From contig NZ_VFPG01000001.1 of assembly GCF_006716565.1 (NCBI RefSeq), forward strand, positions 682,001-746,000: a DNA stretch of 64,000 nt. The letters run 5' to 3'. Made by a program: the position numbers and the translations under genes. Each line of letters opens with the position of its first letter. Position 1 is the stretch's first letter. The stretch is from Nocardia bhagyanarayanae (lineage in GTDB: Bacteria; Actinomycetota; Actinomycetes; Mycobacteriales; Mycobacteriaceae). Shown here in pieces: positions 1-64,000 of this stretch. Below the pieces are notes generated by a model. It searched no databases and was not told the origin of the DNA. It saw nothing but the letters and a program-made list of their open reading frames with translations.

Positions 1-392
1 CCGCTGGTCACGTAGCCGGGCACCAGGCGGGGGTCGTCCTGCGGCGGGGCGAGCAGGTCGCCGGGCGCGAGATCGCCCGGGCGGATCCGCTGTTCCCACG
101 GCACGAATTCGGGCGCGACCAAGGCGTCCGGGCCGGGCAGCAGCGCGGACTCGCTGACCGTCGCGTGGTCCGCGCCGGGCGGGGCCGCCACGACGACGGC
201 CCACTGCCAGCCGCGGTAGCCGGGCAGGGTGGCCTCGAAACGGTGGGTCGCCGCGCTCTCGTCCTCGACGCTCACACCGAGGTGCGCGCCGACGGCGGAG
301 GGCTCCAACTCCAGGAGCGCACGGCGGGCCAGGTCCGCGGCTTCGGCAAGGACCGGCCGGACGTCGGGCTCCGAAACAGATACTGCGCTCAC
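1..392 (-). CDS. DUF3027 family protein, N-terminal part (truncated by window edge)
   Basis: Reading leftwards from a GTG at 392, an open frame runs off the window edge for about 130 codons. It contains GYRGWQWAVVVA near residue 58, then a TVSE/LLPG stretch and WEQRIRPGDLAPGDLLAP, which match what I recall of the DUF3027 family found next to this locus in mycobacteria (Rv0883c-like). The function of the family is not known. The gene is divergent from the glutaminyl cyclase gene with only 17 bp between the two start codons, so both promoters must overlap the other gene's start. The C-terminal half lies outside the window. Confidence 0.75.
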   Translation of the reverse strand, partial: MSAVSVSEPDVRPVLAEAADLARRALLELEPSAVGAHLGVSVEDESAATHRFEATLPGYRGWQWAVVVAAPPGADHATVSESALLPGPDALVAPEFVPWEQRIRPGDLAPGDLLAPPQDDPRLVPGYVTS

Positions 393-409
393 GGCCTACA
401 TTTTGCCGT

Positions 410-1183
410 ATGGAGCGGAATCGGCGTGCGTTGGCCATCGGTGTGCTCGTCGGCCTGCTCGCGACGTGCGGTTGCGGCGCCGACGAGCCCGAGCCGCCGC
501 GGCTGCGGATCGAGGTCGTCGGCACCCGGCCGCACGATACGGAAGCCTTCACCCAGGGCCTCGAGGTGCACGGCGACGTCCTCTACGAAGGCACCGGACT
601 GCGCGGTCGCTCCACCGTCCGCGCGACGGATCTGCGGACCGGCACCGAACTGGCCCGCGCCGAACTCCCCGCCCGGTATTTCGGCGAGGGCATCGCCAAA
701 GCGGGCGACACGCTGTGGCAGCTCACCTGGCAGGACGGCACCGCTTTCGCGCGCGACCCGGTCACCCTCGCGGCCCGGGCCGAGGCCGCCTACCAGGGCG
801 AGGGCTGGGGACTGTGCGCGCGGAACGGCCGGTTGATCATGAGCGACGGCACGAACACACTGACCTTCCGCGACCCGGCCACCTTCGCCGCCACCGGTTC
901 GGTGACCTTGAAGAACCGCAGGGGCGCGCGTCTGAACGAACTCGATTGCGCGGCGGACGGTTCCGTCTACGCCAACGACTACCCGACGAACCGGATCCTG
1001 CGCATCGACCCGGACACCGGCGAAGTGCTCGGCATCGCCGACGCCGCCGACCTGCTCACCCGCGAGCAGCGCGCCGAGGCAGACGTGCTCAACGGCATCG
1101 CCCAGCTCCCGGGCACCGACCGGTTCCTGATCACCGGGAAGTACTGGCCGACCGTTTTCGAGGTCCGTTTCGTGCCCGCCTGA
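410..1183 (+). CDS. Glutaminyl-peptide cyclotransferase, secreted lipoprotein
   Basis: Predicted to convert N-terminal glutamine of peptides to pyroglutamate with release of ammonia, outside the membrane. The 257-residue product starts with a lipoprotein signal peptide (lipobox LLATCGC, cysteine near residue 21) and continues with the WD-like beta-propeller sequence of the Glu_cyclase_2 family, including FTQGLEV, YEGTGL, EGWGLC and LNELDC. The length fits the family. The ATG lies exactly 7 nt after the hexamer TACATT (397-402), so the message is probably leaderless. The physiological substrate cannot be told from sequence. Confidence 0.85.
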   Translation: MERNRRALAIGVLVGLLATCGCGADEPEPPRLRIEVVGTRPHDTEAFTQGLEVHGDVLYEGTGLRGRSTVRATDLRTGTELARAELPARYFGEGIAKAGDTLWQLTWQDGTAFARDPVTLAARAEAAYQGEGWGLCARNGRLIMSDGTNTLTFRDPATFAATGSVTLKNRRGARLNELDCAADGSVYANDYPTNRILRIDPDTGEVLGIADAADLLTREQRAEADVLNGIAQLPGTDRFLITGKYWPTVFEVRFVPA

Positions 1184-1272
1184 GTCGCGGACGGACGCGA
1201 GGAACGTCACTATCGCCCCCCAACGGGGAGCGCCGGTGCGTTCCCGTCGCCGTAGTACGACAGAATTGAGGA

Positions 1273-3102
1273 GTGACTACTCCGCGCGATCCCTTCGGTC
1301 CCGAGCGTGGTCCATGGGATGGCGAGGAGGCGCCGATCGAACGGCATCCCGGCTACGACCGGTATCCCCCGCCCAACGCGCCCGCCCGGCGCAGGCCGCT
1401 GCCGCCGCTCGATCCCAGCCGCAACGCGCCGCAGCGCGGCCCGCTCGGCCCGTTGCGCAAACCGCCGCCGGAACCCGACCCGCACGCACCAACCCGCAGG
1501 ATCGGCCGCCGCGGGCAGCCCGACGAGCCGACACGCAAGACCTCGCGCCGCGTCTTCCCGCAGCAGCCCGCCGACACCAAGCGCTTCGAGGCGCCGGACC
1601 TGCCGCCCGAACCGGCGCAGCCGGAACCAGCCGCACCGCAGAGCGAGCAGCGCACGCCGCGCAAACTGACCGTCACCAGGGTCGCCGCGCTGCGCGGCCG
1701 GGAGCTGACCGAGAAGGGCATCGCCACCTTCCAGCGCGCGGCCAAGGCCGACGGCGCGGACAAGTCCGGCCTCACCGCGCTGACCTACGCCACGATGGCG
1801 AACTTCGCGCTGGACGCCGCGATCGCGGTGTCGCTGGCCAACACGCTGTTCTTCGCGAGCGCCACCGCGGAGAGCAAGTCCAACGTCGCGCTGTACCTGT
1901 TGATCACCATCGCGCCGTTCGCGGTGATCGCGCCGCTGATCGGCCCGCTGCTCGACCGCTTGCAGCGCGGCCGCAGGCTCGCGCTCGCCACCTCGTTCGG
2001 CGTGCGAGCCGTGCTCGCCGTGGTGCTGATCTTGCAGTTCGACACCTGGGCGCTGTATCCGCTCGCGCTGTGCATGATGATCGGCAGCAAGTCGTTCTCG
2101 GTGCTCAAGAGCGCCGTGACACCGCGCGTGCTTCCACCGGACATCGACTTGGTGCGCACCAATTCCCGGCTCACCGTCTTCGGTCTGGTCGGCGGCACCA
2201 TCGGCGCGGGCACGGTCGCGGCGCTGATCGCGGCGATCGCGGGATCGACGGGCGCGCTCGTGCTCGCCGTGCTGATCGCGGCCGGGGGGACCTACCTGAG
2301 CCTGCGCATCCCGCGGTGGGTGGAGGTGACCGAGGGCGAGGTGCCCGCGACCCTGAGCTACCACGGCGACGACGCGCACACGGAGATACTGCGTGAGGGC
2401 GCCCAGTCCGCCGTGCCCGCCCGTAAACGCAGGCAGCCGCTCGGCCGCGCGGTCGTCACCGGACTGTGGGGCAACAGCGCAATCCGCGTGCTGACCGGCT
2501 TCCTCACCTTCTACGTGGCGTTCGTGGCCAAGGCGACGGAGCACCGGCCGGTGCAACAGGCGGCGATGCTCGGCGTGGTCGGCGCGGCCGCCGCCATCGG
2601 CAACTTCACCGGCAACGCCACCGGAGCCCGGCTCGCGCTCGGCAGGCCATCGCTGATCGTGCTCGGCTGCACCGCCGCGTGCACCGGGGTCGCGGTGTTC
2701 GCGATCTTCGCCGACAACCTGCTCGGCGCGGCGGTGGCGACCTTGGTCGCGGCCGGCGCGAGCGCGCTGGCGAAGGTGTCGCTGGACGCGTCGATCCAGG
2801 ACGATCTGCCGCCGGAGTCGATCGCCTCCGGCTTCGGCCGCTCGGAGACCGTGCTGCAACTGAGCTGGGTGGTCGGCGGCGCGGCGGGCGTGCTGCTGCC
2901 GACCGACTACTGGAAGGGCTTCGCGGTCGTTTCGGGAATACTCGTGGTCGGACTGATCCAGACCTTCGTCAGCTACCGCGGCCACTCGCTGTTGCCCGGC
3001 TTCGGCGGGAACCGGCCGCAGCACGCGGAACAGGAAGTGCCCGCGGCGCGGAAACCGCACGGCGACGGCATCCAACGAGAAACGGGAGATCCGATCTGGT
3101 GA
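1273..3102 (+). CDS. MFS-type transporter with long proline-rich N-terminal extension
   Basis: A 609-residue membrane protein with about twelve predicted transmembrane segments between residues 165 and 590, resembling the Major Facilitator Superfamily and what I recall of mycobacterial Rv0876c. The first 130 residues are polar and rich in proline and arginine and should be cytoplasmic. The substrate is unknown. The start is GTG with GAGGA directly against it, so either the Shine-Dalgarno is poorly spaced or translation is leaderless; the exact start is therefore uncertain. The stop codon overlaps the next gene's GTG by four bases, indicating translational coupling. Confidence 0.8.
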   Translation: MTTPRDPFGPERGPWDGEEAPIERHPGYDRYPPPNAPARRRPLPPLDPSRNAPQRGPLGPLRKPPPEPDPHAPTRRIGRRGQPDEPTRKTSRRVFPQQPADTKRFEAPDLPPEPAQPEPAAPQSEQRTPRKLTVTRVAALRGRELTEKGIATFQRAAKADGADKSGLTALTYATMANFALDAAIAVSLANTLFFASATAESKSNVALYLLITIAPFAVIAPLIGPLLDRLQRGRRLALATSFGVRAVLAVVLILQFDTWALYPLALCMMIGSKSFSVLKSAVTPRVLPPDIDLVRTNSRLTVFGLVGGTIGAGTVAALIAAIAGSTGALVLAVLIAAGGTYLSLRIPRWVEVTEGEVPATLSYHGDDAHTEILREGAQSAVPARKRRQPLGRAVVTGLWGNSAIRVLTGFLTFYVAFVAKATEHRPVQQAAMLGVVGAAAAIGNFTGNATGARLALGRPSLIVLGCTAACTGVAVFAIFADNLLGAAVATLVAAGASALAKVSLDASIQDDLPPESIASGFGRSETVLQLSWVVGGAAGVLLPTDYWKGFAVVSGILVVGLIQTFVSYRGHSLLPGFGGNRPQHAEQEVPAARKPHGDGIQRETGDPIW

Positions 3103-3626
3103 ACAAGCTCTCTGGCCGCACCGTCGCGGCGCTTGTCGGAGTCGCGCTGACGCTCGTCGTCGCCGCCGTCGTCGTCGTGGTGACCGTGGCGGTGCGCAAC
3201 GCCCCCGAGCACGACCCCGAGATCACCGCCTACGCGCACGGCAAGGCGGTGACCGTGCCGCCGTACCAGTACTGCGACATCAGGATCGTCGGCGAAGAGC
3301 AGCTCGACCTGTCCAATTGCCGCCAGGGCGAATCCATTGATCTAGAGGTGCCCCCCGGTTATCCGCTGCAACTGTCGCTGCCGTCCTCGATCGCGGACGC
3401 GCCGTGGCTGGCGCAGCTGGTCTACGCGCTGCCCAACGGCGACATCGTGGATCGGGTCATCAGCCACAACGACTATCCCGACGCCCTCGCGCTCACCATC
3501 GATTCGCGTCCGCTGCCCGAACTCCGGCTCATCGGTGTGGAATTGCAGCTGCCGGTGCCCGCGATCGACGAGAGCGGCAGGGAGACAACCGTTCCGCACG
3601 CCGCCTGGTCGATCCGCACGGCCTGA
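3099..3626 (+). CDS. DUF2771 family membrane-anchored protein
   Basis: The 175-residue product has one N-terminal hydrophobic segment (about residues 8-29, rich in Val and Ala) followed by an extracytoplasmic domain with YQYCDI and LSNC, two cysteines that could form a disulfide. It matches the DUF2771 family as I recall it in mycobacteria (Rv0875c-like), with no known function. GTG at 3099 overlaps the stop of the MFS gene (GTGA), so the two proteins are probably made together and may act together at the membrane. Confidence 0.75.
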   Translation: MNKLSGRTVAALVGVALTLVVAAVVVVVTVAVRNAPEHDPEITAYAHGKAVTVPPYQYCDIRIVGEEQLDLSNCRQGESIDLEVPPGYPLQLSLPSSIADAPWLAQLVYALPNGDIVDRVISHNDYPDALALTIDSRPLPELRLIGVELQLPVPAIDESGRETTVPHAAWSIRTA

Positions 3627-3737
3627 CCGCTCGATCCGCCGGGCGCACACGGCATCCCGGCGGATCGGCCGAAATGCGTACCCCACCTTCGCTTCGGCCA
3701 TGCGCGGGCTATCGACGGACTACGTCCGCTGTGTCGA

Positions 3738-4163
3738 TCAGTGGTCGAGTTCGCGCGCGACGGCCCGGACGACCTCGGAAATGGTGCGGGCGGACTTGCG
3801 ATCCGGGTACCGGCCCTTGCGCAGGTCCGGCTGCACCTTGGTCTCCAGCAGGGTGATCATGTCCTCGACCATCCCGTGCAGCTCGTCGGGCGTGCGGCGC
3901 GGGCCCGCGGGCTCCTTGCGGGCGTTGCGGTCGCGATCCTGGCCCTGCCGCACCGACGGCGGCGCCTCGAGCAGCTTCAGGCTCAGCGCCTGCGGCCCGC
4001 GACGGCCCGCGGCCATGCCGAATTCGACACGCTGCCCGGGCTTCAGGCCTTCGACACCGTCGGGCAGCGCGGACGAGCGGACATAGACATCCTCACCCTC
4101 GTCCTGGGAAAGGAAGCCGAAGCCCTTTTCGACGTCGTACCACTTCACCCTGCCGGTCGGCAC
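3738..4163 (-). CDS. Cold-shock domain protein with C-terminal extension (CspB-like)
   Basis: Residues 1-65 form a cold-shock OB fold with the RNA-binding motifs [15 protein letters not shown] and [12 protein letters not shown]-terminal tail of about 75 residues is charged and helical ([18 protein letters not shown]) and absent from ordinary 67-residue Csp proteins; mycobacterial CspB has a similar long form. It should bind single-stranded RNA or DNA. I chose the GTG giving [10 protein letters not shown] because it matches the family start; in-frame GTGs at 4172 and 4190 would add 3 or 9 residues. It is convergent with the DUF2771 gene. Confidence 0.85.
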
Positions 4164-4366
4164 TGCGCTCACCCGTTCATCATTCGACACCCGGACCCGG
4201 TCGGTCCGAGCACATCCGTCTGCTCGAAACTGCGCGGCGAATCCCCGCCGGGAGCAGCTCCTGTCAGTTTGCGAAAAGAACGCGCCCCACAAGCCTGTAG
4301 GACGCGATTGTCATCGAGTCTACCCCGGTGGCAATAACCGAAGCACATCAGTTTTACGGTCGAGAG

Positions 4367-4609
4367 GTGACGAACCCTTCCGCGCCGCCGCCGCCGAGCG
4401 ACTCGCCGCGCCGCTCCGGAGATTGGTTGTTGAAGCTCGCGCTCGCTCTGTTCGCGATCGGATTGCTGGCGATCATCGCGATCTTCCTGACGCCGATACT
4501 CACCGACGGCCTGCCGGGACTGTGGCTGTACCTGCTCGCGATGCTCGCGCCGGTCGGCTTCCTCTGCGCGCTGGTGTTCGCGCTGTGGTCCGGCCGCCGG
4601 TCCAGATGA
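4367..4609 (+). CDS. Small two-helix membrane protein, unknown function
   Basis: An 80-residue protein with a polar proline-rich N-terminus (PSAPPPPSD) and two hydrophobic segments at about residues 23-44 and 50-73, ending in SGRRSR. From memory a similar small membrane protein sits beside the cold-shock gene in mycobacteria (Rv0870c). GTG at 4367 is 6 nt after TACGGT (4355-4360), which supports a leaderless start there rather than the longer open frame beginning at 4328. No functional motif is visible. Confidence 0.6.
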   Translation: MTNPSAPPPPSDSPRRSGDWLLKLALALFAIGLLAIIAIFLTPILTDGLPGLWLYLLAMLAPVGFLCALVFALWSGRRSR

Positions 4610-4814
4610 CCGCGAACTGGGTACCCGACCGGTTCGTTACCCACTCCGAGGTGTGATCCTCGTCACATCACGGATAGGTCACGGAGCGGCAACGATGGCG
4701 GACCAGCGGCGTGGCGTACCTCTCTAGCTGCGCAGAAGCGACCTGGCTCACGTCGAGACCACTTCGAGACCCGCGCGTACACGCCGGTTATCAAATGGTG
4801 ATTTTTCGCGCGGA

Positions 4815-4976
4815 TCGACGTACGGTCTATCCCAGCCGGGACACCCGGCACCACCGGCCCGCCGCACCGAACCTCGCCCCGCGGGTACCGGACCCCGACG
4901 GAAACAGGGGCGAGGGCGGGACGGACGACCTCTCAGTCCGAACCCGAGCGAAACCTCGCAGGTGCGGACGAGAGGA
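4815..4976 (+). promoter_or_regulatory. Probable ydaO-type c-di-AMP riboswitch upstream of rpf
   Basis: The 330-bp gap before rpf contains CTCAGTCCGAACCCGA near 4934, then ACCTCGCAGG about 6 nt later, followed by GAGAGGAAG close to the start codon. A GC-rich stem region around 4860-4925 precedes it. These blocks match the conserved 3' core of actinobacterial ydaO (c-di-AMP) riboswitches, which are known upstream of rpfA genes in Streptomyces. Boundaries are approximate because I could not fold it. The expected effect is reduced rpf expression when c-di-AMP is high. Confidence 0.68.
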
Positions 4977-4987
4977 AGACACCCGAT

Positions 4988-5617
4988 ATGAGTGGACGCC
5001 ATCGCAAGCCGACCTCCACCGGGCGCACCGTAGCCAAGGTCGCCGTCACCGGCGCGATCTTCGGCACCGCAGGTGTGGCCCTCGCTGGAAACGCCAGCGC
5101 GGCTCCCGACTCCGACTGGGATCGCCTCGCACAGTGCGAAGCCGGCGGCAACTGGGGCATCAACACCGGCAACGGTTTCCAGGGCGGCCTGCAGTTCTCC
5201 CCGAGCACCTGGAACTCGCACGGCGGCCAGGAATTCGCCGCCACCGCCAACCAGGCCTCCCGCGAAGAGCAGATCGTCGTCGCCGAAAAGGTCCTGGCCT
5301 CGCAGGGCTGGGGCGCTTGGCCGTCGTGCTCGGCCAAGCTGGGGCTGAAGAGCGCCCCGACGCCGCGCAGCGCTCCGGCCACCGCGGAGACTCCGCGCTG
5401 GAACCCCGAGCCGTCCGCACCGCAGGCCCAGGCCGCCGACGCCAACCAGGAGATCTTCCAGGCCGTCGACCGCGCGATCGCCGCGGTGCAGCAGCAGGGC
5501 GTGCAGATTCCGCAGCCCGCACTCGATTTCTTCAACGCCGCCAAGGCGAACGGGGTCACGCTGGACCCCGCGGTCGTGAACTTCTACGAGGCGAACAAGG
5601 GCCTGCTGCCCTCCTGA
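4988..5617 (+). CDS. rpfA: Resuscitation-promoting factor (secreted lytic transglycosylase)
   Basis: A 209-residue secreted muralytic enzyme. The signal peptide spans residues 1 to about 38 (cleavage near NASA-AP). The Rpf domain follows, with catalytic Glu51 in QCEAGGNWGINTGNGF, the conserved GGLQFSPSTW and a probable Cys50-Cys114 disulfide. The C-terminal 90 residues are Pro/Ala-rich, then helical, and may tether the protein at the wall. It should cleave peptidoglycan during growth or exit from dormancy. An AGGAAG Shine-Dalgarno lies 9 nt upstream. The long leader carries the likely c-di-AMP riboswitch. Which rpf paralogue this is cannot be settled from one window. Confidence 0.9.
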   Translation: MSGRHRKPTSTGRTVAKVAVTGAIFGTAGVALAGNASAAPDSDWDRLAQCEAGGNWGINTGNGFQGGLQFSPSTWNSHGGQEFAATANQASREEQIVVAEKVLASQGWGAWPSCSAKLGLKSAPTPRSAPATAETPRWNPEPSAPQAQAADANQEIFQAVDRAIAAVQQQGVQIPQPALDFFNAAKANGVTLDPAVVNFYEANKGLLPS

Positions 5618-5691
5618 GTCTCGTTCACACACAAGGCGTACCTCCGCATTCGCTCCGGCCGCGCGCGTCTATCGACGGACTTCGTGCGGCA

Positions 5692-5741
5692 GTACGAACA
5701 AGGCCCCCGCATCAACGAGGATGCGGGGGCCTTGTTCGTAC
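5692..5741. terminator. Bidirectional terminator, perfect 22-bp stem
   Basis: Arms 5692-5713 and 5720-5741 are perfectly complementary over 22 bp around a 6-nt loop (AACGAG). The arms end in AACAAGGC / GCCTTGTT, so T-richness is available on both strands. It lies between the convergent rpf and the small gene at 5762-5950. Confidence 0.9.
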
Positions 5742-5761
5742 CTGCGGCCGTGTCGGCGAGG

Positions 5762-5950
5762 TCAGCGGTTGATCACCGTGTGCGGATGCACGTAGGCCAG
5801 CTGCTCGGCCGGGACGGGAAACTCGGTGTCCTCGCCGTAGGGAGACAGACCACCGGAACGGGTCGACGAGAGCTCGGTGACCGCGTGATCACCATCGGCC
5901 ACCTGGGGCCAGCCGTTGTCGACATAGGGTTTCTTCGATTTGTTCACCAC
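5762..5950 (-). CDS. Small conserved-looking hypothetical protein (62 aa)
   Basis: A 62-residue soluble protein beginning [17 protein letters not shown] and ending HPHTVINR, without a signal or membrane segment. The start is one of two adjacent GTG codons (5950 or 5947). The first is 6 nt after TAGCAT (5957-5962, minus strand), consistent with a leaderless message. It is divergent from the gene at 6025, whose own -10 box is at 6012-6017, and ends at a strong shared terminator. From memory, small proteins with the PYVDNGWP motif occur at this position in mycobacteria, but the function is unknown. Confidence 0.65.
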
Positions 5951-6024
5951 GCCCTCATGCTAGCGGGCGCGGGACAAGTGTCCTGGCCCGGCAGGGGAAG
6001 CGACGCCGCACTAGGCTGGATCGG

Positions 6025-8322
6025 ATGACCGTGACCAGTGCCCTTGCCGCGTGGCTCGGGGCGCGCAGCGACGACCAGCTGGTGCAGCTGTTGCAGCTGC
6101 GGCCCGATCTCGCTGTGCCGCTGCCCTCCTCGATGGCGGTGCTCGCGGCGAGGGCCGAACAGCGCGCGTCGGTGCTGCGCGCCACCGACGATCTGAACAC
6201 CCTCGACTTCGCCATCGTGGAAACTCTTGCCGTGCACAGCGCCTCGCGGGCTCCGGGCGACGGCACGCCGCTGACCCGAAAGGCGCTGCACGCGCAATTG
6301 AAAGGACGCGCGACCAAGGCCGCGATCGAGGAATCGCTCGACCGTCTGACGGCCCGCGCGCTGGTCTGGCTCGACGGTGACGATCTGCACTTGGTCGCAG
6401 CGGCGGCCGAGGCGCTGCCGTGGCCGATCGGCAGCACCACCGAGCTGCCCGACGCGCTCACCGAAGCCGAGGTCGTCACGGCGCTGGCCGCCGTCTCGCC
6501 CGCCGAACGCGCCCTGCTGGAGAAGCTGGCGAGCACCGGTCCGCGCGGCCGCACCAGGGACGCAGCGCCGGGCACCCCGGCCGACCGTCCGGTGCAGCAG
6601 CTGCTCGCGCGCAGGCTGTTGCACCGGATCGACGACGAGACCGTGGAACTGCCGATCACGGTCGGCCAGGTGTTGCGCCGCGAGCCGGTCACCCATCCAC
6701 ACTCGCTCACGCCCCCGAAGCCGGAGCCGGCCAAGTACGCACCCGCCGACGTCAACGCCGTCGCGGCGGGCGAGGTCGGCGAGCTGCTGCGCCACTGCGC
6801 CGACATCATCGAGGCGCTCGGGCAGACGCCCGCACCCGCACTGCGCGCGGGCGGACTCGGCGTACGGGAACTGCGCCGAGTCGCCAAGCAGACCGGCGTC
6901 GACGAGACGCGGGCCGGCCTGCTCGTCGAACTGCTCGCGGCCGCGAAGCTCATCGAGAAGGGCCAGCCGGACCCACCGCCGGATTTCGACTCCGTGGACG
7001 ACTACTGGGCGCCGACGCCCGCCGCCGACGCCTGGCTGGACGGGCCCCCCGCGCGGCGCTGGACCGTGCTCGCGATGGTGTGGCTCGATCTGGACCGGAT
7101 GCCGTGGATGATCGGCATGCGCGACGCGAACGACAAACCGCTCGCCGCGCTCTCCCTGGAACTGCGCACCCCGACCGCGCCGCGGGACCGGCGCGCCGTT
7201 CTGGAACTGCTCGCCGAGTTCCCGTCCGGCAGCGCGCTCGATCCCACCGACATCGGCCGCATCCTGGCCTGGCGACAGCCGCGCTGGCGCAGGCACTTCC
7301 GGCGCGAGGCGATCGAGAACACGGTGCGCGAGGCGGCCGAGGTCGGTCTCGTCGGACGCGGCGCGCTCGGCTCGCCCGGCCGTGCGCTGCTGCACGGCGG
7401 AGTGACCAGCGCGGCGGACGCCGAGGCCGCCATGGAGGAGGCGCTGCCCGCCCCGGTCGACCACGTCCTGGTGCAGGCCGACCTGACGGTGATCGCGCCC
7501 GGCCCGCTGACACCCGAGCTGCAACAGCGGGTCGCGCTCGTCGCGGACGTCGAATCGGCGGGTGCGGCAACGGTTTATCGCATCGGCGAGGACTCGGTGC
7601 GGCGCGCGCTCGACGCCGGGCTGACGGCCGCCGAGCTGCACACGCTGTTCACCACGCACTCCCGCACGCCGATCCCGCAGGCACTGACCTATCTCATCGA
7701 TGACGTGGCCCGCAGGCACGGCAGGCTGCGCGCGGGCATGGCGCAATCGTTCGTGCGCAGCGACGACCCGACGCTGCTCGCGCAGGTGCTGGCGGCGCCG
7801 GTCGCGGGCGCGCTCGCGCTGCGCGCGGTGGCGCCGACCGTCGCGATCTCGCAGGCGCCGCTCGGCGAAGTGCTCGAGCAGCTGCGTGCGGCCGGATTCG
7901 CGCCTGCGGGCGAGGATTCGGCGGGCGCGATCGTGGATCTGCGCACGCGCGGCGCGCGGATCTCGGTGCGGCCGAACGCGCGTCAGGCCTACCGGCCGTC
8001 ACCGCCGAGCACCGAACAACTCGAGCTGCTCGTCGCCGAACTCAGGGCGGGAGAACGGGCGGCGAGCGCCCGCTCGGGTCAGTCGGTGCGAACCGACGGC
8101 ACCAGAACGAGCACGGCCGCCACACTCGCGCTGCTGCAATTGGCGGCACGGGTGCGGCGGCCGGTCAACATCGGCTACGTCGACGCCTCGGGCGTCGCGT
8201 CCCAGCGCGTCGTCGAGCCGTTGAAGGTCGGCAACGGGCAACTCGACGCGCTCGACCCGGTGACGGGCGCGGTCCGGCACTTCACGTTGCACCGGATCGC
8301 ATCGGTCGCGCTGCTGGAGTGA
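6025..8322 (+). CDS. Helicase-associated protein with XPB-like and WYL-like regions
   Basis: A 765-residue protein of the actinobacterial family usually annotated as helicase-associated (Rv0862c-like in mycobacteria). The section around residues 470-560 (DHVLVQADLTVIAPGPL to YLIDDVARRHG) resembles the Helicase_C_3 / XPB-Ssl2 C-terminal-like domain. The last 65 residues (VNIGYVDASGVASQRVVEPL to HRIASVALLE) look like a WYL ligand-binding fold. There is no Walker motif, so it is not itself a helicase. It is near the XPB-type helicase gene (12886-14544) and could act with it in DNA repair, which is inference. ATG is 7 nt after TAGGCT (6012-6017): leaderless. Confidence 0.75.
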   Translation: MTVTSALAAWLGARSDDQLVQLLQLRPDLAVPLPSSMAVLAARAEQRASVLRATDDLNTLDFAIVETLAVHSASRAPGDGTPLTRKALHAQLKGRATKAAIEESLDRLTARALVWLDGDDLHLVAAAAEALPWPIGSTTELPDALTEAEVVTALAAVSPAERALLEKLASTGPRGRTRDAAPGTPADRPVQQLLARRLLHRIDDETVELPITVGQVLRREPVTHPHSLTPPKPEPAKYAPADVNAVAAGEVGELLRHCADIIEALGQTPAPALRAGGLGVRELRRVAKQTGVDETRAGLLVELLAAAKLIEKGQPDPPPDFDSVDDYWAPTPAADAWLDGPPARRWTVLAMVWLDLDRMPWMIGMRDANDKPLAALSLELRTPTAPRDRRAVLELLAEFPSGSALDPTDIGRILAWRQPRWRRHFRREAIENTVREAAEVGLVGRGALGSPGRALLHGGVTSAADAEAAMEEALPAPVDHVLVQADLTVIAPGPLTPELQQRVALVADVESAGAATVYRIGEDSVRRALDAGLTAAELHTLFTTHSRTPIPQALTYLIDDVARRHGRLRAGMAQSFVRSDDPTLLAQVLAAPVAGALALRAVAPTVAISQAPLGEVLEQLRAAGFAPAGEDSAGAIVDLRTRGARISVRPNARQAYRPSPPSTEQLELLVAELRAGERAASARSGQSVRTDGTRTSTAATLALLQLAARVRRPVNIGYVDASGVASQRVVEPLKVGNGQLDALDPVTGAVRHFTLHRIASVALLE

Positions 8323-8850
8323 TCAGCTGTTGGGCTTGCCCACGCAGAACAGGGTCTTCGGGTCGGACACGGTGATGAACTCCGTGGCGCTCTCGCAGAG
8401 CAGTTCGTCGGTCTGGCCGTCGACACGCTGCAGAACCTTGAAGGTCGCCTCGGTCGAAGAGCAGTCGACCCACTTGTACGGCGAGGTGCCCACGTCGTTG
8501 TAGCAGCTGCCCTGCGCGAAGTTCGGCGCCAGGCACAGGAACGCGGTGCCGCCGCCCGCCAGCTGTTCGGTGTAGCTGGTGTATTCCTTCGACGCGCATT
8601 CGGTCTGCTGGTCGAAGCTCTGGTGCACCTTGTACACGGCCTTCGGCGAGGAGCACTCGACCGGCTCGCCCTCGGTGGCGGTGGGCGAGTTGTCGGTGAT
8701 GTTGATGCAGTCACCGACCTTCGTCTTGGCCACGTCGGACTTGGTTGCGTTGTCGATCGTCGAACAGCCGGTCACCGCGGCCGCGAGGGCGGCCACCGCC
8801 AGGAGGGCGAGCACGACACGTGCCAGCAGCCTCGTTCCTGGGAACTTCAC
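8323..8850 (-). CDS. LppU-like lipoprotein, unknown function
   Basis: A 175-residue lipoprotein: basic N-terminus, hydrophobic core (VVLALLAVAALAAAVTGC) with the lipobox cysteine near residue 29, then an extracellular domain with seven further cysteines, including GDCIN, VECSS, ECASK, FLCLAP and LLCES. The spaced GDC / C-SS pattern resembles the LppU/SCO3897 group in actinobacteria. GTG at 8850 is preceded by GAGAGAGG at 7-8 nt, a better start than the upstream in-frame codon at 8880. It is convergent and abutting with the helicase-associated gene, with no gap between the stops. Confidence 0.75.
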   Translation of the reverse strand: MKFPGTRLLARVVLALLAVAALAAAVTGCSTIDNATKSDVAKTKVGDCINITDNSPTATEGEPVECSSPKAVYKVHQSFDQQTECASKEYTSYTEQLAGGGTAFLCLAPNFAQGSCYNDVGTSPYKWVDCSSTEATFKVLQRVDGQTDELLCESATEFITVSDPKTLFCVGKPNS

Positions 8851-8968
8851 GGGAAAACCTCTCTCACCGAATACGTTCACGGGCGTGAACGCGGTGAGGA
8901 TACCCGCACGATCGCGGTGGCCGCATCAGCTCGGTCCGGCGCGGGGCCCGCGCGAGGCCGTAGCTGGT

Positions 8969-9058
8969 TCAGAGAATGGTGCCGTACATCCCGAGGAGGG
9001 CGAATCCCAGCACACGCGGGAGCAGCTGACCGAGCATTTGCAGACCAAAGTAGTTCAC
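8969..9058 (-). CDS. Candidate 29-residue hydrophobic peptide
   Basis: GTG at 9058 opens a 29-codon frame beginning MNYFGLQMLGQLLP and ending GFALLGMYGTIL, one amphipathic-to-hydrophobic helix able to span a membrane. GGAAGG sits about 9 nt upstream as a possible Shine-Dalgarno. It lies alone in the 300-bp gap between the lipoprotein gene and the gene at 9154, both of which point away from each other. No family is recognised; it could be chance, and support is only the ribosome-binding site plus the unusually coherent hydrophobic composition. Confidence 0.33.
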   Translation of the reverse strand: MNYFGLQMLGQLLPRVLGFALLGMYGTIL

Positions 9059-9153
9059 CGGCAATGCCTTCCACAGATCGTCCACTTGATGGACGTTCGT
9101 CCAATACGTCGACTCTGTCGTCGGCGCACGGCGTGTCGTTACGCTTGGCAAGT

Positions 9154-10017
9154 ATGACGCTCGAGGACGTCGCAGGCGACCTGTACGCAGTGGAGCCCTC
9201 CGAGTTCGTCGCGGCGCGCGCCGCACGAGTCGCCGAGGCCAAGGAGTCCGGCGACAAGGAACTCGCGGCCGCCATCGGTAAGCTGCGCAAGCCGACGGTC
9301 ACCGCATGGACGGTGAACCTGCTCGCCCGTTCGGTCCCCGACGAGGTCGACGCCCTGCTTCGGCTCGGCGACGCCCTGCGCGCGGCGCAGCGCGAACTGT
9401 CCGGCGACCAGCTGCGCACGCTGACCGCGCAGCGGCAACAGGTCGTCAACGCGCTGTCCCGGCGGGCGGGGGCGCTGGCCGCCGAGGCGGGCAAACCGGT
9501 GAACGAAGGCGTGCTGCGCGAGGTCGGCCAGACCCTGACCGCGGCACTCGCCGACCCGGAGGTCGCCGATCAGGTGCGCACCGGCACGCTGGCCACCGCC
9601 GCGAGCTACGAGGGATTCGGTCCGGCCGGGCCGGAGCTGGTCGCGATCGACGGCAAGGGCTCGGCGCCCGCGAAGAAGCAAGGGCGCAAAGAACCCAAGG
9701 GCAAAGAACCGAAGGCCGAGGAACCCGAACCCGATGCGGAGGCTCTTCAGGAACTGGAAGACGCCCGCGCCGCGCTCGAATCGGCGAACGCCGCAATGGA
9801 TTCGGCGCAGCGGGAGGCCGACGAGACGGCGGCGCGGCGCACCGAGATCGAGGAGCGGATCACCGCGCTGCGCGCGGAACTAGAGCACGCCGAACACGAG
9901 AAACAGTTCGCCCGCACCGCCGAACGCGGCGCGCAGGACGAGCTGCGATCGGCGCAGCGGCAACTCGACCGGGTGCGGCGCTGGGTGGCTCGGGCGCAGG
10001 CGCGTGTGGAGGGCTGA
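9154..10017 (+). CDS. Hypothetical protein with C-terminal coiled coil
   Basis: A 287-residue soluble protein without recognised enzymatic motifs. Residues 1-160 are helical, with KLRKPTVTAWTVNLLAR near residue 45. A basic Lys/Glu-rich linker follows (GRKEPKGKEPKAEEPEPD, about 175-195), then a predicted coiled coil to the end, with long Glu/Ala/Arg heptads (EIEERITALRAELEHAEHEK). It could be a scaffold or nucleic-acid-associated protein, but nothing proves this. ATG is 8 nt after TACGCT (9140-9145), so probably leaderless. It ends 2 bp before the convergent peptidase gene. Confidence 0.7.
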   Translation: MTLEDVAGDLYAVEPSEFVAARAARVAEAKESGDKELAAAIGKLRKPTVTAWTVNLLARSVPDEVDALLRLGDALRAAQRELSGDQLRTLTAQRQQVVNALSRRAGALAAEAGKPVNEGVLREVGQTLTAALADPEVADQVRTGTLATAASYEGFGPAGPELVAIDGKGSAPAKKQGRKEPKGKEPKAEEPEPDAEALQELEDARAALESANAAMDSAQREADETAARRTEIEERITALRAELEHAEHEKQFARTAERGAQDELRSAQRQLDRVRRWVARAQARVEG

Positions 10018-10019
10018 GC

Positions 10020-11411
10020 TCAGAGTCGCAGGTCGCCAGGGAAGAGGTACTCGTCGGCGGGCGGTGCGGTCTGGTTCAGCCACGCGTCGAAGAACCCGCG
10101 CAGATCCGTCCCGGTCTTCGACTGCACGAACGCGCGGAACTCCGGCATCGAGGCGTTGCCGTAGGCGTGCTTGGCAAGGAATTCCCTTATCGCACCGAAG
10201 AACACGGCGTCGCCGAGTTGCTTGCGCAGCGCGTGCAGAAACAGCGGACCTCGGTAGTAGACCGAGGTGAATTCGAAACCGGCGCCGGGGTTTTCCAGCG
10301 GAATATCCCAGAAACGCTGTTGGTCGTACCATTTCGCGATCGTCTCGCGGTACTGCGTGTCGACGTCCTCGCCCTCCATCCGCTCCGGCCACAGGTAGTC
10401 GGCGGTGTAGCTGGCGAAGCACTCGTTGAGGCAGATGTCGGACCACTGCCGCACCGATACCGCGTCACCCCACCACTGGTGCGCGATCTCGTGCACCACG
10501 GTCTGCAGATCGGTCCACGGCGCGTAGATCGGACGCGTCTGGGTCTCCAGGGAGAAGACGATGTCGGCGTCGACGTAGATGCCGCCCGCCGCGTCGAACG
10601 GGTACGGGCCGAAGAGTTGCTCGGTGAAATCGAGGACCTCGGGCAGCCGCGTCTCGTTCTCGCGGTTGCGCTCGGCATTGGGGGCGAAGGCGCTCAGCAG
10701 CGGCATCCCGTTGGCGCGCTGCTGCTCGAGGTAGGAGAAGTGGTCGATGGCGACGGTGGTCAGGTAGCCGAGGACCGGAGCGCGCGATTCCCAACCGACC
10801 GTGCGCTTGTCGGCCTGCACCGAGTTCTGGGTGCGCAGCCCGTTGGACATGACCTCCCACTCCGCGGGCACGGTCGCGTGCAGCGCGAAGGTGGCCTTGT
10901 CCAAGGGGGTGTCGTTGAGCGGGTACCAGGTGGTCGCGGAGTGCGGCTCACCGGCGACGAACGCGCCGCCGCTCGGTGAGAACATCCAGCCTTCGCCCTC
11001 GGTGCCGACCATCTCCCCCGCGTAGTCGACGGTCACGGTGAACGGCAAGCCGGGCAGGATCGGCAGCAGCGGGGTGACGGTGAGTTCGTGCTCGCCGTTG
11101 CGGTCGAAAGAGGCGGGCTGGTTGTTGACCGAGACCATCCGCACGGGCGGCCCGGCGAAGTCGAGGTTGAACGCGCGCAACGCCTGCGTCGCGACGGCGT
11201 CGATGCGGGTGCTGCCGTCGAGCTGACGACTCGGCGGGTCGTAATCGATGGTGACGTCGTAGTGGCGGACGTCGTAGCCGCCGTTGCCGTCCATGGGGTA
11301 GTACGGATCGCCGAGCCCGGGCGCACCGACGAACGGGTCGGCGTTCGCCGGTCCCGCCGCCGTCAGCAGAACCGCGGCGACCGCGGCACTTACCAAGCCG
11401 GACAACCTCAT
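10020..11411 (-). CDS. Secreted M1-family zinc aminopeptidase
   Basis: A 463-residue secreted metallopeptidase of the gluzincin M1 family. A signal peptide covers residues 1 to about 24 (AGPANA-DP). The zinc motif HEIAH is at residues 307-311, followed after exactly 18 residues by Glu330 in LNECFASY, giving the full HExxH-(18)-E signature. The substrate-recognition GxMEN motif is not in canonical form; the corresponding region reads AAGGIYVDADIVF, so the aminopeptidase specificity is uncertain. It is shorter than classical PepN (about 850 aa) and lacks the C-terminal helical domain. GAGAGGGG precedes the chosen ATG by about 10 nt. Confidence 0.85.
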   Translation of the reverse strand: MRLSGLVSAAVAAVLLTAAGPANADPFVGAPGLGDPYYPMDGNGGYDVRHYDVTIDYDPPSRQLDGSTRIDAVATQALRAFNLDFAGPPVRMVSVNNQPASFDRNGEHELTVTPLLPILPGLPFTVTVDYAGEMVGTEGEGWMFSPSGGAFVAGEPHSATTWYPLNDTPLDKATFALHATVPAEWEVMSNGLRTQNSVQADKRTVGWESRAPVLGYLTTVAIDHFSYLEQQRANGMPLLSAFAPNAERNRENETRLPEVLDFTEQLFGPYPFDAAGGIYVDADIVFSLETQTRPIYAPWTDLQTVVHEIAHQWWGDAVSVRQWSDICLNECFASYTADYLWPERMEGEDVDTQYRETIAKWYDQQRFWDIPLENPGAGFEFTSVYYRGPLFLHALRKQLGDAVFFGAIREFLAKHAYGNASMPEFRAFVQSKTGTDLRGFFDAWLNQTAPPADEYLFPGDLRL

Positions 11412-11480
11412 TCGACTACCGCCCCTCTCACCGCACCCCATACCGGTACCGGCGTACCGCGCAGGTGGATGGTAGCCGGT

Positions 11481-12119
11481 TCAGTCCGCCGTGCCGCTGA
11501 GCGCCACCGACGCGCCGAGTCCGACGATCATCGCGCCACCCGCACCGCCGACGGCTTCGAGCCTACGCGGCGACTTGGCGAACCAGTTGCGCGCCGAAGC
11601 CGCCAGCAACGCCCAGGCGCTGTCGGACACCAGCGCGATGGCCAGGAACGCCGTTCCTAGAACGACGAACTGCAAGGGCAGCGACCCGGTCGCCGGATCG
11701 ACGAAATGCGGCAGCACGGCGGAGAAGAACACGATGCCCTTCGGGTTCGTCACCCCGACGAGCACGCTCTGCCGGAACACGCGGACATCGGCGCCGGTGT
11801 CCACGTTCGCGCCGAGCGCGTCGCGCAAAGCCTTGCGTTCCCGGATCGCCTGCACGCCCAGATAGACGAGATACAGCGCGCCCGCGAACTTCACCACGGT
11901 GAGAGCGAGCGACGACGCGGCGAGCAGGGTGCCGAGCCCGATCGCGACGAAGATCAGACAGATCAGCACGCCCGCGCAGTGGCCGACGGCGGAGATCAGC
12001 GCGGCCCGCCTGCCGAGGGCCAGCGCCCGCCCGACGGTGAACAGCACACCGGGGCCGGGGATCACGACGATGAGGGTGGCTGCGGCCATGAACGCCAACA
12101 GGTTGGTCATGGGAACCAT
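11481..12119 (-). CDS. LysE/RhtB family exporter
   Basis: A 212-residue inner-membrane protein with about six transmembrane segments and the family motif PGPGVLFTVGRALALGRR near the N-terminus, plus GVTNPKGIVFF near the middle. The family exports amino acids or derivatives; the substrate is not predictable. I chose ATG at 12119 because it lies 6 nt after TACACT (12126-12131 on the minus strand), a leaderless arrangement; ATG at 12110 is the alternative. A second, distinct LysE-type gene lies at 14797. Confidence 0.82.
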   Translation of the reverse strand: MVPMTNLLAFMAAATLIVVIPGPGVLFTVGRALALGRRAALISAVGHCAGVLICLIFVAIGLGTLLAASSLALTVVKFAGALYLVYLGVQAIRERKALRDALGANVDTGADVRVFRQSVLVGVTNPKGIVFFSAVLPHFVDPATGSLPLQFVVLGTAFLAIALVSDSAWALLAASARNWFAKSPRRLEAVGGAGGAMIVGLGASVALSGTAD

Positions 12120-12176
12120 CACGGCAGTGTAATTCGCCGCGGACGGCACGCGGCGTGTCGAGCGCGGGCGGCGCGG

Positions 12177-12845
12177 TCAGTTGCCGAGATCGTCCGGCAG
12201 CTGCTGCGGATCGAGCAGCAGGCGTTTGGCCGAGGTGCGGCGCACCTGCGCGGCGAGCGCGAGATTGTCGGTGAGCAGCCGCCATTCGACCTCGCTGATG
12301 GCGGCCCGCGCCCGGGCGATGACCCGGTCGTCCCTTGTCCCCCAGGCGATCGGCATGGCGCTCACCGACTGCCAGCGCTCCCCCACTTGGCGCGGCGCGC
12401 GGTCGGTGCGGATCGCCACCGACGGCACCCGCTCGCCCGCGCGCTTCTCGTGCCCGGGCAGGTCGCGCACCTTGCGGATCACCAGGGCGTAGCGCGGATC
12501 GGTCGCCTCGGGCGTCGACACGTCGACGAGCGCGAGCAGCACGACGCCGGTGGGATAGGTCTCCGAGACCACGGCGGGCACGAGTTCACCGTCGGCGTAG
12601 AGGCGATCGATGCTCGACCGGTGCGGCGCCCACAGCGCCACCCACAGCGCGGTCACCGTGCCGAGCGCGAAGGCGACCGCGAGCAGATAGGACCACGGGT
12701 GGTTCAGCCAGATCAAATAGGCCGTCACGGTGGCGCCGATGACGGCGGCCGCGATCGCGGCGATGCGCAACCGGCGCAGGTCGGCGAACACTTCGTTCAC
12801 CGCATGGGCGTGCCTGCGGTCCACCGCGAATTCGAAGCGTCGCAC
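12177..12845 (-). CDS. DUF3239-like membrane protein
   Basis: A 222-residue protein with two adjacent transmembrane segments (about residues 27-45 and 50-70) and a soluble C-terminal domain containing YPTGVVLLALVDVS and PIAWGTRDDRVIARA. It resembles the actinobacterial DUF3239 family, whose function is unknown. GTG at 12845 has AGGAAA 5-9 nt upstream. It lies between the LysE gene and the XPB helicase gene, all on the same strand, with a 40-bp gap to the helicase stop. Confidence 0.6.
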   Translation of the reverse strand: MRRFEFAVDRRHAHAVNEVFADLRRLRIAAIAAAVIGATVTAYLIWLNHPWSYLLAVAFALGTVTALWVALWAPHRSSIDRLYADGELVPAVVSETYPTGVVLLALVDVSTPEATDPRYALVIRKVRDLPGHEKRAGERVPSVAIRTDRAPRQVGERWQSVSAMPIAWGTRDDRVIARARAAISEVEWRLLTDNLALAAQVRRTSAKRLLLDPQQLPDDLGN

Positions 12846-12885
12846 GTCTCTTTCCTAGCACACGTTGCGGAGGATTTGCCTCCAC

Positions 12886-14544
12886 TTATCCGATGGCAGG
12901 ACCCAGCAAGTCGTCGGCATCCGTAATGCGATAGGCATACCCCTGCTCGGCCAGAAAACGCTGCCGGTGCGCGGCGTATTCGGCGTCCAGCGTGTCGCGG
13001 GCGACCACCGAATAGAAGTGCGCCTGGCCGCCGTCGTGCTTGGGACGCAACAGCCTGCCCAGCCGCTGCGCCTCTTCCTGGCGCGAACCGAAAGTGCCCG
13101 AAACCTGCACCGCGACCGACGCTTCCGGCAAATCGATGGAGAAATTCGCGACTTTGCTCACCACGAGCACCGGAATCTCACCGCGCCGGAACGCGTCGAA
13201 AAGCTCTTCGCGCTCTTTGGTTTTCGTCGAACCCTGGATCACCGGCGCGTTCAAGTGCGCGCCCAATTCGTCGAGCTGTTCCAGGTACGCGCCGATCACC
13301 AGGCTCGGCGAATCCTTGTGCTTGGCGAGAATGGATTCCACCACCGCAATTTTCGTGTGCGCGGTGGAGCACAGCTTGTAGCGCTCCTCCGGTTCGGCGG
13401 TCGCGTACGCCATTCGTTCGGCGTCGGTGAGCGTCACCCGCACTTCGATGCAGTCGGCCGGGGCGATCCAGCCCTGCGCCTCGATGTCCTTCCACGGCGC
13501 GTCGTAGCGCTTCGGGCCGATCAGCGAGAACACGTCGCCTTCGCGACCGTCCTCGCGCACCAGCGTCGCGGTGAGGCCGAGCCTGCGCCGGGATTGCAGG
13601 TCCGCGGTCATCCGGAAGACCGGCGCGGGCAGCAGGTGCACCTCGTCGTAGATGACCAGGCCCCAGTCGCGGCTGTCGAACAGCTCGAGATGCTTGTATT
13701 CGCCCTTGGTGCGGCGGGTGATCACCTGGTAGGTCGCGATGGTGATCGGCCGGATCTCCTTGCGCTCGCCGGAGTATTCGCCGATCTCGTCCTCGGTCAG
13801 CGAGGTGCGGGCCAGCAGCTCGCGCCGCCACTGCCTGCCCGCGACGGTGTTGGTCACCAGGATCAGCGTGGTCGCCTTGGCCTTGGCCATCGCCGCGGCG
13901 CCGACCATCGTCTTGCCCGCGCCGCACGGCAGCACCACGACGCCCGAGCCGCCCGCCCAGAACGAGTCCGCCGCCATCTGCTGGTAGTCGCGCAGGTGCC
14001 AGTGGCCGCCGGTGTAGTCGAGATCGATCGGATGGGCCTCGCCGTCGACGTATCCGGCCAGGTCCTCGGCGGGCCAGCCGATCTTGAGCAACATCTGCTT
14101 GATCCGGCCCCGCTCGGACGGGTGCACCACCACGGTGTCGTCGTCGATCCGTGCGCCGAGCATCGGGGCGATCTTCTTGTGCCTGAGCACCTCTTCGAGC
14201 ACCGCGCGGTCCAGGCTGACCAGCGTGAGGCCGTGCGCGGGATGCTTCACCAGCTGCAGCCTGCCGTACCTGGCCATGGTGTCGACGACGTCGACGAGCA
14301 GCGGCTGCGGCACCGCGTACCTGGAGTAGCTGACCAGAGCGTCGACCACCTGCTCGGCGTCGTGCCCGGCCGCGCGCGCGTTCCACAGCGCGAGCGGCGT
14401 CACCCGATAGGTGTGCACGTGCTCGGGCGCGCGTTCCAGTTCGGCGAACGGCGCGATGGCCTGACGCGCCGTGTCGGCCAACTCGTGGTCGACCTCCAGC
14501 AGCAGCGTCTTGTCACTCTGAACGATCAGCGGACCGTCGGTCAC
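12886..14544 (-). CDS. XPB/ERCC3-type DNA helicase
   Basis: A 552-residue superfamily 2 helicase, the length of mycobacterial ERCC3/XPB. Walker A is LPCGAGKTMVG, Walker B is the DEVH form (VIYDEVHLLPAP), motif III GLTATL, and the C-terminal RecA domain ends with QRLGRLLRPKHDG (motif VI). The N-terminal 170 residues form the XPB damage-recognition-like region. It should unwind DNA 3' to 5' with ATP and may work in repair. GTG at 14544 has GAGGAGAGA immediately upstream, preferred to longer frames. The helicase-associated gene at 6025 belongs to the same conserved neighbourhood. Confidence 0.9.
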   Translation of the reverse strand: MTDGPLIVQSDKTLLLEVDHELADTARQAIAPFAELERAPEHVHTYRVTPLALWNARAAGHDAEQVVDALVSYSRYAVPQPLLVDVVDTMARYGRLQLVKHPAHGLTLVSLDRAVLEEVLRHKKIAPMLGARIDDDTVVVHPSERGRIKQMLLKIGWPAEDLAGYVDGEAHPIDLDYTGGHWHLRDYQQMAADSFWAGGSGVVVLPCGAGKTMVGAAAMAKAKATTLILVTNTVAGRQWRRELLARTSLTEDEIGEYSGERKEIRPITIATYQVITRRTKGEYKHLELFDSRDWGLVIYDEVHLLPAPVFRMTADLQSRRRLGLTATLVREDGREGDVFSLIGPKRYDAPWKDIEAQGWIAPADCIEVRVTLTDAERMAYATAEPEERYKLCSTAHTKIAVVESILAKHKDSPSLVIGAYLEQLDELGAHLNAPVIQGSTKTKEREELFDAFRRGEIPVLVVSKVANFSIDLPEASVAVQVSGTFGSRQEEAQRLGRLLRPKHDGGQAHFYSVVARDTLDAEYAAHRQRFLAEQGYAYRITDADDLLGPAIG

Positions 14545-14796
14545 AGTCTCTCCTCGTATCGGGCGGGTGCGGACGTGCTCAGTCCATTCACGCATTGTCC
14601 GTTCGCCTGTTCGGCCCATTCTCCCCGAGGCCACCGACAACCCGCAGGCCGCGGTGGGGGCGCACGGCGGGTTCGGCTCCCGAGATACCAGCGTCCGGCA
14701 CGGGCTTTTTGTTCCGTTGCGCGGGTCACGGTCGGGGTCCAGCGGTCTCGAAGTGGACCGAGACGGGACGCGGCGTGGTCGGCGACGATCGTGGAC

Positions 14797-15441
14797 ATGA
14801 TCGAGACAGCGGCGGTTGTCGGCGTGGCGGTGGCCGCGCTCGGCATGGTGCTCACCCCCGGGCCCAACATGATGTATCTGGTTTCGCGCACGGTGTCTCA
14901 GGGGCGGCGGGCCGGGCTGGTGTCGCTGACCGGGGTGGCGGCCGGTTTCGGCGTGTATCTCGCCGCCGCGACCGCCGGTATCACCGCGGTGTTCGCGGTG
15001 GTGCCCGGGCTCTATCTCGCGGTGAAGCTGGCGGGGGCGGCGTATCTGCTGTGGCTGGCCTGGCAGGCGCTGCGGCCCGGCGGTGTCTCGGTGTTCGCGC
15101 CGTCGGAGCTGCCCGCCGATCCGGCGCGGCGGCTGTTCACGATGGGCCTGGTCACGAACCTGCTCAATCCGAAGATCGCGATCATGTACCTCGCGCTGAT
15201 CCCGCAGTTCGTCGTGCCCGACCGCGGTCTGGTCTGGCTCCAGAGCTTGTCCCTCGGCGCGATCCAGATCGCCGTCGCGCTCACCGTGAACGGACTGATC
15301 GTGCTCGCCGCGAGCACCATCTCGACGTTCCTCACCGGTCGCCCACTGTGGCTGCGCGCCCAGCGATACGTTATGGGCACGATGCTCGGCTCGGTCGCGG
15401 TCCTGCTCGCGACCGACCGCGCCCGCCCGGCACCCGCCTGA
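14797..15441 (+). CDS. LysE/RhtB family exporter (second copy)
   Basis: A 214-residue protein with about six transmembrane segments. The family signature is LTPGPNMMYLVSRTVSQGRR near residue 20, and NLLNPKIAIMYLALIPQFV follows near residue 130. It is more typical of the RhtB branch (homoserine/threonine-type efflux) than the copy at 11481, and the two are clearly diverged. It is divergent from the helicase gene across a 250-bp gap in which I see no other element. ATG at 14797 lacks a good Shine-Dalgarno; the hexamer 7 nt upstream is GACGAT, a weak -10. Confidence 0.82.
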   Translation: MIETAAVVGVAVAALGMVLTPGPNMMYLVSRTVSQGRRAGLVSLTGVAAGFGVYLAAATAGITAVFAVVPGLYLAVKLAGAAYLLWLAWQALRPGGVSVFAPSELPADPARRLFTMGLVTNLLNPKIAIMYLALIPQFVVPDRGLVWLQSLSLGAIQIAVALTVNGLIVLAASTISTFLTGRPLWLRAQRYVMGTMLGSVAVLLATDRARPAPA

Positions 15442-15652
15442 GGCGCTGCTCGAGCTAGCAGTTCACTCCCACGGCTCGGCGGCGCAGAGGGGGCCGTCAC
15501 GTCGGCTCGGTCCCGCCCGCAGCGGCGTCCGTGCAGCAACCATCGTCACGCCTTTGGGGCCGCCTCGCCGGTGGGTAACCGGGTGTCGCGGAAGTCACAG
15601 CGCAACCGACGTGCAAACCTGCTGGGCGAAGAAGGGTGAAAGGAGCGGTTGC

Positions 15653-16339
15653 ATGGTCGCCGGGTTGGACGTCATGGCAACGCAGCTGGATTCCGCCGTG
15701 AACGCCGCCCAGCGCATCGGCGAGCTGCTCGGGGTGGTGTCGTTCGCGGCCTCGGGGGCGCTGCTCGCGGTCCGCAAGAATCTCGACGTCTTCGGCATGG
15801 CGGTGCTGGCCTGTAGCACCGCGCTCGGCGGCGGCGTCATCCGCGACCTGCTCATCGGGCGCACGCCGCCCGCCGCGTTCACCGACCTGACCTACCTGTG
15901 CGCGTCCCTGCTGACGGCGCTGGTCATCTTCTTCAAGCATCCTTCGCATCGGCTCACCGGCCCGCTCGAGGTATTCGACGCCGTCGGGCTCGGCTTGTTC
16001 TGCGTGACCGGTACCGCGGTCGCCTATGCCCAGGGCGTCGGCGCGCCGACGGCCGCGCTGCTCGGCATGGTCACCGCGATCGGCGGCGGTGTCATCCGCG
16101 ACGTACTCGGCGGCGAGGTGCCGCGGGTGCTGCGCCCGGACCAGGACCTGTACGCCGTGCCCGCGCTGTTCGGCGCGGCCGCCACCGCGACGCTGCTGCA
16201 CTTCGACGCCTACTGGGCGTGGACCGGTCTGCTCGCCGCCATCCTCGCCATCGCCTTCCGCCTGCTGGCTCGCCACTACGGCTGGCACGCGCCGCAGGCC
16301 CGGCGCAACACCGGCCGCCTCGATCCCACACCGGACTGA
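15653..16339 (+). CDS. TRIC-type cation channel family protein (UPF0126)
   Basis: A 228-residue membrane protein with seven predicted helices built as two homologous halves. Each half carries the glycine-rich motif GGGVIRD (LGGGVIRDLLIGRTPP in the first, IGGGVIRDVLGGEVPR in the second), diagnostic of UPF0126/bacterial TRIC channels. Such proteins form trimeric potassium-permeable channels; the physiological role in actinobacteria is unclear. AAAGGAG lies 7 nt before the ATG at 15653, which decides this start over the open frame from 15554. Confidence 0.85.
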   Translation: MVAGLDVMATQLDSAVNAAQRIGELLGVVSFAASGALLAVRKNLDVFGMAVLACSTALGGGVIRDLLIGRTPPAAFTDLTYLCASLLTALVIFFKHPSHRLTGPLEVFDAVGLGLFCVTGTAVAYAQGVGAPTAALLGMVTAIGGGVIRDVLGGEVPRVLRPDQDLYAVPALFGAAATATLLHFDAYWAWTGLLAAILAIAFRLLARHYGWHAPQARRNTGRLDPTPD

Positions 16340-16591
16340 CCACGGCGCACAGTCGAAGGACATGGGCTGGGCACCCGGCGCCGAACCGACGCAGCGCCCC
16401 GCGCCCGACGAACCCAGCGCTTCACGCCGACCTCCCCAGCGCGCCCCGCATCCGACAAGCCAGCGCTTCCAGCCCGACCGACCCAGCACCTCGCACGCGA
16501 CGAACCTGCGCCTCGCGCCCCGATGGACCCCAGCGCCGCTGGACCGAAAGAGACATGGCACCCTCGCGCCCCCGCCCGTAACCTCGGGAAC

Positions 16592-17262
16592 GTGACGGCG
16601 ACCGAGCTGCGGCAGGACCTTCGACCGGAGCGCGATCGCCGCATGACTTGGCTCGCCATCGAATTCGCCGTGCTCTACTTCGGACTGGTCGGCGGTTACG
16701 CCGCGCTCGGCAGCCCGGGCAGTCCCATTCCGTTCCTCATCGTGCTCGCCGTCGGCGCGCACTTCTGGCTGCGCGAGCAGCACGTGCCCACCTACGGGCT
16801 CCGCGATCACTTCCGCGCGCTGCGCGCCGTCCTGCCGTCGATGCTGGCCCTCTGGTTCGCCGCCGCCGTCGCCATCGGCGTCGCACTCGCTTTGCTGAGC
16901 CCGGACCGGCTTTTCGAGCTGCCGCGCACCGAACCGCTGTTGTGGACGATGGTGATGGTGTTCTATCCGCTGTTCTCGGTGTACCCGCAGGAGTTGATCT
17001 TCCGGAAGTTCCTGTTCCAGCGGTACGCGCCCGCCTTCGGCACCGGGTGGGCGTTGATCGCGGCGAACGCCGCCGCATTCGGCTTCGCGCACATCATCTT
17101 CGGCAACTGGATCGCCGTGGCGCTGACCTTGGTCGGCGGCATTCTCTTCGGCTACCGGTACCGGCGGACCGGCTCGCTCCTGGTGGTCTCGGTCGAGCAC
17201 GCGCTCTACGGCTGCCTGGCCTTCACCATCGGCCTCGGCGGATTCCTCTACCACGGCGCGAG

Positions 17263-17266
<4 letters not shown>
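16592..17266 (+). CDS. CPBP-family intramembrane protease-like protein
   Basis: A 224-residue protein with about six transmembrane segments and the three CPBP/Abi motifs: PQELIFRKFLFQRY (motif 1), GFAHIIFGNW (motif 2, His) and SVEHALYGCLAF (motif 3, His). In canonical members motif 1 is EExxxR; here the first acidic residue is Gln (QELIFR), so protease activity is uncertain. GTG at 16592 is exactly 7 nt after TAACCT (16579-16584), indicating a leaderless message. Its stop overlaps the convergent dapC stop by 4 bp. Confidence 0.78.
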
Positions 17267-18441
<1,175 letters not shown>

Positions 18442-18482
18442 ACCCCGGAGAGTAGCGGAGCGATCGCCATTGTTGCCATTAG

Positions 18483-18497
18483 ATAGCGAATGGCTAT
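18483..18497. promoter_or_regulatory. Palindrome ATAGC-GAATG-GCTAT, possible operator
   Basis: A 5-5-5 palindrome in an AT-richer stretch between the divergent dapC promoter (-10 at 18449-18454) and the promoter of the repeat-protein gene (18533-18561). It could bind a dimeric regulator. No known regulator consensus is matched. Confidence 0.25.
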
Positions 18498-18532
18498 GTT
18501 TCACATTCATTTTGGTGCTTCTACCTGGCCTG

Positions 18533-18561
18533 TTGTGCGTTCTCCGGCGGACAGCTAGCCT
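18533..18561 (+). promoter_or_regulatory. Promoter: TTGTGC -17 bp- TAGCCT
   Basis: The -35-like TTGTGC (18533-18538) and -10-like TAGCCT (18556-18561) are separated by exactly 17 bp, upstream of the repeat-protein gene. The predicted leader of about 50 nt contains a 7-bp hairpin (18583-18589 with 18595-18601) just ahead of the Shine-Dalgarno. Confidence 0.45.
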
Positions 18562-18620
18562 CGCCGTGTTCTAGCTCACAAGCCGCCGCTTCCCGCGGCG
18601 GTGTCTCGAAAGGGGCGCTC

Positions 18621-18839
18621 ATGGCCTCCTATCTCGACCTCGTACTGAATCCGGCCACGTCGGAGGTCGCCGGAACCGTACTCGGTCTGATTCGCGAAGC
18701 GGCGCACGATCTGATCGCGGGCACCGGCGATTGGTTCACCGGATCGTCGACCGGCGACTGGTTCACCGGTTCCACCACCGGCAACGGCGGCGCCGGATCC
18801 TCGACGGGCGACTGGTTCACCGGTTCGACCACGCCATGA
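18621..18839 (+). CDS. Small protein with GDWFTGS tandem repeats
   Basis: A 72-residue protein. The N-terminal half (MASYLDLVLNPATSEVAG) looks like an amphipathic helix. The C-terminal half has three copies of GDWFTGS at about residues 36, 44 and 64, separated by Ser/Thr/Gly linkers. GAAAGGGG sits 5-10 nt before the ATG, the region upstream has a recognisable promoter, and a strong terminator follows 8 bp after the stop, so the gene is framed like a real transcription unit. No signal peptide and no family is recognised. The glycine-tryptophan repeats could make an adhesive or aggregating tail, which is speculation. Confidence 0.6.
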   Translation: MASYLDLVLNPATSEVAGTVLGLIREAAHDLIAGTGDWFTGSSTGDWFTGSTTGNGGAGSSTGDWFTGSTTP

Positions 18840-18847
18840 CCCCGTCC

Positions 18848-18888
18848 GACCCGCCGGGTCGGGCGATGAGGGTCCGGCCCGGCGGGTC
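18848..18888. terminator. Bidirectional terminator hairpin
   Basis: Arms of 15 nt (GACCCGCCGGGTCGG and CCGGCCCGGCGGGTC) pair with one mismatch. It separates the convergent repeat-protein gene and sigma factor gene, overlapping the sigma-factor stop by two bases. Confidence 0.7.
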
Positions 18889-19807
18889 AGGCCAGCCGCA
18901 CGCCGGTCAGCTTGGCGGGGTTGGCGTGATCGTAAGTGCCCCAGACCAATCCGTCGCGCACCGTGAAGCCGACGACCCGCGCCGGATGCCAATCCTGTTC
19001 CTCGGTCTCCGAGTCCAAATTCATCACGAGCCCCAATTGCCCGTTCACCGTGGCGAATTCGTAGCGGGTCGCGGCCTGATCGGTGTCGCCAATGCCGTAC
19101 TTTCGCACCAGCCCCAGCATGAAGCGGGCGATCTTCTCCGCGCCGCCGACGATGTTCACCGCCGTGGAGGTGGTGCCGTTGGCGTCGCCGATGAGCACCG
19201 AATCCGGATGCAGCGCTTTGGCGACCGCGGCGACGTCGCCGGTGGACAGCGCCGCGAGCAAGCGACGAACGGCCGCCTCGTGCTCGTCGTCCGACACCGG
19301 GGCCGGTACACCCGCGACCGCCTTGCGCGCCCGAACAGCCAACTGCCGCGCGGCATCCGCGGAGACGCCGAGGATTTCGGCGATCTCGTCGAACGGCACC
19401 GACAACCCGTCGTGCAGCACGAACGCCACCCGCTGCGGCGGGGTGAGGGCGTCGAGCACGACCATCGCGGCCAACCGGTACTCCTGCCCGCGCACCACCG
19501 ACTCCAGCGGATCCGGCGTACTCGACGGCGTGACGCCGGTGACGATCGGCTCCGGCAACCATTGGCCCACATAGGTTTCCCGGCGCGTCGCCGCACTGCG
19601 CAAGTGATCCAAACAGATTCGGCTCACCACGGTGGTCAACCAGGCCCGCAGATCGTCGATCTCGGACTGGTGGGTCCCCGCCAACCGCAGAAAACTCTCC
19701 TGAACCGCGTCCTCGGCGTCGCCGACGCTGCCCGTCAGCCGGTAGGCGACGGAAAGCAAATGAGCTCGATGCGATTCGAACAAGTCGGCGAGAAGAGCGG
19801 CAACCAT
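18887..19807 (-). CDS. sigJ: ECF41-group sigma factor with SnoaL-like C-terminal domain (SigJ-like)
   Basis: A 306-residue ECF sigma factor. Sigma region 2 is at residues 10-75 (VAYRLTGSVGDAEDAVQESF), region 4 at 115-165 (helix-turn-helix FDEIAEILGVSADAARQLA). The linker carries WLPEP and the C-terminal SnoaL-like domain ends with NPAKL. Both motifs characterise ECF41/SigJ-type factors, in which the C-terminal domain takes the place of a separate anti-sigma factor. ATG at 19807 is 7 nt after TAGAAT (19815-19820), a leaderless start. ECF41 genes usually sit beside a carboxymuconolactone decarboxylase or oxidoreductase target; here an AhpD-like gene lies about 3 kb away. Confidence 0.87.
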   Translation of the reverse strand: MVAALLADLFESHRAHLLSVAYRLTGSVGDAEDAVQESFLRLAGTHQSEIDDLRAWLTTVVSRICLDHLRSAATRRETYVGQWLPEPIVTGVTPSSTPDPLESVVRGQEYRLAAMVVLDALTPPQRVAFVLHDGLSVPFDEIAEILGVSADAARQLAVRARKAVAGVPAPVSDDEHEAAVRRLLAALSTGDVAAVAKALHPDSVLIGDANGTTSTAVNIVGGAEKIARFMLGLVRKYGIGDTDQAATRYEFATVNGQLGLVMNLDSETEEQDWHPARVVGFTVRDGLVWGTYDHANPAKLTGVRLA

Positions 19808-19911
19808 CGGGCCGATTCTACGGTCCGCCCGGTCGGGCTATCACCGCGGTATCCATCCGGTCATCCGATAACCGGATGCCCCTGCCGACCCGTCCGTGTC
19901 ACGATGACCCG

Positions 19912-20511
19912 ATGGAGATCCGCACGCTCACGGACGGCGCGGTCTGGCTTTCCCCGCCCACCGCGGCCGATACCGATGTCATCATCGCCCGCTGCCAGGA
20001 CCCGTCCATCGGCGAGTGGACGACGATCCCGGTGCCCTACGGCCCGGAGGACGCCGAGAAATTCTTCGCCGACTTCGTCGTGCCCGGCTGGGCTGCGCGC
20101 AGCCCGACCTGGGCGCTGCGCCTCGCGGCGGACGGACCCGTCGCCGGCATGATCGGACTCGAGCAAAAGGACCCGAGCGCGTGCGAGATCGGTTTCTGGC
20201 TCGCCTCCGAGCACCGCGGCCGCGGCCATATGGCGCGCGCGGTGAAGCTGGTCTGCGAGTTCGGCTTCGCCGCCGACGGCATGGGACTCGCTCGGATCAG
20301 CTGGCGCGCGTTCGTCGGCAACTATTCGTCGGTGGCCGCCGTGCGCCGCAACGGCTTTCGCTACGAGGGCCTGGCCCGGCTCGGCGGATGGCAGCGCGGC
20401 GTCCGGCGCGACGAGTGGCTGGCGGCCCGCCTGCACAGCGATCCGCCCGGCCCGGTCGCCGATTGGCCCACGGAGTTCCCGGCGCTCGGCGAGACTGTTT
20501 CCCATGGGTGA
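19912..20511 (+). CDS. GNAT-family N-acetyltransferase (RimJ/RimL type)
   Basis: A 199-residue acetyltransferase. The acetyl-CoA site is in EIGFWLASEHRGRGHMARAV (R-x-x-G-x-G/A pattern), followed by WRAFVGNYSSVAAVRRNGF typical of RimJ/RimL-type enzymes acting on protein N-termini or small amines. The acceptor is unknown. ATG at 19912 fits the family N-terminus; the longer frame from 19876 has no support. The stop TGA shares one base with the ATG of the downstream methyltransferase, so the two are cotranscribed and coupled. Confidence 0.85.
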   Translation: MEIRTLTDGAVWLSPPTAADTDVIIARCQDPSIGEWTTIPVPYGPEDAEKFFADFVVPGWAARSPTWALRLAADGPVAGMIGLEQKDPSACEIGFWLASEHRGRGHMARAVKLVCEFGFAADGMGLARISWRAFVGNYSSVAAVRRNGFRYEGLARLGGWQRGVRRDEWLAARLHSDPPGPVADWPTEFPALGETVSHG

Positions 20512-21263
20512 TGACGGGATTCGCTGGTTCCTGGACGCGACGGCGCTCGGATCCGCCGATGATGCCTCGCGCGCCGAACATGCAAGGGCGGTCGGCCGTG
20601 GGTGACGCACGCTTTCCCTGGTTCGCCGACACGATGACGCTCGGGCGCGCGGATCGGGTGCTGGAGATCGGGCCCGGCGCGAGCCCGTCGCTGTCGCTGC
20701 TGGCCGAACGGGTGCCCGAGGGGCGCGTCATCGCGGTCGAGCGTTCCGCGACGGCGGTCGCCCGCGCCGCGGAACGGTTGCGCGCGGCCGGGCACGATCC
20801 GTCGGTCCACGGCGCGGCATCCGGCGAGGGCACGCCCGCTCGAAGCGCGTCGACAACTCGGACCGCGGCGCGCGGTGCATCGACAGGCCGCACCGCACCG
20901 CGCGAAGGCGCAGCGGCGCAGGGTGATCCGGGCCGCATCGGATTGGTACAGGCCGAACTGACGAAGCTGCGACCGGAACAGGTGCTCGACGACTTCGGGA
21001 TCGACGCCTTCGACAAGATCCTCGCGGTCAACGTCAACTTGTTCTGGACCAAGCGGCCCACCGCGGAGCTCGCGCTCATCGAACGGCTGTTGGCCCCCGG
21101 CGGCGGGCTCTACCTGTGCTACGGCTACGGCGACCCGGACGGCGCGTCCTCGTCACCGAAGCCGCCGCCCGGACGGCTCGGCGAGCACCTGACGGCCGCC
21201 GGGTTCACCGTGCGCACCGTCGCGTCCGGCGATCTGCTGTGCGTGATCGCCGCACTCGCTTAG
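20511..21263 (+). CDS. SAM-dependent methyltransferase-like protein with low-complexity insertion
   Basis: A 250-residue protein. Motif I is VLEIGPGASPSLSLLAE (about residues 50-66), with the acidic end of strand 2 in VIAVERS, motif II-like AFDKILAVNVNLFW near residue 172, and a final PGGGLYLCYGYGD strand. Between motif I and motif II lies a Ser/Thr/Ala/Arg-rich insertion (residues about 97-141) that normal class I methyltransferases lack. The substrate is unknown. The first 40 residues may be a mis-start; a later start would still keep motif I. Coupled by a 1-base overlap (TGATG) to the acetyltransferase. Confidence 0.75.
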   Translation: MTGFAGSWTRRRSDPPMMPRAPNMQGRSAVGDARFPWFADTMTLGRADRVLEIGPGASPSLSLLAERVPEGRVIAVERSATAVARAAERLRAAGHDPSVHGAASGEGTPARSASTTRTAARGASTGRTAPREGAAAQGDPGRIGLVQAELTKLRPEQVLDDFGIDAFDKILAVNVNLFWTKRPTAELALIERLLAPGGGLYLCYGYGDPDGASSSPKPPPGRLGEHLTAAGFTVRTVASGDLLCVIAALA

Positions 21264-21279
21264 TCCCCACACCGTTCCC

Positions 21280-21312
21280 ACGCCTCACAGACCCGTCCTG
21301 CCTGTGAGGCGT
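21280..21312. terminator. Bidirectional terminator, 11-bp stem
   Basis: ACGCCTCACAG (21280-21290) pairs perfectly with CTGTGAGGCGT (21302-21312) around an 11-nt loop, between the convergent methyltransferase and DAHP synthase genes. Confidence 0.8.
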
Positions 21313-21326
21313 CGAAAGGATGTGTG

Positions 21327-22418
21327 TCAGCCCGCGCGGCGCTGGGCGACGGCGTCGGCGAGGCGGTCGAGCTGGGCGGCGGTGGTGGACCAGTCGATGC
21401 AGGCGTCGGTGATGGACTGGCCGTAGGTGAGGTCCGCAGCGCGGCCGAGGGTGAGGTCCTGACGACCCGCGACCAGGAAGCTCTCCAGCATCACGCCGAC
21501 GACGCTGCGCTCGCCACCGGCGATGCGCTCGGCGATGTCGGTGACCACGTCGACCTGCTTGTTGTGGTCCTTGTTGCTGTTGCCGTGGCTGGCGTCGACC
21601 ACGATGCGCTCCGGCAGGCCCGCCTTCTCCAGGCGCAGGCAGGCCTCGGCGACGGAGGCCGCGTCGAAGTTCGGGCCGGTGCTGCCGCCGCGCAGGATCA
21701 CGTGGCAGTCGGGGTTGCCGGTGGTGCGGATCAGCGCGGAGCGGCCGTCGAGGTCGGTGCCGGGGAAGACGTGGCTGGCCGCCGCGGCGCGCACGCCGTC
21801 CACGGCCACCTGCACGTCGCCGTCGGTGCCGTTCTTGATGCCGACCGGCATGGACAGCGCGCTGCTCAGCTGGCGGTGCACCTGGCTGGCCGCGGTGCGC
21901 GCGCCGATCGCGCCGTAGGAGACCAGGTCCGCGATGTACTGCGGGGTGATCGGGTCGAGGAACTCGCAGGCCACCGGCAGGCCGAGGGCGGTGATGTCGA
22001 CGAGCACCTTGCGACCGATGCCGAGACCGGTGTTGACGTCGAACGAGCCGTCCAGGTGCGGGTCGTTGATCAGGCCCTTCCAGCCCAGGCTGGTGCGCGG
22101 CTTCTCGAAGTAGACCCGCATCACCACGTGCAGCCGGTCGCTCAGCTCGGCGGCCTTCTCGGCCAGCCGCCGCGCGTAGTCCAGCGCCGCCGCGGGGTCG
22201 TGCACGGAACACGGGCCGACGATCACCATCAGGCGGTCGTCGGCGCCGTCGAGCACGTCCACCGTGGCCTTGCGGCCCGCGCGGACGGTGTCGGCCAGCG
22301 GATCGCTGATCGGGTGCACCATGCGCACTTCGGCCGGCGAGCGTAACGGGCTCACGGACAGGGTGCGCTGGTCGTCGAGATCGGAATGCCGCGCGTCGAC
22401 GTCGGCTGCGGTTGTCAT
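21327..22418 (-). CDS. aroF: 3-deoxy-7-phosphoheptulonate (DAHP) synthase, class I (AroF/G type)
   Basis: Condenses phosphoenolpyruvate and erythrose 4-phosphate, the first step of the shikimate pathway. The 363-residue product has class I signatures: IVGPCSVHDP, MRVYFEKPRTSLGWKGL, GARTAASQVHRQL, VDASHGNSNKDH (metal and PEP binding) and ESFLVAGRQ near the end. I chose ATG at 22418, preceded by AAGGAACC. The 155-nt upstream region encodes a leaderless aromatic-codon-rich leader peptide (22503-22574), so synthesis is very likely attenuated by aromatic amino acid supply. Many related bacteria also have a class II enzyme elsewhere; this would then be the second, regulated isozyme. Confidence 0.93.
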   Translation of the reverse strand: MTTAADVDARHSDLDDQRTLSVSPLRSPAEVRMVHPISDPLADTVRAGRKATVDVLDGADDRLMVIVGPCSVHDPAAALDYARRLAEKAAELSDRLHVVMRVYFEKPRTSLGWKGLINDPHLDGSFDVNTGLGIGRKVLVDITALGLPVACEFLDPITPQYIADLVSYGAIGARTAASQVHRQLSSALSMPVGIKNGTDGDVQVAVDGVRAAAASHVFPGTDLDGRSALIRTTGNPDCHVILRGGSTGPNFDAASVAEACLRLEKAGLPERIVVDASHGNSNKDHNKQVDVVTDIAERIAGGERSVVGVMLESFLVAGRQDLTLGRAADLTYGQSITDACIDWSTTAAQLDRLADAVAQRRAG

Positions 22419-22422
22419 TTGT

Positions 22423-22451
22423 GTGGGTTCCTTTTCTTCAGGCCGACCCAC
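22423..22451 (-). promoter_or_regulatory. Hairpin next to the aroF Shine-Dalgarno
   Basis: On the minus strand GTGGGT (22451-22446) can pair with ACCCAC (22428-22423), leaving the AAGGA Shine-Dalgarno at the edge of the loop. The same nonamer GTGGGTCGG also occurs inside the leader peptide (22534-22526), so the ACCCAC beside the Shine-Dalgarno could pair with either copy, an obvious basis for a switch. A second hairpin, GAGCCGG/CCGGCTC (22468-22489), lies between them. Confidence 0.4.
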
Positions 22452-22502
22452 GGACATGAATACCGTCGAGCCGGTCCATCATCCGGCTCGGGGTGGAAGA
22501 AG

Positions 22503-22574
22503 TCAGCGCATGTGGTTGCCGCAGACCGACCCACCCAGGGCCGGCTTGCTAAACCAGAAATACGCGCGCTGCAC
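22503..22574 (-). CDS. Aromatic leader peptide controlling aroF (AroR-like, 23 aa)
   Basis: GTG at 22574 opens a 23-codon frame ending TGA at 22503. Residues 5-8 are Tyr-Phe-Trp-Phe, all three aromatic amino acids in a row, an arrangement expected only by selection. GTG is exactly 7 nt after TACAGT (22582-22587), so the message is probably leaderless and begins with this codon; an in-frame GTG at 22583 is less likely because it would overlap the -10. Ribosome stalling at YFWF when charged aromatic tRNAs are scarce should change folding of the downstream RNA. Corynebacterium glutamicum has a known analogue, aroR upstream of aroF, with a run of Phe codons. Confidence 0.82.
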   Translation of the reverse strand: MQRAYFWFSKPALGGSVCGNHMR

Positions 22575-22581
22575 GTCGGTC

Positions 22582-22587
22582 ACTGTA
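22582..22587 (-). promoter_or_regulatory. -10 box TACAGT of the aro leader transcript
   Basis: TACAGT on the minus strand lies 7 nt before the leader-peptide GTG, placing the transcription start on or next to that codon. No convincing -35 is visible, as is usual for this class of promoters. Confidence 0.6.
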
Positions 22588-22695
22588 CCAGCCGTTGGCA
22601 GCCGGGTGACGCAGGGGCCAACTTCCATGATCGAGACGGCGTCGGTCGTCACATCGATACTCGTCGGCTACCGACTCCTGCGGCCAGGAACGTGA

Positions 22696-23169
22696 TCAGC
22701 TCCACTGGCCCGGCTGGTACCCGCCCGCGGGGGTGCCCGTGATGACGTTCATCCGGTTCCAGACGTTGATCAGTGCGATGAGCGAGACGAGCGCGGCGAT
22801 CTGGTCGGTGTCGTAGTGCTTGCGCACCTGGGCCCAGGTCTCCTCGCATACGCCGGTGTGCGCGTCGGCGAGCCGGGTGCCTTCCTCGGTGAGGGCCAGC
22901 GCGGCCCGCTCCGCCTCGGTGAACACGGTGGCGTCGCGCCACGCGGCCACCAGATTCAGCCGCACCTGATCCTCGCCCGCGTGCAGGGCGTCCTTGCTGT
23001 GCATGTCGGTGCAGAAGCCGCAACCGTTGATCTGGCTGGCCCGCAGCTTGACCAGCTCCTGAGTCGCGCGGGGGAGGGTGGACTGCTCGACGACCAACCC
23101 CGCGTTGCCGACGCGCTTGGCGAACTTCGCGCCGATCTCGGTGCCGTAGTAGTCGAAACGCGCTTCCAT
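22696..23169 (-). CDS. AhpD-like carboxymuconolactone decarboxylase family protein
   Basis: A 157-residue all-helical protein. The redox motif CGFC lies in ASQINGCGFCTDMHSKDA, matching the ExxxxxxCxxC-x3-H pattern of AhpD-type alkylhydroperoxidases. Members reduce peroxides or serve as thiol-disulfide partners. The Shine-Dalgarno is AGGGG 6 nt before the ATG. It may be a target of the ECF41-type sigma factor nearby (18887-19807), since such factors commonly control this protein family in other actinobacteria; here the genes are not adjacent, so this is inference only. Confidence 0.85.
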   Translation of the reverse strand: MEARFDYYGTEIGAKFAKRVGNAGLVVEQSTLPRATQELVKLRASQINGCGFCTDMHSKDALHAGEDQVRLNLVAAWRDATVFTEAERAALALTEEGTRLADAHTGVCEETWAQVRKHYDTDQIAALVSLIALINVWNRMNVITGTPAGGYQPGQWS

Positions 23170-23341
23170 GGTGTGCCCCTCGGGTTCTCGGATCGTCGCT
23201 CCGGCGGGCGCCGCAGCGTATACCGATATGACGGCCCACCGCCCCGAGGTGTGACATCGCCCGTCGTGAGCCCGGTCACGAGGTAGAACGCATATGGATC
23301 GGGCCGCCCGGGGCGCGGGCGGACGCTCAGGCGAGAAACCG

Positions 23342-24220
23342 TCAGGAGAACGAGTAGGTGACGCCCGTGAGCTTCTCCGACAACTCCCACAGCCCCCTGG
23401 CCACGGCCTCGTCGCGGGATTGTTTGGTCGAACCCGAGGTGCCCGGGTAGCCGCGCATGCCCGCCAGCCCGGTGGGTCCGTAGAACGCGCCCGGCTCGAT
23501 CGGCGTGACGGTGGCGGCGTAAAGCTCTGGCAGCGCGCCCATTTCGGCGCTCTGCGCGAACAGCCGGTTGCCGATCGACATGAGCGGGTCGAGCAGCGAC
23601 TCGGTGTGCGACTGCAATTCGGTCGCGGCGTAGCCGGGGTGCGCGGCCACCGAGATCTTGCCGGATCCGGCGGCGGTCAGCTTGCGCTGCAACTCGTAGG
23701 CGAACATCAGGTTGGCCAGCTTGGCCTGACCGTAGGCGGCCCAGCGCTGGTATTTCCTACGCTCCCAGTTCAAGTCGTCCAGGTCGATCCTGCCGATGGC
23801 GTGCGCGCCGCTGGACACCGTGACCACCCGGTCCGAGATCTTGTCCAGCAGTAGGCCGGTCAGCGCGAAGTGGCCGAGATGGTTGGTGCCGATCTGCATC
23901 TCGAAGCCGTCTTTGGTGCGCCCTTCCGGCACGGCCATGACGCCCGCGTTGTTGATCAGCACGTCGACCCGGTCCACCGATTCGGCGAACTCGCGCACCG
24001 AGGAGAGATCGGCCAGATCGAGCGCGCGCACGGTGGCGCGCTCGCCGAGATCGGCGGCGACTTGCTCACCCTTGGCGACGTTGCGGCAGGCCAGCACCAC
24101 ATCGGCCCCCGCCCCGGCGAGCGCGCGCGCCGCCACCGCGCCCAAGCCGCTGTTCGCGCCGGTGACGATGAACGTCCGGCCGGTCTGATCGGGGATGTTC
24201 GAGGCGTCCCAACGGGTCAT
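23342..24220 (-). CDS. Short-chain dehydrogenase/reductase (protochlorophyllide-reductase-like SDR)
   Basis: A 292-residue NAD(P)-dependent oxidoreductase. The cofactor site is TGANSGLG near residue 18, the NNAGVM motif near residue 90, and the active-site triad SSGAH and YGQAK near residues 140 and 167. The PGYAATELQ stretch after it fits the retinol-dehydrogenase-like SDR group. The substrate is unknown. ATG at 24220 lies 7 nt after TAAACT (24228-24233, minus strand), so it is transcribed separately from the NRPS gene upstream on the same strand. There is no evidence that it belongs to siderophore synthesis. Confidence 0.85.
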   Translation of the reverse strand: MTRWDASNIPDQTGRTFIVTGANSGLGAVAARALAGAGADVVLACRNVAKGEQVAADLGERATVRALDLADLSSVREFAESVDRVDVLINNAGVMAVPEGRTKDGFEMQIGTNHLGHFALTGLLLDKISDRVVTVSSGAHAIGRIDLDDLNWERRKYQRWAAYGQAKLANLMFAYELQRKLTAAGSGKISVAAHPGYAATELQSHTESLLDPLMSIGNRLFAQSAEMGALPELYAATVTPIEPGAFYGPTGLAGMRGYPGTSGSTKQSRDEAVARGLWELSEKLTGVTYSFS

Positions 24221-24288
24221 GCCGGGAAGTTTAGTCCTGGAAGCGCGACCCGTCGCCCCGATCGAAATCGAGGCGACGGGAAACCAGG

Positions 24289-27200
24289 TCAGGCCTGCGC
24301 CAGGATCTCCTCGTCGGTCATGGCCGCGACCTCCAGATACAGCTTGGCGACCTCGTCCAGCCGGTCCGGGGTGCCCGCCTCGGCCTCCTTCGCGAGCAAG
24401 CGCTCGGCCAGACCCGCCACCGTCCGGCCGACGAGGATGTCCGCGACCAGCGCGTGCTCCGCGTCGAGCCATTCGCGGACACGGGCGATCGCCGTGGTCG
24501 CGAGCACCGAGTCGCCGCCGAGCCCGAAGAAGTCGTCGTGCACGCCCAGCCGCGGCACGCCGAGCACCTCGGCGACGATCGCCGCGAGCGCCGACTCCAG
24601 CGGCGTGCGCGGCGCGAGGTCCGCGGTGTCCTGCGCCGAGGGCTCGAGCAGCGCGACGACCGCGCGGCGGTCGAGTTTGCCGTTGTCGGTGAGCGGCATG
24701 TCGTCCAGCAGTTCGATGCGAGTCGGAATCATGTAGCCGGGCAACAGATCCGAGATCACGCCGACCAGATCCACGGTGCTGCCCGGGAATCCGGCCACGG
24801 CCGCGACCAGCTTCGGCGCGCCCGTTCCGACCACGGCCGCGACCGCGTGCCGGACGCCCGGCGCCGCGCGCAGCGCGCTCTCCACCTCGCCGAGTTCCAC
24901 GCGGTAGCCGCGGATCTGGACCTGGTGGTCGGCGCGGCCGAGGAATTCGATCGTGCCGTCGGGCCAGTAGCGGGCCATGTCGCCGGTGCGGTACCAGCGG
25001 ATGTCGTCGTGCGTCACGAACCGCTCGGCGGTGCGCTCGGGATCGTTGCGATAGCCCGCGGCGACATTCGCGCCGCCGACCCAGAACTCGCCGGGCACCC
25101 AGTCCGGGCAGTCGCGTCCCGCCGAATTCACCACGCGGCAGCGCACATTGCGCAGCGGAACGCCGAACGGCACCGTCGTCCAGTGCGCTGGCGGATCGCT
25201 CACCTCGCAAATGGTGTTGTGGATGGACGTCTCGGTCGCGCCGCCGAGGCCGGAGAAGCGGCAGCCGGGCACCTGCGCGGCGAGCCTGCGCGCGAGATCG
25301 GCGCCGACCCAGTCGCCGCCGAGGGTCACCGCGCGCAGCGAGTCGCCCAGCTCGTCGCCGCCGATCTCCAGGATCATGTCGAGCATGCTCGGCACGCAGT
25401 TGAGGATGGTCACCCCGAAGTGCCGCAGCAGCTCGACCCAGGTCGTCGCCTCCTCGCGCTGCCGTGGGTTCAGCGCGACGACGGACCCGCCCACCGAGAA
25501 CATGCCGAAGATGTCGTAGACCGAGGCGTCGAACTCGAGCGCGGAAAGGCCGAGTACCCGGTCACCGGGACCGACCTCGAACCATTCGTTCACGGCGTCG
25601 ATGGTGTTCATCGGGCCGCTGTGCGGCAGGTCGACGCCCTTGGGCACGCCGGTCGAACCCGAGGTGAACAGCACGTAGGCGATGGCGGAGGTATCCGGGA
25701 TCACCGGCGCGGCAAGCGGGTTCGGATGCTGTCTGGCCTGCGCGATGGGTAGGCAGGCGATCTCGGGACGGCCCATGTCGGCACCGTCGACGGTGAGCGC
25801 GGCCACCACCTCACCGGTGCGCAGGATCTCCGCGCGCCTGCCCACCGGCTGGTCGAAGCCGATCGGCACGTAGGTCGCGCCCGCGGCGAGCACGCCGAGC
25901 ACCGCGAGGATCTGATCCGGCCCCTTCGGCAACTGCACCGCGACCGTATCGCCCTGCCGCACACCCTGATCCCGCAGCGCACCGGCGACGGCCAGCGCCT
26001 GCGCGGCCAGTTCGCCGTAGCTCCACCCGCCGTCGACGCCGTCGGTCTGCCACAGCACCGCGGGCGCGTCGGGCGTCGCCGCGGCGTGCTGGAAGAAGCC
26101 CTCGTGCAGCGCGCGGCCGGTAACCGGTCCGTCGGTCGCGTTCACCTGCGCGCGTACGGTGGCCTGTGCGAGCGGAAGACGCACCGCCGCCTCGGCGTTC
26201 CACCCGGCCTCGCCCGCGCCCAGCCGCGCGATGGCGTCGGTGTAGCTGGTGAACATGGCGTCGATCACGCCCTCGGGGAAGGCGGATTCGCGCACGTCCC
26301 AGTTCAGCAACAGGCCGCCGCGCACCTCGGTGACCTGCGCGTCGAGCAGCACCTGCGGGCCCTGCGAGATGATCCAGACCGGCTCGCCGAACGTCTCGGT
26401 CGCCGAATCGGCGAACAGCTCGCCGAGGTTGAGCGCACTGGTGTAGACGATCGGCGCGAGCACCGGCTCGCCGCGATGGCGACCCAGGTCGCGCAGCACC
26501 TCGAGACCGGAATAGGCGGTGTGCGCGCCGCTTTCGTGCATCGAGCGCTGCAACGCCCGCGCCCGGTCGGCGACCGTCATGTCCGCGCTGACGTCCACCT
26601 CGAGCATGATCGACGACGTGAAATCGCCGATGACACGGTCGATGCCGGGATGCACCGGCTCGCGGTGGAACAGCGGCACGTTCAGCAGGAAGCGGCTCTG
26701 CGCGGACCAGCCGCCGATGGTCTCGGCGAACACGGCCGCCAGCGCCATGGCCGGGGTGATGCCGCGCGCGTGCGCGGCGTCCAGCAGCCGCTGCTTGGCC
26801 TCCGGCTCGAGCCAGTGGTTGTAGCGGACGGTCCGGTGCGGGTCGGCGCGCTCGCTGACCGGAATGGTCGGCAGCTCGGGCGAACCGGGCAGTCGCGGCA
26901 GCCGTTCCTGCCACCACTGCTTGTCGCGCTCCCGCGCGGCCGCGTCGATCTGGCGTTCGGTGCGGTAGCGGCGGTAGCTGTAGGTCTCGGCGGGCAGCGA
27001 CCCGCCGTGGTAGAGCTCGGCCAGGTCGGAGATCAGGACGCGGTAGCTCATGGCGTCGCCGGCGAGCATGTCGACGTCGAGGTGCAGGCGGGTGCGGTCG
27101 TCGGCGAGCAGGCTCAGTGTCACGTCGAGGACCTGCCCGGCCTCGATGTCGAGGCGCTGATGGGTCTTGTCGTCCCGCAGGCGTTCCAGCTCGGCGGCCG

Positions 27201-27873
27201 CGGCTTCGGCGGACTCCGCGCGCAGGTCGACGACGGAGAAGACCGGGCGACCCGGCGCGGGCATGGTCTGCTGCGTTCCGTCCGGCAGCACCCGGGTGCG
27301 CAACATCGGGTGCGCGGCGACGAGGTCCGCGACGGCGCGCTCGAGCCGCTCGGGATCGACGGCGGCGCCATCGAATTCGACGTACAGGTGCGCGGCGACG
27401 CCGCCGAGATCCTGTTCGTCGGAACGGCCGATCCAGTACGCGTGCTGCATGGTCGCCAGCGGGAAGGGCTCGGATTCGTCTCCGGCCCCGGCGGATTCGA
27501 CCGGCGCGGTGGCCGACTCGGTGGGCGCTGTGCCGGATTCGGCGAGCGCCGTGGCAGATTCGGCCGTCGCGGCTTCCGGCTCTGCGGCTTCTGCGGGTAC
27601 GGCGTCCGCGCCGAGCAACCGGGACCATTCCGCGACGGTCGGCGTCGCGGCCAGCTGAGCGAAGTTGACGTCCGCACCGCGCTTGCGCCAGCCACCGGCC
27701 AGTTTCATGGTCCGGATGGAATCCAGGCCGAGCTGGATCAGATCGTCCTCGTCGGCGATCGCGTCGATATCGATGCCGAGTTGCCCGGCGATCGCGGCGC
27801 GGATCTCGTCCCGGCCGATCACCGCGTGCGCGGCGTTCCCCGCTCCGTCCCCCGGTCGCTGTGCTGGCTGCAT
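24289..27873 (-). CDS. Mycobactin/nocobactin-type NRPS (aryl carrier-cyclisation-adenylation-carrier), MbtB-like
   Basis: A 1194-residue NRPS. The N-terminal aryl carrier has Ser52 in LIQLGLDSIRT. A low-complexity Glu/Ser/Thr/Ala linker (84-135) follows. The heterocyclisation domain has the Cy signature DMLAGDAMS in place of HHxxxDG. The adenylation domain has LFTSGSTGVPKG, GDMARYWPDG and DNGKLDRRAV. The final carrier has FFGLGGDSVLA; there is no thioesterase. It would load salicylate and join it to Ser or Thr as a (methyl)oxazoline, as in nocobactin/mycobactin. MbtB of mycobacteria is longer (about 1400 aa, with a TE), so this is a shorter form. Divergent from the ligase gene across an iron box. 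Confidence 0.87.
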   Translation of the reverse strand: MQPAQRPGDGAGNAAHAVIGRDEIRAAIAGQLGIDIDAIADEDDLIQLGLDSIRTMKLAGGWRKRGADVNFAQLAATPTVAEWSRLLGADAVPAEAAEPEAATAESATALAESGTAPTESATAPVESAGAGDESEPFPLATMQHAYWIGRSDEQDLGGVAAHLYVEFDGAAVDPERLERAVADLVAAHPMLRTRVLPDGTQQTMPAPGRPVFSVVDLRAESAEAAAAELERLRDDKTHQRLDIEAGQVLDVTLSLLADDRTRLHLDVDMLAGDAMSYRVLISDLAELYHGGSLPAETYSYRRYRTERQIDAAARERDKQWWQERLPRLPGSPELPTIPVSERADPHRTVRYNHWLEPEAKQRLLDAAHARGITPAMALAAVFAETIGGWSAQSRFLLNVPLFHREPVHPGIDRVIGDFTSSIMLEVDVSADMTVADRARALQRSMHESGAHTAYSGLEVLRDLGRHRGEPVLAPIVYTSALNLGELFADSATETFGEPVWIISQGPQVLLDAQVTEVRGGLLLNWDVRESAFPEGVIDAMFTSYTDAIARLGAGEAGWNAEAAVRLPLAQATVRAQVNATDGPVTGRALHEGFFQHAAATPDAPAVLWQTDGVDGGWSYGELAAQALAVAGALRDQGVRQGDTVAVQLPKGPDQILAVLGVLAAGATYVPIGFDQPVGRRAEILRTGEVVAALTVDGADMGRPEIACLPIAQARQHPNPLAAPVIPDTSAIAYVLFTSGSTGVPKGVDLPHSGPMNTIDAVNEWFEVGPGDRVLGLSALEFDASVYDIFGMFSVGGSVVALNPRQREEATTWVELLRHFGVTILNCVPSMLDMILEIGGDELGDSLRAVTLGGDWVGADLARRLAAQVPGCRFSGLGGATETSIHNTICEVSDPPAHWTTVPFGVPLRNVRCRVVNSAGRDCPDWVPGEFWVGGANVAAGYRNDPERTAERFVTHDDIRWYRTGDMARYWPDGTIEFLGRADHQVQIRGYRVELGEVESALRAAPGVRHAVAAVVGTGAPKLVAAVAGFPGSTVDLVGVISDLLPGYMIPTRIELLDDMPLTDNGKLDRRAVVALLEPSAQDTADLAPRTPLESALAAIVAEVLGVPRLGVHDDFFGLGGDSVLATTAIARVREWLDAEHALVADILVGRTVAGLAERLLAKEAEAGTPDRLDEVAKLYLEVAAMTDEEILAQA

Positions 27874-27946
27874 GTGCCGCTGTACTCCTTGGTCGCCGCC
27901 GCATCCGGCGGATCGAGACTGCTCGGCGCTAGCGTATCGCACTGAG

Positions 27947-27965
27947 ATAGGGTTGCCTAACCTAC
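27947..27965. promoter_or_regulatory. Iron box between the NRPS and salicylate ligase genes
   Basis: ATAGGGTTGCCTAACCTAC matches the DtxR/IdeR consensus TTAGGTTAGGCTAACCTAA at 14 of 19 positions. It lies in the shared divergent region, 74 bp upstream of the NRPS ATG and 51 bp upstream of the ligase GTG. Predicted repressor site: both genes off when iron is sufficient. Confidence 0.72.
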
Positions 27966-28016
27966 ATAAAGAGACCCTAATAACCAGGTCCCCGTCCCGA
28001 CTTCGTGAGGCAGCCC

Positions 28017-29624
28017 GTGACCACCACATCCAGCACCCACCGAGAGGGCTACGTCCCCTTCCCCGCCGACGCGGCCGAGAACTACCGGGCCGCCGGCTAC
28101 TGGACCGGCCGCGCGCTCGGCGATCTGCTACGCGAGACCGCGCGCCGGGAGCCGGGGCGCACCGCGCTGATCACCGACGCGGGCGCGCGCGGCTACGCGG
28201 AGGTGGACGCCGAAGCCGATCGGATGGCGCATGGCCTGCTCGCGTTGGGCATCGCGCCGGGCGACCGCGTCGTCGTGCAGCTGCCCAACGTGCCCGAATT
28301 CATGACGGTGCTGTTCGGTCTGCTGCGGGCGGGCATCATCCCGGTGCTGACGCTGCCCGCGCACCGCAGGGCCGAAATCGAGCATCTGGCAGCGCTTTCC
28401 GAGGCGGTGGGATACGTCATCGTCGACCGGCACGGCGATTTCGACTACCGGGAACTGGCCGCGACGGTGCGAGAATCCGTGCCGAGCCTGCGTCACGTCC
28501 TCGTGCTCGGCGAGCCCGGCGCGTTCACCGACCTGAATTCGGTGCCACGCGAAGGCGCCGCACTCCCGGAGGTCGACCCGAGCGACATCGCGCTGATGCT
28601 GGTCTCGGGCGGCACCACGGGCCTGCCGAAGCTGATCGCCCGCACGCACGACGACTACGCCTACAACGCCACCGCGAGCGCCGCGGTGTGCGAGCTCACG
28701 GCCGACGATGTCTACCTCGCGACACTGCCCGCCGCGCACAACTTCCCGCTGGCCTGCCCCGGCATCCTCGGCACCGTGAGCGTCGGCGGCGCGGTCGCGT
28801 TCGTCACCGATCCCAGCCCCGAGAGCGCCTTCGCCGCCATCGAGAAGCATCGGGTCACCGTCACCGCCGTTGTGCCGCCGCTGGCCCAGTTGTGGTGCGC
28901 GGCAACCGAATGGGAGGAGGCCGACCTCACCTCGCTGCGCCTGCTCCAGGTCGGCGGCGCGCGCCTGGCCGAGGTGAACGCCGTCGAGGTCACCCCCGCG
29001 CTCGGCGCCACCTTGCAGCAGGTGTTCGGCATGGCCGAGGGTCTGCTCAACTACACCCGGCTCGACGATCCCGCCGAGCTGCTGCACACCACGCAGGGCA
29101 GGCCGCTCTCCCCCGCAGACGAGGTGCGGGTGGTGGACGGCGAGGGCAACGACGTCGCGCCCGGCGAGGAGGGAGAGTTGCTCACCAAGGGCCCCTACAC
29201 GATTCGCGGTTACTACCGCGCGCCCGAGCACAACGCCCGCGCCTTCACTCCCGACGGCTACTACCGCAGCGGCGACCTGGTCCGCCGCCTGCCCTCCGGC
29301 CACCTCGTCGTCTCCGGCCGGATCAAGGACGTGATCAACCGCGGCGGCGAGAACATCTCCTGCGACGAGCTCGAGGAGCACCTGCTCGCCCACCCGGCCG
29401 TCCGGCACGCCGCCGCGGTCGGGCTGCCCGACGCGGCGCTCGGCGAGAAGGTCTGCGCGGTGCTGGTCGTCGACGGCGCGATGCCGACCTTGGCCGAGAT
29501 CAAGACCTTCCTCACCGACCGCGGTCTCGCCACCTACAAGTTGCCCGATGTGCTGCGGCAGGCGAACGAGCTGCCGATCACCGCGGTCGGCAAGATCGAC
29601 AAGAAGGCGCTGCGCGCCGGATAG
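28017..29624 (+). CDS. mbtA: Salicylyl-AMP ligase (MbtA/EntE-like)
   Basis: A 535-residue aryl acid-AMP ligase that activates salicylate and loads the aryl carrier of the NRPS. Signatures are the P-loop LVSGGTTGLPKLIARTH, the aryl-binding region YNATASAAVCELTADDVY and PAAHNFPLACPG, the hinge RSGDLVRRLPSG, and the C-terminal lysine in LPITAVGKIDKKALR. The acceptor is likely salicylate because a salicylate synthase lies next to it; dihydroxybenzoate is possible. Of two in-frame GTGs (28005, 28017) the second has GAGG 6-7 nt upstream and was chosen. It probably follows an IdeR-type iron box (27947-27965). Confidence 0.88.
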   Translation: MTTTSSTHREGYVPFPADAAENYRAAGYWTGRALGDLLRETARREPGRTALITDAGARGYAEVDAEADRMAHGLLALGIAPGDRVVVQLPNVPEFMTVLFGLLRAGIIPVLTLPAHRRAEIEHLAALSEAVGYVIVDRHGDFDYRELAATVRESVPSLRHVLVLGEPGAFTDLNSVPREGAALPEVDPSDIALMLVSGGTTGLPKLIARTHDDYAYNATASAAVCELTADDVYLATLPAAHNFPLACPGILGTVSVGGAVAFVTDPSPESAFAAIEKHRVTVTAVVPPLAQLWCAATEWEEADLTSLRLLQVGGARLAEVNAVEVTPALGATLQQVFGMAEGLLNYTRLDDPAELLHTTQGRPLSPADEVRVVDGEGNDVAPGEEGELLTKGPYTIRGYYRAPEHNARAFTPDGYYRSGDLVRRLPSGHLVVSGRIKDVINRGGENISCDELEEHLLAHPAVRHAAAVGLPDAALGEKVCAVLVVDGAMPTLAEIKTFLTDRGLATYKLPDVLRQANELPITAVGKIDKKALRAG

Positions 29625-29683
29625 TCCCGTCGGCCGGACGCCGGTGCCGACCCGTAACACGGTTCGAATCAACCGAATACGCC

Positions 29684-29715
29684 GAAGGGCCGCCCACCTA
29701 GGTGAGCGGCCCTTC
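29684..29715. terminator. Bidirectional terminator, 10-bp stem
   Basis: GAAGGGCCGC (29684-29693) pairs with GCGGCCCTTC (29706-29715); the 12-nt centre contains a further small palindrome (CACCTAGGTG). It separates the convergent ligase and salicylate synthase genes. Confidence 0.85.
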
Positions 29716-29726
29716 TCGTGCTTGCG

Positions 29727-31040
29727 TTATGCCTTGACCACGTACGGCGCTACGCTGCCGAGCTTTTCGCAGGTCTCCTCGAATTCGCGCTCGGGACGCG
29801 ACTGTCCGACGATGCCCGCGCCCGCGCGCAGCCAGGCGCCCTCGGTGGTCTGGTAGACCGCGCGCAGCACCAGCGTGGCCTCCATCGCGCCGGTCGGCGA
29901 GATCGTCACCACCGCACCGGAATACAGCCCGCGCGGCGCGCCGTCGAGGCGGAAGACCGAGTCGACGCCCTCGCGCTTGGGGATGCCGGACGCCGTGACC
30001 GACGGGAACAACACCTCGAGCGCGTCCCAGCTGGAGCGGTCGGCGGCCAGCCTGCCGCGCACGGTGGAGGCCAGATGCTGCACGCTGCCGCGCTCGCGCA
30101 CCGCCATGAAATCGGAGACCACGGGCGTACCGGGATCGGCGACCGCGCTGATCTCGGCGAACGAGGTCTGCACCGAAATGGCGTGCTCCACGATCTCTTT
30201 CGGATCGCTGACGAGGTCGGCGCGGGCCGCCATGTCGACCTCGGCGCCGAGGCCGAAGGCGCGGGTGCCCGCCAGCGGCTCGGTGGTGACCACCCGGTCC
30301 TCGTCCACGGAGGCGACCAGCTCGGGGCTGAAGCCCGCGGCTTCGAGACCGCCGAGCCGCAGCAGGAAGGAGCGGGCGGGCGTGTTGTTCGCCCGGCCGA
30401 GCCGGTAGGTGGCGGGCACGTCGACCGCGAACGGCAGCTCGACCTTCCTGGACAGGATGACCTTCTGGTAACGGCCGGAACGGATTTCCTCGACCGCCTC
30501 GGCGACCCGGTCGCGGTAACCGGTCGGGTCCACCCGGATGTCGGCCGGGTGCGGCTGCGGCAGCTCGCTGCCCTGCGCTTCGGCGATGAGATCGTGGATG
30601 TCACCGGTCTCGCTGGGGGTCGCGCCCGAGACGCGAATACCGGATTCGTCGACGCGAACCTCGATGCGCGGAATCATCAAGTGCGCCAAGGTCGTCCGCT
30701 CGTCCAGGTGCGCGGTCGCGTCCAGCGCCCAGGCGCAGAACTCGAATCCGATCCAGCCGTAGGCGCGGCGGCCGTCCAGCGGCAGCAGAGCGAGGGCCTC
30801 GTCCAGAGCCCGCGCGGGCGTGCCCGTCCAGCTCGTGGTGGTGGTCTTCCCCTCCCAGGTGACGCGCAGTTCGCGCACGTCGAGTTCGATGCTGCCGATC
30901 GGGTCGGCCGCGAACACCCACTCCCCCGGACGTTCGTACATCACGTACTCGCCGAAGCGATCCGCCGCGGCCAGCCGTGACATCGCTGCCGCCGGATCGG
31001 TCACATACTCTATGCGCAAGCGCTCGTCCGTGGTCGACAA
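29727..31040 (-). CDS. mbtI: Salicylate synthase (MbtI/Irp9-like)
   Basis: A 437-residue chorismate-binding enzyme that converts chorismate to salicylate via isochorismate in siderophore synthesis. Typical residues are the catalytic lysine in GRYQKVILSRKVELPF, TTEPLAGTRAFG, DPKEIVEHAISV (the conserved Glu and His), FPSVTASGIPKREG and GLYSGAVVTISPTG. The length matches MbtI (about 450 aa). The start is the rare TTG at 31040, chosen because GGAGG is 5 nt upstream and no other start is close. Two iron boxes overlap the promoter. The other genes of the pathway (lysine acylation, PKS, further NRPS) are not in this window. Confidence 0.92.
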   Translation of the reverse strand: MSTTDERLRIEYVTDPAAAMSRLAAADRFGEYVMYERPGEWVFAADPIGSIELDVRELRVTWEGKTTTTSWTGTPARALDEALALLPLDGRRAYGWIGFEFCAWALDATAHLDERTTLAHLMIPRIEVRVDESGIRVSGATPSETGDIHDLIAEAQGSELPQPHPADIRVDPTGYRDRVAEAVEEIRSGRYQKVILSRKVELPFAVDVPATYRLGRANNTPARSFLLRLGGLEAAGFSPELVASVDEDRVVTTEPLAGTRAFGLGAEVDMAARADLVSDPKEIVEHAISVQTSFAEISAVADPGTPVVSDFMAVRERGSVQHLASTVRGRLAADRSSWDALEVLFPSVTASGIPKREGVDSVFRLDGAPRGLYSGAVVTISPTGAMEATLVLRAVYQTTEGAWLRAGAGIVGQSRPEREFEETCEKLGSVAPYVVKA

Positions 31041-31049
31041 CGATCCTCC

Positions 31050-31068
31050 AAAGGTTACCCTGACCTAA
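31050..31068 (-). promoter_or_regulatory. Iron box 1 upstream of mbtI
   Basis: AAAGGTTACCCTGACCTAA matches the DtxR/IdeR consensus at 14 of 19 positions. It lies only 10 bp before the TTG start of the salicylate synthase gene, so a bound repressor would overlap the transcription start and the ribosome-binding site. Confidence 0.72.
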
Positions 31069-31078
31069 CTCAAGGAGG

Positions 31079-31097
31079 TAAGGTTAGCATTACCTCG
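31079..31097 (-). promoter_or_regulatory. Iron box 2 upstream of mbtI
   Basis: TAAGGTTAGCATTACCTCG matches the iron-box consensus at about 13 of 19 positions and lies 10 bp beyond box 1. Tandem boxes at this spacing suggest cooperative binding of two IdeR/DtxR dimers. Confidence 0.6.
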
Positions 31098-31374
31098 GCT
31101 TTGCGAAAGTGTGCTCGCGGCCACACGATCTCGGAGTTGGGCAAACGCCCAGGGTGACACCGGTTATCCCGCCGCAACGGCCGCCGCGCACCGTCGAGCG
31201 CCCCGCCGCGCGCCTCCCGCAACCGCCGCTTCCCGCCCGCCGCGCCCTCGTTCGCGGATAGCCGACCGCGCACGTTCACCGCACCGGAATCGAACTCGCC
31301 GCGCGGAGTGCCTGCGCACAACGGCGCGGCAAGCTTGAATGAAGGAAGCGTCACCTGCGGAGGGAAGAACATCG

Positions 31375-33825
31375 ATGATCGATCACCGCGGCGGCTCGCC
31401 GACGAAGTCAGCTACCGCGCCCCGGTCGGTGGTGGCGCTGGTGGACGCCACCTCCGGGGTCGAGCGCGAGCTGGTCGGCGCCTGGCTCGGCGACGGCGGC
31501 ATCGCCAAGGAGATCGGCACCGACGCGCCGATCACCCAGCTCGACCTGGACGCGGGCGCGATCGCGGACAGGCTGATCGGTCGCCGCGACGACCCGCTGG
31601 TGGTGCCGATCCGGGTGCTGTGGCTGCCGCCCGAGCGCGACGGCGTGCGCCGGATGACCTTCGCCGATCTGGCGATGCTGACCAATCCCCGCAAACCGCA
31701 CTGGATCGCCCAGCGCAAGCTGGTGCGTAAATCGCCGGACCGGCACGTCATCCTGACGGGGCAACCCGCTCTGCTCAGCGAGTTGCGCGTCAACAACCCC
31801 GAGGCGTCCGCGCTGCACGCGGCGGGAACGGCCGAGCCGTTCGCCCGCGCCATCCTGCGCGCCGCGGTGGTCGCGCTGGAACGCGCGGAGCGCTCCATCA
31901 TCGGCGACCGATACAAGGTGCCACGGCTGGTGGCCGAGGAGATCCTCGACTCCCCCGACTTCACGCGCAGGCTGGAGCTGATCGCCGACCAGATCGGCGC
32001 GGATCCCCAAGAGGTGTATCGCCGCGCGGAGAAGGCGCTCAACGAACTGGTCGCCGCCCAGAGCCGCACGGTCTCGGATCTGTTCACCCAGGCCATGCGC
32101 CCGGTGCACGCCTCGACGTGGAAGGTCGAGACCGAGGAGTCCGGCCTCGCCGCGCTGCGCGCGCTCAACCGCCGCTATCCGCTGGTCTTCCTGCCCTCGC
32201 ACCGTTCCTACGTGGACGCGTTCGTGCTCGGTGACGTGCTGGCCCGCAACGACTTCCCGCCCAACCACGTGATCGGCGGCGCCAATCTGCGGTTCTGGCC
32301 GCTCGGCCCGATCGCGCGGCGCACCGGCACGGTGTTCATCCGGCGCAGCTTCGGCGACGACGAGGTGTACAAGGCGGTGGTCGAGGAGTACTTCGCCTAT
32401 CTGGTCGCCAAACGCTTCAACCTGGAGTGGTACTTCGAGGGCGGCCGCACCCGCACCGGCAAGCTGCGCCCGCCGCGCTACGGCCTGCTCAACTACCTCG
32501 CCGCCGCGGTACGCGCCGACCGCGTCGACGACGTGATGCTGGTTCCGGTCTCGATCACCTACGAACGGCTCAACGAACTCGGCGCCATCGCCACCGAGCA
32601 AGCGGGCGGCAAAAAGAAACCGGAGGGGCTGACCTGGCTGGCGCGCTACATCCGCAGCCAGCAGCATTCGGCGGGCCACGTCTACGTCCGGTTCGGCGCG
32701 CCGCTCTCGGCCCGCGACCGGCTGGCCGCGCACGGCGACCCGCTCGCCCCGCCGCGGGTCTCGATTCCCCTGCACCACACCGAGTCGGCCGCCGAGCCGA
32801 TCGCCGACGCCGATCCGGAGACCACGGAGCGGGAGCGAAAGGCCGTGCAGCGCTTGGCCTTCGAGATCGCCGTCGGAATCAACGCGGTCACGCCGATCAC
32901 CGTCAACTCGCTGGTCACGCTGGCTCTGCTCGGCGTGGACGAGCGAGCGCTCACCCTCGGCGAGGTGTGCGCCCTGCTCGCGCCCGTTCTCGGCTACATC
33001 GAGAAGCGGAACCTGCCGAGCGGTGAACTCGACGCGTTGCGCGACGAACCGAATCTGGCCGTCGTGCTGGAACAGCTTTCGCTGGCCAAGGTGGTGACCG
33101 TCTATCGCGGCGGCTTGGAGCCGGTGTATTCGATCGAGAGCGGCGCGCACCTGGAGGCCGCGTTCTACCGCAACAGCGCCGTGCACTGGTTCGTGAACCG
33201 GGCGATCCTGGAACTGTCGATCCTCGCCGCGGTGGATTCCGGTGCGCCCGATCAGCTGCGGACCGGATGGGATGAGGCGTTCCGGCTGCGCGACCTGCTG
33301 AAGTTCGAGTTCTTCTTCCCGGACCGCGCGGAATTCACCACCCAGATCACCGCCGAGATGCTGCTCGTCGATCCGGAGTGGAACGGCCGCAGCCGCAAGG
33401 ACACCCTCGGTACCGACATCCTCGGCAAGCTCACCGCCTCGGGATTCATGATGGCCCACCGCGTGCTGCGCTCGTTCTTCGACGCGCAGCTCGTCGTCGC
33501 GGAGCGGTTGGCCGCGCGCGATCCCGGCGCCGCCATCGACCGCAAGGAATTCCTCGACGAATGCGTTTCGGTGGGCAGGCAGATGCTGCTCCAGCAGCGC
33601 CTGCACAGCCCGGAATCGGTATCCACCGAGCTGTTCGGCAGTGCGCTGAAACTGGCCGACAACCGCGGGTTGCTGCGACCGGTATCCAGCACCTCGGCCA
33701 AGGACCGCACCGAATTGATCGCACGCCGTACCGAATTCGCCGACCGCCTGCGCGGCATCGGAGCCCGCATCGCGCAGGCCGCGGCCCTCGACCCGTCCAA
33801 CATCCCGGGGCTGGGGACGCGATGA
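31375..33825 (+). CDS. plsB: Glycerol-3-phosphate 1-O-acyltransferase (PlsB)
   Basis: An 816-residue acyltransferase, the first committed step of phospholipid synthesis. The catalytic motif is HRSYVD (His276-Asp281) in FLPSHRSYVDAFVL, followed by GTVFIRRSF and the substrate-binding EWYFEGGRTRTGK, and VPVSITYER. The length is close to mycobacterial PlsB2 (about 790 aa). ATG at 31375 has GGAGGG 10 nt upstream; an in-frame ATG at 31339 has no good Shine-Dalgarno. The stop overlaps the plsC start by four bases (ATGA), giving a coupled pair for making phosphatidic acid. Confidence 0.92.
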   Translation: MIDHRGGSPTKSATAPRSVVALVDATSGVERELVGAWLGDGGIAKEIGTDAPITQLDLDAGAIADRLIGRRDDPLVVPIRVLWLPPERDGVRRMTFADLAMLTNPRKPHWIAQRKLVRKSPDRHVILTGQPALLSELRVNNPEASALHAAGTAEPFARAILRAAVVALERAERSIIGDRYKVPRLVAEEILDSPDFTRRLELIADQIGADPQEVYRRAEKALNELVAAQSRTVSDLFTQAMRPVHASTWKVETEESGLAALRALNRRYPLVFLPSHRSYVDAFVLGDVLARNDFPPNHVIGGANLRFWPLGPIARRTGTVFIRRSFGDDEVYKAVVEEYFAYLVAKRFNLEWYFEGGRTRTGKLRPPRYGLLNYLAAAVRADRVDDVMLVPVSITYERLNELGAIATEQAGGKKKPEGLTWLARYIRSQQHSAGHVYVRFGAPLSARDRLAAHGDPLAPPRVSIPLHHTESAAEPIADADPETTERERKAVQRLAFEIAVGINAVTPITVNSLVTLALLGVDERALTLGEVCALLAPVLGYIEKRNLPSGELDALRDEPNLAVVLEQLSLAKVVTVYRGGLEPVYSIESGAHLEAAFYRNSAVHWFVNRAILELSILAAVDSGAPDQLRTGWDEAFRLRDLLKFEFFFPDRAEFTTQITAEMLLVDPEWNGRSRKDTLGTDILGKLTASGFMMAHRVLRSFFDAQLVVAERLAARDPGAAIDRKEFLDECVSVGRQMLLQQRLHSPESVSTELFGSALKLADNRGLLRPVSSTSAKDRTELIARRTEFADRLRGIGARIAQAAALDPSNIPGLGTR

Positions 33826-35345
33826 GCCAGGCCGCAGCTCCGCGCCCGGCCGCCGATGATCGAGGCGGACCGGCAGATTCGCCCGCCGATCTCGGCGCGA
33901 TGCTGTCCGCCATCCGGTCCGGGCCGCAGGGACCCGAGATCGCCGCGGTGTTCGACTTCGGCGGAACCGTCGTGGACGGGTTCCCTCGGCCGCCGCTGTA
34001 TCGCAGGGCGTTCGGCGGGCGCGCACGTGGCCTGTCCGCGACGCTGCTCGGCAGCATCCGCAACGGGCTCACCGACGGCGAGTACAGCCGCTTCCTCCAG
34101 CAGGCCGCCCAGGCGCTGGCCGGGCGGACCGAGGACGAGCTCGACCAACTCGGCGTCCAGCTGTTCCGCCGCGCCGTCTACGGGCACCTGTATCCCGAAG
34201 CGTGGCAATTGATCAGGACGCACGAGGCGGCCGGGCACACCGTGGTGCTGACCAGTTCGCTGACCAGGTTCCAGGTCGCGCCCGCCGCCGCAGCACTCGG
34301 CGTCCGGCACGTGCTGTGTACCGAGATGGCGACCAGCGACGGCGTGCTCACCGGCTACACCGTGGGGAAAACCCTGTGGCGGCACGGCAAAGCCGACGCC
34401 GTGCGCGCGTTCGCCTCGGCCAACGGGATCGATCTGAGCCGCAGTTACGCCTACGCCGACGGTGTCGCGGACCTACCGCTGCTGGCGCTCGTCGGCCACC
34501 CGGTCGCGGTCAACCCCGAACGCAAGCTGGGCACGATGGCGACCGACAACGCCTGGCCGTCGCTCGCCTTCCGACCGCGCAAAGCGCCGCGACCGCTGGA
34601 CTACTTGCGCACGATCGCCGGCTTCGTGGCGCTGCTCGGCGGCGCGGTATTCGGCGTACTCGCCAAGTCGTACACCGGGCAGCGCAGGAAGATGGCCGAC
34701 GCGCTGATGGCGTACGGCACCGGCGCGACGCTGCGCGCGCTGGGCGTGCGCGTCCGGGTGACCGGCGCCGAGCACGCGCGAGCGCCGCGCCCTGCCGTGT
34801 TCCTGTTCAACCACCAGAGCCAGTTCGACGTGATCATCGTGCCGAACGTGCTCGGCGGCGGGGTCACCGGCATCGGCAAGAAGGAGCTGACCCGCAATCC
34901 GCTGTTCGGCCCGCTGATGCGCTTCGTCGGCGTGACCTTCATCGACCGATCGGACACCCACCGCGCCAAGGCGGCGCTGGCGCCCGTGGTCGAGACGTTG
35001 CGCGGTGGGCTGTCGATCGCCGTCTCGCCGGAGGGGACCCGTTCGTACACACCGGAAGTGGGCCCGTTCAAGAAGGGCGCTTTCCACATCGCGCACCAGG
35101 CGGGCGTTCCGGTGATCCCGGTGGTGATCCGCAACGCGGGCGAGATCTCTTGGCGCAATTCGATGATCGCGCGGCGCGGGACGGTGGACGTCGCGATCCT
35201 GGCCCCCATCGACGTGCGCGACTGGGATCCGGCGGCGATGAGCGAGCAGGTCGAAGCGGTACGGCAGCTGTTTCTCGCGACGTTGCTCGACTGGCCCGGC
35301 GCCGGTTCGGGTGAGATGGAACACACTGCGGCCCAGCGCGATTGA
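33822..35345 (+). CDS. plsC: Fused HAD-like domain and 1-acyl-glycerol-3-phosphate acyltransferase (PlsC)
   Basis: A 507-residue two-domain protein. Residues 40-245 are a SerB-type HAD domain; residues 255-495 are a PlsC acyltransferase with the catalytic NHQSQFD (HxxxxD), FIDRSD, SPEGTRS and PVIPVVIRN motifs. HAD motif II is VVLTSSL, motif III includes GKADAV, motif IV is YADGVADLPLL. Motif I reads FDFGGTVVDG: nucleophile Asp45 is present but the second Asp of DxDxT is replaced by Gly47. That residue is the acid/base in HAD phosphatases, so the domain is predicted to be catalytically impaired. The acyltransferase half looks intact. Same fusion as mycobacterial Rv2483c; overlaps plsB (ATGA). 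Confidence 0.9.
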   Translation: MSQAAAPRPAADDRGGPADSPADLGAMLSAIRSGPQGPEIAAVFDFGGTVVDGFPRPPLYRRAFGGRARGLSATLLGSIRNGLTDGEYSRFLQQAAQALAGRTEDELDQLGVQLFRRAVYGHLYPEAWQLIRTHEAAGHTVVLTSSLTRFQVAPAAAALGVRHVLCTEMATSDGVLTGYTVGKTLWRHGKADAVRAFASANGIDLSRSYAYADGVADLPLLALVGHPVAVNPERKLGTMATDNAWPSLAFRPRKAPRPLDYLRTIAGFVALLGGAVFGVLAKSYTGQRRKMADALMAYGTGATLRALGVRVRVTGAEHARAPRPAVFLFNHQSQFDVIIVPNVLGGGVTGIGKKELTRNPLFGPLMRFVGVTFIDRSDTHRAKAALAPVVETLRGGLSIAVSPEGTRSYTPEVGPFKKGAFHIAHQAGVPVIPVVIRNAGEISWRNSMIARRGTVDVAILAPIDVRDWDPAAMSEQVEAVRQLFLATLLDWPGAGSGEMEHTAAQRD

Positions 35346-35417
35346 CCTCAACATTTCTTGAGGTTCCACGATAGGTCTCACAACGAATTCACAGCTTCGC
35401 CTCAGGAGACCGGAACC

Positions 35418-35858
35418 ATGTCAGTCGCACACGCCACCACCGCATCCACCATCCAGATCCCCGCGCTGAACCGCCCGGTCGCCGTCCTCGGCGCTGTCGC
35501 CGCGGCCGTGCTGACCAATCTCGTCGTCTGGCTGATCGGCGCCGCCGCGGGCGGCTCCTTCGTCGTGGTCGACGGCACGACCACCCAGGACGTCGCGCCC
35601 GGCGGTGTGATCGTCATGTCGGCCGTCCCGCTGTTGATCGGGCTGACCGTGGCCGCGCTGCTGTCCTACCGCTGGGTGGGCGTACTGCGGGTCGCCGAAG
35701 TGGTCGGCTCGGTGCTGGCCCTGGCCACCATCGCGGGCACCGTCGCGGCCGCCTTCGACACCGCGTCCACCGTGGCCCTGTCGATCATGCACGTGCTGCT
35801 GGTGCCGGTCATCGTCGTCAGCATGGAGGGCCTGCGCAAGCACCTGATCGAGCGTTGA
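35418..35858 (+). CDS. DUF6069-like small membrane protein
   Basis: A 146-residue integral membrane protein with about four transmembrane segments (around residues 22-45, 65-83, 88-112 and 118-137), with GGSFVVVDGTTTQDVAPGGVI in the loop between the first two. It resembles the actinobacterial DUF6069 family, function unknown. The Shine-Dalgarno AGGAG is 8-9 nt before ATG. It follows the plsC gene by 72 bp but has its own ribosome-binding site, and is followed by a strong terminator. Confidence 0.7.
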   Translation: MSVAHATTASTIQIPALNRPVAVLGAVAAAVLTNLVVWLIGAAAGGSFVVVDGTTTQDVAPGGVIVMSAVPLLIGLTVAALLSYRWVGVLRVAEVVGSVLALATIAGTVAAAFDTASTVALSIMHVLLVPVIVVSMEGLRKHLIER

Positions 35859-35880
35859 GCCCGGCCGAGTGCGCACCGAA

Positions 35881-35928
35881 CACACCAGAGCCCCGCCTCC
35901 GTCTCCGGAAGCGGGGCTCTGCGGTGTG
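35881..35928. terminator. Bidirectional terminator, 11-bp stem
   Basis: CAGAGCCCCGC (35886-35896) pairs perfectly with GCGGGGCTCTG (35911-35921); flanking CACAC and GTGTG extend the stem. It separates the convergent membrane protein gene and glycosyltransferase gene. Confidence 0.85.
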
Positions 35929-35929
35929 A

Positions 35930-36649
35930 TCAGACCGAGCGGCCGAACAGCAGCTTCCACGGCATCAGCGCCGACTCCAGCTGCACCTTCAGGCTCATCT
36001 TCGAAGCGCCGAGTGTGCGCTCCTCGAACCGGATCGGCACCTCGGCGATCGCGATGCCCCGCTTGACCGTCCGGTAGTTCATCTCGACCTGGAACGAGTA
36101 GCCGTTGCTCCGGATCGAGGCCACGTCGATGGCACGCAGCGTGTCGGCCTTCCATGCCTTGAAGCCCGCGGTGGCGTCCTTCACGCCCAGACGCAGGATC
36201 AGGTTCACGTAGAAGTTCGCCCAGGCCGACAGCGCCTTGCGGTACCACTTCCACTCCTCGGCGGTGGAGCCGCCCGGGACGTACCGCGAGCCGAGGACCA
36301 CGCCCGCTTCGGTGTCGCGCAACTTCTCCAGCATGGCCGGAATCACCTCGGCCGGATGCGAGAGGTCGGCGTCCATCTGGATCACCACGTCGGCGCCTTC
36401 GTCCAGCGCCCGGGTGATACCGGCGACGTAGGCGCGGCCGAGTCCGTCCTTCTCGGTGCGGTGCAGCACGCCGACGACGTTCGGCAGCTCGGCGGCCAGC
36501 TTGTCGGCGACCTCCCCGGTGCCGTCCGGCGAGTTGTCGTCGACGACGAGGATGTGCAGGTCGGGGACCGGCAGCGCCGTCAGCCGCTCCACCGCCACCG
36601 GCAGATTCTCCCGCTCGTTGTAGGTCGGCACAACAACGGTAACCCTCAA
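35930..36649 (-). CDS. ppm1: Polyprenyl-phosphate mannosyltransferase (Ppm/Dpm1-like GT2)
   Basis: A 239-residue GT2 glycosyltransferase that transfers mannose from GDP-mannose to polyprenyl phosphate, the donor for lipoglycans and mannosylated proteins. Motifs are VVPTYNERENLP at the N-terminus, VVDDNSPDGTGE, QMDADLSHPAE (DxD metal site) and VPIRFEERTLGASKMS. In M. tuberculosis this domain is fused to an acyltransferase (Rv2051c); here it stands alone. The start is TTG at 36649 with GGAGGG 6 nt upstream, the best of the available codons; no ATG fits. A membrane anchor is absent. Confidence 0.87.
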   Translation of the reverse strand: MRVTVVVPTYNERENLPVAVERLTALPVPDLHILVVDDNSPDGTGEVADKLAAELPNVVGVLHRTEKDGLGRAYVAGITRALDEGADVVIQMDADLSHPAEVIPAMLEKLRDTEAGVVLGSRYVPGGSTAEEWKWYRKALSAWANFYVNLILRLGVKDATAGFKAWKADTLRAIDVASIRSNGYSFQVEMNYRTVKRGIAIAEVPIRFEERTLGASKMSLKVQLESALMPWKLLFGRSV

Positions 36650-36891
36650 GGGTCGCCCTCCCTGCTCACCTGGTCCAGCCCGCAGCCCACGCCGGACCGC
36701 CGAGCACTCGTTCGATTCTGAGAAACCGTACTCGATCGACCTGATGGGCACCTGAGCGGCCGCATTCGGCGTCGAGGGTATTACGCGCCGTGATCCTGAC
36801 CAAGATCAAGTCGCGGACCTGCGGCGACGGTCGCGCCGCCGCGGGCTCCCGCGCCCTGGTGAGCGAAATCCGTTGTCGCGCAGGAAGGGTG

Positions 36892-37074
36892 TCAGTCGCC
36901 GTCGCGCCAGGATCGGTCGCGCGCGTCCTCGCGCTCGTTGCGCGCCCGGACGATCTCCAGCGCGCGTTCGGCCGTGGCCTGGTCCGGGTACGGGCCCATC
37001 CGGTCCCGGAACCAGCACTGGCGTCCCTTCTCGGCACGCTGGTGCTTCAAGCAGTAGTACCACCGTTCAGCCAT
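36892..37074 (-). CDS. Small conserved hypothetical protein (60 aa)
   Basis: A 60-residue protein starting MAERWYYCLKHQ and containing CWFRDRMGPYPDQATAERAL followed by a charged Arg/Glu/Asp tail. The layout (WYYCLKH, then DRxGPY, then an Ala-rich helix) is common among short actinobacterial proteins of unknown function; two cysteines could bind metal. It sits just upstream of a tRNA-Phe gene on the same strand and could share its transcript. Confidence 0.65.
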   Translation of the reverse strand: MAERWYYCLKHQRAEKGRQCWFRDRMGPYPDQATAERALEIVRARNEREDARDRSWRDGD

Positions 37075-37188
37075 GTCCCCAGCATCCCACCTCGCCGACC
37101 ACCCGGTCCGCGTTTCCGGGACCGGACCGGGAGACGCCGACCCCGCGAAACGAAAAATCCCCCCGCCGGACCGGCGAGGGGATTGTGG

Positions 37189-37262
37189 TGGCCAGGGCCG
37201 GGATCGAACCGGCGACCTTCCGCTTTTCAGGCGGACGCTCGTACCAACTGAGCTACCTGGCC
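37189..37262 (-). tRNA. tRNA-Phe (GAA)
   Basis: The 74-nt cloverleaf folds fully: acceptor GGCCAGG with CCTGGCC, anticodon loop CTGAAAA (anticodon GAA, Phe), T-arm GCCGG-TTCGATC-CCGGC. The terminal CCA is not encoded. First of three minus-strand tRNA genes in a row. Confidence 0.95.
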
Positions 37263-37320
37263 GCAGACACCCGTTCCGAATGCCATACGCTAAACGCCGG
37301 ATTTCTCCGGCGCTTATTTG

Positions 37321-37394
37321 CGACCCTGACGGGACTCGAACCCGCGACCTCCGCCGTGACAGGGCGGCGCGCTAACCAACTGCGCCACAGGGCC
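37321..37394 (-). tRNA. tRNA-Asp (GTC)
   Basis: A 74-nt tRNA with acceptor GGCCCTG/CAGGGTC (one G-T pair), anticodon stem CCGCC/GGCGG around CTGTCAC (anticodon GTC, Asp) and T-arm GCGGG-TTCGAGT-CCCGT. Discriminator base G fits tRNA-Asp. Confidence 0.94.
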
Positions 37395-37423
37395 TTGCTC
37401 TGCTACCAACGGTCCGAAGACCG

Positions 37424-37496
37424 TACCCCCTACGGGATTCGAACCCGCGCTACCGCCTTGAAAGGGCGGCGTCCTAGGCCGCTAGACGAAGGGGGC
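37424..37496 (-). tRNA. tRNA-Glu (TTC)
   Basis: A 73-nt tRNA with acceptor GCCCCCT/AGGGGGT, anticodon stem CCGCC/GGCGG around CTTTCAA (anticodon TTC, Glu) and T-arm GCGGG-TTCGAAT-CCCGT. The three tRNA genes Glu-Asp-Phe probably form one transcript read leftwards. Confidence 0.94.
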
Positions 37497-37590
37497 TCGT
37501 CCCGGATTTCTCCGGACCGGCTTTCAACGACTGTCCGTTGGGAGCTCGCATAGCTTATGACAGTCTCGTCGAGTTTCCCAAATCGGCTGG

Positions 37591-38256
37591 TCAGAGGCCC
37601 AGACCGAGCTCTTCCAGCCGTGCGGACGCGCGCCACCCGTCGACCCGGAACTTGGCGCCCCACTCCGGGGTGGACATCGCATCGATCACCACCTCGAGCA
37701 CCTCTTGGAAGCGCGAGCGCAGATCGGTCGCGCCGCCCAGCAGATCGAGCATGTAGCGCTGCCCCGCGAGACCGGCCGCCAGCGTCCGGGTGAACCGGTC
37801 CGGGTCGGCGTCGGCGCGCAGCTGCCCGTGCTCGATGGCGCGCACGGCGAGCACCCTTGTCGCGCGGCCGAGGATGCGACCGCCGCCGGTTTGCACGTCG
37901 CGATAGAAGTCCGGCTCGATGATCAAGCGATACTCCGCCTGCACGATGATGTCGTGCTCGAGCCGGAGCGCCATCTCGTCGATCATCCCGTGCAAGGTGT
38001 CCAGCGGACCGAGATCCGTTCTGGCGAGCCAGCGTTCGGCCGAGGACCGATACCGCTCCACCGCCGTCTCCAGTACCGCGCGTGCCAGATCTTCCTTGGA
38101 ATCGAAATGGAAGTACATCGCCCCCTTGGTCGCGCGCGATCCCTCCAATATGCGGTTGAGCGATGCAGCGGCATAGCCGCTCTTCCCGAACTCAACGGCG
38201 GCGGACCTGATAATCGCCGCACGTGTCCGGCGGGCCCGCTCTTGCTGCCGTGCCAT
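37591..38256 (-). CDS. TetR-family regulator of the gamma-butyrolactone receptor (ArpA/ScbR) type
   Basis: A 221-residue TetR protein. The helix-turn-helix covers residues 12-55 (RARRTRAAIIRSAAVEFGKSGY, then ATKGAMYFHFDSKEDLARAV), the pattern of ArpA/ScbR gamma-butyrolactone receptors, and the C-terminal ligand domain follows. The start ATG at 38256 has GGAGG upstream. It should repress its own promoter: palindromic operators lie 94-138 bp upstream (38350-38394) and flank a rightward promoter. No butyrolactone synthase (AfsA-like) is in this window, so the ligand source must be elsewhere, or the protein senses another molecule. Confidence 0.83.
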   Translation of the reverse strand: MARQQERARRTRAAIIRSAAVEFGKSGYAAASLNRILEGSRATKGAMYFHFDSKEDLARAVLETAVERYRSSAERWLARTDLGPLDTLHGMIDEMALRLEHDIIVQAEYRLIIEPDFYRDVQTGGGRILGRATRVLAVRAIEHGQLRADADPDRFTRTLAAGLAGQRYMLDLLGGATDLRSRFQEVLEVVIDAMSTPEWGAKFRVDGWRASARLEELGLGL

Positions 38257-38349
38257 GCTCGAAACGCCTCCGAAGCCTACTCGCCGCCAATCGGTGCCCC
38301 CCATAGGAACGAACCCTTGGCGCGAAGTTATGAGTTTTATCAATACTTC

Positions 38350-38360
38350 AAACCGGGTTT
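38350..38360. promoter_or_regulatory. Perfect short palindrome AAACC-G-GGTTT
   Basis: An 11-bp perfect palindrome about 94 bp upstream of the TetR start. Together with the larger palindrome 12 bp further on it is a candidate binding site for the TetR protein. Confidence 0.45.
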
Positions 38361-38371
38361 TCGCCCAGTTT

Positions 38372-38394
38372 CAAACTTTCGGTACGAAAACTTG
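38372..38394. promoter_or_regulatory. ARE-like operator for the TetR protein
   Basis: CAAACTTTCG and CGAAAACTTG form an inverted repeat around GTA, with 8 of 10 pairs matching. The length (about 22-23 bp) and the AAAC/TTTCG core resemble the autoregulatory elements bound by gamma-butyrolactone receptors in Streptomyces. Confidence 0.55.
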
Positions 38395-38420
38395 CGAAAA
38401 ACCTGAAACACACCAGCTGG

Positions 38421-38426
38421 TATAGT
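38421..38426 (+). promoter_or_regulatory. -10 box TATAGT reading rightwards
   Basis: TATAGT lies 27 bp from the end of the TetR-type operator (38372-38394), divergent from the tetR gene. A transcript from it would start near 38434, at the base of a very stable hairpin. What it transcribes is unclear; no convincing gene follows. Confidence 0.4.
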
Positions 38427-38432
38427 TTGCCT

Positions 38433-38466
38433 GCCCGGGTGCGCCGCAGGGGGTGCGCACCCGGGC
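38433..38466 (+). other. 12-bp hairpin at the predicted 5' end of a rightward transcript
   Basis: GCCCGGGTGCGC (38433-38444) pairs perfectly with GCGCACCCGGGC (38455-38466) around a 10-nt loop. There is no T tract after it, so it is unlikely to be an intrinsic terminator on this strand. It could cap a small RNA. Confidence 0.5.
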
Positions 38467-39103
38467 AAACATCGTCTCGGAACAGCCTCCTGCGGCATCG
38501 ACTCCTTGTTCGCCACGATCGGCCGTACCGTTCGTGACACGTTCGGGCACAACAACGATAAGCCGAATTCCAGTTCGCCGGGTGTGGCGGCGATTCTTCC
38601 GGAATTCACCAAGGCGTCACCGTACCCGGAATCGCCTTGCGACACGCGGCAAACCGAAGAGTCAGATAGCCGCCGGACTCGGATATCTGTTACAGCAAAC
38701 ATCTCGCAATCAGAATCGGATGTCGCCCGGATTACCGAATTCGGCAGCGTCGCAGCGCTGTTCACCCGAGCCGACCGGCAGGCTCGGCGCCCGCCCGCCG
38801 TCCACGCGACCATCGCCCGCGCCGTACACGCGCTCCCCCGAGCTTCGGTCTCCCACCCTCTGCAAATCCAAAGTCCCTGGAAGCCAACATGATTGGATGA
38901 TATCCAGTTCTTCACGGAATGAACAAAGCTGGGTGCCAAATGTTTACCGGCAGCATCGCCGCGCCCGCCTCCCTTGTTACCGCACGCGCCGGCGCCACTC
39001 GAACCGCGCCGCGCACCCCGCGGACCGCCCGTCTCCACCCCTCCCGACCCACCCCCGCCCGGGTTGGGCGATACGGACACCGCGCACTACACTTTCCCTT
39101 CGC
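38467..39103. other. Gap with no supported gene
   Basis: About 640 bp, less GC-biased than its surroundings. The open frames here (such as 38506-38892 on the plus strand, starting TTG) lack a Shine-Dalgarno, codon-position bias or recognisable sequence. It may hold a small RNA driven by the promoter at 38421, but I see no direct support. Confidence 0.4.
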
Positions 39104-39176
39104 GCCCCTATAGCTCAGTTGGTAGAGCTACGGACTTTTAATCCGCAGGTCGTAGGTTCGAGCCCTACTGGGGGCA
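39104..39176 (+). tRNA. tRNA-Lys (TTT)
   Basis: A 73-nt tRNA with acceptor GCCCCTA/TGGGGGC (one T-G pair), anticodon loop CTTTTAA (anticodon TTT, Lys) and T-arm GTAGG-TTCGAGC-CCTAC; discriminator A. It is followed 3 bp later by a strong terminator. Confidence 0.95.
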
Positions 39177-39179
39177 CAC

Positions 39180-39217
39180 CGCCGCAGGCGCCCGGATCCG
39201 TCCGGGCGCCTGCGGCG
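39180..39217 (+). terminator. Terminator after tRNA-Lys, perfect 17-bp stem
   Basis: Positions 39180-39196 pair perfectly with 39201-39217 over 17 bp around a 4-nt loop (TCCG), followed by TTT. Confidence 0.9.
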
Positions 39218-39727
39218 TTTCCGGGCCCGCCGTGGCCGGTGACCGCCATCACAGCGGCCGCGGCCGCGCAGTTGAAGATCTGGTAAACCCCGCTGAAAAC
39301 TTTCATCGAGCAGCGATGCGCGGTCGAGACGGCGCGGCCCGGGCGGCTGCCTCGACGCGGCGGCGTCCGAGCCGACGGGACGAGCAGATCGGTTGCGGCA
39401 CAGCGTCGCGCGGGCGCGTAGCGCCTCCTCGGGCGGTCGCGCAAGAGGACAGTGTCACCCGGCGCTAACGCCGAAGGCCTCGCGACGATAGACCAGTCGC
39501 TGCGGGCCGACGTGTCTTCTGTCACCGGACGCCAGGCTCGACGCGGCTTACACTCGGGGGGTGCGCCGAGCGTCAACGACGACGTATGAAGTGCATCACC
39601 GGGCACCGGCAGTCAGCCGGATGCGTTTCGCATCACACCTACGGTGCCGTAAGGTATGGCCGCATCAGCACGGTCTACCCGGGGGGACGACCTGCAAGCG
39701 TGCACGCACTCAATGAAGGGCTATTAC
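39218..39727. other. Gap before the desaturase gene
   Basis: About 510 bp between the tRNA-Lys terminator and the desaturase start. It must hold the desA promoter. I see no gene and no recognised operator; the open frame on the minus strand across 39115-39606 runs through the tRNA and is rejected. Confidence 0.5.
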
Positions 39728-40693
39728 ATGGCAAGGGATCTGACTCAACTCGAGCTGCTCACGGAGTTGGAGCCGGTTGCCGAAGAAAACGTCAACCGGC
39801 ACCTCTCACTGGCAAAGGAATGGCATCCCCACGACTACGTGCCGTGGGACGAGGGCCGCAATTTCGCGGCACTCGGGGGTGTCGACTGGGACCCGGAGCA
39901 GTCCCGATTGAGCGAGGTCGCGAAGGCGGCCATGATCACGAACCTGCTGACCGAGGACAACCTCCCCTCCTACCACCGCGAGATCGCCGAGAACTTCTCG
40001 CAGGACGGCGCGTGGGGCACCTGGGTGGGGCGCTGGACCGCCGAGGAGAACCGGCACGGCATCGTCATGCGTGACTACCTGGTGGTCACCCGCGGTGTCG
40101 ACCCGGTCGCGCTCGAAGAGGCCCGCATGGTCCACATGACCAACGGCTTCGCCTCCCCCACCGAGGCCGACGCCGGCTTCCTGCACTCGGTGGCGTACGT
40201 GACCTTCCAGGAACTCGCCACCCGCGTCTCGCACCGCAACACCGGCAAGGTCTGTGACGACCCGATCGCCGACCGCATGCTGCAGCGCGTCGCCGCCGAC
40301 GAGAACCTGCACATGATCTTCTACCGCAACATGTGCGGTGCGGCCCTCGATCTGGCGCCCGACCAGACCCTCGAGGCCATCACGCTGATCCTGGAGAACT
40401 TCCAGATGCCCGGCGCGGGCATGCCCAATTTCCGCCGCAACGGCGTGCTGATGGCCAAGCACGGCATCTACGACCTGCGCCAGCACCTCGAGGACGTCGT
40501 GGAGCCGGTGCTGAAGAAGTGGAACATCTTCGAGCGCGACGACTTCACCCCGCGCGGCGAGGCCGTCCGTGAGCGGCTCGGCAACTTCCTGGAGAAGCTG
40601 GGCAAGGACGTCGTGAAGTTCGAGGAGCAGCGCGACCGCATGCTGGCCCGCGAAGCAAAGAAGCGCGAACTCACCGGCGCCGCCGCGATCTGA
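39728..40693 (+). CDS. desA1: Acyl-ACP desaturase (DesA1-like diiron enzyme)
   Basis: A 321-residue soluble stearoyl-ACP-desaturase-type enzyme that inserts a double bond into acyl-ACP, in mycobacteria a step in mycolic acid precursor synthesis. Diiron ligand motifs are visible: LTEDNLPSYHREI (first Glu), TAEENRHGIVMRDYL (EENRH), FQELATRVSHRN, and ADENLHMIFYRN (DENLH). The length is close to DesA1 (338 aa). AAGGG lies 7-8 nt before the ATG. Downstream comes a strong terminator. Gene order desA1-dus-LCP-phoU matches, from memory, mycobacterial Rv0824c-Rv0821c. Confidence 0.92.
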   Translation: MARDLTQLELLTELEPVAEENVNRHLSLAKEWHPHDYVPWDEGRNFAALGGVDWDPEQSRLSEVAKAAMITNLLTEDNLPSYHREIAENFSQDGAWGTWVGRWTAEENRHGIVMRDYLVVTRGVDPVALEEARMVHMTNGFASPTEADAGFLHSVAYVTFQELATRVSHRNTGKVCDDPIADRMLQRVAADENLHMIFYRNMCGAALDLAPDQTLEAITLILENFQMPGAGMPNFRRNGVLMAKHGIYDLRQHLEDVVEPVLKKWNIFERDDFTPRGEAVRERLGNFLEKLGKDVVKFEEQRDRMLAREAKKRELTGAAAI

Positions 40694-40711
40694 TCGCAGC
40701 CATAAAAGCAA

Positions 40712-40744
40712 GCGCCGCCGCCGGAATCATTCCGGCGGCGGCGC
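40712..40744. terminator. Terminator of desA1, perfect 15-bp stem
   Basis: 40712-40726 pairs with 40730-40744 over 15 bp (GCGCCGCCGCCGGAA and its complement) around a 3-nt loop (TCA), followed by GGCTTTT. It can also end the convergent minus-strand gene at 40766. Confidence 0.9.
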
Positions 40745-40765
40745 GGCTTTTGTCCGACCCTTATT

Positions 40766-41389
40766 TCAGTTCAACGGCAATGCGCCGTCGGTACCGCCGA
40801 CATCGGTGATCTTCCAGTCGGAGTTCTCGTCCAGCGTGACGTTGTAAGTGACCGTGGTTTGGGCGCCTTCCGGGCTCTGCGCATTCGTGGAACTCACGTT
40901 CACGAAGACATTCACCTTGTAGACGCCGCTGTCCTCGGAAACGACCTTCGCGGAAATGGGCGAGGCGGTGGACGTCCACTTCAGCGGAACCAGAATCTGC
41001 TCCAGCTTCGGCGCGGTCGCGTCGAATTTGTTCGCCAGCTGCGGGGTGGTGTTGGCCTTGAGCTTGCCGATCCACGCGTTGATGTCCTGATAATTCACCG
41101 TCGCCGCGCCGACCGCGTAATCGGTCGCTACCTGTTCGGCGCGGCGGTCGTCGGCGGCACGCTGCGCTTGTTCGTCGAGATCGCTCTTCGCCGACCACCA
41201 CAGCACGCCGAACAACACCGTCAGCACGGCGAGAACGGCGACGGCCGCGCCCCACAGCACCGTCGACACCGGGATGGAGACAGTGGCGCCGGACTTCGGG
41301 GCGGGGGCGGAATCGTCCTTCTTGTCGAGACGCACGTCCGACGTGCTCGCGCTCTGTTCCGGGGTGGTGGCCTTGTCGTCGGCAGGCAA
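40766..41389 (-). CDS. Mce-associated-like membrane protein
   Basis: A 207-residue protein: acidic/polar N-terminus (about 35 residues), one transmembrane segment (about residues 42-66, VLWGAAVAVLAVLTVLFGVLWW), then an extracytoplasmic NTF2-like domain with DYAVGAATVNYQDINAWIGKL and ending ITDVGGTDGALPLN. The single helix followed by DLDEQAQRAADDRRAEQVA and this domain resemble Mce-associated proteins, which support Mce lipid-import complexes, but no mce operon is nearby. The start is TTG at 41389 with CGGAG about 7 nt upstream, somewhat uncertain. Confidence 0.7.
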   Translation of the reverse strand: MPADDKATTPEQSASTSDVRLDKKDDSAPAPKSGATVSIPVSTVLWGAAVAVLAVLTVLFGVLWWSAKSDLDEQAQRAADDRRAEQVATDYAVGAATVNYQDINAWIGKLKANTTPQLANKFDATAPKLEQILVPLKWTSTASPISAKVVSEDSGVYKVNVFVNVSSTNAQSPEGAQTTVTYNVTLDENSDWKITDVGGTDGALPLN

Positions 41390-41612
41390 TGGGTACTCCG
41401 ATGTCGTATTGATAATGCGTTCGCGCTATAACCGCCGGTCGCGGTAGGCGTCACAGCCAGGTCGCCGATATCGCCGCTGGTCGGGAGTGCGAGTGGCCGT
41501 CGTGCGGCCCCCGCGCACCCACTGTCCCAGACTAAGCCGTCGAGCGCATTCGGCCGCGCGCGAGGTGCCGCCGAAGTTACCGTGAGGTAGGAGCTCATCG
41601 AGGGAGGCCATC

Positions 41613-42467
41613 ATGGCTGCGGGCGTGGTTCTTGCGGGCAAGGTCGTGGCGATCACGGGCGGCGCCCGCGGGATCGGGCGGGCCACCGCCGAGGCGTTCC
41701 TGGCCGCGAAGGCAGCCGTGGCGATCGGGGACGTCGATGTCGAGCTGGTCGAGAAGACCGCGGCCGAACTCGGGGCCGACCCGGACGCCAAGATCATCGG
41801 CCTGCCGCTGAACGTCACCGACCGCGATTCCTTCGCCGCCTTCCTCGACGCGGTGGAGGCCCAGCTCGGGCCGCTCGACGTCCTGGTGAACAACGCCGGG
41901 ATCATGCCGACCGGGCTGTTCGCCGACGAGGACGAGGCGATGACCGAACGGATCATCGATGTCAACCTGCGCGGCGTCATCCACGGCAGCAGGCTGGCCA
42001 CCGAGCGGTTCCTCGCGCGCGGCAGCGGCCACCTGATCAACATCGCCTCGCTCGCCGGGACTCAAGGGTTCCCCGGCCTGGCCACCTACTGCGCGACCAA
42101 GCACGCGGTGGTCGGCTTCACCTCCGCGCTGCACTTGGAGCTGAAGGAGCACGGGGTGCAGGTGAGCGCGGTGCTGCCCGGCATCGTGCGCACCGAGCTC
42201 TCGGCGGGCGCGAACATGCCGGACTGGATCGAGCCGCTCACCACCGTCGACCCGGAACAGGTCGCCGCGGCGATCGTGGACACCGTGCGGCGGGCCCGTC
42301 CGCTGGTGACGGTGCCGCGCAGGCTGGCGGCGATCATCAAGTCCACCCAGCTGATGCCCTACCGGGTCCAGCTCGCCGTCGCCAAGGTCACCGGCGCGAC
42401 CACAGCGTACTCGCAGGCGGATCCGGCGGTGCGGGACATCTACCACCGGCGGTTGCGCGGGGAGTGA
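41613..42467 (+). CDS. Short-chain dehydrogenase/reductase
   Basis: A 284-residue classical SDR. Cofactor motif GGARGIG near residue 17, NNAGIM near residue 94, catalytic Ser in IASLAG and YCATK near residue 160 (Tyr-x-x-x-Lys). The C-terminal 60 residues (RRLAAIIKSTQLMPYRVQLAV) are a membrane-interacting extension seen in some acyl/lipid SDRs. The reaction is not predictable. GGGAGG is 6 nt before the ATG. It is cotranscribed in the same direction as dus, 99 bp apart. Confidence 0.87.
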   Translation: MAAGVVLAGKVVAITGGARGIGRATAEAFLAAKAAVAIGDVDVELVEKTAAELGADPDAKIIGLPLNVTDRDSFAAFLDAVEAQLGPLDVLVNNAGIMPTGLFADEDEAMTERIIDVNLRGVIHGSRLATERFLARGSGHLINIASLAGTQGFPGLATYCATKHAVVGFTSALHLELKEHGVQVSAVLPGIVRTELSAGANMPDWIEPLTTVDPEQVAAAIVDTVRRARPLVTVPRRLAAIIKSTQLMPYRVQLAVAKVTGATTAYSQADPAVRDIYHRRLRGE

Positions 42468-42566
42468 GCGCGAGGTCGCTCGGCGCCGCACGCCAGCCAG
42501 TGAATCAGCGCACGTCACGCCACGGCGACGCCGGCTCCGGCACGCCCTGATGAGACACTGGAACGC

Positions 42567-43715
42567 GTGACGATGACTACCGAGGCGCCGACCACGCTGC
42601 GGATCGGGCCGTATCCGGTCGACCCGCCGGTGGTGCTCGCGCCGATGGCGGGCATCACCAATCTGGCCTTCCGCAAGCTGTGTCGCGAGTTCGGCAGCTC
42701 CACCTCCATCTATGTGTGCGAGATGATCACCGCGCGCGCGGTGGTGGAACGCAACGAGAAGACGCTGCACATGATGTCCTTCGACGAGGACGAGCACCCG
42801 CGCTCGATGCAGCTCTACGGCGTCGACCCGGCCACGCTGGGCGAGGCGGTGCGCATCATCGTCGGTGAGGGCTGGGCCGATCACATCGACATGAATCTCG
42901 GCTGCCCGGTGCCGAAGGTCACCCGGCTCGGTGGCGGGGCGGCGCTGCCGTACAAGCGAGCGCTGTTCAGCAAGATCGTGCGCGCGATGGTCGCCGCGGC
43001 CGAACCCGCGGGTGTGCCGGTGACGGTCAAGTTCCGCATCGGCATCGACGACGAGCACCTCACCTACCTGGACGCGGGCCGCATCGCCGAGGCCGAGGGC
43101 GCCAAGGCCGTCGCACTGCACGCGCGCACAGCGGCCCAGCGCTACTCCGGCCAGGCCGACTGGTCGGCCATCGCCCGGCTCAAGGAGGCGGTGACCGCCA
43201 TCCCGGTGCTCGGCAACGGTGACATCTTCTCCGCCGACGACGCGGTCCGCATGATGGCGGAGACCGGCTGCGACGGCGTCGTCGTCGGACGCGGCTGCCT
43301 CGGCAGGCCGTGGCTGTTCGCCGAACTGCAAGCGGCGCTGCGCGGGGAGGCACTGCCGGAGCCGCCGAATCTCGGCCGCGTCGGCGAGGTGCTGCACCGG
43401 CACGGCGCGCTGCTGTCGGACCACCTCGGCGAGGAGAAGGCCATGCGCGATCTGCGCAAGCACATGGCCTGGTACCTCATGGGCTTCCCGGTCGGCGCGG
43501 ATCTGCGCCGCGCCTTCGCCACTGTGTCCAGTCTCACCGAACTCGGCGACCTGATCGGCAAGCTCGACCAGACCGCGCCGTTCCCCAGAGACGCCGAGGG
43601 ACCGCGCGGACGGCAGGGTTCGCCGGGCAAGGTCGCGCTGCCGCACGGCTGGCTCGACGATCCCGACGACCCGGCGGTGCCGACGGCCGCCGACGTGATG
43701 CACAGCGGAGGCTGA
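42567..43715 (+). CDS. dusB: tRNA-dihydrouridine synthase (Dus family)
   Basis: A 382-residue FMN enzyme that reduces uridine to dihydrouridine in tRNA. Motifs are VLAPMAGITNLAFR, the catalytic-cysteine region MNLGCPVPKVTRLGGGAAL, VKFRIGIDD, ALHARTAAQRYSG and NGDIFSADDA. This is the NifR3/DusB type (mycobacterial Rv0823c). GTG at 42567 sits 7 nt after GACACT, a weak -10; ATG at 42573 is the alternative start. No Shine-Dalgarno is present, consistent with leaderless translation. Confidence 0.93.
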   Translation: MTMTTEAPTTLRIGPYPVDPPVVLAPMAGITNLAFRKLCREFGSSTSIYVCEMITARAVVERNEKTLHMMSFDEDEHPRSMQLYGVDPATLGEAVRIIVGEGWADHIDMNLGCPVPKVTRLGGGAALPYKRALFSKIVRAMVAAAEPAGVPVTVKFRIGIDDEHLTYLDAGRIAEAEGAKAVALHARTAAQRYSGQADWSAIARLKEAVTAIPVLGNGDIFSADDAVRMMAETGCDGVVVGRGCLGRPWLFAELQAALRGEALPEPPNLGRVGEVLHRHGALLSDHLGEEKAMRDLRKHMAWYLMGFPVGADLRRAFATVSSLTELGDLIGKLDQTAPFPRDAEGPRGRQGSPGKVALPHGWLDDPDDPAVPTAADVMHSGG

Positions 43716-43967
43716 TCGCGGGCGATTCCGCCGCCGCGGTCACGGGCAAACCGACACACGTCGGAATCATCCGAGTACCAGCTGTTTCGCGTCTCGTTTC
43801 GCTACCATTCGGTTACCGATCAACAGCGAATTGGGATACGGCTTTGCGGCAATTCGATTTCGCTCCGGGCTGGCCCGCCGTGGCGGAATCGTTATCATTG
43901 GCGAAATCGGTCATGCTGGTCGAGCTCGGCGCCGGCGGGCAGCAAAGACGAAAAGCGAGGTTCGTTG

Positions 43968-46415
43968 GTGGGTGACGATCGGCACGGGCGCGCGCCACGG
44001 CCCGGAGGTCGCGCCCCGTGGGAGCGCTACCCCACGGCGGAGAACACCGAACGAGATGGCGCACGCACGTCCCGCCGCTCCCGGCACGCCGACGCCGCAG
44101 CCGAGGCGGGCTCCGCGCCGCTGACGGTCCAGGATCTGGTCGAGAAGGTCGACAACGAGCGCACCGGCCGCAGGCGCCGCGCCGACAACGCCGGCGGCCA
44201 CCCGAACCGCCGCGCCGAGACCGCGCCGGAGCACCCGACCCGCGCCGCCGCACCGGCCCGCCCCGCCGAGCCCCCGCGCCGCGCGCCCGAGAGCCCCGCC
44301 CCGCAGCAACGCCGGGCGCCGGAAGGTCCGCAGCGCGGGATGCCCAAGGCTCCGCACCACAAGGCGCACGAAGGGCCGCAGCGTGGTCCGGTCGATGGGC
44401 CGCAGCGCGCTGCGCTCGATGGGCCGCAGCGCGGCGCGCCGGAGGGGCCACAGCGCGGTGACGGGCCCAAGCGTGCCCCGGAAGGCCCACAGCGCCCTGT
44501 GCCGGACGCATCCCTTCGCAACGCCGCTCATCCGCCCCGCAGGGCTCCCGAAGCCACGCCCACCCGGTCCGCACCGGCGGGCAGGCCCGACGAGACCGCG
44601 AAGAAGCGCCGAGCGGCCGCACCGGCCGCACCGGCCCGGCAAGCGACACGCCGCGCTCCGTCCGCCGTCGTCGACGACATCACCGGTGCGACGCCCGCCG
44701 CCCCGCCGCGGCGCGTCACCGAGGCCGAGCCCGAAGAGGTCACGGACGTCCTACCGCCGCTGGACGAGCCGGAGACGCCCGAAACCGCCACCACCAAGTG
44801 GCCGACCACCGAGTCCGCCGCGACCCCTGCCGCCAAGTCGGCGTCCAAGATCGCGGCGCCGCCCAAGGCCGTCGGCAGCCCGCCGCTGTCCCGGCTCGCC
44901 GCCTCGAAGCAGCGGCGCACTCGCCGGATGAAGACCGCGGGCCGGGCGTCCGCGACGATGTTCGCGGTGCTGGTGCTGCTGATCACGGGCGGCGGCTGGA
45001 GCTACCTACGCTCGACCAACAACAACTTCACCCAGGTCTCGGCGCTCGACGACAACCCGGAAGACGTCGTCGATTCCAACGCCCAGCTCGGCGACGAGAA
45101 CTACCTGATCGTCGGTACCGACACTCGCGCCGGCGCCAACGGCAAGATGGGCGCGGGCACCCTGGACGACGCCGAGGGCTCCCGCGCCGACACCGTGATG
45201 CTGGTGCACATCCCCAAGAACCGGCAGCGCGTCGTCGCGGTCTCCTTTCCCCGCGACCTCGACGTGACGCGTCCGCAGTGCGCGGGCTGGGACAACGACA
45301 AGGCCGAATACACCCAGGAGACCTTTCCGTCCGCCATCGGCGACAAGCTCAACGCCGTCTACGCGCTGGGTGGCCCCAAGTGCCTGGTGAACGTCATCCG
45401 CAAGATGACGGGTCTGTCCATCGGCCACTTCATCGGCATCGACTTCGCCGGATTCGAGGCCATGGTCGATCAGATCGACGGCGTCGAGGTGTGCGCGAGC
45501 AAGCCGATCGTCGACGGCGTCCTCGGCACCGTCATCGAGCAGCCGGGCAGGCAGAAGGTCAACGGCGAGACCGCGCTGAACTACGTGCGCGCCAGGCACG
45601 TCTACGGCGAGGAACGCAGCGACTACGACCGGATCAACAGGCAGCAGCGCTTCATGGCGTCGCTGCTGCGCGGCGCGTTGTCCAGCAAGGTGTTGTTCGA
45701 TCCGGGCAAGCTCAACGGCTTCATCGGCGCCTTCACCAAGCACACCTGGGTCGACGGCGTCAATCCGCAGGACCTGCTGATGCTCGGCCGCTCGCTGCAG
45801 AAGGTCGAGGCGGGCGCGGTCACCTTCCTGACCATCCCGACCGCGGGCACCACCTCCTACGGCAACGAGATCCCGCGCGAGTCGGACATCAAGGCGATCT
45901 TCGCCGCCATCCGCGACGACCGGCCGCTGCCGGGTGAGAAGCCGTCCACCGATCCGACCACCACCACCTCGGCGCCGCCGGAACCGCCGAAGTACGTGGC
46001 CGTCGACCCCAACAACATCTCCGTGCTGGTCTCGAACGGCTCCGGCGTGACGGGCATCGCGCGGACCGCCGCGACCAAGCTGGGCAACCAGGGCTTCCAG
46101 ATCTACAGCACCGGCAACTACTCCGACGGCACCTCGCAGACCACCAAGGTCCGCTACGCCAGCGGGCGCGAAGCCGAAGCGGCCACCGTGGCATCGGCGA
46201 TCCCCGGCGCGAGCATCGAACTCGCCGACGAACTCGGCAGCATCGTCGAGGTCGTGATCGGCGCGGACTCCGCGAACGGCTTGGTCGTGCAGGCGCCGTC
46301 CCCGGTCGGCGAGACCATCTCGGACGTGCCCGCGACCACCTCGCCGAGTGCGACCCCGCTCACGCTGCCCTCGGACCTGGAGCACGTGAACGCGGCCGAC
46401 GACATCTGCGAGTGA
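43968..46415 (+). CDS. LytR-CpsA-Psr (LCP) family protein with GPQR repeats
   Basis: An 815-residue protein predicted to attach a glycopolymer such as arabinogalactan to peptidoglycan. The cytoplasmic N-terminus of about 325 residues is low-complexity and contains six GPQR copies between residues 120 and 176. A transmembrane helix is at about 328-346. The LCP domain (about 385-600) has GTDTRAG, DTVMLVHIP, VSFPRDLDV and NYVRARHVYG with the conserved arginines. The C-terminal LytR_C domain (about 670-765) includes ISVLVSNGSGVTGIA. GTG at 43968 has GCGAGG 7 nt upstream and was preferred over TTG at 43965. Confidence 0.9.
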   Translation: MGDDRHGRAPRPGGRAPWERYPTAENTERDGARTSRRSRHADAAAEAGSAPLTVQDLVEKVDNERTGRRRRADNAGGHPNRRAETAPEHPTRAAAPARPAEPPRRAPESPAPQQRRAPEGPQRGMPKAPHHKAHEGPQRGPVDGPQRAALDGPQRGAPEGPQRGDGPKRAPEGPQRPVPDASLRNAAHPPRRAPEATPTRSAPAGRPDETAKKRRAAAPAAPARQATRRAPSAVVDDITGATPAAPPRRVTEAEPEEVTDVLPPLDEPETPETATTKWPTTESAATPAAKSASKIAAPPKAVGSPPLSRLAASKQRRTRRMKTAGRASATMFAVLVLLITGGGWSYLRSTNNNFTQVSALDDNPEDVVDSNAQLGDENYLIVGTDTRAGANGKMGAGTLDDAEGSRADTVMLVHIPKNRQRVVAVSFPRDLDVTRPQCAGWDNDKAEYTQETFPSAIGDKLNAVYALGGPKCLVNVIRKMTGLSIGHFIGIDFAGFEAMVDQIDGVEVCASKPIVDGVLGTVIEQPGRQKVNGETALNYVRARHVYGEERSDYDRINRQQRFMASLLRGALSSKVLFDPGKLNGFIGAFTKHTWVDGVNPQDLLMLGRSLQKVEAGAVTFLTIPTAGTTSYGNEIPRESDIKAIFAAIRDDRPLPGEKPSTDPTTTTSAPPEPPKYVAVDPNNISVLVSNGSGVTGIARTAATKLGNQGFQIYSTGNYSDGTSQTTKVRYASGREAEAATVASAIPGASIELADELGSIVEVVIGADSANGLVVQAPSPVGETISDVPATTSPSATPLTLPSDLEHVNAADDICE

Positions 46416-46497
46416 GTTCGGCCGCAGCCCCTGGTAGCACGCGTCATTCACCCTCCGTTGGTGACTTGGACAGCGCCGGGAACTAGTGTCTGGTTTT

Positions 46498-47160
46498 ATG
46501 CGTGTCATCTACAACGAGCAAATGGCCGACCTCGCCCACCTGCTGGGCGAGATGGCCGGCCTCGCGGGTACGGCCATGGACCGGGCCACCCAGTCGCTGC
46601 TACAGGCCGATCTGGCGCTCGCGGAGCAGGTGATCACCGAGTCCGACCGGATCGCCGAAATGATCACCGACGCCGAGGAGAAGGCGTTCGCGCTCCTCGC
46701 GCTGCAGGCGCCGGTCGCCGGTGACCTACGCCAAGTGGTCAGCGCCATCCAGATCGTGCAGGACGTCAATCGGATGGGCGCGCTGGCCCTGCACGTCGCC
46801 AAGGTCACCCGCAGGCGTCACCCGAACCACGCGCTGCCGGAATCGGTGAACGGTTACTTCGCCGAGATGGGCCGCATCGCGGTGAACATGGGCGCGGGCG
46901 CCAAGGAAGTCTTGGAGACCCGCGACCCCGACCGCGCCGCGCAGCTCAACCAGGACGACGAGGCGATGGACGACCTGCATCGCCACCTGTTCACCCTGCT
47001 GATGGACCGAGACTGGAAGTACGGCGTCGCCGCGGCGGTGGACGTCACCCTGCTGGGCCGTTACTACGAGCGTTTCGCCGACCACGCGGTGGAGATCGGC
47101 CGACGGGTCATCTTCCTCGTCACCGGCGTGCTCCCCGCGGACCCCGACGCCGAAGGATAG
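46498..47160 (+). CDS. phoU: Phosphate transport regulator PhoU
   Basis: A 220-residue all-helical PhoU protein, here the mycobacterial PhoY2-like copy, which restrains the phosphate-starvation signal by linking the Pst transporter to the SenX3/PhoR-type kinase. The two three-helix repeats each carry a metal-binding E-x-x-x-D cluster: [20 protein letters not shown] and [19 protein letters not shown] at 46498 lies 8 nt after TAGTGT (46484-46489), so the message is leaderless. It is convergent with pstB across 390 bp of terminators rather than in one operon with it. Confidence 0.92.
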
Positions 47161-47298
47161 ACAACACAGCCGGACGGCGTCCGTCGTCAGCCCGCGCATG
47201 GCTCGGAGCGATGGCGGCGGTACGCATAGAGCGCGCCGCCCGACGCGCACTGCTGGCGGGCAACAGTAGGGGGCACGCGCGGATCGCGAGGAAACTCT

Positions 47299-47329
47299 CT
47301 CGGCCCCGGCGGAAGACGCCGGGGCCGAG
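47299..47329. terminator. Terminator after phoU, 13-bp stem
   Basis: CTCGGCCCCGGCG (47299-47311) pairs perfectly with CGCCGGGGCCGAG (47317-47329) around GAAGA. A stable hairpin about 140 bp beyond the phoU stop. The rest of the 47161-47554 gap holds no gene I can support. Confidence 0.8.
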
Positions 47330-47507
47330 TCATATCCGGTTAGAGAACAGGGCATCGGCTACCGCGGCGCGCGGTCGCAATCGGCGCCGCACTGCGGCCA
47401 TTTCGCCGCGCTCCTTCTGCGGAGACACATGCCGCGGCTGCGCCCGGTTCGGCGGTACCGGCGCTGGGCTAGGCGGTATCGGGAGACGCGAGCCGCTCTG
47501 TGCAGAC

Positions 47508-47543
47508 AGCAAAGGCCCGCGCGGTTTCGCGCGGGCCCTTGCT
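47508..47543. terminator. Terminator at the end of the pst operon, 16-bp stem
   Basis: AGCAAAGGCCCGCGCG (47508-47523) pairs with CGCGCGGGCCCTTGCT (47528-47543) with one mismatch. It lies 12 bp beyond the pstB stop on the minus strand. Confidence 0.82.
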
Positions 47544-47554
47544 GTTTCGTGCTT

Positions 47555-48331
<777 letters not shown>

Positions 48332-48349
48332 CTGAATATCCGTTCGCTT

Positions 48350-49255
48350 CTATCGGTTCCGCGTGAGCAGCTTGTTGACGCCCGCCGCCGCCAGGTACAG
48401 CAGCGCGATGAGCAGGATCAGCGTGAGCGCTGCGCCCCAGACTCGTTCGCGGCCCGCCGCTTCGGGGTTGGCCAGCTCTTGGTAGATCAGCAGCGGCAGC
48501 GAGGCCATGTTGCCGTCGAAGAGGTTGGTGTTGATCGACTTCGCGTAGCCGACCAGCACGAGCACCGGCGCGGTCTCACCCATGACGCGGGCGAGCGCGA
48601 GCAGGGTGCCGCTGATCATGCCGGGCGCGGCGGTCGGGATGACGATCCGCACGATCGTCTTCCACTTGGGAATGCCGAGGGCGTACGAGGCCTCGCGCAA
48701 CTCGTCCGGCACCAGCTTCAGCATTTCCTCGGTGCTGCGCACCACCACGGGCAACATCAGCAGCACCAGCGCCAGCGACACCGCGAAGGCGCTCTGCGGC
48801 GCGCCGAGCGTGGCGATCCACAGCGCGAAGATGAACAGCGCGGCGACGATCGACGGCACACCGGCGAGGATATCGACCATGAACGTGGTGACCTTGGCGA
48901 GCCTGCCGCGGCCGTACTCGACCAGGTAGACCGCGGCCATGATGCCCAGCGGCACGGCGATGATCGCCGCGACCGCCGACTGGACGATGGTGCCGTAGAT
49001 CGCGTGGTAGACGCCGCCGCCGAACTGGTCCGGCAGGATGCCCTTCTGCGACTTCTGCCACCAGTCGGCGGAGGCGATCGCGGCGATGCCCTTGCTGATC
49101 ACCATCCACAGCACCCAGCCGAGCGGCACGAGCGCGATGGCGAAGCACGCGGTGACCAAGCCGGTGGCGATGTGGTTCTTCACCCGCCGCGCGGGGCTCA
49201 CGTGCCGGAAGGTCGGGGCCTTGACCGGCTGGTCGAACTTCGTCAGCGTTGCCAT
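48350..49255 (-). CDS. pstA: Phosphate ABC transporter permease PstA
   Basis: A 301-residue membrane permease with six transmembrane segments. The cytoplasmic EAA loop is SYALGIPKWKTIVRIVIPTAAPG, typical of binding-protein-dependent importers. ATG at 49255 overlaps the pstC stop codon (ATGA), so the two permeases are made together as the heterodimeric channel PstCA. Confidence 0.95.
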   Translation of the reverse strand: MATLTKFDQPVKAPTFRHVSPARRVKNHIATGLVTACFAIALVPLGWVLWMVISKGIAAIASADWWQKSQKGILPDQFGGGVYHAIYGTIVQSAVAAIIAVPLGIMAAVYLVEYGRGRLAKVTTFMVDILAGVPSIVAALFIFALWIATLGAPQSAFAVSLALVLLMLPVVVRSTEEMLKLVPDELREASYALGIPKWKTIVRIVIPTAAPGMISGTLLALARVMGETAPVLVLVGYAKSINTNLFDGNMASLPLLIYQELANPEAAGRERVWGAALTLILLIALLYLAAAGVNKLLTRNR

Positions 49256-50307
49256 CAGCCGTTCACCTTTCCGCCTGCCGCGAGCCGGGCCAGCGCGTTG
49301 ACGACGAAGGTCAGCGCGAACAGCACGAAGCCGGCGGCGATGTAGGCACCGGTCGGCAGCGGCGAACTGAATTCCGATGCCGCCGAAGCGATCTTGGAGG
49401 CAAAGGTGTAGCCGCCGTCGAACAGCGACCAGCCGCCCGCCTGTGCCGAGGTGCGCAGCACGACGAGCACCGCGATGGTCTCGCCGAGCGCGCGGCCGAG
49501 GCCGAGCATCGAGCCGGCGATCACGCCGCTGCGCCCGTAGGGCAGCACCGTCATCCGCACGACTTCCCATTTGGTCGCGCCGAGCGCCTGCGCCGCCTCG
49601 ATGTGCGAGACCGGCGTCAGGTGGAAGACCTCACGCGAGACCGAGGTGATGATCGGCAGGATCATCACCGCGAGCACGACGCCCGCGGTGAAGATCGTGC
49701 CGCCGCCGGAGATCGAGACGTTGCCGTCGGAGAACAGGAAGAACCAGCCGAGGTTCTCGTTCAGGAAGCGCTGCGCCGGCTCCAGCTCCGGCGCGAGCAC
49801 CAGGAAACCCCACAGACCGAAGACGATCGACGGCACCGCCGCGAGCAGGTCGACCAGCATCGCGAACGGGCGCGCCAACCCCTTCGGCGCGTAGTGGGTG
49901 AGGAACAGTGCGATGCCGACGCCGATCGGCACCGCGATCACCAGCGCGAAGACCGAGCTCAGCACCGTGACCATGAGCAGGTCACGGATGCCGAACCGCA
50001 GGTTGTCCGCATTGCTGGTGCTGAACTCCGTGCTGGTGAAGAAGTTCACCTGGTCGGCCCTGAGCGAAGGCACCGCGCGAATCAGTAGGAACAGCGCGAT
50101 CAACGCGATGGAGGCCACGATGATCGCGCCCGCGGCCGTCGCGAGCGAGCGGAATACCACCTCGGCGCGCTGGCTGTGGGGCGGACGGCTCTTCACCGAG
50201 GCCGGCTCGGTGTTCGTATCACTCGGCATCTGCGCAGTATCTCCAGCCGCCGACGGGCCCGTCGAATCCGACGAGCCCGGGGCGGTCACCTCAGGGTGCA
50301 CGGTCAT
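49255..50307 (-). CDS. pstC: Phosphate ABC transporter permease PstC
   Basis: A 350-residue permease with six transmembrane segments and a hydrophilic N-terminal extension of about 50 residues before the first helix (longer than in E. coli). The EAA loop is [22 protein letters not shown]. It pairs with PstA. The stop TGA and the pstA ATG overlap by four bases; pstS lies 13 bp upstream. Confidence 0.95.
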
Positions 50308-50320
50308 GATTGCTCTGCGA

Positions 50321-51433
50321 TCAGGAGATGGCGTTGATCGCGGTGGTCAGGCGGGTCTTGAACTGCTCGGGGATCGGGATGTACCCGCCCTCGTCCAGGC
50401 CCTTCTGGCCGTTGGTGACAGCGGAGGTCAGGAACGCCTTGACGGCTTCGCCGGTGGCGGCGTCGCTGTACTTCGAGCACACGATCTCGTAGGTCGCCAT
50501 CATGATCGGGTAGGAGCCCGCCACGGTCGGCTTGTAGAACGAGCTGGTGTCGAGGACCAGGTCGTTGCCCTCGCCCTTGATCTTCACGCCGTCGATGGCC
50601 TTGCCCGCGGTCTCGACCGACAGCTTCACCGGGTCCTTACCGGCGGAGGTGACGATCTGCGCGACGGAGAGGTTCTGCGACTTGGCGAAGGACCACTCGT
50701 TGTAGGTGATCGAGTTCTTGGTGCTCTTGATCGCGGCCGAGGTGCCCTCGTTGCCCTTGGCGCCCTCACCGACACCGCCGTTGAAGGTCTTGCCCGCGCC
50801 CTTGCCCCACGCGCCGTCGGAGGCGGCGTCCAGGTAGAGCTGGAAGTTGTCGGTGGTGCCCGACTCGTCGGAGCGGAAGATCACGGCGATCTTCTCCGAG
50901 GGGAGCTTGGCGTTCGGGTTGAGCGCCTTGATCTCGGGGGCGTCCCAGGTGGTGATGGTGCCGTTGAACACCTTGGCGGCGGTCGGGCCGTCGAGCACCA
51001 GATCGGTCACGCCGTCGATGTTGTAGGTGATGGCGATCGGGCCGAAGACGGTCGGCAGGTTCCACGCCGGGGCGCCGCAGCGCTCCTGAGCCTTGGCGGG
51101 CTCTTCCTTCTTCGAGCTGAGCGGGGAGTCGGAGCCGCCGAAGTCGGTCTGGCCGCCGATGAACTCGTTGACGCCCGCGCCGGAGCCGCTGGAGGTGTAG
51201 TTCAGGGTGTAGCCGTCGCAGTTCGCCTCGTAGGCGGCGATGAAGCGCTCCATGGCGTTCTTCTGCGAGGACGCGCCACTGGCCTTCAGCGACTTCTTGC
51301 CGCCGCAGGCGACGCTGGTGTTGGCGGCGTTGCTCGGGTCACCGCTGGTGTTGTCATCGCTGCCACAGGCGGCAAGAGGCATGGCGACGGCGGCCAGCAC
51401 ACCGACCAGGGCGCTGCTGCGCTTGAGATTCAC
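50321..51433 (-). CDS. pstS: Phosphate-binding lipoprotein PstS
   Basis: A 370-residue substrate-binding lipoprotein. The lipobox is in MPLAACG (cysteine near residue 23). The mature protein carries the phosphate site: [13 protein letters not shown] (ASSQ), [22 protein letters not shown] and [15 protein letters not shown] at 51433 with GGAGG 4 nt upstream decides the start; the longer frame from 51520 is rejected. First gene of the operon pstS-pstC-pstA-pstB, with a PHO box about 150 bp upstream. Confidence 0.96.
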
Positions 51434-51756
51434 TATTCCTCCGGGAATCGCGTCCGACACGCCCGGTCCCTCACCGGCCCGGGCGGGTGTTGTGGTGCCG
51501 TTCGCGGGGAACTTGCGCACCAGGCAGCGGCTGCACTGCCCTTAAGTAACGTAGAGTCGCCCGGTTGACAGTTGGACCAAGCTGAATGAACGCAAGGTGA
51601 ACACACCGGCGCGATTGCATCTGTTTCGTGTGACATTTGCCGCAGCTTTACTGGGTGGCCCCGGCAGGTCACTTTCGCGCCATGCGCCGTTCGGGTTTCG
51701 GCCGAATCGCGTCAGGTGCGTCACAGGCTTCGCTCCCAGCGAGCCGATTCGGCCCA
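51434..51756. other. Regulatory gap upstream of pstS
   Basis: About 320 bp between pstS and mshD, both on the minus strand. It contains the PHO box and pstS promoter (TACGTT about 35 bp downstream of the PHO box is a possible -10). No gene is supported. Confidence 0.6.
51581..51602 (-). promoter_or_regulatory. PHO box (PhoP-binding direct repeat) upstream of pstS
   Basis: On the minus strand two 11-nt direct repeat units lie side by side: GTTCACCTTGC followed by GTTCATTCAGC. This matches the Streptomyces PhoP consensus (GTTCACC-type 11-mers) closely. It implies activation of pstSCAB by a PhoR/PhoP-type (SenX3/RegX3-type) two-component system under phosphate limitation. Confidence 0.8.
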
Positions 51757-52671
51757 TCAGGTCCGATCGCGTTCCCGCACAGCGTAGGCGACGTCGACAT
51801 GGGCGGTCGTGAAACCGAGGCGGGTGTAGGTGTGGACGGCGGCGGTGTTGTCGGCTTCCGTGTACAGCAGGACTTCCGGGAGACCGCGGTCGCGCAGGTG
51901 GTGCAGGCCCGCGAGGGTGAGGAGACGGCCGAGGCCGCGGCCCTGAGCGGCGGGATCGATGCCCACGATGTAGACCTCGCCGGCCGGGGGATTCTCCTCG
52001 TGGTGCACCTTGGTCCAGTGGAAACCGAGGATGCGCGAGGGATCGTCGGCGCCGGTGGCGATGAACAGGCCTTTCGGGTCGAACCACGGTTCGGCGCGGC
52101 GCACGTCGATATCGCGCTCGGTCCAGCCGCCCTGCTCGGGATGCCAGTGGAAGGCGGCGTTGTTGACGCGCAGCAGTTCGGCGTCGTCGACGGGGCCCGA
52201 ATAGGTGCGCAGAACGATTCCGTCCGGCACCGTCAGCTCCGGTAGCTCCGGTGTTGCCAGCGGGCGGCGCATCTGCCACAGCTCACGCGCTGTCACCAAG
52301 TCGAGCCGCGCCGCGACCGCCTTGGCAGGGGGCCGATCGCCATGCGCCCACACCCGCGCGCCCGCACCGCCTTCCGTCAGCGCGGCCCGCACGAGTTCGG
52401 TTCCGACACCGCTCTTGCGTGCCTCGGGATCCACGGCCACTTCCGTCATCGCGGGGTGCTCCCCGTGCGCCGCAACGAGATTGGCGTACCCGACGATCGC
52501 GCCCGCACGCTCGGCGATCAGATGCTTCGCCGCCCCCTTCTCGCCCAACGACAGCACGGCCTGCTCGGAGACGGGCGCCACGCCATCGGCGGCAGTGGCC
52601 CGGCCGAGCAATTCCCGCACCGCCCGCGCGGCATCGGCATCCAGCTCGTCGGCCCATCGCAGATCGACCAC
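51757..52671 (-). CDS. mshD: Mycothiol synthase (MshD)
   Basis: A 304-residue enzyme with two GNAT domains that acetylates Cys-GlcN-Ins to give mycothiol, the actinobacterial thiol buffer. N-terminal GNAT: EVAVDPEARKSGVGTELVRAAL; C-terminal (catalytic) GNAT: YIVGIDPAAQGRGLGRLLTLAG. GFHWTKVH and AEPWFDPKGLFIA agree with MshD. The start is GTG at 52671 with GAGAGGGG upstream. The length fits the family (about 300 aa). Its own promoter must lie in the 52672-53165 gap. Confidence 0.94.
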   Translation of the reverse strand: MVDLRWADELDADAARAVRELLGRATAADGVAPVSEQAVLSLGEKGAAKHLIAERAGAIVGYANLVAAHGEHPAMTEVAVDPEARKSGVGTELVRAALTEGGAGARVWAHGDRPPAKAVAARLDLVTARELWQMRRPLATPELPELTVPDGIVLRTYSGPVDDAELLRVNNAAFHWHPEQGGWTERDIDVRRAEPWFDPKGLFIATGADDPSRILGFHWTKVHHEENPPAGEVYIVGIDPAAQGRGLGRLLTLAGLHHLRDRGLPEVLLYTEADNTAAVHTYTRLGFTTAHVDVAYAVRERDRT

Positions 52672-53054
52672 GACCTACCCCTCTCCGTACGGCGCCACCG
52701 ACGCCTCCGCTCGCGGGGACCGGGCTGGCCGCCGCACCTTTCGCAGTCTGTCAGCGTTCGAGGCGGGCGCGGCATTCCGGGGCCGGGTCGGCTGTGGTCG
52801 CGGTGCGAACCGGGTGGGTCGGCTGTGGTTGTGCCCTGGAATGGGTCGGCTTTCGTTCGGTCGCGCGCGGAGGGTGGGCGCGTTGGCAGACGTTCCGCCC
52901 GCGCGCCTGCCGAAATGGCTGGGCGATCCGATGTTCTCCCCGAGGCGGTGCTGGGCGCGTCGGGTGCCGTACCCGGCTTACCTCCCGCAGTCAGGCGGGT
53001 GGGCTTGGCTTCCAGCCCGGTCGACCGGCTGTGGTCGCGTCTAGGGAGCTCTGA
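52672..53054. other. Gap with short GGTCGGCTGTGGT-like repeats
   Basis: No supported gene. Around 52785-53040 the sequence repeats imperfect copies of (G/C)GGCTGTGGT(C/T)G, seen near 52787, 52822 and 53026, with a shorter GGTCGGCTTT near 52845. The region also contains the mshD promoter. Confidence 0.45.
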
Positions 53055-53145
53055 TCGACGGGAGTCAAATGGTGGATCCTGGAGTGTGTTGAGCCGCCAT
53101 TTGACTACCGTCGAATCCATTTCCCTATCGACGGGAGAGAAATGG
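53055..53145. repeat. Three copies of an 18-bp element, one inverted
   Basis: TCGACGGGAGTCAAATGG occurs at 53055-53072; its near-perfect inverse CCATTTGACTACCGTCGA is at 53097-53114 (one mismatch, 24-nt spacer); a third, direct copy TCGACGGGAGAGAAATGG is at 53128-53145. The first two can form a hairpin. They sit between mshD and glnR and end 20 bp from the glnR stop. The element could be a terminator, a regulator site or a small repeat family; none of these is established. Confidence 0.7.
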
Positions 53146-53165
53146 TGGTTGGGGTGGCCTCGGCT

Positions 53166-53927
53166 CTACTGCACCGAGCCGTTGACGGGCGTCAGGGTGG
53201 AGTCGTCGCCTTCGGAGTCGTCGTCGGGGAAGGTGACGGGCTCGCCTTTGGCGGCGGTGCGTGCTGGGCGGACCGCCTTGTAGCCGACGTTGCGGACCGT
53301 GCCGATGAGCGATTCGTATTCGCTGCCGAGCTTGGCGCGCAGGCGGCGGACGTGCACGTCGACGGTGCGGGTGCCGCCGAAGAAGTCGTAGCCCCACACC
53401 TCTTGCAGCAGCTGGGCGCGGGTGAACACCCGGCCGGCATGCTGGGCGAGGTACTTGAGGAGCTCGAACTCCTTGTAGGTGAGGTCGAGCGGGCGGCCGC
53501 GCAGCCGGGCGGTGTAGGTGCCCTCGTCGATGACGAGCTCGCCGAGGGTGATCTTGCCGGTGTTCTCGGGGCTCGCCACGCCACCGTTGCGGCCGACGAG
53601 CAGGCGCAGCCGGGCGTCGAGCTCGGCGGGGCCGGTGCCGGGCAGCAGGATGTCGTCCAGACCCCAGTCCGCGTTCACCGCGACGAGGCCGCCCTCGGTG
53701 AGCACCGCGACGACCGGCACCGACGAGCCGGTGCTGCCGAGCAAACGGCAGAGTCCGCGCGCGGCGGCGAGATCGGTGCGGGCGTCGACCAGCGCGACAT
53801 CGGCGGTACCCGCCTCCAACAGCGACGCCACCTCGGTCGGAGCGGGCCGCACGTTGTGCGCGAGCAGCGCGAGCGACGGCAACACCGACTCGGGGTTGGG
53901 GTCGGAGGTCAGCAGGAGCAGCTCCAC
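53166..53927 (-). CDS. glnR: OmpR-type nitrogen regulator GlnR
   Basis: A 253-residue orphan response regulator. The receiver-like domain (residues 1-120) keeps Asp48 (ADVALVDAR) but lacks the other acidic-pocket residues, and the C-terminal winged helix is [44 protein letters not shown]. This pattern fits GlnR, the global nitrogen regulator of actinobacteria (mycobacterial Rv0818), which activates amt, glnA and nitrate genes at low nitrogen. GTG at 53927 is 7 nt after GGAGG. Divergent from lmeA. Confidence 0.9.
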
Positions 53928-54101
53928 AAGCCCTCCTCCCATCTCGTAGCGCCGGGGCAACAGCAGCGTTGCCGAAAGCCACATCGCTAATTCATAGGTA
54001 ATCGAGTGCAAGATTAGCGCGTCGACCACGATGACCTCGCCATCCGGGTGACGGTGAGACCGTCGCGACCCGCGAGACGCCGTCGCATTACTGTTCATGG
54101 C

Positions 54102-54914
54102 ATGCGCAAGCTGATCATCGGACTGCTGTGTCTCGCGGGTTTGGCGGTCGTCGTCGATTTCGGCGCCGCGGCTTACTCCGAGTACCGCGTCTCGCGCACC
54201 CTGCGCGAGGGAGCCGATCTCAGCGCCGATCCCGAGGTGACCATCCACGGTTTCCCGTTCCTCGGCCAGGCCATCGACGGCCGGTACCAGAACATGGTGA
54301 TCCGCGCGGCCGTCGTCCGCCCCGACATTCCCGGCGAGATCTCGGTGGACGCGACCCTCACCGGCGTGCGGGTGAGCATGAGCGATCTGGCCGACGGCAA
54401 CGTGCGCAAGGTGCCGGTGGAGAAGGTCCAGGCGGCGATGCGGATCGAACCGGTCGAACTCGGTCGCCTCTTCAATATTCCCGACCTGCAAGTGCATTCG
54501 CGCCCGGCGGACAAATCGGACGGAACGGGCGGCTCCGGCGGCACCGGCATGACGACCGAGGGCGCGCTCGTGCTCACCGGCACGCTGCCGGGCAGCACCG
54601 CCCAGCCCGGCAAGTCCGGCGCGCAGAACGGTGACAAGGTCGCGGTGCAGGCCGAGCTGACGCTCGACGGCGACCAGGTCAAGATCGTCGCCACCGGCTT
54701 CTACCGCAGCAGCGACACCGACCTCACCACGACCGCCGTCGTCCCCGAGGCCGACCGCCCCGCCGTCCTCGCGCGCTTCACGCGCACTATCGATACGAAG
54801 GACCTGCCCTTCGGCGTACGCCCGACGAAGGTGTTCGCACTCGGCGGGCAGATCTTGGTCGAGGGCAAAGGAGAGAACGTGACGATCGACCTGGACCGGC
54901 TACAGAGACCATGA
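54102..54914 (+). CDS. lmeA: DUF2993 / LmeA-type envelope protein
   Basis: A 270-residue protein with an N-terminal signal anchor (about residues 5-25) and an extracytoplasmic DUF2993 domain ([46 protein letters not shown]). In mycobacteria LmeA (Rv0817c) binds phospholipid and is needed for lipomannan elongation. A Gly/Ser/Thr-rich loop is inserted at about residues 139-170. ATG at 54102 is 7 nt after TACTGT (54089-54094), so leaderless. It overlaps the next gene by four bases (ATGA). Confidence 0.88.
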
Positions 54915-55357
54915 CCGAAATCACACTGCTCGCTCTCGTTCTGATCACCGCGCTGGCCGTCGGGCTGGCGCTGCGCGGCCGACACGGCAAGTTGCGCGCG
55001 ACCACGCCCGTCGAAACCGCCTCGGCGCGCGCCGACCTGCTCGCCGCGGTCGGCGTGACCGGTTCGGGTCCTGCGGTGCTGCACTTCTCCGCCGACTGGT
55101 GCGGACCGTGCGACGCGGTTCGCCGGGTGGTTGCCGGAGTCGCGACGGATCTGGCCGAGACCCCGCGCCCGCCGCAGGACATCGAGGTCGACATCGACGC
55201 CGAACCCGCACTGGCCAAGGAGCTGAACGTGCTGTCGCTGCCGACGACGTTCGTCTTCGACATCGAGGGCAAGGAGCGCTTCCGCATTTCGGGCGTCCCC
55301 AAGGCGGGCGATCTCCGCTCCGCGTTGGCCCCCTTGACGGGGCAGAACCAGTCCTGA
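54911..55357 (+). CDS. thiX: Membrane-anchored thioredoxin-like protein (ThiX)
   Basis: A 148-residue protein: N-terminal transmembrane segment (about residues 3-21), then a thioredoxin fold with the active site ADWCGPCDAV (Cys64, Cys67) and the cis-proline LPTTFVF near residue 115. It should reduce or isomerise disulfides at the outer face of the membrane, or pass electrons to the sulfur enzymes encoded next. It overlaps lmeA by ATGA; in mycobacteria the homologue is Rv0816c. A separate transcript for the sulfur operon begins 70 bp downstream. Confidence 0.88.
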   Translation: MTEITLLALVLITALAVGLALRGRHGKLRATTPVETASARADLLAAVGVTGSGPAVLHFSADWCGPCDAVRRVVAGVATDLAETPRPPQDIEVDIDAEPALAKELNVLSLPTTFVFDIEGKERFRISGVPKAGDLRSALAPLTGQNQS

Positions 55358-55413
55358 CGCCGCCGGATGGCGACTGTGACGTACCCCGGGTCCAATTCTC
55401 CGTCCCAATTGGG

Positions 55414-55419
55414 TAAACT
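55414..55419 (+). promoter_or_regulatory. -10 box TAAACT of the cysteine leader transcript
   Basis: TAAACT lies 7 nt before the leader-peptide GTG (55427), so transcription should begin on or next to that codon. It separates the sulfur operon from thiX. Confidence 0.65.
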
Positions 55420-55426
55420 GCCTCTC

Positions 55427-55513
55427 GTGCAAGCCAACCACGAGCTGATGCTCACCCGACGCCGCACAGTTGATCTGTGTCGGCTCGGTGGTTGTTGCTG
55501 CCTGTGCCGCTGA
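55427..55513 (+). CDS. Cysteine-rich leaderless leader peptide (28 aa)
   Basis: GTG at 55427 opens a 28-codon frame. Residues 18 and 23-27 read C and CCCLC: five of the last eleven residues are Cys, ending right before the stop. It lies upstream of the DUF4395-rhodanese-DUF1416 operon. In mycobacteria a polycysteine leaderless short ORF upstream of the cysA2 operon is known to work as a cysteine-responsive attenuator, and this looks like the same device. A hairpin (55515-55548) starts 2 bp after the stop. Stalling at the Cys codons when cysteine is scarce would prevent it from forming. Confidence 0.88.
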   Translation: MQANHELMLTRRRTVDLCRLGGCCCLCR

Positions 55514-55514
55514 T

Positions 55515-55548
55515 CGGTCGGCTTCCCAGTCTTTCCTGACGCCGACCG
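55515..55548 (+). promoter_or_regulatory. Hairpin after the cysteine leader peptide
   Basis: CGGTCGGC (55515-55522) pairs perfectly with GCCGACCG (55541-55548) around an 18-nt loop, starting 2 bp after the leader stop codon. Candidate attenuation structure for the downstream sulfur operon. Confidence 0.55.
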
Positions 55549-55635
55549 CTGCCCGCCGTGCGAGTGATCTCACGATCCCCCGGCGAACTGGCAACTTTCC
55601 AGCCAATCAACGCATTCAGCGCAGGAGTACGCACA

Positions 55636-56136
55636 ATGTCCACCGAAACCCGGAACACTTCCGAAGATCAAGCCATTCCCCTCGCGACCGACCGCGTCGA
55701 CGTGCGCGGTCCGCGCTTCGCGGCCTGGGTGACCACCGCCGTCCTCGTCTTGGTCCTGCTCGCCGCGGCCGTCTCGCCCGTCGCCGCCGCGGTCCTGATC
55801 GCGCTGCAAGCGGTCGTCTTCGCGGTCGGCGCGGCCGCCGGTCCGCGCAAGCACCCGTACGGCCGGATCTTCGCCACGTTCCTCGCGCCGCGCCTCGCCC
55901 CCACCAGCGAGACCGAGCCGACGCCGCCGCTGCGATTCGCGCAGCTGCTCGGCTTCGTGTTCGCGGCCGTCAGCCTGCTGGGCTTCGTGCTCGGCTCCAC
56001 AGTCGTCGGCGCGGTGTTCGCCGGCTTTGCCCTGTTCGCGGCGTTCCTGAACGCGGCGTTCGGGATCTGCCTGGGTTGCCAGATCTATCCGCTGGTGGCC
56101 CGCTTCCGCCGGACCCCAGTCTCGGCACCGAACTGA
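55636..56136 (+). CDS. DUF4395 membrane protein
   Basis: A 166-residue membrane protein with four predicted helices and the family motif FGICLGCQIYPL (two Cys) near residue 147. DUF4395 proteins are commonly encoded next to rhodaneses and thiol-redox genes; the function is unknown, with sulfur or thiol handling likely from context. The Shine-Dalgarno AGGAG is 8 nt before ATG at 55636. The frame opening at 55558 is rejected because it has no start signal. Confidence 0.82.
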   Translation: MSTETRNTSEDQAIPLATDRVDVRGPRFAAWVTTAVLVLVLLAAAVSPVAAAVLIALQAVVFAVGAAAGPRKHPYGRIFATFLAPRLAPTSETEPTPPLRFAQLLGFVFAAVSLLGFVLGSTVVGAVFAGFALFAAFLNAAFGICLGCQIYPLVARFRRTPVSAPN

Positions 56137-56165
56137 CCCTGCAAGTCATATCTGAAAGGAACACA

Positions 56166-56999
56166 ATGGCTCGCTCCGATGTCCTGGTCTCCGTTGACTG
56201 GGCCGAAGAGAACCTCAACGCCCCCGGCGTCGTCTTCGTCGAGGTCGATGAGGACACCTCCGCCTACGACGGCGGACACATCGAGGGCGCCGTCCGGCTC
56301 GATTGGAAGAAGGACCTGCAGGATCAGGTTCGTCGTGACTTCGTGAATCAGGAGCAGTTCTCCGACCTGCTCTCGGCGCGCGGCATCTCGAACGACGACG
56401 AGGTCATCCTCTACGGCGGCAACAACAACTGGTTCGCCGCGTACGCCTACTGGTACTTCAAGCTGTACGGCCACAACAACGTCAAGCTGCTCGACGGCGG
56501 CCGCAAGAAGTGGGAGCTGGACGGCCGTCCGCTGTCCACCGAGGCCGTGAACCGTCCCGCCACCCAGTACAAGGCGTCGGCGCCCGACCTGTCGATCCGC
56601 GCGTTCCGCGACGAGGTCATCGCGGCCATCGGCACCAAGAACCTGGTCGACGTGCGTTCGCCCGACGAGTTCTCCGGCAAGATCCTCGCTCCCGCGCACC
56701 TGCCGCAGGAGCAGAGCCAGCGTCCCGGCCACATCCCGGGCGCCATCAACGTGCCGTGGAGCAAGGCGGCCAACGAGGACGGCACCTTCAAGTCCGACGC
56801 CGAGCTCACCGAGATCTACAAGGAAGCCGGTCTGGACGGCGAGAAGGACACCATCGCCTACTGCCGCATCGGCGAGCGTTCCTCGCACACCTGGTTCGTG
56901 CTGCAGGAGCTGCTCGGCCACCAGAACGTCAAGAACTACGACGGGAGCTGGACCGAGTACGGCTCCCTCGTCGGTGCACCGATCGAGTTGGGAGCGTAA
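56166..56999 (+). CDS. cysA2: Thiosulfate sulfurtransferase (rhodanese, CysA2/SseA type)
   Basis: A 277-residue tandem rhodanese, the same length as M. tuberculosis CysA2. The catalytic C-terminal domain has Cys233 in the loop AYCRIGERSSHTW; the N-terminal domain is inactive (VEVDEDTSAYDGGHIEGA). It transfers sulfane sulfur from thiosulfate to thiol acceptors, in this operon together with the DUF1416 protein. AAAGGAAC lies 8-12 nt upstream of the ATG. Second gene of the operon controlled by the cysteine leader. Confidence 0.93.
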   Translation: MARSDVLVSVDWAEENLNAPGVVFVEVDEDTSAYDGGHIEGAVRLDWKKDLQDQVRRDFVNQEQFSDLLSARGISNDDEVILYGGNNNWFAAYAYWYFKLYGHNNVKLLDGGRKKWELDGRPLSTEAVNRPATQYKASAPDLSIRAFRDEVIAAIGTKNLVDVRSPDEFSGKILAPAHLPQEQSQRPGHIPGAINVPWSKAANEDGTFKSDAELTEIYKEAGLDGEKDTIAYCRIGERSSHTWFVLQELLGHQNVKNYDGSWTEYGSLVGAPIELGA

Positions 57000-57004
57000 T
57001 CAAC

Positions 57005-57310
57005 ATGTGTGCAGCACCTACCCAGGGTCAGGCCATCCCCGCAGGCGTCGACGTGGAGAAGGAGACGGTCATCACCGGCCGTGTCCTGAGCACCGACGGT
57101 CAGCCGGTCGGCGGCGCGTTCGTGCGGCTGCTCGACGGCAACGGTGACTTCACCGCCGAGGTCGTCGCCTCCGGCACCGGTGACTTCCGCTTCTTCGCGG
57201 CTCCGGGCTCGTGGACCGTGCGTGCGCTGTCCTCCGCGGGCAACGGCTCGGCCGAGGTCCGCCCCGAGGGCGCGGGCATCCACGCCGTGGACGTCGCGGT
57301 CGCCAAGTAA
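57005..57310 (+). CDS. sseC: DUF1416 protein (SseC-like)
   Basis: A 101-residue protein with a beta-sandwich fold related to collagen-binding B-like/carboxypeptidase-regulatory domains (VITGRVLSTDGQPVGGAFVRL, then DFRFFAAPGSWTVRAL). The length matches mycobacterial SseC (about 100 aa), always encoded after cysA2. It is thought to serve sulfur metabolism, mechanism unknown. Only 5 nt separate the rhodanese stop from the ATG, and a terminator follows. Confidence 0.9.
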   Translation: MCAAPTQGQAIPAGVDVEKETVITGRVLSTDGQPVGGAFVRLLDGNGDFTAEVVASGTGDFRFFAAPGSWTVRALSSAGNGSAEVRPEGAGIHAVDVAVAK

Positions 57311-57331
57311 GGCACGTAGTAGTAACCACCA

Positions 57332-57369
57332 ACGGCCCCGGCGCTTCCCCGAGGAAGCGCCGGGGCCGT
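57332..57369 (+). terminator. Terminator of the sulfur operon, perfect 17-bp stem
   Basis: 57332-57348 pairs perfectly with 57353-57369 over 17 bp around a 4-nt loop (CCGA), followed by TGTGTT. Confidence 0.88.
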
Positions 57370-57407
57370 TGTGTTGCCCGGAAGTGGCGCTCGTTAGACT
57401 CCGAGAC

Positions 57408-57503
57408 GTGGTCCTCTTCTTCGAAATTCTGCTGGTCCTGGTGTCCGTGCTGATCGGCTGGTTCGGTCTGTACGTCTTCTACCGGCTGTTCACCGAGTCA
57501 TGA
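57408..57503 (+). CDS. 31-residue single-helix membrane peptide, coupled to the FABP-like gene
   Basis: GTG at 57408 opens a 31-codon frame beginning [19 protein letters not shown], one transmembrane helix from end to end, and finishing YRLFTES. GTG is exactly 7 nt after TAGACT (57395-57400), so it is a leaderless start, and its stop overlaps the ATG of the next gene (ATGA). Both features argue that it is translated and may drive translation of the gene behind it. No family is recognised. Confidence 0.6.
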
Positions 57504-58225
57504 GTGACCTCGCGAGCGAAGGTTCCAATTCGGCCGAGCGAGCGAGTGAACAGATGAACGGCAGCGCTCCCGCCGGGAAGCCCGAGCGGGGTGACGACGT
57601 GACCCGGCGCAGCGGCGACCAAGCCGTGGCCGAGGCCGCCGAACGCGCCAAATCGACCGGCGCTCGCAACATTCCGGTGCTGCCGGACCTGCCGCTGCCC
57701 GAGGACACCGCGAACCTGCGACTCGGTCCGGATCTGAGCGCCTCCATGCTGGCCCTGCTGCCCATGGTCGGCGTGTGGCGTGGCGAAGGCGAGGGCAACG
57801 ACCCCGAGCGCGGGGACTACCGCTTCGGCCAGCAGATCGTCGTCTCGCACGACGGCGGCGACTACCTTTCCTGGGACTCCCGCTCCTGGGTCATCGAGGC
57901 CGACGGCGGCTACGGCGGACCCGATCTCCGCGAAAGCGGTTTCTGGCGGGTCGGCATCGACGGCAACGACGAGGTCATCGAGCTCCTGCTCACGCACAGC
58001 TCCGGCATCGTCGAACTCTTCTACGGCACCGCGCTCACCCAGTCCTCCTGGGAGTTGGCCACCGACGTGGTGATCCGCAGCCAGTCCGGCGTCGTCGTCG
58101 GCGGAGCCAAGCGCCTCTACGGCATCATCGAGGGCGGCGACCTCGCCTACGTCGAAGAGCGCGTCGTCGCCGACGGGCCCCTCGAACCCCGCCTCTCCGC
58201 CCGCCTTCAGCGCTACATCGGCTGA
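57500..58225 (+). CDS. FABP/nitrobindin-like protein (UPF0678)
   Basis: A 241-residue protein: 75-residue polar N-terminus, then a ten-strand barrel starting at the family motif [13 protein letters not shown] (GxWxGxGxG) and closing with [18 protein letters not shown]. It belongs to the family of Rv0813c and nitrobindins. True nitrobindins carry a His heme ligand near the C-terminus; here the corresponding stretch [13 protein letters not shown] has no His, so heme binding by that residue is not expected and a lipid or other small ligand is more likely. ATG at 57500 overlaps the stop of the membrane peptide. Confidence 0.85.
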
Positions 58226-58279
58226 CCCGCCGCCCCGGTCTTCCCCGGCCGAGGTCGGCGGCCAGCCGGTCGTCGTGAC

Positions 58280-58864
58280 TCAGCCCCGCTGACCGATCGC
58301 GGTCAGGTCGATGTCGATCGGGAACGGCACGCTGACCTTCAGTCGGTCGTGGAAGATCCCGGTTGGGACATAGCGACGCGTGGCTGGATCGATCTCGTAG
58401 ACGTACACCACAACGGTGCCGTCTCCCCCCTCGATCCGCCAGTAGTGCGGAATGCCGGCGTTCGAGTACTTCAACGGCTTCGTTTCGCGATCTCGCTCTT
58501 CTGAATCCGGTGAGACAACCTCGACGGCCAAGACCAGATCCTCGGCGAAGTAATAAGTGTCCGGGTCCTCGCGGTTCATCGCGTCGAGCGTCACCACGAT
58601 CACGTCCGGCTCCGGCATCTGGCGCTTTCCGAGCTTGACTGCCATCTCGCGGTCGGCCCGGAGATGCGGAGGTGCCTGTAGGTCCAGTTCCCGCCGGAAG
58701 AGGTCGAGTACCTGACGGTGCCACTTCCGCTGCGGGCTCACGAAGATGAGACTCCCATCAATCAGCTCGGTGTGCTTCGGGAGGCCGCGCATCCGTAGAA
58801 ACTCCTCGACAGTGAAACCACCGGCAGGCGGAATCACCCAATCGGGCAGCGGCTCAACGGTCAT
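58280..58864 (-). CDS. Uma2 (DUF820) family nuclease-like protein
   Basis: A 194-residue protein with the PD-(D/E)xK fold of the Uma2/DUF820 family: EPDVIVV, LVLAVEVVSPDSEERD and TKPLKYSNAGIPHYWRI hold the acidic residues and lysine of a nuclease-like active site. Uma2 genes often occur in many copies in actinobacteria and cyanobacteria; their biological role is not established. ATG at 58864 is 6 nt after TACGCT (58871-58876, minus strand), a leaderless start; the longer frame from 58969 has no support. Confidence 0.85.
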   Translation of the reverse strand: MTVEPLPDWVIPPAGGFTVEEFLRMRGLPKHTELIDGSLIFVSPQRKWHRQVLDLFRRELDLQAPPHLRADREMAVKLGKRQMPEPDVIVVTLDAMNREDPDTYYFAEDLVLAVEVVSPDSEERDRETKPLKYSNAGIPHYWRIEGGDGTVVVYVYEIDPATRRYVPTGIFHDRLKVSVPFPIDIDLTAIGQRG

Positions 58865-59135
58865 CGCCCCAGCGTAGCGCCACTTGGGACGCGCTGTTGA
58901 CCAAAAATGGAACGACCCCCGAGCCATACCCGGCGGGTTCGGGAACCTGCGCGGGTCCCGGTCGGACAAGACCGGGGGCTCGGGGGTCGGGTGACTGCCT
59001 GGTATTCGCTCGGCGCCTCGCGCGGGCGGATACCACCTGCAGCGGTGGCGCTAGCGGACAGCCACCTCACGTGTCCTGGAATTACTCATTCTTCGAACCA
59101 CCTCCTTCCTGTGTACTGACGAAATTAGCGAAGGA

Positions 59136-60842
59136 TCAGCAGGTCGGCAACGTATTTTCGCGCGGGGCGGAATCTGCTCGATATTCGACCGTGACCTGGG
59201 CCGATGCGTCGAAGTGGACGATCGCGTCGGCCCGGTGCTCGTCCGGCAGCTGATGCGTGACGACCACCACTGTCCGGTCCGGATCGACCAGTCCGCTCGC
59301 GGGGTCGAGCAGGGCGCGCAGCAGGTCGGCGCCGTCCTCGGCCTCGAGGTGTTCGGTGGGCTCGTCGAGCAGCAGGACCCGGGCCGGTGCGAGCAGAGCG
59401 CGGGCGAGCAGGAGGCGGCGGCGCTGTCCGCCGGAGACCGCGGCCGCCCCGCCGACCAGCTCGGTGTGAATACCGTCCGCCAGCGAATCCAGCCAGTCGC
59501 CGAGACCGACCGCGCGCAGCGCCTTCTCGGCCTCGGCTTCGGTGATGTCGCCACGAGCGACCCGCAGGTTCTCCAGGACGCTCGTGCCGAACAGGTGCGC
59601 GTCCTCGGCGAAGAAGGTGGTGTCGGGCCTAGGGGTGTCGAACAGCCCGGCCCACGACATGAGCAGCGTGGTCTTGCCCGCGCCGCTCGGACCGACGACG
59701 GCGATGCGGCGTCCGGCGGGGAGTTCGGGCAGTTCGCGCAGGCCGGACTCGCGGCGCGGGTCGGCGGCTTCGGCGGCCGAGAGCCTGCGCAGCGCGGCCC
59801 GCGCGGTGGTGATGGCCTGCGCGGCGGCCGGTAGGGGCCCGACCGCTTCGAAAGCCGAGAGCGGCAGCAGCACGAGAATCGTGAGCGCCATGGGCGTCAT
59901 GGCGCCGGGCGAGCCACCGTTCGGGCCGTAGATCGCGATGCCGATGAGCAGGGCGCCGAGCACGCTGGCCCCGATGGCGAGCGGTGTCGCCGCGGCGGCC
60001 GAAGCGGTGTGGGAGGCGGCCTTGTCCTCGGCGGCGACCGCGCGTTCGCCCGCCTTCTTCGCCGCGGTCAGCGCCGCGTCCAGTCGTCCGGCGACGCGCA
60101 GTTCGGCCGCGTGGTCCAGCACGGTGAGCGCCTGCGCGGTGAATTCGGCGCGGTCGGCGCGCACCGCCGTCTCCGCTTCCCGCGCGGCCCGCGCCGAGAG
60201 CCAGGGCGCGAGAATGCCCGAAACCCCCAGCGCCACGGCGAGAATCACCGCCGCCGCGACGGAGATCGTGGCCAGCAGCCCGATCGCGGCGAACGCCAGC
60301 ACGACAGCGACCGCGATCGGCACCAGCGCCCGCACCACGACCGCACCGAGATCGTCGATATCGCTGCCGATCCGGACCAGCAGATCACCGCGCCGCAACG
60401 GCGCCGCGCTCCGCGGCTCGGCATCGGTACCGCGCGCCCGGCGCAACCACACATCCGATCCCGCCAGCGTGCGGTAGACGCTCGTGCGCGCGGTGGTCAT
60501 CGACCGCAGCGCGACGTCGTGCGTCGCAAGCCTTTCCAGATACCGGCACAGTCCGCGCGAAATACCGAGCGCCCGCACCGACACCACCGCGACGCTCAAA
60601 TCCAGCACCGGCGGCATCTGCCACGCCCGCGCGATCAGCCACGCCGCCAGCGCCGCCAGCCCGAGCCCGCTGCCGAGCGCCAGCACGCCCCACCCGACCG
60701 CCACCGCGACCCGCCATGGGGACAACTCCAGCAGACCCCACATCCGGCGGAAGTCGCCGCCGAGCGACGAGCGCGCCAGACCTCGCGTGCTCGAGCGGGA
60801 ATCGGCGACGTCGCCCACATCACGATCGTTCTTCGTCCTCAT
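59136..60842 (-). CDS. cydC: ABC transporter CydC, cytochrome bd biogenesis
   Basis: A 568-residue half-transporter: about 330 residues of six-helix membrane domain and an ATPase with Walker A VVGPSGAGKTTL, signature VSGGQRRRLLLARALL and Walker B VLLLDEPTEHLEA. With CydD it exports thiols (glutathione/cysteine in E. coli; here probably cysteine or mycothiol-related), needed for bd oxidase assembly. ATG at 60842 overlaps the cydD stop (ATGA). The frame starting at 61349 is rejected. The N-terminal 30 residues are polar. Confidence 0.93.
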   Translation of the reverse strand: MRTKNDRDVGDVADSRSSTRGLARSSLGGDFRRMWGLLELSPWRVAVAVGWGVLALGSGLGLAALAAWLIARAWQMPPVLDLSVAVVSVRALGISRGLCRYLERLATHDVALRSMTTARTSVYRTLAGSDVWLRRARGTDAEPRSAAPLRRGDLLVRIGSDIDDLGAVVVRALVPIAVAVVLAFAAIGLLATISVAAAVILAVALGVSGILAPWLSARAAREAETAVRADRAEFTAQALTVLDHAAELRVAGRLDAALTAAKKAGERAVAAEDKAASHTASAAAATPLAIGASVLGALLIGIAIYGPNGGSPGAMTPMALTILVLLPLSAFEAVGPLPAAAQAITTARAALRRLSAAEAADPRRESGLRELPELPAGRRIAVVGPSGAGKTTLLMSWAGLFDTPRPDTTFFAEDAHLFGTSVLENLRVARGDITEAEAEKALRAVGLGDWLDSLADGIHTELVGGAAAVSGGQRRRLLLARALLAPARVLLLDEPTEHLEAEDGADLLRALLDPASGLVDPDRTVVVVTHQLPDEHRADAIVHFDASAQVTVEYRADSAPRENTLPTC

Positions 60843-62785
60843 GATCCGCTCACCCCGTCGTAGACCGAGGCTCGCACGTGCACAACGTGATCCGCGGCGG
60901 CTAGAACCGAGGCGCGGTGGCCGATGACGACGACCGTGGCGCCCTCGCGGGCTTTGGCCCGGAGGGCGGCGAGCACGGCGGACTCGCTCTCGGCGTCGAG
61001 GTGGGCGGTCGGCTCGTCGAGCAGGAGGACGGGGCGGTCGGCCGCGAGCACCCTGGTCAGCGCGAGGCGCTGGCGTTGGCCGAGGGACAGGCCGGTGCCG
61101 CCCGCACCGACGACGGTGTCCCAGCGCTGCGGCAACTCGTCCAGCACGGCGTCGAATCCGGTAGCGGCGCAGGCGGCTTCGAGCGCTGCTGCGCGATCCG
61201 AATCGTCGGCGGCCCGCGCGCCCAGCAGTTCCAGGTTCTCCCGCAACGTGCCCGGCACCAGCACCGGCCGCTGCGGCAGCCAAGCCACCCGCGCCCACCA
61301 CGCCTCGGCGTCCAGCTCGCGCACATCGGTCCCGTCGACGAGCACGCATCCGTTCTCCGGCCGCACGAGGCCGAGCATCGCGAGGAACGCCGTCGACTTG
61401 CCGCTCCCGTTGGGCCCGGTCAGCACGGTCACCGCGCCGGGACGCAACACCACCGAGAGTGCGTCCGGCGCCAACCCGTCCCGCGCCCGCACGCCGAGAT
61501 CGCGAAACTCGACGCTGCCGAGCGACTCCGGTCGCGCCGCACCCGAATCCTGCGTCGGCTCGCCCACTCCATCCGGCTCGAGAATCGCGAACGCCTTGTC
61601 CGCCGCCGCCATCCCGTCCTGCGCCGCGTGGAACCGCTCTCCCACCATCCGCAGCGGCAGATACACCTCCGGCGCGAGGATCAGCGCGACCAGCCCGGCG
61701 TACAACTCCATCTCGCCGAAGACCAGGCGCAGGCCGATCGACACCGCGATCAGCGCCACGCTGAGCGTCGCGAGCAACTCCAAGACCATCGACGACAGGA
61801 ACGCGATCCGCAACGCCCGCATCGTGCGCGAGCGCAGCGCGTCCCCGAGATCGCGGACCCGGTGCGCCATGGTCCGCGCCGAATCCTGCCCGCTACCCAC
61901 ACGATCCGAATCCGCCGCCGATTCCGCGCCTCGCCGCGACCGCATCGACTCGCGCCCGGTCCGGTCCACGTCCGCATCCCGCCCCGTCGCCGATACCGCG
62001 CCCTGCCGTTCCTCGGCCGAGCCACTCCCCACCCGAGCGGCACCCACGCCTCCATCCCGTCCGGAGCCGGACCGAGCAGCATCCGCGCCCTGCTCCCGCA
62101 CCGAACGCGACCGCCCGGCAGCAGCACTTTCCCGCCCCAGCGCACGCAACGTCGGCATCCCGGCGAACAAGTCCAGCAACTGATCCGACAGCCGAGTCGT
62201 CGCCTCCAGCGTCGCCGCCGCCCGCCCCTGCGTCAGCAACCCGATCAGCACCATGAAGATCGGAATGAGCGGCAACGTGACCACCGCGATCCCGCCGGAC
62301 ACCAGATCGTGCATCGCGATGACCGCCAAAACGATCGGCGGCACCAGCACGGCGAGCAAAAGTGCGGGCAGATACCCGCTGAGATAACCCCGCAATCCCG
62401 AGAGACCGGTCCCGACCACCACCGCGAGTTCGGTTCTCCGGCTCTCCAATTCGCGCGGCGACAGCCGTGCACCGGCCGCGAGCACGGCCGACTCGAGCTC
62501 CGCGACCACACCGGCCCCGGCTCGGTGCGCCACCCTGGCCTGCACCCAGCTCGCCGCCACTCGCGCACCGACGGACACGGTCAGCACCGCGAGTTCGGTT
62601 GTCCACGAGCCGAACCCGCGCGCACCGGGATCGGTGATGACCCCGGCCAGCACCCGAGCCAACGTCACGGCGGTGACCACTATCGACGCCGTGATCACCA
62701 CGGACAGCGCGACGCTCAGCACCAGATACCGGCGCGCCGAGCGGGCATACCGCCACAGGCGCGGGTCGACGGGCGGACGTGCCAT
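60839..62785 (-). CDS. cydD: ABC transporter CydD with polar insertion
   Basis: A 648-residue half-transporter: membrane domain 1-390, ATPase with Walker A TGPNGSGKSTAF, signature LSLGQRQRLALTRVLA and Walker B VLLLDEPTAHLDA. The second cytoplasmic loop, between LFAGMPTLRALGRES and TMRALRIAFLSSMVLELLATLS, contains about 85 extra Ser/Gly/Arg/Asp-rich residues (about 219-305) not expected in this family. It works with CydC in cytochrome bd assembly. The ATG at 62785 fits the usual CydD start (ARPPVDPRLWR). Confidence 0.93.
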   Translation of the reverse strand: MARPPVDPRLWRYARSARRYLVLSVALSVVITASIVVTAVTLARVLAGVITDPGARGFGSWTTELAVLTVSVGARVAASWVQARVAHRAGAGVVAELESAVLAAGARLSPRELESRRTELAVVVGTGLSGLRGYLSGYLPALLLAVLVPPIVLAVIAMHDLVSGGIAVVTLPLIPIFMVLIGLLTQGRAAATLEATTRLSDQLLDLFAGMPTLRALGRESAAAGRSRSVREQGADAARSGSGRDGGVGAARVGSGSAEERQGAVSATGRDADVDRTGRESMRSRRGAESAADSDRVGSGQDSARTMAHRVRDLGDALRSRTMRALRIAFLSSMVLELLATLSVALIAVSIGLRLVFGEMELYAGLVALILAPEVYLPLRMVGERFHAAQDGMAAADKAFAILEPDGVGEPTQDSGAARPESLGSVEFRDLGVRARDGLAPDALSVVLRPGAVTVLTGPNGSGKSTAFLAMLGLVRPENGCVLVDGTDVRELDAEAWWARVAWLPQRPVLVPGTLRENLELLGARAADDSDRAAALEAACAATGFDAVLDELPQRWDTVVGAGGTGLSLGQRQRLALTRVLAADRPVLLLDEPTAHLDAESESAVLAALRAKAREGATVVVIGHRASVLAAADHVVHVRASVYDGVSGS

Positions 62786-62791
62786 GGCCGA

Positions 62792-63823
62792 TCAGTCCTT
62801 GCCCGGCCTCGGCGGCAGTCCGATGTGCGCCGGAATGTGGTCCACGGTCAGGCGTTTGCGGAAGACCCAGTAGGTCCAGCCCTGGTAGCCAAGCACCACC
62901 GGCGTGACGATCACCGCCGCCCAGCTCATCACCTTCAGCGTGTACGGCGTGGACGACGCGTTGTCGATGGTGAGGTGGAAGGCGTCACCGATGGTGGAGG
63001 GCAACACGTTCGGGAACAACGAGCCGAACAGCAGCACCGTCGCGGCCGCGATGGCGAAGGTGGTTCCGGTGAACGCCCACCCGTCGCGTTCGGCGAATAT
63101 CGCTACCGCCGCGACCCCCAGCCCGAAAGCCGCGACTCCCAGGGCAATCCAGGTCCACCCGGCCCCGTAGGCCAACTGCGTCCAGACGCCGAAGCCGCCG
63201 ACGACGAGCGCGGTCGGGGCGAGCAGCAGCCGCGCGATGCGCATCGAGTCGGCCCGCACCTCGCCGCCGGTCTTGAGGTTGACGAAGATCGCGCCGTGCA
63301 GCAGGAACAGCAGGCCGGTGGTCAGCGCGCCGAGCAGCGCGTACGGGCTGAACAGGTCCGCCACGGTGCCGACGATCTGCTTCTTCTCGTTCAGGGGCAC
63401 ACCGCGCACGATGTTGGCGAAGACCCAGCCCCACGCGAACGCCGGTAGCCAGGAACCGATGCCGATACCGATGTCGCAGCGGGCCCGCCAGACCGGGTCG
63501 TCGATCTTGGCGCGGTATTCGATGGCGCAGATGCGCAGGATCAGCGCGATCAGGATCAGCAGCAGCACGAAGTAGAACCCGGAGAACAGGCTCGCGTACC
63601 ACTCGGGGAACGCCGCGAACATCGCGCCCGCCGCGGTGATCAGCCACACCTCGTTGCCGTCCCACACCGGGCCGATGGTGTTGAGCACCACGCGCCGCCG
63701 GGTGTCGCTGCCCTTGCCGAGGATCGGCATCAGCATGCCGACGCCGAAGTCGAAACCCTCCAGCACGAAGTAGCCGGTGAACAGGACGCCGATCAGGACG
63801 AACCAGAACTCTTGCAGACTCAT
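62792..63823 (-). CDS. cydB: Cytochrome bd ubiquinol oxidase subunit II (CydB)
   Basis: A 343-residue protein with about eight transmembrane helices: FWFVLIGVLFTGYFVLEGFDFGVGM at the N-terminus, GPVWDGNEVWLITAAGAMFAAFP near residue 52, and the conserved FGSLFPNVLPST near residue 270. Pairs with CydA to reduce oxygen with menaquinol at low oxygen. The Shine-Dalgarno GAGGAG lies 7 nt before the ATG. A gap of only 11 bp separates it from cydA. Confidence 0.96.
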   Translation of the reverse strand: MSLQEFWFVLIGVLFTGYFVLEGFDFGVGMLMPILGKGSDTRRRVVLNTIGPVWDGNEVWLITAAGAMFAAFPEWYASLFSGFYFVLLLILIALILRICAIEYRAKIDDPVWRARCDIGIGIGSWLPAFAWGWVFANIVRGVPLNEKKQIVGTVADLFSPYALLGALTTGLLFLLHGAIFVNLKTGGEVRADSMRIARLLLAPTALVVGGFGVWTQLAYGAGWTWIALGVAAFGLGVAAVAIFAERDGWAFTGTTFAIAAATVLLFGSLFPNVLPSTIGDAFHLTIDNASSTPYTLKVMSWAAVIVTPVVLGYQGWTYWVFRKRLTVDHIPAHIGLPPRPGKD

Positions 63824-63834
63824 CGTCGGGCTCC

Positions 63835-64000
63835 TCAGTACGCGAACGAAAGCTGTTCGACGGCAGGTTCTTCGGCGCGCTTGCGCTCACCATCGCCCGA
63901 GTCGTCCGGGCCGTCCGGTTCGTGCGTGTGCGGTTGTTCCGGACCGGCGATCACGTACCGCCGCATCAGGTAGAACCACACCACCGCGAGCGCGCCGTAG
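63835..64000 (-). CDS. cydA: Cytochrome bd subunit I CydA, C-terminal end (truncated by window edge)
   Basis: The last 54 codons of a gene entering from the right edge: a transmembrane segment (ALAVVWFYLMRRYV), then a hydrophilic tail ending EQLSFAY before TGA at 63835. This tail form is typical of actinobacterial CydA. The rest lies outside the window. Confidence 0.85.
   Translation of the reverse strand, partial: YGALAVVWFYLMRRYVIAGPEQPHTHEPDGPDDSGDGERKRAEEPAVEQLSFAY

Follow-up and report, generated by a model that had tools for sequence, protein, structure and literature searches.

How could one switch, placed at the first step of the shikimate pathway, respond to a combined shortage of three of its products? 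This neat control problem is raised by a short reading frame located upstream of a DAHP synthase gene of Nocardia bhagyanarayanae, in a window of 64,000 nucleotides (assembly GCF_006716565.1, contig NZ_VFPG01000001.1, positions 682,001 to 746,000) which is the whole stretch of DNA analysed here and to which all coordinates refer. The leader formed by this frame is very likely a leaderless attenuator that controls DAHP synthase through the ribosome and reads the supply of Tyr, Phe and Trp together. A single leader containing the codons for all three amino acids makes combined sensing directly testable and extends the case of Corynebacterium glutamicum to much of the phylum, and the leader may offer an engineering point for the production of aromatics in Rhodococcus, Amycolatopsis and their relatives.

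The Leader Frame and Its Gene

The 23-codon frame, VQRAYFWFSKPALGGSVCGNHMR, extends on the minus strand from a GTG start codon at 22574-22572 to a TGA stop codon at 22505-22503 (22503..22574), and opens with the codons GTG CAG CGC GCG TAT TTC TGG TTT. Residues 5-8 correspond to the run Tyr-Phe-Trp-Phe, encoded by the sensor codons TAT TTC TGG TTT (22551..22562, minus strand); both the frame and these codons are assigned from the sequence and from their conservation. A re-reading of the sequence bears out the initial annotation, which had placed the opening of the 23 codons at GTG 22574 and YFWF at residues 5-8, and had reported a TACAGT hexamer 7 nt before the GTG, found here at 22587-22582. 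The same annotation had stated that the first enzyme of the pathway is encoded downstream, and the encoded protein indeed matches TIGR00034 (aroFGH) at 491.9 bits for a cut-off of 173.2 (NCBIfam). This aroF-type class I DAHP synthase of 363 residues (21327..22418, minus strand, with ATG 22418 as start codon and ATG 22457 as a possible longer start) bears the NCBIfam name 3-deoxy-7-phosphoheptulonate synthase, is also well over the cut-off for PRK12755, and represents the sole PF00793 match in the genome. The DAHP synthase of the closest named relative, Nocardia xishanensis, displays 98% protein identity. The Shine-Dalgarno (SD) sequence of the gene, AAAAGG, occupies 22435-22430 of the minus strand, and 84 nt separate the leader stop from ATG 22418. 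The genome also encodes a class II DAHP synthase, at whose locus (L215) no aromatic leader was seen by eye, and no short ORF start with three aromatics within five residues occurs in its positions 1000-1560. An AhpD-family alkylhydroperoxidase-like gene (22696-23169, minus strand) lies directly upstream of the leader region.

The -10 hexamer TACAGT (22582..22587, minus strand) has counterparts in the other leaders. In 130/130 aligned leaders, an in-frame start codon is preceded at 4-10 nt by a TAnnnT motif, the distance being exactly 7 nt in 109 of them; such a motif is met at 0.6 to 1.2% of random single positions, a comparison generous to the motif because the best of the in-frame starts was taken. 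An SD-like tetramer before the leader start is absent from 129 of the 130 leaders. Owing to the spacing of the -10 hexamer, the message probably begins at, or next to, the leader GTG.

Conservation Upstream of DAHP Synthase

Short frames are cheap. Runs of four aromatic codons that include all three kinds are present twice when the window is read in six frames, this leader included, compared with an average of 0.2 such runs in each of the Markov windows (n = 10). A chance ORF is nevertheless practically untenable as an explanation, because the leader is conserved across Nocardia and beyond. The other run of the window, YWYF, is located at about 56448 on the plus strand.

A covariance model of the Nocardia-type region, named R2, finds exactly one match in each of 146 out of 148 Nocardia genomes, 11 of the 38 sequences used to build it coming from these genomes and matching by construction; the two genomes devoid of a match are the two in which no DAHP synthase match occurs. 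In the 27 of the 146 genomes that were compared by coordinates, the R2 match ends at the first aligned residue of DAHP synthase or at most 82 nt from it, and genomes with two DAHP synthases, e.g., G008, G041, G048 and G059, keep a single R2 match. Counted by loci, in a sample that leans to the closest relatives and whose more distant members were hand-picked among the matches listed, the leader precedes DAHP synthase at 49/49 first-copy loci of Nocardia, the window included, at 64/65 loci from other genera of the same family, and at 29/39 other actinobacterial loci. The 64 comprise L126 and L135, counted by eye after the leader regex had missed both, and the 65 comprise three pairs that look like duplicates (L011/L170, L014/L137 and L051/L172) as well as ten loci that we take to belong to the family from their genus name, after the GTDB grouping. 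The single miss among the 65, L127, comes from a genome holding two copies (G222), the other of which, L157, possesses the leader; L020, in which the nucleotide motif is present and no stop-terminated leader was recognised, was scored as a miss. Five second DAHP synthase copies of Nocardia genomes (L195-L199) have no leader.

The comparative search upstream of class I DAHP synthase had been proposed as a check in the initial annotation, to be read against the leader if the frame or its YFWF codons were unconserved before aroF homologues. The frame proved to be conserved in the 146 Nocardia genomes and outside the genus, and all three aromatics are found in 78/78 leaders of the Nocardia/Rhodococcus type.

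The upstream regions of some copies without the leader resemble one another, those of L195-L197 being near identical and that of L198 similar by eye. Other DAHP synthase loci without the leader (L181, L185, L203 and L012) have in common a GCGTTAGGG box upstream, which is perhaps the site of a different regulator.

Leader Groups and Sensor Codons

According to their aromatic core, the leaders fall into three groups. Group N (78 sequences, from Nocardia, Rhodococcus, Amycolatopsis and others) mostly contains YFWF or YWF followed by xxPAxGG. Group M (32 sequences, from mycobacteria, Dietzia, Williamsia, and also Isoptericola, Kribbella and others) mostly contains YWRFxxAPGG, and group O (21 aligned sequences, 20 without L017, from Streptomyces, Micromonospora and others) contains, for example, YxYFxxAPGG or WYWRYxxAPGG. 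Locus L135, which belongs to the family of the window, has the leader MRNWRFYFEWGSGR and, by eye, the arrangement of group M with helix 1:2 and hairpin P2 (see below). Tyr, Phe and Trp all occur in the core of 78/78 leaders of group N, 29/32 of group M and 7/20 of group O; Trp is not universal in Actinobacteria, since the core comprises only Phe and Tyr in 12/20 group-O leaders.

The sensor codons TTT and TAT are rare synonyms here. Phe is encoded by TTT in 136 of 205 instances in the leader cores versus 5 of 286 in 19 long ORFs of the window, and Tyr by TAT in 134 of 141 versus 19 of 189, a contrast exaggerated by the choice of comparison ORFs for their high GC3. At L153-L155 and L019, a second short frame with Phe-Phe-Phe-Val occurs between the leader and the gene, and may reflect only a T-rich stretch following the hairpin P2 described below.

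For the swap and folding tests, L017, which is not actinobacterial, was left out of group O and L136 out of group N. The alignments used for the models omit L015, L016, L017, L061, L136, L192 and L193, together with near-identical rows and those in which the SD was poorly placed, and keep 38, 28 and 12 rows.

RNA Segments and Their Pairing

Five segments of the minus strand, distributed from the tail of the leader ORF to the SD of aroF, are each complementary to their neighbours. Segment 1, CCGGCCCTGGGTGG (22531..22544), lies within the ORF tail and encodes PALGG. Its partner, segment 2, CCACCCCGAGCCGG (22483..22496), is located directly 3' of the leader stop and pairs either with segment 1 or with segment 3, CCGGCTC (22468..22474), which forms the 3' arm of a GAGCCGG-loop-CCGGCTC hairpin without a U run behind it. 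Segment 4, GTGGGTCGGCCT (22440..22451), is the partner of the SD region and the alternative partner of segment 3, and segment 5, AAAAGGAACCCAC (22423..22435), comprises the SD of aroF and an ACCCAC arm. Between segments 1 and 2, 12 of 14 positions are paired in the window and 12 of 12 in several group-O sequences. The 2:3 hairpin stands alone in group N, and an extra hairpin, P2, occurs between segments 2 and 3 in groups M and O. The PAxGG tail is preserved at the RNA rather than the peptide level: its third codon positions are conserved and the residue following PA varies between L, P and R, at a mismatch of the helix where no pair is needed.

The swap test compares the pairing of each segment with its own partner to that with the partners of other sequences, over 2000 permutations and after thinning of near-identical rows to 48/77 (N), 29/32 (M) and 13/20 (O); the permutations ignore relatedness, and part of the result could therefore be ancestry. 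In group M, the numbers of permutations as strong as the real pairing are 0 for 1:2, 5 for 2:3, 0 for 3:4, 31 for 4:5 and 0 for P2, compared with 1615, 1613 and 1667 for the controls 1:4, 2:4 and 2:5, and 124 for the non-neighbour pair 3:5. Group O gives 0, 0, 16, 24 and 0 for the same five pairings, with controls at 532 (1:4), 140 (2:4) and 1340 (2:5). In group N, the 4:5 pairing is equalled by 0/2000 permutations, the own partner being stronger in 38/48 sequences; the 1:2, 2:3 and 3:4 pairings (817, 849 and 1469 of 2000) are near invariant, so that covariation is uninformative for them. At the level of sequence comparison, the swap test shows that 1:2, 2:3, 3:4 and 4:5 pair in a sequence-specific manner in groups M and O, and that the SD hairpin 4:5 does so in group N.

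Alignment A2, made of 40 sequences of groups M and O, contains 12 pairs with two-sided changes in 1:2 and P2, versus 5.3 in shuffles, with a covariation score of 0.247 versus 0.105 and 0/500 shuffles scoring as high; with slid structures, the paired cells fall to 37-50%. P2 contributes most of this signal (8 pairs out of 12, and 62 changed cells out of 68); in helix 1:2, where 89.1% of the cells are paired, two-sided changes occur in 4 pairs and 6 cells. In the near-invariant Nocardia-type alignment, RNAalifold finds a two-sided change in just 1 of 23 pairs.

Occurrence outside the Family

A second covariance model, R1, of the M and O type and built on 40 sequences, at least 16 of which come from the 158-genome sample of the class, finds matches in 33 of these 158 genomes. 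Seven of the 33 (G389, G417, G437, G470, G478, G486 and G494) are absent from the 36 genomes that match the DAHP synthase of the window, and in all seven the gene behind the element encodes a protein from a different lineage; MGRYSSFTRPVPGGPVAIVS is an example of the leaders concerned. At these loci (L226-L232, from G389, G486, G494, G437, G470, G478 and G417), the leaders also include MGRYSSFTRPVPGG..., MNRSFAFIEPAPG... and MTCRYAFIEPAPGG.... Four of the seven proteins were scanned (L227, L228, L230 and L231) and exhibit partial DAHP_synth_1 and chorismate mutase domains, the DAHP_synth_1 match being below the cut-off in L230. The element seems to follow the enzymatic step rather than one gene lineage, since the same element stands before this DAHP-synthase/chorismate-mutase-like protein. 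Two R1 matches, in G509 and G517, were rejected as weak (E of 3e-4 to 5e-4), and that in G509 is located, by eye, at a tRNA-like stretch plus hairpin instead of at a DAHP synthase.

Among the non-actinobacterial loci (within L017-L080), 38/53 possess at least four aromatics in eight leader residues together with a T5 tract 20-95 nt after the stop. A perfect 7-nt stem precedes the tract in 29 of these 38, all three aromatics occur in 31, and YFW[FY] occurs in 14; in 27 of the 38, a 6-nt stretch of the arm preceding the tract recurs within the ORF, against 4.3 expected from codon shuffles. From these features, they look like ordinary terminator-type attenuators which make use of the same device in the tail of the ORF.

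Folding and the Output Step

An intrinsic terminator at the 2:3 hairpin of the window was considered and rejected, no terminator-like site occurring there; the sole one detected (22576-22562) is at the start of the leader. In group N, the CCGGCTY arm is followed within 30 nt by a T5 tract in 1/76 rows (L128) and by a T4 tract in 6 more, and T5 tracts are found between the leader stop and the gene in 11/32 rows of group M.

Equilibrium folding was used to compare the access to the SD with a ribosome on the first sensor codon and with a ribosome at the stop. In group N, the mean access is 0.47 versus 0.38, the SD being more open in 34/78 sequences and less open in 7/78, and it stays flat (0.38) with the ribosome at the last sensor codon. 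The corresponding values are 0.43 versus 0.43 in group M (11 more open and 11 less open, of 32) and 0.46 versus 0.45 in group O (9 more and 3 less, of 20). When 1:2 is forced, the SD becomes more open in 17 and less open in 4 of 77 sequences of group N, 8 and 8 of 32 of group M, and 9 and 2 of 20 of group O. When segment 3 is left free, the SD is more open in 51/129 sequences and less open in 11/129, and the pairing of 4:5 decreases on average from 0.98 to 0.81 (N), from 0.77 to 0.53 (M) and from 0.81 to 0.44 (O). In the sequence of the window itself, freeing segment 3 leaves 4:5 at 0.99, and the predicted fold allows 1:2 and 2:3 to be present together in part. Equilibrium folding of the whole leader, tried as a proof of SD switching, failed in this respect, the access to the SD changing little, and it does not show a switching of the window's copy.

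Proposed Mechanism and Alternative Readings

A ribosome covers about 10 nt past its A-site codon. If transcription is initiated at the GTG or beside it, ribosomes would load at the 5' end of the message, and a shortage of charged tRNA for any of Tyr, Phe or Trp would make the ribosome wait on TAT-TTC-TGG-TTT. A ribosome waiting there would leave segment 1 wholly or largely open, with its GGGTGG open at any of the four aromatic codons; 1:2 would then pair, the full 2:3 hairpin would be prevented and aroF would be ON. With all three amino acids plentiful, the ribosome would reach the stop and cover segment 1 and the first bases of segment 2, so that 2:3 would form and aroF would be OFF. It is the extent of the footprint that would make stalling favour 1:2, and read-through favour 2:3. 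Such an attenuator probably senses the combined aromatic supply, as the initial annotation had proposed; the stalling, the sense in which aroF would respond and the level at which its output would be controlled are what we infer from the layout. The model gives no clear function to P2, which is located between segments 2 and 3 in groups M and O.

For the output, a relay to translation is tentatively favoured, at a little under an even chance: 1:2 together with 3:4 would leave the SD free, and 2:3 together with 4:5 would hide it. This preference comes from the lack of a U-run terminator in the window and from a covarying hairpin that can hide the SD of aroF. The exchange of 3:4 for 4:5 that the relay requires is supported by the opening of the SD when segment 3 is left free; the small changes obtained by ensemble folding of longer pieces, and the value of 0.99 kept by 4:5 in the window, speak against it. 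Termination without a U run, or Rho-dependent, at or after 2:3 would provide another output. In such a transcriptional scheme, a serious possibility to which we assign somewhat less than an even chance, the 2:3 hairpin (or P2 elsewhere) would halt RNA polymerase despite lacking a good U run, or Rho would enter the untranslated RNA behind the leader stop, and 4:5 would act as a constant brake. The closure of 4:5 in all states of the window's fold, the T tracts at the equivalent place of the non-actinobacterial leaders, the strong covariation of P2 in groups M and O and the group-M T5 tracts all agree with it, as does the aroR leader of C. glutamicum, described as acting on transcription in the accessible text of PMC11802643. 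However, the 2:3 hairpin of the window has no terminator-like site, a T5 tract near the arm is confined to one group-N row, and the SD hairpin retains a partner-specific pairing; moreover, P2 does not overlap 1:2 in groups M and O, so that its control would be unexplained.

Two other readings concern the leader rather than its output. It could simply load ribosomes or couple translation to aroF, without sensing any amino acid, which is improbable for a leader that contains all three pathway products in every group-N sequence, that is found beside DAHP synthase wherever compared, that ends 84 nt before the start of aroF, and that is missing from the five second DAHP synthase copies. TnaC, as a nascent chain, detects free aromatic molecules from within the tunnel of the ribosome, and a nascent YFWFxxPAxGG could do the same as an arrest peptide. 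From its aromatic run through PAxGG, the leader peptide shows unusual conservation, as such a peptide would, but in the tail this conservation extends to synonymous third positions, and the residue after PA, which is L, P or R, varies where pairing is not needed. Groups M and O, in addition, combine a different aromatic core with the same pairing segments, and the rare synonyms used as sensor codons are consistent with tRNA supply, all of which renders the arrest peptide highly improbable.

Relation to Known Systems

In Corynebacterium glutamicum, an aroR leader of aroF was reportedly described by Neshat et al. in 2014. Its core is Phe-Tyr-Phe in the accessible text of PMC4046766, and that of PMC11802643 presents it as transcriptional and responding to Phe, not to Tyr; in the part of PMC7356990 seen, aroR is termed a translational regulatory leader peptide. 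The initial annotation had called aroR a related attenuator with Phe codons, of which the relationship stands and the restriction to Phe codons does not (PMC4046766 and PMC11802643, both in part). As far as these portions go, aroR and the Nocardia leader are alike as short aromatic-codon ORFs before an aroF-type DAHP synthase, with attenuation, in the same phylum; the Nocardia leader differs by its Tyr-Phe-Trp-Phe core in place of Phe-Tyr-Phe, and by having neither a separate P2 nor a U run.

Leaderless polycysteine short ORFs of mycobacteria were reportedly described by Canestrari et al. in 2020. Such ORFs are amino-acid-responsive according to the accessible portions of PMC9031893 and PMC13236596, and the cysteine genes are called translation-attenuated in the excerpt of a paper that cites the work on polycysteine ORFs. 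They resemble the present leader as leaderless, amino-acid-responsive leader ORFs and differ by the amino acid, cysteine, and by the genes concerned; the likeness drawn from these portions leaves RNA structure aside. The uORFC-13-1 motif, as described in part of PMC8632094, is likewise a Phe-coding uORF before aroF, for which attenuation has been proposed, but it occurs only in Acholeplasma and environmental sequences, possesses an RBS and an apparent intrinsic terminator, and Phe is the only amino acid named. In the accessible text of PMC1262725, a survey of Actinobacteria, the search for a conserved RNA structure is negative before phenylalanine or tyrosine operons, and the LEU element of leuA (an RNA tied to the SD) and the trp attenuators (with a terminator) likewise rely on leader ORFs. 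None of the eight leaders of S. lividans presented in the part of PMC8079986 seen lies before a DAHP synthase. Compared with a trp-type attenuator, the leader of the window has codons for the pathway products but no U-run intrinsic terminator before the structural gene.

The initial annotation knew of no attenuator using the three aromatics, Trp included, and no leader combining them upstream of a DAHP synthase was found described in the literature searched, mostly without subscription papers. Relative to known systems, the new features would be a start that appears leaderless by its geometry, the reading of three amino acids, a wide distribution in the phylum, and the lack of a U-run terminator in the window. 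It is conceivable, if rather doubtful, that these features define an undescribed phylum-wide element: a leaderless sensor of three amino acids that would respond, in the manner of an OR gate, to a shortage of Tyr, Phe or Trp, in which the position of the ribosome would be relayed through 1:2, 2:3, 3:4 and 4:5 to an SD more than 100 nt away, and which would be tied to the enzymatic step, hence its place before the distant DAHP-synthase/chorismate-mutase-like protein.

In Rfam release 15, no match at E up to 1 lies within 22350-22700, and none of the window's 6 matches at gathering score falls in the leader region. Elsewhere in the window, Rfam matches on the minus strand comprise Ms_IGR-5 (58907-59114) and ASdes (40046-40113), two actinobacterial small RNAs.
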